A stretch of DNA of 35,581 bases from an uncultured Afifella sp. (GTDB lineage: Bacteria; Pseudomonadota; Alphaproteobacteria; Rhizobiales; Afifellaceae), in the NCBI GenBank assembly GCA_945787495.1, contig CALZIL010000013.1, positions 1 through 35,581 of the forward strand, written 5' to 3'. Shown here piece after piece: positions 1 to 35,581 of this stretch; positions within the stretch are counted from its first letter, which is position 1; each line of letters starts with the position of its first letter. Position numbers and translations under genes: made by a program. The notes beneath the pieces are model-generated. The model had not been told where the DNA came from, did no database searches, and saw only the letters and a program-made list of their open reading frames with translations.

Positions 1-252
1 CGGCTGCAGAAGCCACGGGAAATGGCCGCCGCCGTGCTTGGCAAGTCGACCGATTACATCGCCTCGCGCATTGCCCAGGGCCAAAACGAGGCTGACCCGG
101 TCACGGCGAATATCCCGGTCTATATCGCCTATTTCACCGCCTGGCCGAATTCCAAGGGCACCTTGCGCTACTATAGCGACATGTATGATCGCGATGTCTA
201 TCTGTCGCGCGCCATCAAACGCACCAATTCAGCGCGTCACGTTGAGAGCTGA
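1..252 (+). CDS. L,D-transpeptidase (YcbB-like), C-terminal fragment
   Basis: The reading frame is open from the first base, so only the last 83 residues are present. They resemble the C-terminal end of YcbB/LdtD-type L,D-transpeptidases, periplasmic enzymes that make 3-3 crosslinks in peptidoglycan. The recognisable part is a segment 'VYIAYFTAWPNSKGTLRYYSD' style: the family typically has V-x-(I/L)-x-Y-x-T-A-W followed by G-(T/V)-(L/V)-R-(F/Y)-Y near its end. The catalytic cysteine motif lies upstream of the window, so the activity itself cannot be verified. A GC-rich stem-loop with a T-run follows the stop. The neighbouring convergent gene is another peptidoglycan enzyme, which fits a cell-wall role. 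The family call rests on remembered C-terminal conservation only. Confidence 0.6.
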   Translation, partial: RLQKPREMAAAVLGKSTDYIASRIAQGQNEADPVTANIPVYIAYFTAWPNSKGTLRYYSDMYDRDVYLSRAIKRTNSARHVES

Positions 253-277
253 GAGCGGTCAGAAAAACATCTGGAAA

Positions 278-306
278 GGGCGGCCCGGCGGCCGCTCTTT
301 TGTTTT
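278..306 (+). terminator. Rho-independent terminator after the L,D-transpeptidase
   Basis: An inverted repeat GCGGCC (280-285) / GGCCGC (290-295) with a CGGC loop is followed directly by a T-rich run (298-306, TTTTGTTTT). The stem can extend two pairs outward with one G-U. It sits in the 66-bp gap between convergent genes and is oriented to stop plus-strand transcription. Confidence 0.75.
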
Positions 307-318
307 GAAGGGCGGTGG

Positions 319-1257
319 TCAGTTTTTCATGACGATGCAAAAGCCGCCCTTGCTGCGCAGCTGTCCGCATAGCTTTTCGGCAGCCCGCCGGCTGTCGGCG
401 CCGATGCGGAAGGCGTAGATCTGCCGGCGGCCGCGCGAGGGCGCTTTGGCGCGGATGACGATCGGCTGGCGCCCGCCGATCACGGTGTGGAAGCGCTTTT
501 GAACAAGCCGGAACTGCGATTGAGCGCGGCTTTGCGAGAAATCGCCGGCAATCTGCACGCCCCAGGGTTTCCACGGCGCCGAAGCGATTGCCGTCGCCCG
601 CGTCCGCATCACCGGCAGCCGGATACAGGCCTCTTGGAAGGGGCGGTTTTCGTCGAGGCGATAGTCCGGTTCCCTGGCGTCATCGGCGGACCAGTCTTCG
701 GCAGCCCGGCCGGTGACGGACCGGACATAGTTGCGGGTTTCGCCCGGCAGCGTGCGCGTGCCGCCGAGCCAGAACCGGACCCGTTCCGGGCCGGCATTGT
801 AGGCCGCCGCCGCCAGCCCCCAATTGCCGAATTCGGCTTTCAGATCGCGCAGATAGGCGGCCGAATGCAGGATCGCCTGAGCGATGTCGAAGGGGTCCGT
901 CAAGCCGCGGTCGGCTGCCGTTTGCGGCATGAACTGGGCGATGCCGCGGGCGCCTTTCGGGCTGATGGCGCGGCCATCGAAGCGGCTTTCGGTCCAGATC
1001 AGCCGGGCGAAAAACGCCGGCGTCATGCCCTTCAGCCGTGCATGCTTTTCGATCAATTTGCATATGGCAGTGATTTCGGGCCGGCCACCGGACGCGTCCG
1101 CTTTATCCGGCGGCGCGGGCCGCGGACGCGGCGACACGATTTCCAGTTCAAGCGCTGAAATCGCCGCGGCCGGCGCGGCGACAAGTGAGGCGATCACCGC
1201 CAGCGCAAACAGGGTCAGGCGGCCGGGTGTGGCGCGGCGGTTCGCGTCACGCGGCAT
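319..1257 (-). CDS. lytic murein transglycosylase, SLT domain plus SPOR-like C-terminus
   Basis: A 312-residue exported protein that should cleave peptidoglycan glycan strands in the periplasm. Residues 12-33 form a hydrophobic signal peptide ending in APAAA. Residues about 60-190 are a soluble lytic transglycosylase domain: the catalytic Glu90 is in W-T-E-S-R-F, followed by [10 protein letters not shown] (102-111) and the A-A-A-Y-N-A-G motif. Residues about 228-312 look like a SPOR domain (repeated basic/aromatic pattern ending in G-F-C-I-V), which would bind denuded glycan at the septum. I chose the ATG at 1257 because the longer frame begins at an unlikely TTG. With that start the gene overlaps the end of ispG by 11 bp, implying co-transcription with it. 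Confidence 0.88.
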
Positions 1258-2542
1258 CGCCGGCGCTCGCCGCGCCAAACCGCCGGGCGACATAGTCCTC
1301 AACGATCTGCTTGAACTCTTCCGCCAGGGCCGGGCCGCGCAGGGTCATCGCCTTCCTGCCGTCGATGAAGACCGGGGCCGTCGGGGTCTCGCCGGTGCCG
1401 GGCAGGGATATGCCGATATCGGCGTGCTTGCTCTCGCCCGGACCGTTGACGATACAGCCCATGACGGCGACCTGCATGGCTTCGACGCCCGGATAGCTCT
1501 CCTTCCAGACCGGCATGCGGGCGGCGATATGGTCCTGGATGGACTTGGCGAGTTCCTGAAACAAAGTCGAGGTGGTGCGGCCGCAGCCCGGGCAGGCGGC
1601 GACAACCGGCACGAAGGCGCGAAAGCCCATGGTCTGCAGCAGCTCCTGGCAGACCTTGACCTCAAGGGTGCGGTCACCGCCCGGCTCCGGCGTTAAAGAA
1701 ATGCGGATCGTGTCGCCGATGCCGTCCTGCAGGAGGATGCCAAGCGCGGCGGCGGAGGCGACGACACCCTTGGAACCCATGCCGGCCTCCGTCAGGCCGA
1801 GATGCAGCGCATGGTCGGTGCGCGCGGCGAGCATGCGGTAGACGGCTATCAGGTCCTGCACCTGGCTGACCTTGGCCGACAGCACGATGCGGTCGCGGGC
1901 CAAGCCAATATCCTCGGCCTCAAGCGCCGAGAGCAGCGCCGATTGCACCATTGCCTCGCGGGTGACGACGGCGGCCGAGTGCGGCGCTTCGGCCCTGGCG
2001 TTGTCGTCCATCAGCCGGGTCAGAAGCGCCTGGTCGAGCGAGCCCCAATTGGCGCCGATCCGGATCGCCTTGCCGTGGCGGATCGCCGTTTCCACAATGG
2101 CCGCGAACTGCCGGTCGCGCTTTTGCCCGAAGCCGACATTGCCCGGATTGATGCGATATTTGGCCAGCGCCGCCGCGCAGGCCGGATGGTCGGCGAGCAG
2201 GGTGTGGCCGATATAGTGAAAGTCGCCGATCAGCGGCACATCCAGACCCTGCTTGGCCAACCGGTCGCGGATACGCGGAACGGCGGCGGCGGCCTCGGCA
2301 CGGTCGACGGTGATGCGCACAAGTTCTGATCCGGCCCGCGCCAGCGCCGCCACCTGGGCGACGGTGGCTTCGATATCGGCGGTGTCGGTGTTGGTCATGG
2401 ACTGAACGACGACCGGCGCATCGCCGCCGACCATGACGCCGCCAATGTCGACGGCAACGGTCCGGCTTCTCGGCGCGGCCGCCGCGGCCGGGGTTTCAAC
2501 CGGAGCGTCAACCGGAAGGGGTGTGCAATCGGGATTGCTCAT
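1247..2542 (-). CDS. ispG: 4-hydroxy-3-methylbut-2-en-1-yl diphosphate synthase
   Basis: IspG (GcpE) reduces 2-C-methyl-D-erythritol 2,4-cyclodiphosphate to HMBPP in the non-mevalonate isoprenoid pathway, using a [4Fe-4S] cluster in the cytoplasm. The cluster cysteines are visible as C-P-G-C-G-R (Cys317, Cys320) and [10 protein letters not shown] (Cys363) in this 431-residue reading. The N-terminal TIM-barrel signature V-Q-S-M-T-N-T-D-T is present, as is R-I-N-P-G-N-V-G in the middle. The protein is longer than the roughly 370-residue E. coli enzyme, as is usual in alphaproteobacteria, with an Ala/Pro-rich N-terminal extension. The ATG at 2542 was preferred over an upstream in-frame TTG at 2578. 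It overlaps the downstream lytic transglycosylase gene and is divergent from bdhA. Confidence 0.95.
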
Positions 2543-2660
2543 GGCTTCACAGGTGGCCAAGGCGGCGGGCAAAGTCAACGTGCGGAACAGCGATATGCGG
2601 GCCGGGGGATCGCCGGCTTCAAAGCTTCGTGTTGCGCCGCATTATTGTTTCGCCTTCATG

Positions 2661-2677
2661 TTGCAATGCAATATAAT
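2661..2677 (+). promoter_or_regulatory. candidate bdhA promoter with overlapping palindrome
   Basis: A perfect TATAAT hexamer (2672-2677) lies 31 bp upstream of the bdhA start codon. Directly abutting it is an odd-length palindrome TTGCA-A-TGCAA (2661-2671), in the position where a repressor would block the polymerase. No good -35 hexamer is visible at 17 bp. PhaR-type regulators of polyhydroxybutyrate metabolism are reported to bind TGC-rich palindromes, so PhaR is a guess, not an observation. Confidence 0.45.
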
Positions 2678-2707
2678 CGACGCAACGGATGAATTCAGGA
2701 GCTTTCC

Positions 2708-3490
2708 ATGCTGCAAGGCAAGACCGCCGTTGTCACCGGCTCGACCTCCGGCATCGGCCTTGGCATCGCCGAGGCGCTGGCGCGTGAGGGCTGCCATGTG
2801 GCGCTCAATTCCTATACCGACACCGACGAGGACCAAGCCATCGCGGCGCGGCTCAGCGCCGACCATGGCATCAAGGCGCACTATATCCAGGCCGACATGG
2901 GCAAGCCGGGAGACTGCATGCGGCTGGTGGAAACGGCTGCCGCCGATCTCGGGCCGGTGCAGATCCTCGTCAACAATGCCGGTATCCAGCATGTGGAGAA
3001 AATCGAGGCGTTCCCGCCGGAGAAATGGGACGCCATCATCGCCATCAATCTGTCGTCGTCGTTCCACACCATCCGCGCCGCGGTGCCGGGGCTGAAGGCC
3101 GCCGGCTGGGGACGGATCATCAACATCGCCTCGACCCACGGCCTGCACGCCTCGCCGTTCAAGTCGGCCTATGTCGCCGCCAAACACGGCCTTGTCGGCC
3201 TGACCAAGACGGTGGCGCTGGAGCTGGCCGAATTCGGCGCCACCTGCAACGCCATCTGCCCGGGCTACGTCAAGACGCCGCTGGTGGAAGGCCAGATCGC
3301 CGACCAGATGGAAGCGCATGGCCTTGATCGCGAGGCGGTGATCCGCAATGTCATGCTGGAGCGGCAGCCGACCAAGCAGTTCGCCGAGATCGACCAGCTT
3401 GCCGCACTGGCGGTTTTCCTGTGTTCGGACGCGGCAGCGCAGATGACCGGTCAACCGGTCTCAGTGGACGGAGGCTGGGTGGCGCTATGA
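2708..3490 (+). CDS. bdhA: D-3-hydroxybutyrate dehydrogenase
   Basis: A 260-residue classical short-chain dehydrogenase that should interconvert D-3-hydroxybutyrate and acetoacetate with NAD(H), the exit step of polyhydroxybutyrate breakdown. The cofactor motif T-G-S-T-S-G-I-G (10-17), N-N-A-G (89-92), Asn114 and the catalytic Ser142, Tyr155, Lys159 are all present. The H-G-L-H-A-S-P-F-K-S-A-Y stretch around the active site and the V-M-L-E-R-Q-P-T-K-Q-F region are typical of the hydroxybutyrate dehydrogenase subgroup rather than 3-oxoacyl-ACP reductases. A clear AGGAG precedes the ATG. Its stop overlaps the start of the MAPEG gene (ATGA), and the trio with the patatin gene forms an operon. 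Confidence 0.93.
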   Translation: MLQGKTAVVTGSTSGIGLGIAEALAREGCHVALNSYTDTDEDQAIAARLSADHGIKAHYIQADMGKPGDCMRLVETAAADLGPVQILVNNAGIQHVEKIEAFPPEKWDAIIAINLSSSFHTIRAAVPGLKAAGWGRIINIASTHGLHASPFKSAYVAAKHGLVGLTKTVALELAEFGATCNAICPGYVKTPLVEGQIADQMEAHGLDREAVIRNVMLERQPTKQFAEIDQLAALAVFLCSDAAAQMTGQPVSVDGGWVAL

Positions 3491-3924
3491 GCCTGACGAT
3501 ATTTTCTGCACAACCACCGATCATGACGGCCCTGATCGCTGGATTGCTGGGCCTGTTCTTCATACGGCTGGCCATGAAGGTGATCGCCGCCCGGCGCGCC
3601 GCGAAAGTCTCCATCGGCGACAGCGATGACCCGGCGCTGCTGCGCGCCTCGCGGGTTCACGCCAATTTCGCCGAATATGTGCCGCTGACGCTGATTTTGA
3701 TGGCCCTTTGCGAGACCCTCGGCACACCATGGTTTGTCATCCTTGTGCTGGGCGCGATGCTGATCGGCGGACGCCTGCTGCACGCCCATGGTCTGGGGCA
3801 GGAGCCGGACAATTTTCGGGCGCGGGTGCGCGGCATGCAATTGACCATCTTTGCGCTGGCCGGCGCGTCGGGTGTGGCCCTGATTATGGCGTTCATGGCA
3901 ATTGCTCGCGGAATTCCCGCATGA
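3487..3924 (+). CDS. MAPEG-family membrane protein
   Basis: A 145-residue integral membrane protein of the MAPEG family (membrane-associated proteins in eicosanoid and glutathione metabolism). Four hydrophobic segments are visible (about residues 10-32, 58-80, 80-95, 116-140). The family hallmark region around R-x-x-x-A-x-x-x-E-Y-x-P (R-A-S-R-V-H-A-N-F-A-E-Y-V-P) and the later G-R-L-L-H-A motif are present. Bacterial members of this short type are of unknown substrate; some have glutathione transferase activity. The start at 3487 gives an ATGA overlap with bdhA, and its own stop overlaps the patatin start in the same way. An in-frame extension upstream lies inside bdhA and is not supported. 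Confidence 0.85.
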   Translation: MSLTIFSAQPPIMTALIAGLLGLFFIRLAMKVIAARRAAKVSIGDSDDPALLRASRVHANFAEYVPLTLILMALCETLGTPWFVILVLGAMLIGGRLLHAHGLGQEPDNFRARVRGMQLTIFALAGASGVALIMAFMAIARGIPA

Positions 3925-5066
3925 CGGGCGCCAGGCCGATCAATCTTGCCCTGCAAGGTGGCGGATCGCATGGCGCCTTCACCTGGGGCGTGCTCGACTG
4001 CCTGTTGGAGGACGGCCGGTTTGCGATCGAGGGCGTATCGGGCACCAGCGCCGGGGCGATGAACGCCGTTTGCCTGGCCGACGGCATGGTGACGAACGGG
4101 CCGGAGGGGGCGCGCGAAAAGCTGCACGACTTCTGGCGGGCGGTCGGCCGCAACTGGCGCTGGAACCCGGTGCAGCGCACGCCCTGGGACATGTTCATGG
4201 GCAACTGGTCGCTCGACCATTCGCCCGGTTTTCTGTTCTGGGACACCGTTTCGCGGTTCTTCTCGCCCTATGACGTCAATCCGCTCAACGCCAATCCGCT
4301 GCTTGAGACGATCCGCGCCGAAATCGACTTTGAACGCGTCCACCGCTGCGAGGAGATCAAGGTCTTCGTGTCGGCGACAAATGTGTGGAACGGCAAGGTC
4401 CGGGTGTTTGGGGAAAAAGACGTGACGGCGGAGGCGGTGATGGCGTCGGCCTGCCTGCCCGATCTGTTCCAGGCGGTGGAGATCGACGGCGTGCCCTATT
4501 GGGATGGCGGTTTCATGGGCAATCCGTCGCTGTTTCCGTTTTTTGAAAGGACCCACAGCGAAGACATCGTGCTGGTGCAAATCAATCCGGTGGAACGGGC
4601 CGAGACGCCGCGCACGGCGCGCGACATTCTCAACCGGATCGACGAAATCACCTTCAACGCCTCGCTGCTCAGGGAATTCCGCGCCATCGATTTCGTCTCG
4701 CGGCGGATCGATGAGGGCAAGCTGGAGCGCGGCCATTACAAGCAGATCCGCATGCACCGGATCGCCGCCGACGAGGCGCTCAAACCCTTGTCGGCGTCGT
4801 CGAAATCCAACACCGAATGGCAATTCTTGAAGCACCTGCGCGATATCGGCCGGGCGGCGGCGCTCGACTGGCTCGATCTGCACTCCGACAAGGTCGGCGT
4901 GGAACCGGGCATCGATCTCGCCGACGAGACCGCCTACCGGCTGGTCAGCCTGCGCGACCACCCGCCGACAACGCCGCGGGTGCGTGACATGCTGGCGAAG
5001 ATGCGCAGCGCCGTCGGCTGGAAGAGCCAGGAACGGCGTGACGACCAGCGGTCTCGTTTGCCGTGA
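3921..5066 (+). CDS. patatin-like phospholipase (DUF3734-type C-terminus)
   Basis: A 381-residue predicted lipid acyl hydrolase. The oxyanion loop G-G-G-S-H-G-A-F (13-20), the nucleophile motif G-T-S-A-G (Ser43 at its centre) and the catalytic-dyad D-G-G (Asp195) are all present. The C-terminal 150 residues match the DUF3734 extension that many proteobacterial patatins next to hydroxybutyrate dehydrogenase carry. There is no signal peptide or membrane segment, so it is probably cytoplasmic or peripheral. The start ATG at 3921 overlaps the MAPEG stop, showing translational coupling. A role in polyhydroxybutyrate-granule or membrane-lipid turnover is suggested by the operon; direct depolymerase activity is not shown. 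Confidence 0.9.
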   Translation: MTGARPINLALQGGGSHGAFTWGVLDCLLEDGRFAIEGVSGTSAGAMNAVCLADGMVTNGPEGAREKLHDFWRAVGRNWRWNPVQRTPWDMFMGNWSLDHSPGFLFWDTVSRFFSPYDVNPLNANPLLETIRAEIDFERVHRCEEIKVFVSATNVWNGKVRVFGEKDVTAEAVMASACLPDLFQAVEIDGVPYWDGGFMGNPSLFPFFERTHSEDIVLVQINPVERAETPRTARDILNRIDEITFNASLLREFRAIDFVSRRIDEGKLERGHYKQIRMHRIAADEALKPLSASSKSNTEWQFLKHLRDIGRAAALDWLDLHSDKVGVEPGIDLADETAYRLVSLRDHPPTTPRVRDMLAKMRSAVGWKSQERRDDQRSRLP

Positions 5067-5136
5067 AGCGGCCGGTCACTGAGTCGCTGATCTGTGCTAG
5101 GCTGTGCCGGCAGCCAATGCATCACGAGGTCCGGCC

Positions 5137-5688
5137 ATGGACCGGCTCGAAATCGGCGAGACCGAAATCGCGGTGATCGTCGCCGACATCACCACACGGG
5201 CCGTCGACGCCATCGTCAATGCCGCCAACGAGCGGCTTTTGGGTGGTGGCGGGGTCGATGGTGCGATCCATCGCGCCGCCGGGCCCGAGTTGCTTGCCGA
5301 ATGCCGTGCACTTGGCGGCTGCCCGACCGGCGAGGCGCGGATCACCAGGGGTTACGACCTGCCGGCGCGGCATGTCATCCATACGGTCGGGCCGGTCTGG
5401 CATGGCGGCACGGCCAGCGAGGCGGCGCTTCTGGCTTCAGCCTATCGTACATCGCTGGCGCTGGCGCGCGAGCATGGTGCAAAAACCATCGCCTTTCCGG
5501 CGATTTCCACCGGCGTCTATGGCTATCCGGCCGAGCAGGCGGCGGAAGTCGCGGTCGCGACCGTCGTCCAGACCGTCGAAGCCCATCCCGGTGCCTTCCA
5601 GCGGATCGAATTCTGCTGTTTTTCCGAAGCCTCGGCCGCCCATCACCGGCTGGCGCTGGCGGCGTTGAAATATCACGCCGAGAGCTGA
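5137..5688 (+). CDS. macrodomain protein, probable O-acetyl-ADP-ribose deacetylase
   Basis: A 183-residue single-domain macro protein of the YmdB/MacroD class, which hydrolyses O-acetyl-ADP-ribose or removes mono-ADP-ribose from proteins. Binding residues are visible: A-D-I-T (17-20), the D-A-I-V-N-A-A-N motif (24-31), the glycine-rich loop [14 protein letters not shown] (36-49), and I-S-T-G-V-Y-G-Y-P (123-131). The ATG at 5137 has GAGGT six bases upstream and is preferred to an in-frame upstream start. The gene is separated from the patatin gene by 70 bp. No ADP-ribosyltransferase partner such as DarT is nearby, so a toxin-antitoxin role is not supported. Confidence 0.9.
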
Positions 5689-5753
5689 CCGGCATTGCCG
5701 CCGGCCGCAGCGGCCAAGAATCCCCCGATATTTTGAACCATTCCCGCCACCGC

Positions 5754-5783
5754 GGCGTCGAACCTTATGAGAGTTCAGACGCC
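5754..5783 (+). promoter_or_regulatory. stem-loop just upstream of the small-peptide genes
   Basis: GGCGTCGAAC (5754-5763) pairs with GTTC-A-GACGCC (5773-5783) with a single bulged A and a 9-nt loop. The stem ends one base before the purine-rich GGGGATA that serves as ribosome-binding site for the peptide gene starting at 5794. The position fits a translational control or mRNA-stabilising element. No T-run follows, so it is not a terminator. Confidence 0.4.
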
Positions 5784-5793
5784 GGGGATAATC

Positions 5794-5946
5794 ATGGTTC
5801 GCAATCGCTTTTTCACCGCTTCGATCGCAGCAAGCATGCTTTTGCTGACCGCGACCGGTGCCCGCACCCGCCCGGTCTGGATGCCTTTTGACGCCCTGCA
5901 GGCGACGGCCCCCGCCACGGACGGCGCCGGGAGCCGGATCATCTGA
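5794..5946 (+). CDS. small exported peptide, 50 aa
   Basis: The frame from ATG 5794 encodes 50 residues. The first half is a signal-peptide-like stretch (basic M-V-R-N-R, then a hydrophobic core with A-S-M-L-L-L-T-A-T-G-A), followed by a short Pro/Ala-rich tail beginning R-T-R-P-V-W. A GGGGA ribosome-binding site lies seven bases upstream. The stop overlaps the start of the next small gene (TGATG), a layout typical of coupled translation. No family is recognised. Its product resembles the next one in plan: export signal, then a short tail with an R-P-V motif. It is real rather than random mainly because of the coupling and signal-like composition. Confidence 0.45.
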   Translation: MVRNRFFTASIAASMLLLTATGARTRPVWMPFDALQATAPATDGAGSRII

Positions 5947-6167
5947 TGTCCAAGGACGGAGATACCGCCATGAAAACGATCATCCTTGTCGTGTTCGCTT
6001 TGGCGTTTGCAGCACTGATCCTGGTGCTTTCATCCGCCGAGGCGGCGATGGTGCGGCCGGTTCCCGACCTGACCGCCATTACGCCGGTGCCGGCCGTCAC
6101 CATCGCAACCGAACGACCTGTCAAGAGGCGCGCAGCGCGCACCGGGGATACCGACACGGCCGACTGA
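5946..6167 (+). CDS. small exported or membrane-anchored peptide, up to 73 aa
   Basis: The frame from ATG 5946 (overlapping the previous stop) encodes 73 residues; a second ATG at 5970 would give 65 and a cleaner signal: M-K-T-I-I-L-V-V-F, a hydrophobic core, then S-S-A-E-A-A as possible cleavage site. The tail is V-R-P-V-P-D-L-T followed by a Thr/Pro/Val stretch and a basic segment K-R-R-A-A-R. No known domain is recognised. It may be secreted or stay anchored by the N-terminal helix. It ends in front of a strong bidirectional stem-loop, so the two small genes form a complete short transcription unit. Confidence 0.5.
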   Translation: MSKDGDTAMKTIILVVFALAFAALILVLSSAEAAMVRPVPDLTAITPVPAVTIATERPVKRRAARTGDTDTAD

Positions 6168-6186
6168 AGAGCCTCTCGTCGGTCGG

Positions 6187-6225
6187 GGCACGGCGGCGCG
6201 GGTCAGGGGCTGGCGCCGCCGTGCC
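6187..6225. terminator. bidirectional stem-loop between convergent genes
   Basis: A perfect 13-bp inverted repeat, 6187-6199 and 6213-6225 (GGCACGGCGGCGC and its complement), encloses a 13-nt loop. It lies in the 87-bp gap between the small-peptide gene and the convergent gene ending at 6255. The following plus-strand sequence is only weakly T-rich (CGTTGTT), so termination efficiency is uncertain. Confidence 0.6.
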
Positions 6226-6254
6226 GTTGTTCAGTGGCAAATGCCGGCGCGCCG

Positions 6255-7058
6255 TCACTTCGACGCGGTGGCCGCCAGCCGCTTCTGGAAGGCTTGCCAG
6301 CGCTCAAAGCCGCTGTTGTTTCCCCGCCGGGTAAAATCTTGCGCCGTCGCTATCGCCGTTTCATCGAGCGTGCCGGCCAGCGTCTTCGCTTCCGCCTGTT
6401 CGGCCTGGCTGGCGACGTGGAGCGTGTCGAGCCGCATGAGAAGCGCCAGGCGCTGTTCGCCGGTCAGCGCCACATGGCCGCCAAATTGCGCCTCGTCGAG
6501 CAGATAACGGATGGCGTCGGGATCGTCGGAGCTGGCGTGGTTGAAAGCGACCTGAAGCGAATCGATCAGCATGCCGATATGAAACGGCATGATGTCGGTG
6601 TTGGCGCGGTCCGCAAACCCCAAGGTCGCCGTCACCGGTGTCTCGGGCGGGCCATCGGCCATCACCCACAAAATGGCTCTCTCCATGCTCGCCCGGCTCT
6701 GGCAAAGGCCAATCCCCGGAAATCGCCACGGCAGGACGGTTTTCCGCCAGGCTGCTTCGACCGCCGGGTCGGCGGCACGCGCGGCGAATTCGGCATCGCT
6801 CAGGCGATGGCTCGTCAGGACAAGATCGGCGGCGCCGGCGCAGTCGTTCTCGGCGAGCAGGTCGGCATATTGCAAAAACACCTGATCGGTCAGGTTCTCG
6901 ATCCCGAACCGGCTTTTCAACGCGCTCCATGCATCGACGCGGGTCAAAGAATTTTTTGCCGCAAGCTGCTCATTGGGTGGCCAGTCTCCGGCCAATGCCT
7001 CCGACAAGCCGGCAAGCAGGACAAGGCCGGCGAACGCCAATGAAAAAAAACCGGTCAT
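6255..7058 (-). CDS. secreted protein of unknown function
   Basis: A 267-residue protein with an N-terminal signal peptide (M-T-G-F-F-S-L-A-F-A-G-L-V-L-L-A-G, cleavage near S-E-A-L-A). I chose the ATG at 7058 because GGGGATAAG sits immediately upstream; the longer in-frame start adds a charged stretch before the signal. The mature part is mostly helical, rich in Ala, Leu, Asp and Glu, with two cysteines (N-D-C-A-G and G-L-C-Q-S) that could form a disulfide in the periplasm. The pattern of short helices with N-D-C-x-G-A-x-x-L is reminiscent of helical-repeat (Sel1/TPR-like) proteins, but I do not recognise a family. It is transcribed in the same direction as the GNAT gene, about 113 bp downstream of it. 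Confidence 0.7.
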   Translation of the reverse strand: MTGFFSLAFAGLVLLAGLSEALAGDWPPNEQLAAKNSLTRVDAWSALKSRFGIENLTDQVFLQYADLLAENDCAGAADLVLTSHRLSDAEFAARAADPAVEAAWRKTVLPWRFPGIGLCQSRASMERAILWVMADGPPETPVTATLGFADRANTDIMPFHIGMLIDSLQVAFNHASSDDPDAIRYLLDEAQFGGHVALTGEQRLALLMRLDTLHVASQAEQAEAKTLAGTLDETAIATAQDFTRRGNNSGFERWQAFQKRLAATASK

Positions 7059-7171
7059 CTTATCCCCGTGCCGTCGAGCCAAGGCGGACCTTATGATATC
7101 CGACCATCGTCACCAAACCTGATCCAACCGGGCAATCGGCAAATCCCGGCCACGCGCGCCGCCGCGCCGGT

Positions 7172-7684
7172 TCAGCCGCGCAGATAGAGCTGTTCGTGGA
7201 CCGGGTCGCCCCAGGTATTGTCCTGTCTTTCATCTGCCAGCCGGAAGCCGAAATCCTCATAAAGCCGGCGCGCCGCATCGAGCCCGGCGAAGGTCGTAAG
7301 CCAGGCCTTGCCACCAGCAAAACGGTCGATGTGAGCGACGGCGCGCTGCATCATTTGCCGGCCGACGCCGGTACCGCGTATGGCGTCATCAAGGATGAAC
7401 CAGCGAATATGGGCGCCGCAATCGCCGCCGTCGACGTCGCTTGAGGCGGGATCGTTCAAATCGACGATAATGGAACCGGCGATCGCTTCATTGCTCAAAG
7501 CCAGCAGCAGGAGATCGGTGTCCGGGTCGTAGCGGTCGATGAAGCCGGCGGCCTCGCGGGCGATCTTGGCCTCCAGAAAGGCACCCAAGCCCCATTCGCG
7601 GGCATAATAGACGGCGTGCATTTCGGCGATCCGGCCAATGACGCCGGGGGAATAGCCTTCAACGAGGCGGATTTCAGTCCTCAT
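7172..7684 (-). CDS. GNAT-family N-acetyltransferase
   Basis: A 170-residue cytoplasmic acetyltransferase expected to transfer acetyl from acetyl-CoA to an amine. The coenzyme A pyrophosphate-binding motif A is visible as R-G-T-G-V-G-R (103-109) following the beta-strand A-H-I-R-W-F-I-L-D. The later A-A-R-R-L-Y-E-D-F-G-F-R-L motif is also typical. The preceding I-A-G-S-I-I-V-D strand and acidic loop fit the standard fold. The start is the ATG at 7684; the longer TTG start adds two residues only. The substrate cannot be inferred from sequence or neighbours. Confidence 0.85.
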   Translation of the reverse strand: MRTEIRLVEGYSPGVIGRIAEMHAVYYAREWGLGAFLEAKIAREAAGFIDRYDPDTDLLLLALSNEAIAGSIIVDLNDPASSDVDGGDCGAHIRWFILDDAIRGTGVGRQMMQRAVAHIDRFAGGKAWLTTFAGLDAARRLYEDFGFRLADERQDNTWGDPVHEQLYLRG

Positions 7685-7733
7685 AGACAATCAGCATGTC
7701 CATCGCGTCGGCCTTGTTGCCTGCCAGGCGTGC

Positions 7734-7764
7734 AAAAACGGGGCCGCATGATGGTGCGGCCCCG
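7734..7764 (-). terminator. Rho-independent terminator of the lipoprotein gene
   Basis: A perfect 10-bp inverted repeat (7739-7748 and 7755-7764, CGGGGCCGCA and complement) with a 6-nt loop is followed on the minus strand by TTTTT (7738-7734). It lies 47 bp beyond the stop of the minus-strand lipoprotein gene and is the most canonical intrinsic terminator in the window. Confidence 0.88.
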
Positions 7765-7810
7765 GTGAATTATCCGGCAATGATCCGCATCAGCGGATCG
7801 ATGGAAACCG

Positions 7811-8104
7811 TCAATACCCGGCCGGGCAATCGGCGATATATTCGCGGCCGTAGGCGTCGCGGTAACGGCACTCGCCCGGCGCGGTGGCGGCACCCAGGAG
7901 CGCACCGGCCGTCGCGCCGATAGCAGCGCCCGCCAGCGTCGCTTCCGTATCACCACCGACGGCCTGGCCAATAAGGGCGCCACCGACGCCACCGACTACG
8001 GCGCCCGTCGTGCCGCGCTGCTGTTGCTGAGACGTGCAGGCGGTCAAAGCCAGTGCGGCGATCGCCGCTATTGCGAATTTTCTCACTACGATCATTGAGG
8101 TCAT
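7811..8104 (-). CDS. glycine-zipper outer-membrane lipoprotein
   Basis: A 97-residue small lipoprotein. The lipobox L-T-A-C (20-23) makes Cys23 the lipidated residue. The mature part holds a glycine-zipper segment (G-A-V-V-G-G-V-G-G-A-L-I-G and a second A-G-A-A-I-G-A-T-A-G-A-L-L-G), as in the rickettsial 17-kDa antigen and SlyB-like proteins, and ends in C-R-Y-R-D-A-Y-G-R-E-Y-I-A-D-C with two cysteines. These proteins associate with the outer membrane and help envelope integrity. The ATG at 8104 has AAGGGATG upstream; an internal ATG three codons later is possible. A TATACT hexamer on the minus strand (8156-8161) is a candidate -10. Monocistronic, with its own terminator. Confidence 0.87.
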   Translation of the reverse strand: MTSMIVVRKFAIAAIAALALTACTSQQQQRGTTGAVVGGVGGALIGQAVGGDTEATLAGAAIGATAGALLGAATAPGECRYRDAYGREYIADCPAGY

Positions 8105-8254
8105 TGCTGCATCCCTTTGTTGAATCAGCCCCTGCCACGCAGGACCGCAGATCTAAGTATAGACCATAAAACCTGCATGCGCCGGAACGATCTTTCGCTC
8201 CGCCCCGGCTACCTGCGAGGCAATTGTGGTGAATCGGTGACCTGGCCGACCTGG

Positions 8255-8278
8255 GCCGGCGGCAGCGCAGCCGCCGGC
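8255..8278. other. GC-rich stem-loop downstream of the HerA-like gene
   Basis: A perfect 9-bp repeat GCCGGCGGC (8255-8263) / GCCGCCGGC (8270-8278) with a 6-nt loop lies 38 bp past the stop of the HerA-like gene. There is no T-run on the minus strand, so it may protect the mRNA 3' end or need Rho to terminate. Confidence 0.4.
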
Positions 8279-8316
8279 ACCGACAAAACCGCTCTTTCGC
8301 GCCCTGACTCCGGGCT

Positions 8317-10437
8317 CTAGCCGAATCGCGGCCTGCCAAGCGAGGGATCGGCCGGTTGCTTGCGCAAGGTCGGCCGGGGCGCCCCGCCATTGGTCTGGCC
8401 GTTCTGCTGGTCCGTCTGCGGCTGGTCCGTTGCGCGCCGCATGAGTTGGTCGGATTCAGCGGTCGCCGGCGGCACGCCGGACTCGTCTTCCGAGGTCCGC
8501 CAGCGCGACACGATCTGGTCGATAAGCCCATTGTCGCTGATATCCTGGGACCAGGCGTCGACGAAGCGCGCCGATTTGCCGTGCGGCACGGCATGGGCCG
8601 GCAGTTCGGCAAGGCGGATGCGCGAGGGCAGGCTGACGCCTTCGCCAAAGACAATGGTTTCGCGCGTGCCGAGCGAGGGCAGGAAGTCCAGCAGGCTGGC
8701 GCTGGCGTCCGATAGGGCGGAACGCACGATGTTCTGGTCGCGCTCATTGGTCAGACGCATGGTGAAGAGCGTCGAACATTGCGATAATATCGTCGGGTCG
8801 ATATCGCCGGGCCGCTGGCTGATGACGCCCAGCGATGCGCCGTATTTGCGCCCCTCCTTGGCAATCCGCGACAGCGCCCGCTTTGTCGGTTCAAAACCGG
8901 CATTGGTGTCGAGCGGCACGTAGCGGTGTGCCTCCTCGCAGGCAAAGGTCAAGGGGATCTTGCCCTCGCTCGACATCGCCACGTCAAAGGCAAGGCGCGC
9001 CAGGACGGAAACCAGGACGTTGACGATTTCCGACGGCAGGCCCATCAGCTGGACGACCGTAATCGGCTTGCCGGCCACCGGCACCCGGAAGATTCGCTTG
9101 ATCACATCCGACAGATTGTCCTGCACGGTCAGGCTGCCGAACATGAAGGCGAAGCGCGGATCCTGGCTGATCGATTCAATGCGCGCCTTCAGCCTTTTGT
9201 AAGGCCCCAGGTCCTTTTGCGCATCGAGCTTGCCCATATGGACATCGACCATCCGGGCAACATCCGACATCCGGTAAGGGGTCGGCACGTCGACGGAAAA
9301 CCGCTCGCCGCGCCTTGAGACCTTTTCGTTTTTCACCATCGCCGCCTGCCGGCGATTGGCATTGAAATGCCGCTTGGCGCTGGGAATGATATCGCGAAGA
9401 ATATCGACTTCGTCGGCGTATTTCTTGGCATCGCCGATAACCGTCTCGACGATTTCCTCAAAATTCAGAAACCAGTACGGGATGCTGAGGTCGCCCAGGC
9501 GCACCAGCTCAACGGCGTCGCCGAAACAGGTTCCGTATTCGTTGTGCGGGTCGAGCAGGATGATCCGCCCATTGGGATGCTTGCTCAAGACCTGCCGCAG
9601 CAGAAGCGCCACGGTGCATGATTTTCCCGAGCCGGTGGAGCCGACAACGGCGAAATGCTTGCCCAGCATTTCCTCCACCTTGATGACGGCGGGGACGGTC
9701 GAATCCTGGTGAATGGTGCCGATTTCCACAGCGTCGCTGCCGCCGAAATGATAGGCCATTTTCATGGCTTCCCGGGCCGCCTCGTGAACCTCGTCGCCAA
9801 GCCGCGGATAGACTGAAACGCCGCGCCGGAAAGCCTTGGCGCGGCCATCTTCATGGCGGGTCAGTTCGCCAACCAGTTCCACCTCGACAATGCGCGGATC
9901 GATCCGGCCGGTTTCCAGGGAGGACCGAGGCAGCGTCATCGACGTGATCAGGCATAAAACGAATGTCGATCCGACATCGACGGTCAGCAAGGTGCCGATA
10001 AAGGGCGTCGGGTCGAATTGTGGACCGCGCGAGACAAGCGGCTTTTCCAACAGGATATTGGCCCGTGACCCGGAGATCATCACGATTTTCCCGATTGACC
10101 CGGCATGCTCGGTGCTCACGGCCTCCGGCGTGGTGATTTTTGGGGCAGCCGGCGCGACACGAGGTTCAGCAGGCGCGGGCGTTGCCTGGGCTGTTGCCTG
10201 CGGCATGGGTGGGGGCGTTGCCTGGGCTGTTGCCTGCGGCATGGGTGGGGGCGTTGCCTGGGCTGTTGCCTGCGGCACCGGTGGGGGTGTTGCCTGGGCA
10301 GTTGCCTGCGGCGCCGGTGTAGGTGCTGCCTGGGCTGTTGCTTGCGGCACGGGTGCGGGCGTTGCCGCGTCGTCGGAGTTTTCGGGCGCCGCCGGCCGGG
10401 CGGCATCCAATGCCGGTTGCGTTGTCATGGTTTCCAT
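8317..10437 (-). CDS. HerA/DUF87-family ATPase with repetitive N-terminal tail
   Basis: A 706-residue cytoplasmic P-loop ATPase of the HerA-FtsK superfamily (ATP-binding protein, DUF87). Walker A is G-S-T-G-S-G-K-S (266-273); Walker B is L-T-F-A-C-E-E-A-H (496-504); the I-S-Q-R-P-G-D-I-D segment matches sensor/arginine regions of the family. Residues 115-240 form the HAS-barrel-like N-terminal domain. Residues about 25-100 are low complexity Ala/Pro/Gln/Thr built from a 12-residue repeat. Archaeal HerA works with the NurA nuclease in DNA-end resection; no nuclease gene is adjacent here, so the bacterial role (DNA translocation, repair or defence) is open. The ATG at 10437 is used; another ATG lies three codons on. 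Upstream is an AT-rich island. Confidence 0.85.
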   Translation of the reverse strand: METMTTQPALDAARPAAPENSDDAATPAPVPQATAQAAPTPAPQATAQATPPPVPQATAQATPPPMPQATAQATPPPMPQATAQATPAPAEPRVAPAAPKITTPEAVSTEHAGSIGKIVMISGSRANILLEKPLVSRGPQFDPTPFIGTLLTVDVGSTFVLCLITSMTLPRSSLETGRIDPRIVEVELVGELTRHEDGRAKAFRRGVSVYPRLGDEVHEAAREAMKMAYHFGGSDAVEIGTIHQDSTVPAVIKVEEMLGKHFAVVGSTGSGKSCTVALLLRQVLSKHPNGRIILLDPHNEYGTCFGDAVELVRLGDLSIPYWFLNFEEIVETVIGDAKKYADEVDILRDIIPSAKRHFNANRRQAAMVKNEKVSRRGERFSVDVPTPYRMSDVARMVDVHMGKLDAQKDLGPYKRLKARIESISQDPRFAFMFGSLTVQDNLSDVIKRIFRVPVAGKPITVVQLMGLPSEIVNVLVSVLARLAFDVAMSSEGKIPLTFACEEAHRYVPLDTNAGFEPTKRALSRIAKEGRKYGASLGVISQRPGDIDPTILSQCSTLFTMRLTNERDQNIVRSALSDASASLLDFLPSLGTRETIVFGEGVSLPSRIRLAELPAHAVPHGKSARFVDAWSQDISDNGLIDQIVSRWRTSEDESGVPPATAESDQLMRRATDQPQTDQQNGQTNGGAPRPTLRKQPADPSLGRPRFG
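10179..10358 (-). repeat. 36-bp in-frame minisatellite in the HerA-like gene
   Basis: Five consecutive 36-bp units start at 10179, 10215, 10251, 10287 and 10323, with a decayed sixth start at 10359. The first two are identical; the third differs at a few bases and the fourth and fifth are more diverged. Each unit encodes 12 residues of the type A-Q-A-T-P-P-P-M-P-Q-A-T, forming a flexible proline-rich tail. Confidence 0.9.
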
Positions 10438-10759
10438 TTCTTTCGCCCCATCCTATCGGTACGCCGAGACCGAAACCCGCCGCCTGAGACCGAGATGCCA
10501 GCGCGATAGCGGTCGTTGCCCCGTTCGCTGCTGTTTTCGGTTACCCAAGGCAAGCGGCCTCGTTCGCTCTTTGAGCCGGGGAGAACTCTAGCCGGTAATT
10601 ACTAAAAATAAATCAATCTTTGGAAACGCAATAAATGGTTTATTTCAGAGATTATCGAAAAGTTGAAAACGTTTATTAATTTATAATTTCGATTTCCAAA
10701 AATAGATTGATTTTATATTAATCATTCATGAATTTTTAATTTTCAGCCCAATCCTGACG
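10438..10759. other. AT-rich intergenic island with imperfect inverted repeat
   Basis: This 322-bp gap holds no gene. About 10597-10745 is strongly AT-rich, in sharp contrast to the rest of the window. Within it, 10611-10627 is repeated in inverted orientation at 10693-10712: the complement of the first arm reads TTTCCAAA then GATTGATT, and the second arm has the same two blocks separated by a 4-base AATA insertion. An AAACGTTT palindrome lies at about 10667-10674. It sits upstream of the HerA-like gene and downstream of tcuB. It could contain the HerA promoter, a nucleoid-protein binding site or leftover foreign DNA; no DnaA box was recognised. Confidence 0.6.
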
Positions 10760-11902
10760 CTATCGATCCGCGCTTGTGGTGGGCGCCTGCCGGTTGACGC
10801 AGCGTTCGCGGGCGTATTGGACCAGAGCGGCGAAACGATAGATCCCGTGCACGAATTTGCCGTAGGGCATGCTGACAAACAGGCCGAGAACGAATCCGAG
10901 GTGAATGGCCAGCAAAATGCCCATCACCGGCGTGGTTCGCAGCACCAAAAGCAGGATTCCGGTCACGCCGGTCAGCAAAAGCATCCATAAAAAAGCGATG
11001 CCCATTGCAAGCTGGCCGTCCGCCGCAATTTCCGGATCACGCCGGCGCCTGGCTGCCAGAAGCCCGGCCGGTCCGATGATCAGGCCAAGACCGCCAAAAG
11101 TGCCCAGAACAACGACCGGGTTCAGCCAGCCATAAGGCGCCTGCCAGCCAAGGGCGTAATGAAAGAGCGTCGCCAGGGACGTGGAAGCAAGGCACAAGAG
11201 AAATCCGTAGAATGTGAAGTGGTGATAATGGCGGCGGTTGTCGGTCGGCCGCTCATCGTCGTTCATGCAGCCGGCGCCGCCGCCGTCCAGATTGCTGAGC
11301 CGGCCGGCGTCCATAATCGCCCGCCACAGCGATCCGCCTGTGACCGCTGTCTCGCCGGCGCCACCGGTGTCACGCCAGAACGCCCGCAGGCTGAACATCA
11401 TGGCGAGAATGGCGAACACGAAGACTGCACCAAAGAGCACCACCATCGCGTTGTGCGGCATGATGGCGTAGAAGGCGCCCGGCCCGTCATGGCTGGCATA
11501 GAGAACCTGCCGGTCAACCAGCGCCACGAAGCCGATCAGGAAGGCGATGACTGAAAGGGTTGCCGCAAAGGCGACCTTGCTGCCGTTTTTTTCAAACAGT
11601 TCTGAGAACGCGCCGGGCCAGGCATAATGCCGGTAGGTCTCGGTGCGCAGTTCGGCCAGGGCAACGGGAACATTGACGGCGAATTCGTGCGGCGGGGCAT
11701 ATTGGCAGTCGTAGTAGCAGGCGCCGCAGCCGTGACAGAGATTGGCCAGGTAATGCAGGTCGCCGGCGGAAAAATCGCGGCGCAGTTCCATTGCCGGAAA
11801 GACCGCGCACAGGCCCTCGCAATAGCGGCAGGCATTGCAGATCGTCATCTGACGGTCGGCTTCGCGCAAAGCGGGCGTGGGATGGTCTTCAGTTGCGGGC
11901 AT
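10760..11902 (-). CDS. tcuB: tricarballylate utilization protein B (CitB/TcuB family)
   Basis: A 380-residue membrane iron-sulfur protein that reoxidises the FAD of TcuA and passes electrons to the quinone pool. Two ferredoxin-like clusters are visible: Cys22, 25, 28, 32 (C-N-A-C-R-Y-C-E-G-L-C) and Cys56, 59, 62, 66 (C-H-G-C-G-A-C-Y-Y-D-C). The remainder has about six hydrophobic segments between residues 105 and 365 with several histidines suitable for haem. I chose ATG 11902, which has AGGAGG eleven bases upstream, over a longer TTG start. It overlaps the end of tcuA by 14 bp, so the pair is one translationally linked operon. An AT-rich island follows the gene. Confidence 0.92.
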   Translation of the reverse strand: MPATEDHPTPALREADRQMTICNACRYCEGLCAVFPAMELRRDFSAGDLHYLANLCHGCGACYYDCQYAPPHEFAVNVPVALAELRTETYRHYAWPGAFSELFEKNGSKVAFAATLSVIAFLIGFVALVDRQVLYASHDGPGAFYAIMPHNAMVVLFGAVFVFAILAMMFSLRAFWRDTGGAGETAVTGGSLWRAIMDAGRLSNLDGGGAGCMNDDERPTDNRRHYHHFTFYGFLLCLASTSLATLFHYALGWQAPYGWLNPVVVLGTFGGLGLIIGPAGLLAARRRRDPEIAADGQLAMGIAFLWMLLLTGVTGILLLVLRTTPVMGILLAIHLGFVLGLFVSMPYGKFVHGIYRFAALVQYARERCVNRQAPTTSADR

Positions 11903-13292
11903 CTTTTGCCGCCTCCTCGCCGGCAAGGCGGCCGAATACGGAGCCGATCGTCATGCCGATGCCGGCCAGATAGCCCTTGCCAAGAATGTTGCCGGCCATG
12001 ATCTCGCCGGCCGCGAACATGTTCGATGCCGGCTTGCCATCGGCCATGATCATCCGTGCCTGGCGGTCCACGCGCACGCCGAGATAGGTGAAGGTGATGC
12101 CGGGCCGCAGCATGTAGCCATAAAAGGGCGGCGTATCGATCGGCCGGGCCCAATGGCTTTTGGGCGGATCCAGGCCGTCGGTGCGGCAATCGTCATAAAT
12201 CGTGTGGTCGAATGTTCCGGGCCGGCAGGCAGCATTGAACGCCGAAACGGTTGCCTCCAGGCGCGCCGGATCGAGGTCCAGCACGCCGGCCAGTTCGGCG
12301 ATCGATGAGGCGGTTTGCGGCGGGAAGACCGAAGGCATGAAATCGCTGATGGATTTTTCGTCTATGATCACATAACCGGTCTGGCCGGGCTCGGCGGCGA
12401 CAAGGCGTCCCCAGATGGCGTAGCGCTTGGGCCAGAAATCCTCGCCCTCGTCGTAAAAGCGTTTCGCCTCGCGGTTGACGACGATGCCGAAGGGCACGCA
12501 ATCAAGGCGGGTGACGATGCCGCCGTCGAATTTCGGCGCGCGGCCGTCAATGGCGACAGCATGGCACTGCTTGGGGTCGCCGACCGGCTGCACATCGGCA
12601 TCGAGCAGCAGCTTCAGCACCGCGCCCTTGTTGTAGGGCGTGCCGCGGATGATGAAATTGTCCGCCGCCTTGCCCCAATATTCCTTCAGCCAGTCGATAT
12701 TGGCTTCAAAGCCGCCGGCTGCGGCGATGAATGTGCGGGCTTCAACACGGTGCGTTGCCTCGCCTTGGCTGACCGTGGCGGCAACGAAGCGGCCGTCGTC
12801 AATCTCCAGAGCAGTGACCGCCGCGTCATAGACGATTGTGACGCCAGCGGATTCGGCAGCCCGGTAAAGCGTGTTCATCAGCGCCTTGCCGCCGCCGAGA
12901 TAGAAGGCGTTGGTGCGGCCGAGACTGAGCGTGCCGCCGAGCGCGGATTGAAAGAGCACACCTTGCGCATGCAGCCAATCGGGAAGGCGGGCGGAATCCT
13001 CCAGCGTGAAGCGGGCCAGATCCGGGTCGGTCTCGCCGCCGGTGACGCGCATCAGATCGTCCCAGTATTCATCGACCGGATAAGGGCCGGTCAGCGTATC
13101 GGTCGCCGCATCATGGGCGAGGCGGAAATTGCGGGTGTGGCGGCTGTTGCCGCCGCGGTACTGTCTGGGCGCTGCTTCAAGAACGAGCACCCGGGCGCCT
13201 TTTGCCGCTGCGGTGATGGCGGCGCACAGGGCGGCATTGCCGGCGCCGGCGATGAGAACGTCATAAACCTGTCCGGATGAAAAAGGCGTCAT
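11889..13292 (-). CDS. tcuA: FAD-dependent tricarballylate dehydrogenase
   Basis: A 467-residue flavoprotein of the succinate dehydrogenase/fumarate reductase flavoprotein family. In Salmonella, TcuA oxidises tricarballylate to cis-aconitate. The N-terminal dinucleotide-binding motif is G-A-G-N-A-A-L-C-A-A (16-25) with Glu39 at the end of the second strand; R-G-G-N-S-R-H-T-R-N-F-R is the typical FAD-contacting stretch, and the C-terminal M-F-A-A-G-E-I-M-A-G-N-I-L-G-K-G-Y-L-A-G-I-G motif closes the FAD site. It shares an overlap with tcuB. It is divergent from an AbrB-type membrane protein gene, and a tripartite tricarboxylate transporter lies 3 kb away, consistent with tricarballylate or a related tricarboxylate as substrate. 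No tcuR regulator or tcuC transporter is adjacent. Confidence 0.93.
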   Translation of the reverse strand: MTPFSSGQVYDVLIAGAGNAALCAAITAAAKGARVLVLEAAPRQYRGGNSRHTRNFRLAHDAATDTLTGPYPVDEYWDDLMRVTGGETDPDLARFTLEDSARLPDWLHAQGVLFQSALGGTLSLGRTNAFYLGGGKALMNTLYRAAESAGVTIVYDAAVTALEIDDGRFVAATVSQGEATHRVEARTFIAAAGGFEANIDWLKEYWGKAADNFIIRGTPYNKGAVLKLLLDADVQPVGDPKQCHAVAIDGRAPKFDGGIVTRLDCVPFGIVVNREAKRFYDEGEDFWPKRYAIWGRLVAAEPGQTGYVIIDEKSISDFMPSVFPPQTASSIAELAGVLDLDPARLEATVSAFNAACRPGTFDHTIYDDCRTDGLDPPKSHWARPIDTPPFYGYMLRPGITFTYLGVRVDRQARMIMADGKPASNMFAAGEIMAGNILGKGYLAGIGMTIGSVFGRLAGEEAAKDARN

Positions 13293-13475
13293 GGATGTGC
13301 GGCGGCTCTGGTCGGCAGGTCAGGGTTTCATCTATAGCTGAGCGATCCGAAGACCGCGTCATTGAATTGCGTTTGGACGAAAGTGTCGTATCAGGGGGCG
13401 CGGGGCCGGACCATTCCAATTTCCTTTTTTCTTCACTGTAAACCGGGCAGTCCCGGGCAGGCTTGAGATCACCTG

Positions 13476-14573
13476 ATGCGCGCAAAGCAGTTTCTCAAAC
13501 CGGCCTTCGCCTATCTCTTCGCATTCTGTCTTGGTCTGGGCGCCCATTTTGCCGACCTGCCGCTCGCCTGGGTTCTCGGTCCGATGGCCGGATCGGCGAC
13601 AATCTCGCTGCTCGGCCACACGCTGTTCGCACCGCAGAACCTGCGTCGTGGCGGTCAGCTCATCGTCGGCGCCACCATCGGCCTGAATGTCACCAGCAGC
13701 GTGTTTGCCGTCATTGCCGTGTGGCTGCCGTGGATGTTCGCAACGGCGGCCATCGCCATCCTGCTTTCCGCCGCGCTGTCGGTGCCGCTTGCCCGTTATG
13801 GCCGGATCGATGACAAGACGGCCTATTTCGCCATGGTGCCCGGCGGCATGTCGGAAATGGCGAATCTGGCGATCAAGTCCGGGGCGAAAGCCGAACCGGT
13901 GGCGATTGCCCATGCGCTGCGTGTCGCCATGGTGGTGACGATTTTTCCCCTGCTGATCATCGGGTTCGGCGATGTGGATATCGGGTCTACGGTCAAACCC
14001 GCGTCGCTTTCTGATTACGCATTCGTGCCGGTCCTGCTCGCCATCGCCACGGCCGGCGCCATTCTCGCCGGGCTGGTGCGGTTCAACAATCCGTGGATTA
14101 TCGGTTCGCTCATTGCCGTTGCCTCAGTGTCGTCGTCGGGGCTGGTTTCGGCGGTCATGCCGCAGACCGTGTTCTGGGCCGGCCAGTTCCTGATCGGCTT
14201 TACCATCGGCAGCCGTTTCACCCGATCGGCTATTGCCAAATTGCCGCGAATGGCGATGGTGAGCGTGGCGCTCACCGTGTTTTCAGGCGCCGTGATGTTT
14301 CTGGTGGCGTTCGCATTGTCGTCGCTCGGCGAGATTGATCTGGCGACGATCGTGCTTGCGACGACGATCGGCGGCGCGCCGGAAATGGCGATTACCGCCC
14401 AGATCCTGAAACTCAACGTCACGCTGGTCATCGCCTTCCACCTGATCCGCGCGACAATCGTCAACGGCTTCGCCGGTCACATCTGGGCCGGATTGAACCG
14501 CATCGGGTTTTTCGCGGTAATCGGCCGGCTTGTTGGCCATACTGCGGTATCTGGCCGTGGTGGCGAGGTCTGA
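13476..14573 (+). CDS. AbrB-family membrane protein (duplicated AbrB transporter-like domain)
   Basis: A 365-residue polytopic membrane protein with about ten hydrophobic segments and an internal duplication: each half carries a proline/glycine-rich re-entrant-like motif (L-P-L-A-W-V-L-G-P-M-A-G in the first, R-F-N-N-P-W-I-I-G-S-L-I-A in the second) and an M-V-P-G-G-M-S-E-M / T-I-G-G-A-P-E-M motif. This is the family often mislabelled 'ammonia monooxygenase' or 'AbrB transcriptional regulator'; it is neither. Members commonly sit beside tripartite tricarboxylate transport genes, as here. Substrate unknown. The gene is divergent from tcuA across 183 bp that should hold both promoters and is convergent with the VWA gene. 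Confidence 0.85.
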   Translation: MRAKQFLKPAFAYLFAFCLGLGAHFADLPLAWVLGPMAGSATISLLGHTLFAPQNLRRGGQLIVGATIGLNVTSSVFAVIAVWLPWMFATAAIAILLSAALSVPLARYGRIDDKTAYFAMVPGGMSEMANLAIKSGAKAEPVAIAHALRVAMVVTIFPLLIIGFGDVDIGSTVKPASLSDYAFVPVLLAIATAGAILAGLVRFNNPWIIGSLIAVASVSSSGLVSAVMPQTVFWAGQFLIGFTIGSRFTRSAIAKLPRMAMVSVALTVFSGAVMFLVAFALSSLGEIDLATIVLATTIGGAPEMAITAQILKLNVTLVIAFHLIRATIVNGFAGHIWAGLNRIGFFAVIGRLVGHTAVSGRGGEV

Positions 14574-14589
14574 GCGGCAAGGACTGAAA

Positions 14590-15387
14590 TCAGTAATCGT
14601 CAAATTGCCGGCGTATGCGTTCGCCGATCTGGCAATCAACGGGCTCAAAGCCCTGCACGGGCACAATCGGACTGCCCGGCCGGGCGGCGATGTCGAGGAT
14701 CAGCTTGCGGCGGATCGCCTCGGCGACTTCTTCCGCCTTTTTCACCGGCAGGACGAAGGCGCCGGGCCCGCCGATCACGCAGTCGGCGTAATAGCGGTCC
14801 AGCGAGACGAAGCTGCGCGAGGGGCGGATCATGATCGGCAGGCCGTTGATGACGATACCGCGTTCCACAGCCAGATCGCGGGCAACATCAACCGGAATGC
14901 CGGTGCGGTTCGGACCGTCGCCGGAGACGTCGATGACCTTGCGAAACCCGTCATAGCCATTGTTGTCGAAAAGCGCGGTGCTGTAGACCAGCGCGCCGGA
15001 GATCGAGGTGCCGCGAATATAGGTGATCGGCCGGGCGGCAAGGTCGTCGGCGAAGGCGCGGGCGCTCTCTTGACCGTCGATAATCCGCCACGGCATGACG
15101 GTGGCCTGCAATGTCGAGCCGGCCCATTCCACATAGGTCAGGGCAATGCGCTGGTAGGCACCGGCGCCGATTGCCCGGACAAAATCGGGGTGGCTGATGG
15201 CCGCCACATAGCCGGCGCGCTGCACGGCATGTTCTTCATCGTCCATCGAGCCGGAGACATCGACGGCCAGCACCAGTTCCAGATCGACTTCCATCGCCCC
15301 GCCGGCGCCCTGCGCGTCCGCTGCCCCGGCGCCTAGAAGGCTGGAGAGGCAGATTGCGAGGAGACGAAATGCCGGATTTAAGCCCAT
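14590..15387 (-). CDS. secreted VWA-domain protein, DUF1194 family
   Basis: A 265-residue exported protein with a signal peptide (hydrophobic core L-L-A-I-C-L-S-S-L-L-G, cleavage near A-A-D-A). The mature protein is a von Willebrand factor A-like domain: the MIDAS metal motif D-V-S-G-S (43-47) is intact, with T-S-I-S-G-A-L and D-V-S-G-D-G-P-N as later metal-loop elements. DUF1194 proteins are common in alphaproteobacteria and functionally uncharacterised. The ATG at 15387 places the signal peptide at the N-terminus; the longer frame begins at a non-ATG codon and adds an improbable charged leader. It is divergent from the FAH gene with an 80-bp shared upstream region. Confidence 0.88.
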   Translation of the reverse strand: MGLNPAFRLLAICLSSLLGAGAADAQGAGGAMEVDLELVLAVDVSGSMDDEEHAVQRAGYVAAISHPDFVRAIGAGAYQRIALTYVEWAGSTLQATVMPWRIIDGQESARAFADDLAARPITYIRGTSISGALVYSTALFDNNGYDGFRKVIDVSGDGPNRTGIPVDVARDLAVERGIVINGLPIMIRPSRSFVSLDRYYADCVIGGPGAFVLPVKKAEEVAEAIRRKLILDIAARPGSPIVPVQGFEPVDCQIGERIRRQFDDY

Positions 15388-15467
15388 GACCTGGTGCCGT
15401 TGATTGACTCGCCGTTTCGTATATGAATTCTTAATCTGGCGGCAAAATTCCGGATGAACAATCAAAA

Positions 15468-16346
15468 ATGAAGCTCACGACGTTCTCCCATGCCGGCACC
15501 GTCAAGGCAGGCGTTGTTGTCGATGACACGATCGCCGTTTGTGTTTCGGGCGAGGCCGCCCGCGATGCGGTGCGCAAATTGATCGAGGCGGGCGATGAAG
15601 CCCTGTCGCGCTGGCGGGACATGGCTGCCGATCCGCCCGAGACGGTGGCGCTTTCCGATGTCGATCTGATGGCGCCGATCCCCGAACCGCGGCGCAACAT
15701 TTTCTGCGTCGGCAAGAACTACCATGCACACGCCGCCGAGTTCCATTCCAGCGGATTCGATTCCACCGGCAAGGAAGCCGTGCCCGAAGCGCCGGTGATC
15801 TTCACCAAGGCGACGACCTGCGTGATCGGCACGGGCGAAGCCATTCGCGGCTCGCTCGATCCGACCGACAGCACAGATTATGAAGGCGAGTTCTGCGCGG
15901 TGATCGGCAAGCGGGCGTTCCAGGTGCCCAAGCCGCAAGCCTATGACTACGTCTTCGGCTATACGATCCTCAACGATGTCACCGCGCGCGTCCTGCAAGG
16001 CAAACACAATCAGTGGCTGATCGGCAAAAGCCTCGACACGTTCGGACCGATGGGCCCCTATCTGGTGACCGCCGACGAGGTCGGCGACGTCGACGCGCTG
16101 GAGCTTGAAACGCGGGTCAATGGCGAAACCCGGCAGAAGGCGTCTGTCGCCGATCTCATCTTCGACATCCCGACGCTGATTGAAACCATGTCGGCGACGA
16201 TGACGCTGCTGCCCGGTGACATCATCGCCACCGGAACGCCCGTCGGCGTCGGACTGGGGTTCGACCCGCCGCTCTATCTGGTCGCCGGTGACATTGTTTC
16301 CGTCTCGGTTTCCAGGATCGGAGAGCTTTCCAATCCGGTTGCCTGA
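15468..16346 (+). CDS. fumarylacetoacetate hydrolase family protein
   Basis: A 292-residue cytoplasmic metal-dependent hydrolase or decarboxylase of the FAH superfamily. Visible features are the V-G-K-N-Y-H-A-H lid motif (81-88), metal ligands Glu139 and Glu141 in D-Y-E-G-E and Asp170 in I-L-N-D-V-T-A-R, and the G-K-S-L-D-T-F-x-P-M-G-P segment. The C-terminal L-L-P-G-D-I-I-A-T-G-T-P-x-G-V-G signature is intact. Such enzymes act on acylpyruvates, 2-keto-3-deoxy sugars or meta-cleavage intermediates; the exact substrate cannot be read from the sequence. It precedes tctC by 60 bp on the same strand and probably shares its transcript. Only a weak GGATG stands upstream of the start. Confidence 0.87.
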   Translation: MKLTTFSHAGTVKAGVVVDDTIAVCVSGEAARDAVRKLIEAGDEALSRWRDMAADPPETVALSDVDLMAPIPEPRRNIFCVGKNYHAHAAEFHSSGFDSTGKEAVPEAPVIFTKATTCVIGTGEAIRGSLDPTDSTDYEGEFCAVIGKRAFQVPKPQAYDYVFGYTILNDVTARVLQGKHNQWLIGKSLDTFGPMGPYLVTADEVGDVDALELETRVNGETRQKASVADLIFDIPTLIETMSATMTLLPGDIIATGTPVGVGLGFDPPLYLVAGDIVSVSVSRIGELSNPVA

Positions 16347-16406
16347 ACGAGTTTTTAGCCCAAGCGCGCAAAGTCGCGTGTCACAATCGAAAAAAGGGAG
16401 AGAGAT

Positions 16407-17495
16407 ATGAAACGCAGGAAAACGCCCTTAGCCGCCGCCCTTGCCGGCATTGCTCTTTTCAGCATGACCGCCGCATCGGCGCTGGCCCAGGACTATTATG
16501 CCGGCAAGACGATCACCGTCGTGGTGCCGTTCTCGCAGGGCGGGGCGACCTATGTGTCGGCCAAGTTCCTTGAGCCGTTTTTGGAAAAACACATTCCCGG
16601 CAATCCCGACATCGAAGTTGTCGACCGGCCGGGCGGCGGTTCCATTCTCGGCGCCAACTGGTTCGCCCAGAACGGCAAGCCGGACGGCATGACGATCCTG
16701 TTCACCACTTCCTCGACGGCCAACCCTTACGTGCTGGGCAAGAAGGAAGTGGAATATGATCTTGCCAAGATGCGCGTCGCCTATAGCCATCCGTTCGGCG
16801 CCGTGGCCTATGTTTCGCCCGATACCGGCATAGCCAAGCCGGAAGATATCCTCAATGCCAAGAAACCGCTGATCTATGGCGGCATCGCGGCGGCGGCGAG
16901 CGATCTGCCGGGGCTGCTGTCGTTCGAGGTTCTCAAGCTCGACATCAAGAGCGTGCTCGGCTTTCCCGGCCGCGGTCCGATCCGCCTGGCCTTTGAGCGC
17001 GGCGAGACCAATCTCGATTACCAGTTCACGCCGGTCTATCTGACCCAGGTCAAGCAGCTTATCGATGCCGGCAAGGCGATCCCGCTGTGGTCCGGCGGTT
17101 CGGTCAGCGCCGATGGCAGCGTGACGGAGCGCGACCCCGTCAACAAGGATGTCCCGTCAGTCTACGAAGTCTACAAGACGCTCTACAACGAAGAGCCCAG
17201 CGGTCAGGCCTGGGATGCCTTCCAGGCAATCGCCGCAGTGACCTATACGTTCGGGCTGACCGGTTATATGCCGGAGGGCACGCCGGACGATGTCGTCGCC
17301 ATCTTCGACAAGGCGATCGCCGACATCAACGCCGATCCGGAATTCCAGACGGCCAGCATGGAGGTGACCGGCGGCGCCAAGCTGGTGCCCGGCTCGGTCG
17401 CTGAACCGCTGATCAAGAAGGCATTGCAGCCCTCGCCGGAACTTAAAAAGTACCTGATCGATCTTTTGACAAGCAAATACGACGTCAAGTTCTGA
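16407..17495 (+). CDS. tctC: tripartite tricarboxylate transporter substrate-binding protein (TctC/Bug family)
   Basis: A 362-residue periplasmic binding protein. The signal peptide runs to A-S-A-L-A at residue 26 and the mature protein opens with the family pattern Y-Y-A-G-K-T-I-T-V-V-V-P-F-S-Q-G-G. The V-D-R-P-G-G-G-S-I-L-G-A-N binding loop (usually N-x-P-G-A-G) is present, with an unusual aspartate-arginine. The D-G-M-T-I-L-F-T segment follows. A strong GGGAGAGAG ribosome-binding site precedes the ATG. It captures a carboxylic acid for the fused permease encoded 103 bp downstream; the gap contains a perfect stem-loop. Nearby tcuAB makes tricarballylate or citrate-like acids a reasonable ligand. 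Confidence 0.88.
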   Translation: MKRRKTPLAAALAGIALFSMTAASALAQDYYAGKTITVVVPFSQGGATYVSAKFLEPFLEKHIPGNPDIEVVDRPGGGSILGANWFAQNGKPDGMTILFTTSSTANPYVLGKKEVEYDLAKMRVAYSHPFGAVAYVSPDTGIAKPEDILNAKKPLIYGGIAAAASDLPGLLSFEVLKLDIKSVLGFPGRGPIRLAFERGETNLDYQFTPVYLTQVKQLIDAGKAIPLWSGGSVSADGSVTERDPVNKDVPSVYEVYKTLYNEEPSGQAWDAFQAIAAVTYTFGLTGYMPEGTPDDVVAIFDKAIADINADPEFQTASMEVTGGAKLVPGSVAEPLIKKALQPSPELKKYLIDLLTSKYDVKF

Positions 17496-17504
17496 AAATC
17501 GAAC

Positions 17505-17538
17505 GTGCCGGCGGGTAACATGCAGCGCCCGCCGGCAC
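17505..17538 (+). promoter_or_regulatory. intercistronic stem-loop after tctC
   Basis: A perfect 11-bp inverted repeat GTGCCGGCGGG (17505-17515) / CCCGCCGGCAC (17528-17538) with a 12-nt loop starts ten bases after the tctC stop. No T-run follows. Position and strength suit a 3' stabiliser that lets the binding protein be made in excess over the permease. Confidence 0.65.
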
Positions 17539-17598
17539 AGCCATTCGGACCATCCGTGGAATCGACTTTTCCAGCTCCTGAAAAACAGCGCGGCCTGA

Positions 17599-19563
17599 AT
17601 GTTTGAAGACGCAGCGGTCGCGCTCGAAATCCTGTTTCAGCCGATGCGCCTGCTGGCGCTGTTTTCCGGCATGGTCGCCGGCATGGTCTTCGGCATGCTT
17701 CCCGGCCTTGGCGGCGTCGCGGCCGTTTCGATCCTGCTGCCGTTCATCTACCTGATGGATTCCTTTTCCGGCCTGGCGCTGCTTCTGGGCGCCATTTCCG
17801 TCGTCTACACCGCCGATACCATCACCTCGGTGCTGATCGGCGCGCCGGGCTCGCCGGCATCGGCGCCGACGGCCATCGAAGGCCATGCGCTGGCCAAGCA
17901 GGGCGAGGCGGCCCGGGCGCTCGGCGTCGGCTTCCTGGCCTCCATGGTCGGCGGCATTCTGGGCGCCATCATCCTGCTGGTCGCCATTCCGGTCGCCGGT
18001 CCGATCGTGTTGTCACTGGGCACGCCAGAGCTGTTCATGTTCGCCGTCGTCGGCCTTTATTTCGCCGCCAGCATGGTCAGTCAGAACCGTATCAAAGGTC
18101 TGGCCGCGGCCTGTTTCGGCCTGCTTCTGGGCGTCGTCGGACCGGCACCGGCGGCGGCGGATTTCAGGTTCACCTTCGGCCAGGCCTATCTGCTTGACGG
18201 CTTTTCGCTGACGATCGTGGCGCTCGGCCTGTTCGGCATCGCCGAGGTCATCGCCATGCTGGCCTCGGGCGGCGGCATTTCGGCCGACCGTGTCGCCCTG
18301 ACCCACTGGGGCGCCGGCTTTTCCGACTTCTGGCGCCGCAGATGGCTGGTGCTGCGCTCCGCAATCATCGGCGTCTTCGGCGGCTTCGTGCCGGCCGTCG
18401 GCGCCAGCGCCTCGACCTGGATCGCCTATGCCCATTCGATGCGCTCGGCCAAGGACAAGTCGCGCTTCGGGCACGGCGAGATCCGCGGTATCGCCGCGGC
18501 GGAAGGCGCCAACAACGCCACCATTATTTCCGATCTGGTGCCGACCTTGCTGTTCAGCGTTCCGGGCGGGCCGGCCGCGGCGATCTTTCTCGGCGCGCTG
18601 TATTCCTTCGGCTATTATCCAGGTCCGCGCATGGTCAACGAAAATCCGGACCTGATGTTCCTGATCGTGTGGAGCGTGGCGCTGACGTCCGTTGTCGGGG
18701 CCATGGTGTGCTTTGCCATAACGCCGCTGATTGCCCGGCTGACGCAGATCCGCTTTGCCCTTATCGCCGCGCCGCTGCTGCTGGTGATGATCGTCGGCGC
18801 CTATCAGGCGACGAACACGATCGGCGACATCTCCATGCTGATCACACTGGGCGCCATTGGCTGGATGATGAAACATGCCGGCTGGCCGCGCGCGCCGGTG
18901 CTGGTCGGCTACGTGTTGGCGACGCCGATGGAGCAGTATTTCTGGTTGACGACCCAGCTGCACGGCTGGTCGTGGCTGTCGCGGCCGGGTGTTCTGATCA
19001 TTGCCGCGATTATCGTGGTGCCGTTGATCGTCGGTCTTTACCGCCGTTGGCGTGACGGCCGGGGCGACATCCTGCCGGTCATCGAAGAGGAAGGTCTGAG
19101 CCTTCAGGCGGTGTCCGTCGCCCATGTGGAACGCAAATGGGTGGAACTGGTCCTCGCCGCGCTGATCGTCCTGGCATTCGTCTATGCGTTTTACGAAATG
19201 CTCGGTTTTGCCGCTGTTTCCAGGCTAATGCCGACGATGGCCATCGTGCCCGGCCTGGCATTTTCGGTGTTTGTCCTGATCGGCCGGATCCGGCGCATGT
19301 TCGACCCGGAAAAAACCGCAGCCGGCGAGGCTTTCAACGAGCCGGTCTTTCTGTTCGCCCTGATCGGCTACGGCGTTCTGGTCTGGGCTATCGGCTTCAA
19401 CATTGCGACGGTGATACTGCTCGCCTGGATGCTGTTTTATTGCGCCGGGATGAAGGCTGTGACCGGCATCGCCTATGGCGCACTGATTTTCGCCGGCATC
19501 CACGGGCTGATGGTGCTGATGAAAATACAGCCGCCGCTGGGTGTCCTGCTCGCTATCGTCTGA
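17599..19563 (+). CDS. tripartite tricarboxylate transporter permease, TctA-TctB fusion
   Basis: A 654-residue inner-membrane protein. Residues 1 to about 495 are the 12-helix TctA domain, with the signature G-M-L-P-G-L-G-G-V (about 35-43), the S-V-L-I-G-A-P-G-S-P-A-S region and the duplicated P-A-V-G-A-S-A-S-T-W-I-A-Y motif. After a cytoplasmic linker, residues 510-654 form four more hydrophobic segments matching the small TctB (DUF1468) subunit, which is normally a separate gene. No other tctB is present. The fusion is intact with no internal stop. It works with TctC to import a carboxylate using the ion gradient. The ribosome-binding site is weak. Confidence 0.9.
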   Translation: MFEDAAVALEILFQPMRLLALFSGMVAGMVFGMLPGLGGVAAVSILLPFIYLMDSFSGLALLLGAISVVYTADTITSVLIGAPGSPASAPTAIEGHALAKQGEAARALGVGFLASMVGGILGAIILLVAIPVAGPIVLSLGTPELFMFAVVGLYFAASMVSQNRIKGLAAACFGLLLGVVGPAPAAADFRFTFGQAYLLDGFSLTIVALGLFGIAEVIAMLASGGGISADRVALTHWGAGFSDFWRRRWLVLRSAIIGVFGGFVPAVGASASTWIAYAHSMRSAKDKSRFGHGEIRGIAAAEGANNATIISDLVPTLLFSVPGGPAAAIFLGALYSFGYYPGPRMVNENPDLMFLIVWSVALTSVVGAMVCFAITPLIARLTQIRFALIAAPLLLVMIVGAYQATNTIGDISMLITLGAIGWMMKHAGWPRAPVLVGYVLATPMEQYFWLTTQLHGWSWLSRPGVLIIAAIIVVPLIVGLYRRWRDGRGDILPVIEEEGLSLQAVSVAHVERKWVELVLAALIVLAFVYAFYEMLGFAAVSRLMPTMAIVPGLAFSVFVLIGRIRRMFDPEKTAAGEAFNEPVFLFALIGYGVLVWAIGFNIATVILLAWMLFYCAGMKAVTGIAYGALIFAGIHGLMVLMKIQPPLGVLLAIV

Positions 19564-19582
19564 CAACGCGCCGGAGATTCTC

Positions 19583-20101
19583 ATGACCGACATGCCAAAC
19601 GTCGATGCCGATATCATCGAACCGAGCATCGATCCGAAAACCCGGAAAATCGCCCTTCGCCATGTCTCGGCCAGAAACGACGGCGGCACGCGGACGAAGG
19701 TCCAGGTGCGCGATTTCGAGCCGGTCCATACTGACGAACCGGCCAGTCTGGGCGGCACCAATACGGCGCCGAGCCCGCTGGAAACAGTGCTGGTGGCGCT
19801 GGTCGGCTGTGACGGCGTGATCATCAATGGCGTCGCCAAGGCCATGGGGTTTGCCTACTCAGCCGCCGATTTTGACTGCCAAAGCCAGATCGACGTTCGC
19901 GGCCCCAAGGGCGTGCCCGGCGTCAGGCCGTATTTTGAAAGCTGCGAGCTGACCATCGTTCTTTACACCGACGAGCCGCAAAGCCGCGTCGATCAGCTCA
20001 TCAAGAATGTCGAATACCGCTGCCCGGTGATGAATCTCCTGCGCGCCGCCGATGTGCGGCTCAATGTCGACTGGCAGATCAGACCGGCGGCTCAGGCATG
20101 A
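19583..20101 (+). CDS. OsmC-family peroxiredoxin-like protein
   Basis: A 172-residue cytoplasmic OsmC/Ohr-fold protein, expected to reduce organic peroxides with a Cys pair. Cys76 in V-A-L-V-G-C-D-G-V and Cys147 in Y-R-C-P-V correspond to the peroxidatic and resolving cysteines. The region S-P-L-E-T-V-L matches the usual 'P-x-E-x-L-L-A-A' helix. The start at 19583 has GGAG nine bases upstream; it begins 19 bp after the transporter stop, so it is probably the last gene of the FAH-tctC-tctAB operon. A link between organic-hydroperoxide detoxification and carboxylate uptake is not obvious. Confidence 0.87.
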   Translation: MTDMPNVDADIIEPSIDPKTRKIALRHVSARNDGGTRTKVQVRDFEPVHTDEPASLGGTNTAPSPLETVLVALVGCDGVIINGVAKAMGFAYSAADFDCQSQIDVRGPKGVPGVRPYFESCELTIVLYTDEPQSRVDQLIKNVEYRCPVMNLLRAADVRLNVDWQIRPAAQA

Positions 20102-20231
20102 TTGCCGGACCGCACCGGTCAGGCTGATCTTCGGCTCATCACCGGCTCAACAGTCTCTTCGACCCGGACGGCGGACTGAGCGTAGCGGATCAATTCCGCA
20201 TCCGGGTTGAAGCCCCGCCCGAAACCCTGAT

Positions 20232-21179
20232 TCACAACCTGATCAATATCTTGCCGCGGGCCTGTCCGGACTCCTGACATTCGTGGGCGCTTGCGATGTC
20301 CTGCAGCGCGAAGACGCGGTCTATGCCGGGGCTCAGTTTGCCGGCCGACAAGGCGTCTTGCACACATGCGACCCCGTTCAGTTTGGCCGCTTCGGGAATT
20401 TCGAATATCGCGACCCCGTGAAGCGAAATGTTCCGGTACATGTATTTGGTAAATGGCAGCACCGGCGCCGGGTTCGCCGCGCTGGCATAGGAGGCAATGG
20501 AGCCGTTCAGCGATACGTACCGCCAGGCATCCTCAACATGCGCGCCGAAATCGACATCGACCATGTGGTCGACGCCCCGGCCATTCGTCAGCTCCAGAAC
20601 AGCATCTTTGAGCGGCGCGCCTGTCGGATCGACAACATGGCTGGCGCCGGCCGCCCTGACGCTTTCCTGCCTGTCTTTTCCACGAACGGTGGCGATGACG
20701 TCAGCTCCCATGTGCCGGGCAAGCTGGACCGCATAGTTGCCGACGGCACCCGCCGCGCCGCCCAGGGACAGCGCGCGCCACGCAGTCAGCGCCGGCACGC
20801 CCAGCGAGGCGCCGGTCTCAAAGCTGGTTGAATCCGGAAGATTGACGGCGCGGCTTGCGGGCACGACGACAAATTCGGCGGCGGATCCGTCCCAGGTGTC
20901 CTTGTGCGCTTCCCAGATCCAGACCCGTTCTCCCAGGCGGTGTTGGGAGACATCCTCGCCCACCGCCTCGATTGTGCCGGATCCGTCGAAACCGGGAATC
21001 ACGCGCGAAAATTGCAGCGGGCCACGCTCGCCCGATCGACGCTTTACGTCAGTCGGGTTCACTCCCGAGAAATGCATATGCACCAGCACGTCGCCCGCCG
21101 CCGGCCGCGGCCCGGGCAGTTCGCCGGTGCAAAGAACCTCGCGCGCCGGTCCGTTTTTTTCATACCAGGCAGCGCGCAT
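20232..21179 (-). CDS. NADPH:quinone reductase-like zinc-independent dehydrogenase, with apparent internal deletion
   Basis: A 315-residue medium-chain reductase of the quinone-oxidoreductase (Qor) group. The N-terminal GroES-like domain is complete (M-R-A-A-W-Y-E-x-x-G-P-A-R-E-V-L, then S-G-V-N-P-T-D-V-K and I-P-G-F-D-G-S-G). The nucleotide-binding domain retains G-G-A-A-G-A-V-G-N-Y-A-V-Q-L-A (140-154). However, related proteins have about 13 residues between the T-A-(W/H)-R-A-L helix (132-137) and this glycine loop, including the first Rossmann strand (T-V-L-V); here they are missing in frame. The enzyme may be inactive. The start lies 3 bp after the dctM stop, so it is the last gene of the TRAP operon. 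Confidence 0.8.
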   Translation of the reverse strand: MRAAWYEKNGPAREVLCTGELPGPRPAAGDVLVHMHFSGVNPTDVKRRSGERGPLQFSRVIPGFDGSGTIEAVGEDVSQHRLGERVWIWEAHKDTWDGSAAEFVVVPASRAVNLPDSTSFETGASLGVPALTAWRALSLGGAAGAVGNYAVQLARHMGADVIATVRGKDRQESVRAAGASHVVDPTGAPLKDAVLELTNGRGVDHMVDVDFGAHVEDAWRYVSLNGSIASYASAANPAPVLPFTKYMYRNISLHGVAIFEIPEAAKLNGVACVQDALSAGKLSPGIDRVFALQDIASAHECQESGQARGKILIRL

Positions 21180-21182
21180 GTC

Positions 21183-22580
21183 CTAGAGTCCGTTGAGTAT
21201 CAAGGTTGCGGTGCTGGCGAGGCCCATTTTGTCTGTGGCCAGCTTTGAGTGGCGTAGCAGGGTCACCCCCTTCAAGCCGCTCAAAGTGACGTCCACAGGC
21301 AAAATCGGCCACGTCCCGAAGGGATTTGACAGGATTGGCCCATCTTCAGGGGTGTTCGTCGTCGAATATGCCAGCATGTCCTTCCTCCTCACACCCCTAA
21401 ACTCCAACGGTACCTCAAGCGATTCACCGTTCTCATCCTTAAGGTCCTTCGACACACCCGATACGACAAAGCAGTTGAGGCCGATCGGCGGTGTGATCAG
21501 GCATATCTCGGCCATCTTGACGACGATGATCCCGAACCAGATCGGATCGTAGCCAAGGGCCATGACGGCCGGGAAGACGACCGGCAGGGTGAGGATAAGC
21601 ATGCCAATGGCGTCCATGAACATGCCGAGCACGGCATAGGCGAGCAGGATGCAGATCATGATCAGGATCGGCGGCATGTTGAGGGTCACGATCCAGTCCG
21701 CGAACGCGCTCGGCAGTCCGGCAAAGCCGAGGAACCGGACAAACAGAAACACCGCCCAGATAAGCGTGAAGATCATCGCCGACAATCTGGCCGTTTCCGT
21801 CAACGCCTCGCCGAGACGTCTGCCCATCTGGCCAACGGCGTTTTCCCGCACAGCCCGGTAGACGAAGAAACAAAATACCACCATGGCCCCGAGCGCACCC
21901 GCCTCCGTGGGCGTCGCGGAGCCGGTATAAATCGCTCCGAAGATGACGGCGATGACGATGAATATGGGAAAGGTTCCCGGCAGGCTCTTGAATCTTTCGC
22001 CCCAGGTAAACCCGGTAATGGGGCGTCCCAGCTCCGGATTGACGACGCACATGAGGATGATCAGCGCGGCATAGATGAGCGCCGACACAAGTCCGGGAAG
22101 GAACCCGGCCAGCAGCAGTTTGCCGACCGACTCCTCGACGATAATGGCATAGATGACCAGGATCGCCGAAGGCGGGATGAGCGAGGCGAGACGGGAAAAC
22201 ACCGCCGCAGTGGCCGTGGATGCGCCTGAAACCGCTGCAAACCCGGCTGTCGCAAAAACGGTGGCGACCGCCAATCCGCCGGGAACCCAGCCGATCCAGC
22301 GCCGCGCGGCCTCAAACAGACGGGTTGTCAGGCCGGCATAGAAGGCCAGGAAACCGATCAGGATGAACAGTGGCAGGACGGAGAGCGGATAGGTAACGGT
22401 CTTGGAATGCGGGATGGTCCCGGAAATCGCCGCCGCAACATTCCAGTTCTTCAAGGCAAGCAGCCCAAGGAAGCCGGAAAGTGCCGCGGCGACAAACACC
22501 CGCACACCCATCAGCACCAGCGCGATCAGCAGCGAGACGCCGAGGATCCCGATCGTGAAATTGTCCAGCGGCCCGATCAC
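21183..22580 (-). CDS. dctM: TRAP transporter large permease DctM, C-terminus replaced
   Basis: A 465-residue frame starting at GTG 22580, overlapping dctQ by 4 bp. Residues 1 to about 376 are a normal DctM: many transmembrane segments, the A-x-S-G-A-S-T-A-T-A segment, the T-P-T-E-A-G-A-L-G motif and L-I-T-P-P-I-G-L-N near the end. From residue 377 (base 21452) the sequence stops resembling the family. The final two helices expected there (compare the other DctM at 35198-35581, which ends with a hydrophobic segment and L-F-L-P-G-L) are replaced by an 89-residue polar tail. That tail is encoded partly by a 29/31-bp inverted repeat. The permease is probably non-functional unless tolerant of the loss. 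Confidence 0.85.
   Translation of the reverse strand: MIGPLDNFTIGILGVSLLIALVLMGVRVFVAAALSGFLGLLALKNWNVAAAISGTIPHSKTVTYPLSVLPLFILIGFLAFYAGLTTRLFEAARRWIGWVPGGLAVATVFATAGFAAVSGASTATAAVFSRLASLIPPSAILVIYAIIVEESVGKLLLAGFLPGLVSALIYAALIILMCVVNPELGRPITGFTWGERFKSLPGTFPIFIVIAVIFGAIYTGSATPTEAGALGAMVVFCFFVYRAVRENAVGQMGRRLGEALTETARLSAMIFTLIWAVFLFVRFLGFAGLPSAFADWIVTLNMPPILIMICILLAYAVLGMFMDAIGMLILTLPVVFPAVMALGYDPIWFGIIVVKMAEICLITPPIGLNCFVVSGVSKDLKDENGESLEVPLEFRGVRRKDMLAYSTTNTPEDGPILSNPFGTWPILPVDVTLSGLKGVTLLRHSKLATDKMGLASTATLILNGL
21221..21310. repeat. long imperfect inverted repeat inside the aberrant dctM 3' end
   Basis: Arm one (21221-21249) and the complement of arm two (21280-21310) share GGCC, ATTTTG, CTGTGG and CTTTGAG blocks: about 24 of 29 positions match with a 2-base gap. 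The arms flank a 30-nt centre. The combination of long imperfect repeats containing TGTGG(C/A)C and CTTTGAG resembles, from memory, terminal repeats of IS21-like elements, but no transposase remnant is recognised. Confidence 0.55.
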
Positions 22581-23176
22581 GTCGCGCCCTCGATTTCTTC
22601 CTCGGCTTGCGCGCTGACGCTCTTGATCAGGGGAATGGCCACGGGCTGAGCGTCCGGGTCGGCGACAAGGCGCAAATATCCAAGCAACTGGACGATCGTT
22701 CGCACAAGGAGGACAGACAGCATGATCGGCACTGCGAGCTTGGCCGGCCAGGTTGGAAGCTCGATATCGATCGTGCTGTCGCCAAAGTTCAGCGCACGCT
22801 CAAAATGCCGGTAGGCGTATGGGATGATGACGGCGATGATGAAGATCGCGCATGCCGATCCAAAAGCCTCCAAAATCCACAATGCGCGACCGTGAAAATG
22901 ACCGACTATGACCTCCATGCGGACATGGCCGCCAAGGCGCTGCACGTAGGAAATGCCGAGGATGGCAAATCCGACCATCGAAAACTCGACAATGTCGATA
23001 TATCCGAAGATCGGCGCCCTGAAGAGGGTCCGCAGGACAATCTGCACCACCCCGAGCACCATCAGGCCGAAAACCAAAGCCCCGCCGATGAAATTGAGGC
23101 TGTTTTCCAGCGGCATGAGAAGACGGTCCGCCTTGACAAGCCAGCGCCCCAATGCGTCTGCCGGTTGTTCAGCCAC
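22577..23176 (-). CDS. dctQ: TRAP transporter small permease DctQ
   Basis: A 199-residue inner-membrane protein with four hydrophobic segments (about 28-50, 62-82, 103-127, 147-165), as expected for DctQ. The R-x-x-F-x-x-P-I-F-G-Y-I-D-I-V-E-F and G-G-H-V-R-M-E-V motifs are the family landmarks. It starts at GTG 23176 with AAGGGGGCGAG immediately before it. Its stop overlaps the dctM start (GTGA). The 374-bp gap separating it from dctP upstream is unusually long for such an operon and contains a terminator-like hairpin and a symmetric repeat, so dctQM may have its own control. Confidence 0.9.
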   Translation of the reverse strand: MAEQPADALGRWLVKADRLLMPLENSLNFIGGALVFGLMVLGVVQIVLRTLFRAPIFGYIDIVEFSMVGFAILGISYVQRLGGHVRMEVIVGHFHGRALWILEAFGSACAIFIIAVIIPYAYRHFERALNFGDSTIDIELPTWPAKLAVPIMLSVLLVRTIVQLLGYLRLVADPDAQPVAIPLIKSVSAQAEEEIEGAT

Positions 23177-23219
23177 CTCGCCCCCTTATACCAAAGGTCC
23201 TTCCTATCGGCTCATATGA

Positions 23220-23315
23220 CCGGCATATATGCGGGTTTTGGTTAGGCGCGATCGGCGCGGTGGTACGTGTACCATAAGGCAATTGCAACGACATCCAAAA
23301 CCCGCATAAATCCGG
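23220..23315. promoter_or_regulatory. nested symmetric repeat upstream of dctQ
   Basis: A perfect 14-bp inverted repeat (23228-23241 TATGCGGGTTTTGG and 23295-23308, its complement) extends outward through matching CCGG blocks (23220-23223, 23312-23315). At its exact centre lies TGGTAC-GT-GTACCA (23261-23274), itself a perfect 6-bp-armed palindrome. The arms are about 19-20 bp from the central palindrome on both sides. It lies 44 bp upstream of the dctQ start. GntR-family operators often contain TGGTNNNACCA-like cores, so this may be an operator with two flanking sites; that reading is inference. Confidence 0.55.
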
Positions 23316-23483
23316 CCTCCGGTGGCTCAAAATAGCCCACCGGACGGCGTTGCATCCCTCCGATGATGCCCGGCATCACCGGTCGGGACGCGCCTTGCCG
23401 GCAGACGATTTTGGGTCATCATATGGGTCAATAGTAAGGGCCTTTGATATTACCCGGTGGAGCCGGACTAGTGTTCCAATGAC

Positions 23484-23537
23484 AAAAAGATACGGGGAGA
23501 CCAGCACAATCCAAACGGACAGGCCGCTGATCTCCCC
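23484..23537 (-). terminator. attenuator/terminator hairpin after dctP
   Basis: On the minus strand GGGGAGATCAGC (23537-23526) pairs fully, with one U-G, with GCTGGTCTCCCC (23505-23494) around a 20-nt loop, and a TTTTT run (23488-23484) follows five bases later. It begins 14 bp past the dctP stop. It would end or attenuate most transcripts there, giving more binding protein than membrane subunits. Confidence 0.75.
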
Positions 23538-23550
23538 ATTGGTGGGGGGT

Positions 23551-24597
23551 CTATTCGTATGTCTTGCCCACCGTTGAGAAGATCAACTGGACAAGCTCGC
23601 GCGCATCGAAAGCGCCCTTGTTTTCTTCAATCCATACCTCGATGACGGGCTTGCCGGCTGCCGCGCGGAACGCAGCGAGCTGTTCCTCCGAATAGCGCAC
23701 TTCCTTAAGCTTGCTCTGGAGCATCGGCAGGTTTGTCTTGTCGATATCGATATAGGCCTGGATCTGCGCCGCGATGACCTCTTCCTTCACATCTTCAAGC
23801 AGCTTTTTGTACTGATCGGGCAGCGCATTATGGGCATTGATCGAGAACACCAGGGGGCAATCGGAGGTTCCCGGCGACAGGTTCGCCGTGTACCACTCGG
23901 TCACTTCGTGGATCTTGTAGGCCACGTGGCTGTAGGTGAACGGGAAGGATGCGGCATCCATCGTGCCCTGCTGGACGCCAGTATAGACTTCCGTCGCCGT
24001 CGAACTCGTCGGCGTTGCTCCGAGCACCTTCATGGCCCGGCCGACACCACCGCCGGCGCGGACAGTCATGCCCTTCCAGTCTTCGAGTTCTGTTGGCGGC
24101 TTGCCTTTGCCGAGGAATTCATATTGCGGCAGATAGGATGAGATGTAGGTCATCGCATTCCACTGGGCGAGTTCCTTCGTGACCGCCGGATGAGCATAGA
24201 CAGCGTCGCGGATCTTGCGGTTGTCGTCCCAACCGCTCATCGGCAGAAACGGCATCGTCAGAACCATCAGCGCGGCATTTTTCTTCGGGTGGTAGAAATT
24301 GCAGAACATGGCCCCTTCGAAGGCATCGACCGCGATGCCATCGAGGTTTTCCCGCGACTTTGAAAGAGCACCACCGTAATGGAGCTCCATTTCCCAATTG
24401 CCGTCGGTCTTGGCTTGTACGAGCTCCGACAGTTTCTCAAATCCCGCGGTGAAGGCGCGTTGCTTGCCCCACAGGGAAATGTTCCACTTCAGCTTGGGCC
24501 CGTCCACTTCCGCTGCCTGCGCGATGCCGGCTGCATAGACCGCAGCCGTGCCCATGACGGCGGCAAGCGTGAGAATTCCTTTGAATGTGCGACGCAT
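23551..24597 (-). CDS. dctP: TRAP transporter substrate-binding protein DctP
   Basis: A 348-residue periplasmic solute-binding protein of the DctP family. The signal peptide (basic M-R-R-T-F-K, then a hydrophobic core) ends at I-A-Q-A, residue 28. The conserved substrate-anchoring arginine is Arg180 in G-M-T-V-R-A-G, and T-G-V-Q-Q-G-T-M-D-A-A-S follows as usual. Ligand specificity is not predictable. ATG 24597 has AGGAGGGAACGAC upstream, an excellent ribosome-binding site; a longer in-frame extension upstream is not supported. It begins the minus-strand TRAP operon and is divergent from the TAXI permease gene. Confidence 0.92.
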   Translation of the reverse strand: MRRTFKGILTLAAVMGTAAVYAAGIAQAAEVDGPKLKWNISLWGKQRAFTAGFEKLSELVQAKTDGNWEMELHYGGALSKSRENLDGIAVDAFEGAMFCNFYHPKKNAALMVLTMPFLPMSGWDDNRKIRDAVYAHPAVTKELAQWNAMTYISSYLPQYEFLGKGKPPTELEDWKGMTVRAGGGVGRAMKVLGATPTSSTATEVYTGVQQGTMDAASFPFTYSHVAYKIHEVTEWYTANLSPGTSDCPLVFSINAHNALPDQYKKLLEDVKEEVIAAQIQAYIDIDKTNLPMLQSKLKEVRYSEEQLAAFRAAAGKPVIEVWIEENKGAFDARELVQLIFSTVGKTYE

Positions 24598-24932
24598 GTC
24601 GTTCCCTCCTTTTCGGTTTTTCTTGGTGTTGTCACGCCATCTCGGCGTTGGCCCGGAAGGAGCATATCCTCGAGCAATGCGCAACATGTCGTATCGCCGC
24701 CACCGCTTCGAACCCGATATCATGCGACCGTGGTTACCGCACAGAAGTGCCCACCGGGCTACGGACCGCCTGGTCGGGAGGCAATCTTGCCAAGACCCGA
24801 TGTTCCGACATACGCTCCGTGTCGGCTGAAGTCGGTACATCTGAACCCCGCCAAGCTCTCTCATAAGGGGCCGACCAGGATCGGGCTGGCCATCACAGCA
24901 ACGGCCGCCCCGATGCAGGAGCTTGCAAGCCG
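24598..24932. promoter_or_regulatory. divergent intergenic region between dctP and the TAXI operon
   Basis: This 335-bp stretch contains no credible gene and should hold both promoters. Visible elements: a Shine-Dalgarno for dctP (about 24605-24611, minus); an inverted repeat CCGACA-N9-TGTCGG (24805-24810 and 24820-24825), a candidate regulator site; and a GCTTGCAAGC palindrome (24921-24930) ending two bases before the permease start, next to its AGGAG. No convincing sigma-70 hexamers were found. Confidence 0.5.
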
Positions 24933-26882
24933 ATGAGCAGTCAGGAGGGGAAGGGGATACTGAACACAGCGATCGCCGGCCTTTCGGCAACTGCTGCCTT
25001 TGCCATCCCTTCGCTCTGTATTTTATGGAATCTTGACGTCCCGACCCGTCTCGGCGTGGCCTATCTCACCGAACAGTATCTGGCGCTGATCCTTGGCCTG
25101 GCGGTTGCGGTCCAGTTCCTGACCCCGAGCGCAAAAGAGCCGGGTTGGGCACGGGCGATAGACCGTGTTTTGGGGCTCTTGGGCCTCGGCACGCTTGCCT
25201 ATGTCGCGCTGACCTATGCCGCGCTTCTGAATGAGGTGGCTTATCGCCCGCCGGTTCTGACCTTTGTCGGGCTGGTCACGGTCGCTCTGGTGCTCGAAGG
25301 GGTGCGCCGCAAAGCCGGCTGGACGCTGTTTCTCATCGTCGCCATCTTCCTGGCCTACGCGCTCCTGGCGCATCTCGTCCCTGGTCCGCTGGTCGGCCGC
25401 AAAATGAGCCTCGTGCCATTGGTTCAGTATATCGGCTTCGACCCCAGTGCGGTTTATTCGACGCCGCTCAAGGTCGGTGCCATCGTCGTTGTGCTTTTCG
25501 TCTTTTTCGGAGGGCTGTTGTTCAAGGCGGGCGGCGGCGCCTTTTTCACCGATCTCGCGCTGGCCGCGACAGGACGCACACGCGGCGGGGCGGCCAAGAT
25601 TTCCGTCGTGGCCTCGGCGCTGTTTGGCTCGATATCCGGGAGCGCCGTCTCGAATGTCGCCAGCACGGGGGTCATTACGATCCCGCTGATGCGCCGTGGC
25701 GGCTATTCCAAAACCGATGCGGCGGCGGTCGAGGCCATTGCCTCCACTGGTGGCCAGTTGACCCCGCCGATCATGGGCGCAGCGGCCTTCCTCATGGCTG
25801 AGTTTCTCGAGATTCCCTATCTCGATGTTGTCGTGGCCGCCATCATTCCGGCCGCGCTCTACTATTTTTCCGTATATGTTCAGGTCGACCTCATCGCCGC
25901 GCGCGACCGCATCGCCTTCGTTGACGAGGATGTGCCAAAACTGGCCGACGTGCTGACGCGCGGGTGGCATTTCCTGCTGCCCTTCGCGCTCCTTCTCTAT
26001 GCCCTTTTCGGTATGAACTGGGACCCGGAGGATGCAGCTCTCCTCTCGGCCGCGGCCATTGTCGCCGTTGGTTTTGTCAGGTCCTATGGCGGTCAGAGGC
26101 TGACGCCGCGAGGGCTTGTCGACGTTTTTGTCGAGACCGGCCGGACAATGGTCGAATTGATCCTTGTGGTCGCCGCGGCCGGCTTTGTGATCGGAATTCT
26201 CAACATCACCGGCCTCGGCTTCGCGCTGACGCTGCTCCTGGTCGATACGGTCGGCGGCAATTTGGTCCTGATCCTGATGATTTCGGCCGTCGTCTGCATC
26301 GTTCTCGGCATGGGCATGCCAACGTCCGGGGTCTACGTCCTGCTCGCCGCCCTTGTCGCGCCGGCCCTGGTCGAAACCGGGATTGAGCCCTTGGCGGCCC
26401 ATCTTTTCATTCTCTATTTCGGCATGATGTCGATGATCACGCCGCCGATTGCACTGGCGGCGATTGCCGCCGCCGCCATTGCGCGGGCCGAGTCCATGGC
26501 AACCGGTTTTGCCTCGGTTCGTATCGGCTGGATGGCTTTTATCGTGCCGTTTCTTTTCGTCGGTTCGACGACGCTTATCCTGCGCGGCGATGCCACCGCC
26601 ATCGCTCTTGATGCGGCCAAGGCCCTGCTTGGGACTTTTGCCGTGTCCATCGCCATTGTCGGCTATTTTGTCGGGAGTCTGAAGCCGATCTACCGCGCCG
26701 CGTTCCTTGTGGCAGGCGCCGGCGTTTTGCCCTTTCGGCAGGGCTCCGAAATATGGGACAATTTCAACATCGCCTTCGGGGCCCTGGCAATCGGACTGCT
26801 CGCATATCGTATCATTGCGGCGCGGGTACGCCCGGCAATGGCTCCGGTTTCGAGCCGTCAAAACACATCAACAAGGAAATAG
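24933..26882 (+). CDS. TRAP-TAXI transporter fused DctQM-type permease
   Basis: A 649-residue polytopic membrane protein combining the small (4 helix) and large (12 helix) TRAP permease subunits, the form that works with TAXI binding proteins. The core motif K-I-S-V-V-A-S-A-L-F-G-S-I-S-G-S-A-V-S-N-V-A-S-T-G-V-I-T-I-P is present in the first half of the large domain, followed by E-A-I-A-S-T-G-G-Q-L-T-P-P-I-M-G-A-A-A-F-L-M-A-E and later L-G-M-G-M-P-T-S-G-V-Y-V-L and M-I-T-P-P-I-A-L-A. No frameshift is seen. It is 13 bp upstream of its binding-protein gene and heads the aromatic-acid catabolic cluster. Confidence 0.93.
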   Translation: MSSQEGKGILNTAIAGLSATAAFAIPSLCILWNLDVPTRLGVAYLTEQYLALILGLAVAVQFLTPSAKEPGWARAIDRVLGLLGLGTLAYVALTYAALLNEVAYRPPVLTFVGLVTVALVLEGVRRKAGWTLFLIVAIFLAYALLAHLVPGPLVGRKMSLVPLVQYIGFDPSAVYSTPLKVGAIVVVLFVFFGGLLFKAGGGAFFTDLALAATGRTRGGAAKISVVASALFGSISGSAVSNVASTGVITIPLMRRGGYSKTDAAAVEAIASTGGQLTPPIMGAAAFLMAEFLEIPYLDVVVAAIIPAALYYFSVYVQVDLIAARDRIAFVDEDVPKLADVLTRGWHFLLPFALLLYALFGMNWDPEDAALLSAAAIVAVGFVRSYGGQRLTPRGLVDVFVETGRTMVELILVVAAAGFVIGILNITGLGFALTLLLVDTVGGNLVLILMISAVVCIVLGMGMPTSGVYVLLAALVAPALVETGIEPLAAHLFILYFGMMSMITPPIALAAIAAAAIARAESMATGFASVRIGWMAFIVPFLFVGSTTLILRGDATAIALDAAKALLGTFAVSIAIVGYFVGSLKPIYRAAFLVAGAGVLPFRQGSEIWDNFNIAFGALAIGLLAYRIIAARVRPAMAPVSSRQNTSTRK

Positions 26883-26895
26883 GGAGAAAGTATCC

Positions 26896-27888
26896 ATGAA
26901 GCTCGGAAATCATTTGAAGACAGCCGGCCTGGCCGCAGGCATCGCGATCGGGTTGACCGGTTCGGCCTTTGCCCAGGTCGTCGGCATCGCCACCGGACAA
27001 CAGGGCAGCCTTGGCTACAACACCGGCCAGGCCGTCGCCAAGGTCGCGAACCAGGAAGCGGGCATCACCGCGCGAACCCAGCCCATGGCGGGCACCGCGG
27101 CCTATATCCCGCTCATCAACAATGGCGAGCTGGATTTCGGCTTCTGCAACGCCGTGGAGGCCGAATATGCCTTTACCGGCAGTGGCAATTTCGACGGCAA
27201 GGCCAATCCGGATCTGAGGATGGTCGGCGTCATGTTCCCGCTCACCACCGGCCTGATGGTCGCGGCCGATAGCGGCATCAAGACGATCGACGACGTTTAC
27301 GAGAAGCGTACGGAACTTCGGATTGCCTCCGAATACACCGCCTCGACGATCATCAAATATTACATCGCCGGAGCGCTCGCCAATGGCGGCATGACCTATG
27401 ACGATCTGAAAAACGTGCCGGTTTCGAGCTTCGTCAAAGGCATGGAGGCTCTCGGAGACGGCCTTGTCGATGTGACTCTGATCAGCCTCAATTCGGCGGC
27501 GGGCAAGAAAGTCAACGCCAAGCTCCAGTCGCGCGGCGGCATCCAGTATGTTTCACTTGATGACAGCCCAGAAGGGCAACAGAAGTTCCGCGACTTCCTG
27601 CCGGCGGCCAGCATCGTTTCGATGAAGGCCAACCCGAAGATTCCCGGCCTCAAAGAGCCGGCCAACATCATCAGAATCCCCTGGGTGATGGTGACCAACA
27701 AGGATACCTCTGAAGAGCTGGTCTACAAGATGACCAAGATGGTCGCCGAGCATAACAAGGCGCTGGGCGAGACCTTCGGCGCCTTCAAGCGGGCAAAGGT
27801 GGAAAAAATGGCGCCGGCCAACAAGGTGCCCTACCACCCCGGCGCGCTGAAATATTACAAGGAAGCCGGCATCGACGTCGGTCAGTAA
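26896..27888 (+). CDS. TAXI-family TRAP solute-binding protein
   Basis: A 330-residue periplasmic binding protein with a signal peptide ending G-S-A-F-A (residue 25). The TAXI signature begins the mature protein: V-V-G-I-A-T-G-Q-Q-G-S-L-G-Y-N-T-G, then G-T-A-A-Y-I-P-L-I-N-N-G-E-L-D-F-G-F-C-N-A. TAXI proteins bind glutamate, aromatic or other carboxylates; the gene's place directly ahead of ring-cleavage enzymes suggests an aromatic acid or its degradation product. A GGGAGAAAG ribosome-binding site precedes ATG 26896. A strong stem-loop follows the stop. Confidence 0.92.
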   Translation: MKLGNHLKTAGLAAGIAIGLTGSAFAQVVGIATGQQGSLGYNTGQAVAKVANQEAGITARTQPMAGTAAYIPLINNGELDFGFCNAVEAEYAFTGSGNFDGKANPDLRMVGVMFPLTTGLMVAADSGIKTIDDVYEKRTELRIASEYTASTIIKYYIAGALANGGMTYDDLKNVPVSSFVKGMEALGDGLVDVTLISLNSAAGKKVNAKLQSRGGIQYVSLDDSPEGQQKFRDFLPAASIVSMKANPKIPGLKEPANIIRIPWVMVTNKDTSEELVYKMTKMVAEHNKALGETFGAFKRAKVEKMAPANKVPYHPGALKYYKEAGIDVGQ

Positions 27889-27895
27889 CAAACTC

Positions 27896-27924
27896 CGCCG
27901 GGGTGGTGTGTGGCCGCCCCGGTG
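27896..27924 (+). promoter_or_regulatory. intercistronic stem-loop after the TAXI binding-protein gene
   Basis: CCGGGGTGG (27898-27906) pairs with CCGCCCCGG (27914-27922), one U-G pair, 7-nt loop; two more pairs including a G-U extend it to 27896 and 27924. It starts 8 bp after the stop and has no T-run, so stabilisation or partial attenuation is more likely than full termination. Confidence 0.6.
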
Positions 27925-27946
27925 CCTATCGCGGAAATAGAACACC

Positions 27947-29782
27947 ATGGTCACACAGGGCTATCTGCCTTTTCATCCCTCGCCCAAAAAACCGGACATC
28001 GACCTGCCGCCGCTTGCTTGTGACAGCCATTGCCACGTGTTCGGACCGGCGGTGAAATTCCCGTTTTCGCCAACCAGCAGCTACTTGCCGGTGGACGCGC
28101 CCAAGCAGACGCTGTTCGAGCGCCACCGTTTTTTGGGGTTTTCCCGCGCGGTGATCGTTCAGGCGAGCTGTCACGGCAGCGATAATGCGGCGATGGTCGA
28201 TGCGCTTGAAGCGGGCGGTGATGCCTATCGCGGAATTGCCATCCTGCGCGACGATGTCGATGAGGCGGAACTGCGCTGGCTCGACGCGGCTGGCGTGCGC
28301 GGCGTGCGATTTAATTTCGTCAAGCGCCTGAAGGCGCAGCGGCCAATATCGGTCTATGAGGAGATCATCGCCAGGGTGGCGCGCCTCGGCTGGCATATCG
28401 TGGTCTATTTCGATGCCGGGGACCTGGCCGAAATCGAGCCATTCCTGAAGACCATTCCGGTGCCCGTCATCATTGACCATATGGGCCGTGTGCCGGTGGC
28501 CGAGGGGACAAAAGGCGAGGCTTTTCGGCGTCTGGCGCGTCTGCTTGAGGACGACAAGTTCTGGATCAAGGTCTCCGGCGCCGAGCGGCTGACGAAAGCC
28601 GGTCCGCCTTATGGCGATGTCGACGAAGTCGCGCGCGGCCTTATCGCCGCCGCACCGACCCGCGTTCTGTGGGGCACCGACTGGCCGCACCCCAACATGA
28701 AATCCCATGTTCCCGACGACGCCATGGGCTGCTCGTCGACAATCCCGGCAGGCTCTATTGGGAAAATGATGGCCGCCATGGCTGATGACACGGCCGATCG
28801 TTCGCGCGGCAAGGGGCCGATTACCAAGGTCGCGGTGCCTGCCGTTTCCTTCGGTCAGCATCCCGGGCTGGTGCAGCGCATCGGCAAGATCTACCCGGAC
28901 GCCAAGATCAACGCCGAGGGTCTGAAGGTCTATCAGTCCGAAGACGAAACGATTGCCTATCTGCAAGGCTACGAGGCTGCGATTTGCTCGTTCGAACTGA
29001 TAAATGACCGCGTCCTTGAAGCGCTGCCGCAATTGCGCGTCGTCGCCAAGCTGGGCGTTGGCCTGGACAAGATCGACCCCCACGCCATGCGCCGTCATGG
29101 CGTTCGGCTTGGCTGGACGCCGGGAGTGAACAAGCGCGCGGTGGCCGAACTTGCCCTGTGCACCGCGCTCATGGCCCTGCGTCATGTCTCGACCTGCAAT
29201 CTCGACATGCGGGCCGGCAAACGGCCGCTGCAGCGCATTGGCCGGCAGCTTTCGTGCCGCGTCGTCGGCATTCACGGTTGCGGGCAAATCGGCAAGGAAT
29301 TTGTCCGTCTGCTGCAACCCTTCGGCTGCGAGATCCTTGCCAACGACATCAAGGATTATCGCGACTTCTATGCCGAGCACGCCGTGACGCCGGTGTCTTT
29401 CGACGCGCTTTTGGAGCGCTCGGAAGTTCTTTCCATCCACCTGCCGGTGACCAGGCTGACGCAAGACCTCTATTCCGGCGAGGTGCTTGACCGGTTGCGC
29501 CAGGACTGCGTGCTCATCAACACAGCGCGCGGCCGTATCATCGACGAGGCGGCATTGAAAGAGCGCCTCAAATCGGGCCGTATCGCGGCTGCCGCCATCG
29601 ATGCCTTTGCGCTTGAACCGCCCGAGGATGACGAACTCTTGCGCCTGCCCAACTTCATCGCCACGCCGCATATAGGCGCTGGCAGCGTCGAGGCCCGCTG
29701 GGCCATGGGCATCACCGCCATCGCCGGCATCAAGGACAATTTCATTCCCGAACCGGGTGTCGCCCCGTTTGAGGACCGTTAG
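27947..29782 (+). CDS. fused frame: LigI-like amidohydrolase joined to 2-hydroxyacid dehydrogenase
   Basis: One open frame of 611 residues. Residues 1-259 are an amidohydrolase-2 protein like 2-pyrone-4,6-dicarboxylate hydrolase (LigI), which opens the pyrone ring to 4-oxalomesaconate: metal/active-site D-S-H-C-H (His28, His30), I-D-H-M-G-R, K-V-S-G-A-E-R and G-T-D-W-P-H-P-N (Asp245). The expected end (about 20 residues and then L-L-V-D-N-P-A-R-L-Y) is missing in this frame, but L-L-V-D-N-P-G-R-L-Y-W and a stop are found in another frame at 28729-28785. A net loss of 3n+1 bases before that point therefore shifted the frame and joined the enzyme to the downstream dehydrogenase through an 18-residue nonsense linker (260-277). 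The hydrolase is probably impaired; an assembly error is possible. Confidence 0.85.
   Translation: MVTQGYLPFHPSPKKPDIDLPPLACDSHCHVFGPAVKFPFSPTSSYLPVDAPKQTLFERHRFLGFSRAVIVQASCHGSDNAAMVDALEAGGDAYRGIAILRDDVDEAELRWLDAAGVRGVRFNFVKRLKAQRPISVYEEIIARVARLGWHIVVYFDAGDLAEIEPFLKTIPVPVIIDHMGRVPVAEGTKGEAFRRLARLLEDDKFWIKVSGAERLTKAGPPYGDVDEVARGLIAAAPTRVLWGTDWPHPNMKSHVPDDAMGCSSTIPAGSIGKMMAAMADDTADRSRGKGPITKVAVPAVSFGQHPGLVQRIGKIYPDAKINAEGLKVYQSEDETIAYLQGYEAAICSFELINDRVLEALPQLRVVAKLGVGLDKIDPHAMRRHGVRLGWTPGVNKRAVAELALCTALMALRHVSTCNLDMRAGKRPLQRIGRQLSCRVVGIHGCGQIGKEFVRLLQPFGCEILANDIKDYRDFYAEHAVTPVSFDALLERSEVLSIHLPVTRLTQDLYSGEVLDRLRQDCVLINTARGRIIDEAALKERLKSGRIAAAAIDAFALEPPEDDELLRLPNFIATPHIGAGSVEARWAMGITAIAGIKDNFIPEPGVAPFEDR
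28729..28785 (+). other. orphaned C-terminal coding remnant of the LigI-like gene
   Basis: Read in the frame starting at 28729, these bases encode L-L-V-D-N-P-G-R-L-Y-W-E-N-D-G-R-H-G then TGA (28783-28785). L-L-V-D-N-P-x-R-L-Y is the near-universal ending of amidohydrolase-2/PDC-hydrolase proteins. The remnant's stop overlaps the ATG of the dehydrogenase (28778) by 8 bp (ATGGCTGA), showing the ancestral gene boundary. Confidence 0.8.
28778..29782 (+). CDS. D-2-hydroxyacid dehydrogenase, ancestral separate gene
   Basis: The same frame from ATG 28778 gives a complete 334-residue D-isomer-specific 2-hydroxyacid dehydrogenase. The NAD-binding loop is H-G-C-G-Q-I-G (166-172) with Asp190 at the end of the second strand, indicating NAD rather than NADP. 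Catalytic Arg251 (N-T-A-R-G-R-I-I-D), Glu280 (A-L-E-P-P) and His298 (T-P-H-I-G) are intact. It resembles phosphoglycerate-dehydrogenase-like proteins. In this cluster it might oxidise or reduce a hydroxy-acid intermediate, perhaps replacing the LigC step. It may still be translated from its own start even though it is also fused to the upstream frame. Confidence 0.75.
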   Translation: MADDTADRSRGKGPITKVAVPAVSFGQHPGLVQRIGKIYPDAKINAEGLKVYQSEDETIAYLQGYEAAICSFELINDRVLEALPQLRVVAKLGVGLDKIDPHAMRRHGVRLGWTPGVNKRAVAELALCTALMALRHVSTCNLDMRAGKRPLQRIGRQLSCRVVGIHGCGQIGKEFVRLLQPFGCEILANDIKDYRDFYAEHAVTPVSFDALLERSEVLSIHLPVTRLTQDLYSGEVLDRLRQDCVLINTARGRIIDEAALKERLKSGRIAAAAIDAFALEPPEDDELLRLPNFIATPHIGAGSVEARWAMGITAIAGIKDNFIPEPGVAPFEDR

Positions 29783-29792
29783 GGAGAACCCT

Positions 29793-30746
29793 GTGAGCGA
29801 ACCCTGTACCGACACTGCCCATCTTGGCCATGTCGAGCTTCTGACCAACAAGCCCGAGGAAAGTCTTGATTTCTTCGTCAATATCATTGGCCTCACCGAA
29901 AGCGGCCGGGAGGGCGGTTCGGTCTATCTGCGCGCCTGGGACGACTATGAGTTCGCCACGCTGAAGCTGACGGCCTCGGACACCACCGGCACCCGCCACG
30001 TGGGGTATCGTGCCGCCAGCCCGCAAGCCTTGCAGCGTCGTGTCGCCGCCATTGAAGCGCTCGGCGCCGGTATCGGCTGGACCGATGGCGATATGAGCCA
30101 CGGGCCGGCCTATCAGTTTCATGATCCCGATGGCCATCTCTTCGAGATCTACTACGAGACCAACACATATGTCGCTCCGCAGAGCGAGCGCCCGGCGCTC
30201 AAAAACCAGGCCCAGCGCAACCATTCGCGCGGCTGCGCCGTGCGCCGCCTCGACCATGTGAACCTGCTGGCCAGGGACGTGAGCCTGATCCGCGACTTCC
30301 TGCCCAAGGCCATCGGCAGCCGGGTTACCGAGCAGATCGTCCTCGACAACGGTACGGTCGGCGGCTGTTGGTTCACGATCAACAACAAGAGCTACGATAT
30401 CGTCTATACGGCCGATTTCACCGGTTCGTCGGGCCGCTTCCACCATGTGACCTACGCTGTCGACCAACGCGAACAGGTTCTCCAGGCCGCCGATATTTTC
30501 CTCGAAAACGGCGTCTTCATCGAAACCGGGCCGCACAAGCACGCCATTCAACAGACCTTCTTCCTCTATGTGTGGGAGCCGGCCGGCAACCGTGTCGAGA
30601 TTGCCAATGCCGGGGCGCGACTGATCCTTGCGCCCGACTGGGAGCCGGTCACCTGGACGGAAACGGAGCGCAAAAAAGGCCAGGCCTGGGGCCTCAAGAC
30701 GGTCGAGTCCTTTCATACCCATGGCACGCCGCCGGCCAAATCCTGA
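29793..30746 (+). CDS. VOC-family extradiol dioxygenase (catechol 2,3-dioxygenase-like)
   Basis: A 317-residue two-domain vicinal-oxygen-chelate protein. The Fe(II) ligands of type I extradiol dioxygenases are all present in the second domain: His155 (L-D-H-V-N-L-L), His218 (F-H-H-V-T-Y-A-V-D) and Glu269 (N-R-V-E-I-A-N). The first domain has the matching H-V-E-L and D-P-D-G-H-L-F-E-I-Y signatures. It should cleave a catechol-type ring next to the hydroxyl pair. It starts at GTG 29793 with AGGGAG upstream and lies 10 bp after the dehydrogenase. Protocatechuate and gallate cleavage in this type of pathway is normally done by the unrelated LigAB family, so the true substrate is uncertain. Confidence 0.88.
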   Translation: MSEPCTDTAHLGHVELLTNKPEESLDFFVNIIGLTESGREGGSVYLRAWDDYEFATLKLTASDTTGTRHVGYRAASPQALQRRVAAIEALGAGIGWTDGDMSHGPAYQFHDPDGHLFEIYYETNTYVAPQSERPALKNQAQRNHSRGCAVRRLDHVNLLARDVSLIRDFLPKAIGSRVTEQIVLDNGTVGGCWFTINNKSYDIVYTADFTGSSGRFHHVTYAVDQREQVLQAADIFLENGVFIETGPHKHAIQQTFFLYVWEPAGNRVEIANAGARLILAPDWEPVTWTETERKKGQAWGLKTVESFHTHGTPPAKS

Positions 30747-30778
30747 TCAGGCAACAAATGTGATGAGGAGCATTGAAG

Positions 30779-31513
30779 ATGAGCGATAACAACACCGCCC
30801 TGGTTGTCAGCGCCCACGCCGCCGACTTCGTCTGGCGCGCCGCGGGCGCCATCGCGCTGCATGCCAAACAGGGCTATGAGGTGACCGTGGTCTGCCTGTC
30901 CTTCGGTGAGCGCGGCGAATCCGCCAAGCTGTGGAAAGATCCTGGCATGACGCTGGAGAGTGTCAAAGAGGCGCGCAAGGCCGAAGCGGAGGCCGCGGCC
31001 AGGGCGCTCGGCGTCGCCCATCTCGAACTGTTCGATCTTGGCGACTACCCGCTGCCCCTCGACCGCGCCGCGACCGACCGGCTGGTCGAGGTCATGCGCC
31101 GCGTCGCCCCCCGCTTCATTCTGACCCATTCCAGGGACGACCCCTATAATACCGATCACCCGGCAACGACGGCCTTCACCATCAATGCCCGCATGATCGC
31201 CCAGGCCTGGGGCCACAACCCAGGCGAAACCGTGCTCGGCGCGCCGCAAGTCTATCTCTTCGAGCCGCACCAGAGCGAGGTGTGCGGCTGGAAACCCGAT
31301 ACCATTCTCGATATCACCGATGTCTGGGAGCAGAAGAAGGCGGCCATCGAATGCATGGCCGGCCAGGAGCATCTCTGGCACTATTACACCAATGTCGCCG
31401 AGAACCGCGGCAATCAGTTCCGCCGCAATTCCGGCGGCCATGCCGGCGGCCGCCCGGCGCGCTACGGCGAAGCCTTTCAGTCGATCTTCCCTCGAACCGT
31501 GGATGAGCTGTGA
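30779..31513 (+). CDS. galB: 4-oxalomesaconate hydratase, PIG-L/LmbE family
   Basis: A 244-residue metalloprotein of the PIG-L fold. Instead of the deacetylase motif A-H-P-D-D it has [17 protein letters not shown] (from residue 11), closely matching Pseudomonas putida GalB as I remember it, including [15 protein letters not shown]-x-x-D-P-Y-N-x-D-H-P and C-M-A-G-Q-E-H-L-W. GalB hydrates 4-oxalomesaconate (enol form) to 4-carboxy-4-hydroxy-2-oxoadipate. ATG 30779 has AGGAG nine bases upstream; a TTG six bases earlier is less likely. The stop overlaps the galC start. Confidence 0.9.
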
Positions 31514-32184
31514 TGAATGTCGTCTTTCGCAAGATCCCTCGCGCCGAGCCCGATACCATCGATGGTCTCGCAAAATGCGGCGCCGCCACGGTGCACGAAG
31601 CACAGGGGCGCAAGGGGCTCCTTACCTCAAAAATGCGCCCCGTCTATCGGGGCGCGCGGATCGCCGGTTCGGCCGTGACCGTGTCGCTGGCTGCGGCTGA
31701 TAACTGGATGATCCATGTCGCGGTGGAGCAATGTCAGGCGGGCGATGTCCTGGTCGTTGCCCCGACCTCGCCTTCGGACGCAGGCTATTTCGGCGATCTC
31801 CTGGCCACCTCGCTCAAGGCGCGCGGCGTGCGCGGTCTGGTCATCGATGCCGGCGTGCGCGATGTGAAAGACCTCACCGAAATGGGCTTTCCGACCTGGT
31901 CGACGGCCATTTCGGCGCAAGGCACGGTCAAGGAAACACTGGGCTCGGTGAACGTCCCCATCGTTTGCGCCGGCGCACATATCGAGCCAGGCGACGTGAT
32001 CGTCGCCGACGATGATGGCGTCTGTGTCGTTCGCTGCGATGAGGCCGATGAGGTTCTGCAAAAGTCCCGCGCCCGCGAGGCGAAGGAAGAAGAGACGCGA
32101 AAGCGCCTCGCTGCCGGCGAACTGGGGATCGACATCTATGGCATGCGCGACAAACTGGAAGCCAAGGGGCTGAAATATATCTGA
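31513..32184 (+). CDS. galC: 4-carboxy-4-hydroxy-2-oxoadipate aldolase / oxaloacetate decarboxylase (RraA family)
   Basis: A 223-residue class II aldolase of the RraA-like fold (GalC, LigK, ProA). It splits 4-carboxy-4-hydroxy-2-oxoadipate into pyruvate and oxaloacetate. The metal/substrate signature is present: F-G-D-L-L-A (93-98), V-I-D-A-G-V-R-D (110-117; Arg116, Asp117) and the late [11 protein letters not shown] loop. The ATG at 31513 overlaps the galB stop (TGATG); a GTG one codon earlier is also possible. True RraA ribonuclease inhibitors are shorter and lack the C-terminal extension. Confidence 0.92.
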
Positions 32185-32202
32185 CACCAGGGTGCAGAGA
32201 TA

Positions 32203-33270
32203 ATGACCCAAGGCATTGCCTGCACCTGGATGCGCGGCGGCACGTCCAAGGGTGCGTATTTCCTCAAGGACAACCTGCCCGCCAACGAGGCAGACCGTGA
32301 TCGGTTGCTGCTCTCCATCATGGGCTCGCCCGATCCGCGCCAGATCGATGGCATTGGCGGTGCCGACCCGCTGACCAGCAAGGTGGCGGTGGTGTCGAAG
32401 TCGGACCGCCCCGATGCCACCGTGGACTACCTTTTCCTGCAGATCTTCGTCGACCAGGCCATCGTCACCGACAAACAGAACTGCGGCAATATCCTTGCCG
32501 GGGTGGCGCCCTTTGCCGTCGAGAAAGGTCTTGTGGACCCGACGGGTGACCGGTCCGAAATCGCCATCTACATGGTCAATTCCGATCAGGTGGCGAAGGT
32601 GACGATCGATACACCCGGCAAAACGGCGACCTATCGGGGAAATGCCGGCATCGACGGCGTACCGGGCACCGCCGCACCGGTTCTTGAGGATTTTCCCGAC
32701 GCTGCGGGCTCGACTTGCGGGGCTCTTTTGCCGACGGGCAATATTGTCGACGTCATTGACGGCGTGGAAGTGACTTTGATCGACAATGGCATGCCGGTCG
32801 TCGTTCTGCGTGCAGCCGATCTGGGCATCACGGGCACTGAAACCCGCGAGGCACTTGACGCCAATGAGGCATTGAAGGCGAAACTTGAGCCGATCCGTCT
32901 CAAGGCGGGGGTCCTCATGGGACTTGCTGACGTATCGGAGAAGTCCGTGCCAAAGATGACTCTGGTCGCCCGCCCGCGCGCCGGCGGAGCCATTGCCACC
33001 CGCACCTTCATCCCCCACAGATGTCATGCATCGATTGGCGTGCTGGGCGCCGTCAGCGTTGCCACGGCCTCGATGCTGAAAGGCTCGCCGGCCTGTGAAT
33101 TGGCCGAATTGCCCGAAGGCCGCGAGAAGACCATCTCAGTTGAGCATCCGATTGGCGAGACGAGCGTGGTGATGGAGGTCGACTGGGCGGAAGGGCGGCC
33201 GGACGTAAAAAGGGCGGCTGTTCTCAGAACCGCGAGAAAGCTGTTCGAGGGTTTGGTCTATCCGGCGTAG
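32203..33270 (+). CDS. galD: 4-oxalomesaconate tautomerase (PrpF family)
   Basis: A 355-residue protein of the PrpF isomerase family, diaminopimelate-epimerase-like fold. The N-terminal C-T-W-M-R-G-G-T-S-K-G-A-Y-F (about 7-20) is the GalD/PrpF signature, as is C-G-N-I in the middle (D-K-Q-N-C-G-N-I) and H-R-C-H-A-S-I-G-V-L-G near the end. GalD interconverts keto and enol 4-oxalomesaconate so that GalB can hydrate it. It is the last gene of the cluster, 18 bp after galC, and is convergent with the dienelactone hydrolase gene. A weak stem (GGCGT 33272-33276 / ACGCC 33291-33295) lies in the 33-bp gap. Confidence 0.92.
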   Translation: MTQGIACTWMRGGTSKGAYFLKDNLPANEADRDRLLLSIMGSPDPRQIDGIGGADPLTSKVAVVSKSDRPDATVDYLFLQIFVDQAIVTDKQNCGNILAGVAPFAVEKGLVDPTGDRSEIAIYMVNSDQVAKVTIDTPGKTATYRGNAGIDGVPGTAAPVLEDFPDAAGSTCGALLPTGNIVDVIDGVEVTLIDNGMPVVVLRAADLGITGTETREALDANEALKAKLEPIRLKAGVLMGLADVSEKSVPKMTLVARPRAGGAIATRTFIPHRCHASIGVLGAVSVATASMLKGSPACELAELPEGREKTISVEHPIGETSVVMEVDWAEGRPDVKRAAVLRTARKLFEGLVYPA

Positions 33271-33303
33271 CGGCGTCGGGCCCGGCTCCAACGCCTTCGC
33301 ACA

Positions 33304-33981
33304 TTACGCCCCATACAGCCGCTGCAGAAATTCCAATGCCCGGCCGTGGGCCTGCTGCGTGGCGTCCGCAACATAAGTAGCCGGCCGGGCTTCATTGGCA
33401 AAAGCGTGCCCGGCCTCATAGATGAAGATTTCAGCACCAGGCGCCTTTTGCCGCACGGCATCGATGATCTCGGGCGGTGAATGCGTATCGGTCGCGCCGA
33501 AGTGGAATTGCATCGGGCATTTGAGGTCTGGCCCCAAAACCTCAGCGAGCCGGGTGCCGTAAAACGCCACCGCACCCTTCAGATCAAGACCGATGGCGGC
33601 GCGGAGTGCAAGGCCTCCACCCGCGCAAAAACCCAACACCGAAGCGCCTTTGCCGTCATCGGCAAAATCCGCAGCGGCCTCGATATCGAGAAGCACTTTG
33701 GCCGGATCGAGGCTCATCATCAGATCGCGCCCGGTCTCGGGCTGATCGAAGGGCACGACCGTTCCCGGGCGAGCCCGGTCGAATAAAGCGGGCACCAACG
33801 TGGTGAACCCATGGCCAGCATAGTCGCGCGCCACGCCCTTGAGCTGGTCGGTCACGCCGAAGATTTCCTGAAGGATGACGAGGCCGCCGAGGCTTTCCCC
33901 TTCCGGCCGCGCCACGAATGCATCGAAAGAATGGCCGTCGGAGGCTGTCAGCCGCGCGGTAGTCTCGGCAATCGTGGTCAT
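33304..33981 (-). CDS. dienelactone hydrolase family protein
   Basis: A 225-residue alpha/beta hydrolase. The catalytic triad of dienelactone hydrolases is visible: Cys119 in G-F-C-A-G-G-G, Asp165 in G-A-T-D-T-H-S, His192 in A-G-H-A-F-A-N, with Glu39 in Q-E-I-F-G-V. Carboxymethylenebutenolidase acts in chlorocatechol ortho-cleavage, but most genomic homologues have unknown ester substrates. ATG 33981 has GAGAGGAG upstream; the longer frame was rejected. It runs in the same direction as the second dctP and may be co-transcribed with it. Confidence 0.9.
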   Translation of the reverse strand: MTTIAETTARLTASDGHSFDAFVARPEGESLGGLVILQEIFGVTDQLKGVARDYAGHGFTTLVPALFDRARPGTVVPFDQPETGRDLMMSLDPAKVLLDIEAAADFADDGKGASVLGFCAGGGLALRAAIGLDLKGAVAFYGTRLAEVLGPDLKCPMQFHFGATDTHSPPEIIDAVRQKAPGAEIFIYEAGHAFANEARPATYVADATQQAHGRALEFLQRLYGA

Positions 33982-34049
33982 CGGTCTTGCTTCTCCTCTC
34001 GCCTCGTTGCCGGCATCAACCAAGCAACGCATATGGCCCGGCAGCGGCA

Positions 34050-34083
34050 GGTAAGGGGCCGGCGCCGCGGCCGGCTCCTTGCC
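34050..34083 (-). promoter_or_regulatory. stem-loop after the second dctP
   Basis: On the minus strand GGcAAGGaGCCGG (34083-34071) pairs with CCGGCcCCTTaCC (34062-34050): 11 of 13 pairs, 8-nt loop. It lies 37 bp past the dctP stop, between dctP and the dienelactone hydrolase gene. No T-run. A fourth example of a strong hairpin after a binding-protein gene in this window. Confidence 0.55.
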
Positions 34084-34119
34084 TGCATAGCATTTATTCC
34101 CGGGATCGCCGACAGTGAT

Positions 34120-35130
34120 CTAGCGATTGGCGGCGCCGATTTCCTCAAGCCGGGTCATCACCGCGTCGCCGACGAGGTCGTTGCCCAGTTTCTTCCAGAC
34201 CGGCCGCACAGCCTCGATCCACTGGGCCCGCTCTTCGGGCGCAATCTCGACGACCGTCTTTCCGGCGGCGCGGATCTTGTCCCAGGATTCGCTGTTGATG
34301 CGTGCCCCGTTTTCCCAGTTCCAACTCGTTGTCGAGTCGAATGCCCGTTCGAGCCCGGCGCGGACATCTGCCGGCAGGCCTTCCCACCACGTCTTGTTCG
34401 CGGTCACGATATAGAAGCTGTAAACGTAGCCGTTGACGGTGATCTGGTCGACGAGCTCATAGATCTTGCTGCCGACCCAGGCGTTCGGAGTCGGTTCGGC
34501 GGCATCGATCACGCCTTGCTGCAGGGCGGTCGGAACTTCGCCCCAGGACATGGCGATGACGTTGGCGTCAAACGCCTTCATGGTCTCCACGAAAATATCG
34601 GCCGACTGGACGCGGATCTTTATGCCTTTCATATCTTCGGGCACGCGGACCGCCTTGCTGCCGCGGTAACCGATATGCCGGCCACCATTGATCCAGATCG
34701 CAACCGGCTTGATGTCCTTGGCCTCAAGCTCGCTGATGATCTCTTTCTGGATCAGCGGATCCTTCATCGCCGCGTCGATCGCATTGGGCGTGCTCAGCAG
34801 GAACGGCAGCAGCAGCGCATTCAATTTGGGCGCGATCGGGCTGTAAATGCCGGCCGTCGGCGAGATGATGTGCACGGATCCGAGCTGCAGGCCCTGTACC
34901 TGGGTTTTCTGGTTGAACAGCGCGCCGCTGTGATGGAGTTCCACCGCGGCCTTGTCGCCCAGCTCCTTCTCGATCTGGGTCTTGAGATACTCAAACGTCT
35001 TGCCCTTGAGGCCAAGCGCATTGTTGTCATTGGAGATGATCACCTTCGTCTGGGCCACCACCGGGCCTGAAAGTGTCAGCGCCGCCGCAACCAGCAGGCC
35101 GCCGATCCCCAGTCTTGATAAACGTTTCAT
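34120..35130 (-). CDS. dctP: TRAP transporter substrate-binding protein DctP (second system)
   Basis: A 336-residue periplasmic protein. The signal peptide ends S-G-P-V-V-A at residue 26. The DctP fold is indicated by G-K-T-F-E-Y-L-K near the mature N-terminus, the anchoring arginine Arg173 in G-I-K-I-R-V-Q-S and W-G-E-V-P-T-A-L-Q-Q-G-V-I-D-A-A-E. It shares little obvious sequence with the first DctP, so the two systems probably take different acids. ATG 35130 is preceded by GGAGGACGGGATC. It lies downstream of dctM (67-bp gap), the reverse of the usual P-Q-M order. Confidence 0.92.
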   Translation of the reverse strand: MKRLSRLGIGGLLVAAALTLSGPVVAQTKVIISNDNNALGLKGKTFEYLKTQIEKELGDKAAVELHHSGALFNQKTQVQGLQLGSVHIISPTAGIYSPIAPKLNALLLPFLLSTPNAIDAAMKDPLIQKEIISELEAKDIKPVAIWINGGRHIGYRGSKAVRVPEDMKGIKIRVQSADIFVETMKAFDANVIAMSWGEVPTALQQGVIDAAEPTPNAWVGSKIYELVDQITVNGYVYSFYIVTANKTWWEGLPADVRAGLERAFDSTTSWNWENGARINSESWDKIRAAGKTVVEIAPEERAQWIEAVRPVWKKLGNDLVGDAVMTRLEEIGAANR

Positions 35131-35197
35131 GATCCCGTCCTCCTTGTTTGGATATCTCGAACCCGTTGATTTGTCCCACCGCTGATAATCGCCCAGC

Positions 35198-35581
35198 CTA
35201 CTGCATAAGGCCCGGGAGAAACAGGCTGATCGCCGGGACATAAGTGATCAGCACGAGGACAAGCACCGTCACTGCGGCCCACGGAAGGCAGGCGCGGAAC
35301 ACCGTATCGATCGGCAAATTCGAAATCGAGCTGCCGACAAACAGGTTGAGGCCGACGGGCGGTGTCACCAGGCCGAGTTCGATATTCACCACCACGACAA
35401 CGCCGAAATGGACCGGGTCGACGCCCAGGGCCGTCGCTGCGGGGAACAGCACCGGCATGAAAAGCAGGATCACCGGCACGCCTTCCAGGAAAAAGCCGAC
35501 GACGATCAGCACCAGATTGACCAGCAGCAGGAACATCCATTGCGGCATGTCCATCGATACCAGCCACTGCGCAATCGCGTC
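35198..35581 (-). CDS. dctM: TRAP transporter large permease DctM, C-terminal part
   Basis: The frame is open to the window edge, so 127 C-terminal residues are visible. They include L-G-V-D-P-V-H-F-G-V-V-V-V-V-N-I-E-L-G-L-V-T-P-P-V-G-L-N-L-F-V, the best conserved DctM segment, followed by a final hydrophobic helix and L-F-L-P-G-L. This normal ending is a useful internal standard against which the altered ending of the first DctM can be judged. It is upstream of dctP on the minus strand; a dctQ presumably lies beyond the window. Confidence 0.9.
   Translation of the reverse strand, partial: DAIAQWLVSMDMPQWMFLLLVNLVLIVVGFFLEGVPVILLFMPVLFPAATALGVDPVHFGVVVVVNIELGLVTPPVGLNLFVGSSISNLPIDTVFRACLPWAAVTVLVLVLITYVPAISLFLPGLMQ

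Follow-up and report, generated by a model that had tools for sequence, protein, structure and literature searches.

The window, which is the whole 35,581-nt stretch of DNA analyzed from an uncultured Afifella sp., contains one uninterrupted open reading frame (ORF) of 611 aa that joins parts of two enzyme families (Table 1). Pfam assigns residues 25-258 to Amidohydro_2 (E about 3e-45 to 6.5e-45) and residues 330-595 to 2-Hacid_dh/2-Hacid_dh_C, the two D-2-hydroxyacid dehydrogenase domains. The Amidohydro_2 match stops at profile position 259 of 289, 30 positions before the profile end. The hydrolase part, of a type that serves in aromatic-compound degradation, is 45-67% identical to intact homologues and aligns to LigI (PDB 4d8l) over residues 7-259 (E 2.6e-76). 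A preliminary description of this DNA had read the single frame as a hydrolase and a dehydrogenase meeting at a scarred junction, a reading borne out by the Pfam domains, the spacing in homologues, and a gap in the DNA alignment. In all likelihood the fused ORF is a gene that broke recently and now reads on into its neighbor, not a two-domain enzyme.

Table 1. Features of the fused frame and the surrounding gene cluster (positions within the window).
Feature	Coordinates	Strand	Evidence
TRAP fused permease	24933..26882	+	TIGR02123
TAXI-family TRAP solute-binding protein	26869..27888	+	TIGR02122
Fused ORF, 611 aa	27947..29782	+	Open frame and Pfam domains
LigI-like PDC hydrolase, 258 codons left up to PDD, catalytic residues intact	27947..28720	+	Amidohydro_2; 4d8l LigI; homologues
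Probable deletion junction, 8 nt (28721-28728) vs 57 nt in homologues	28720..28729	+	Homologue spacing; DNA alignment
Orphaned hydrolase C-terminus LLVDNPGRLYWENDGRHG and old TGA, other frame	28729..28785	+	Translation; ending profile; codon usage
D-2-hydroxyacid dehydrogenase, probable original start ATG 28778	28778..29782	+	2-Hacid_dh_C E 8e-46; homologues 46-54% identical
Catechol 2,3-dioxygenase-like extradiol dioxygenase	29793..30746	+	TIGR03211 315.9 bits, below cut-off 320.2
GalB-like 4-oxalomesaconate hydratase (PIG-L fold)	30773..31513	+	5cgz E 1.3e-92
LigK/GalC-type 4-carboxy-4-hydroxy-2-oxoadipate aldolase	31510..32184	+	NF006731, TIGR02798 above cut-off
GalD-type 4-oxalomesaconate tautomerase	32203..33270	+	NF033377 522 bits, cut-off 440

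The fused ORF is flanked by the TRAP permease and TAXI protein genes on one side and by the dioxygenase and GalB-, GalC-, and GalD-type genes on the other. Many genomes have the GalB/GalC/GalD set next to a homologous hydrolase gene. LigI is known to convert 2-pyrone-4,6-dicarboxylate (PDC) to OMA, from which GalD, GalB, and GalC then yield pyruvate and oxaloacetate (PMC12314914). PDC would therefore enter the pathway at the step of the broken gene, whose loss would block this conversion, while the rest of the operon encodes GalD-, GalB-, and GalC-type enzymes. A distant hydrolase paralogue (35% identity) is present on another contig, C38. The catechol 2,3-dioxygenase-like gene stands within this PDC-type lower-pathway cluster. 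In the draft genome of Vibrio mexicanus, a second gene of the PDC pathway is frameshifted: the GalD-like 4-oxalomesaconate tautomerase gene (positions 4892-5952 of locus L104) lies in two pieces in different frames, the first with a stop at codon 88.

The dehydrogenase half and its relatives

The catalytic and NAD-binding domains of the dehydrogenase are both there, with PF00389 and PF02826 above cut-off, and the protein matches 1wwk (E 1.3e-42). Its scores fall far under the cut-off of every named equivalog. Homologues at 46-54% identity start at about residue 16-24. The ATG at 28778 is a sensible original start because no later in-frame start precedes the conserved part; alternative in-frame ATGs lie at 28766 and 28769.

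The subfamily is uncommon; a few genomes have relatives of the protein at 46-54% identity. A LigI-like gene of this branch adjoining these relatives was not seen in the genomes examined. The nearest four (51-54%; L130, L131, L132, and L118) are found downstream of genes for TRAP/TAXI transporters or next to a binding protein of a tripartite tricarboxylate transporter, and none has a close LigI-like gene directly adjacent, suggesting that the subfamily has an independent role. In the plasmid pairs whose context was read, hydrolase and dehydrogenase are separate genes, the dehydrogenase lying upstream in R. mucosa, Caballeronia, and Roseibium. One 674-aa open frame (L159) was considered as a fused homologue and rejected: it contains no hydrolase, its dehydrogenase homology begins about 320 residues in, and by eye the part before this homology, which overlaps another ORF, resembles a spurious alternate frame.

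The junction and the orphaned hydrolase ending

A scan of genome contigs across 84,980 species yielded 80 homologous loci, and whole-genome searches added more relatives, for 113 hydrolase homologues in all. One strict pattern could score 91 of them, and in 91/91 PD[DE] is followed by G, with exactly 19 residues before LLVDNP (20 before LVDNP). The remaining 22 have variant motifs, yet each has its own NP..LY-type or similar C-terminus. As shown by these homologues, the ancestral layout is PDD-G-(18 aa)-LLVDNPxRLYW-stop. A fused or overlong hydrolase occurs in 0 of the 113, none of which extends beyond 305 aa, and the fusion is also absent from the plasmid and genome matches whose gene context was read.

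Compared with this layout, the net loss at the junction is 49 nt (3x16 + 1), seen as one unbroken gap with ordinary flanks in a DNA alignment with seven homologues. The preliminary description had correctly predicted a net loss of 3n+1 bases; its size of 58-64 bases was too large. No damage was found in the hydrolase part apart from this loss. The 8-mer CGCCATGG at 28720-28727 recurs 54 nt downstream (28774-28781), at the dehydrogenase start. Templated filler and chance are both possible sources of this recurrence; since about 1% of ORF 8-mers have a copy within 100 nt, templated filler as the source of the 8 leftover bases is a lead only.

The ending that the hydrolase lacks is encoded in another frame. 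From 28729 this frame translates to LLVDNPGRLYWENDGRHG*, which contains the family ending LLVDNPGRLYW and stops at the TGA at 28783-28785. A position-specific profile of the family ending was made from 36 distinct homologue endings. Its score at 28729 is 37.8 bits, against 4.7 bits at the next best position in the six frames of the window, where 28729 is the sole match. Every conserved residue of the orphaned tail is still present. Its 18 old-frame codons have a log-odds score of 0.300 per codon, close to the in-frame window mean of 0.304 and reached by 0.05% of shifted windows, a comparison that serves as support only, as stop codons partly penalize shifted windows. From the dehydrogenase ATG at 28778 through the end of the old TGA, the overlap is 8 nt. 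Both the surviving ending with its TGA and the 8-bp overlap had been noted beforehand, and the translation, profile score, and coordinates agree with them. The hydrolase and dehydrogenase were thus probably once overlapping neighbors. No orthologous operon with the pair was found in the same genus or the same family, so this ancestral overlap is inferred from the sequence of the locus. A close copy was looked for in viral contigs and plasmids and not found.

Codon use in the orphaned tail still resembles that of coding DNA, and all its conserved residues remain, so the lesion looks recent. Judging from this tail, the event is recent compared with the split from every homologue sampled, all of them from other genera (closest, 67% identical). 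If the tail is neutral, we estimate that roughly fewer than 0.13 substitutions per site would have accumulated since the event (95%; ~23 non-synonymous sites, about 30 nt).

Consequences for the hydrolase and alternative readings

The retained hydrolase has the features of a LigI-type enzyme up to the junction, namely an Amidohydrolase-2 barrel with HxH, conserved Arg and His residues, and a C-terminal catalytic Asp. Its C-terminus (PDDG-18 aa-LLVDNPxRLYW in the family) is incomplete, the last two helices being absent. H28 and H30 (HxH), R121, R127, H178, and R214 are intact, and we take their catalytic roles to be those of LigI. D245, also intact, is the counterpart of D248, the Asp altered in LigI mutants 4di8 and 4dia. 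An AlphaFold2 model of an intact homologue, L034 (mean pLDDT 92.7), shares the LigI fold (4di8, TM 0.94) and places helices at 259-269 and 273-288 after PDD, both with pLDDT about 95. On this model, the deletion takes out helix 259-269 and the first part of helix 273-288, the remainder of which is out of frame. Among the lost residues, six are invariant in 25 homologues (G260, L262, L280, N283, P284, and L287). The first 300 aa of the fusion are modeled with a pLDDT of 75.6, falling below 50 at residues 249-300; the first strands are also less confident, and the alignment was trimmed at the junction, so the comparison with L034 is not clean. The lower pLDDT is thus suggestive rather than conclusive. 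In all likelihood the hydrolase half is misfolded or has no activity.

These observations are probably best explained by a single recent, lineage-specific net 49-bp deletion that inactivated a LigI-like PDC hydrolase gene. Such a deletion would strip the coding sequence of the penultimate helix and of the beginning of the last helix and, as 49 is 3x16 + 1, would send the ribosome into the frame in which the overlapping dehydrogenase gene downstream is read. Because 49 is not a multiple of three and the sequence has no stop in the dehydrogenase frame ahead of the dehydrogenase start, the two ORFs would merge into one. The hydrolase half would then be inactive or misfolded, blocking the conversion of PDC to OMA. 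The dehydrogenase half is complete and its start region untouched; its product may still be made from its own ATG or within the fusion.

An assembly or consensus error would mean that the 49 bases were lost in assembly and that the genome carries an intact hydrolase and a separate, overlapping dehydrogenase. The assembly is fragmented (432 contigs, 95% complete, 1.8% contamination), the other operon genes are undamaged, and the fused form is known from a single genome, all of which agree with an error. However, a 49-nt loss is atypical of short-read graph assembly or base-calling faults at a junction whose repeats are short, local, and at most 8 nt, and with such repeats the assembler has no obvious reason to lose 49 bases. 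A codon-usage HMM flagged no frame switch (same strand, no nearby stop) among 359 coding segments in 435 kb (21 stretches) of the same assembly, 400 kb of the genome having been sampled for this census; its sensitivity is moderate, the strict rule having caught 30 of 80 simulated single-base deletions. Given zero flags at this sensitivity, the assembly is not riddled with indels. An assembly fault is therefore rather unlikely, and we favor with reasonable confidence a true deletion that is real and lineage-specific.

A tolerated or selected bifunctional hydrolase-dehydrogenase, with both halves working, would suit a frame that is open throughout, the retention of all seven residues from H28 to D245 named above, and the location of both genes within one cluster. 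Against it stand the loss of the terminal helices with their six invariant residues, the poorly modeled junction region (pLDDT <50), and the absence of the fusion from every homologue; the undecayed old tail gives no sign of an old selected fusion. This reading is very unlikely, and it is slightly less probable still that the 611-aa fusion is an expressed and functional, incipient bifunctional enzyme whose barrel can do without its last two helices. Of the three options in the preliminary description, a real inactivating mutation fits best, and both assembly error and a tolerated fusion lose ground. An old conserved fusion that happens to resemble a scar has next to no likelihood and is already contradicted by the sequences, since all 91 scored homologues retain a separate ending, the family ending survives here out of frame at 37.8 bits, and fused homologues without it, named beforehand as the mark of such a fusion, were looked for and not found.

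Comparison with known systems

The inactivating deletion, if real, makes this locus a well-resolved case of a small out-of-frame deletion beside an overlapping gene producing an ORF that automated annotation would name a new two-domain enzyme. If a complete PDC/gallate lower pathway is predicted for the source organism from its genome, the prediction may fail at the hydrolase step.

Like LigI (PDB 4d8l, 4di8, and 4dia), the hydrolase has the HxH, the Asp that was mutated in LigI (D248), and the conserved Arg and His residues; unlike LigI, it is without its C-terminal helices through the deletion and runs on into a dehydrogenase. The dehydrogenase shares both domains with the D-2-hydroxyacid dehydrogenase/phosphoglycerate dehydrogenase-like family (PF00389, PF02826). 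Unlike that family, it is reached by read-through from a hydrolase and is assigned to no named equivalog.

In translationally coupled or frame-transition gene pairs, adjacent genes in different frames have an overlapping stop and start (PMC3711429). The neighbors described here share this overlap, whereas an upstream frameshift bypasses the termination and re-start site. In deletion-born fusion genes, the loss of DNA brings the beginning of one ORF up against the end of a different one, and a new ORF results (preprint, PMC12803068). The present locus likewise has a new ORF made by a deletion joining two pre-existing ORFs, with the ancestral state found in relatives, although these relatives all belong to other genera and the ancestral adjacency of hydrolase and dehydrogenase is not seen elsewhere. 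The cases quoted there are 2-57 kb deletions between distant genes, whereas here 49 bp are lost inside one gene, with a shift into its overlapping neighbor. Fusions arising from deletions and frame transitions between neighbors are thus already described (PMC12803068; PMC3711429), and the present case is a probable pseudogene and annotation trap rather than a new enzyme or system.
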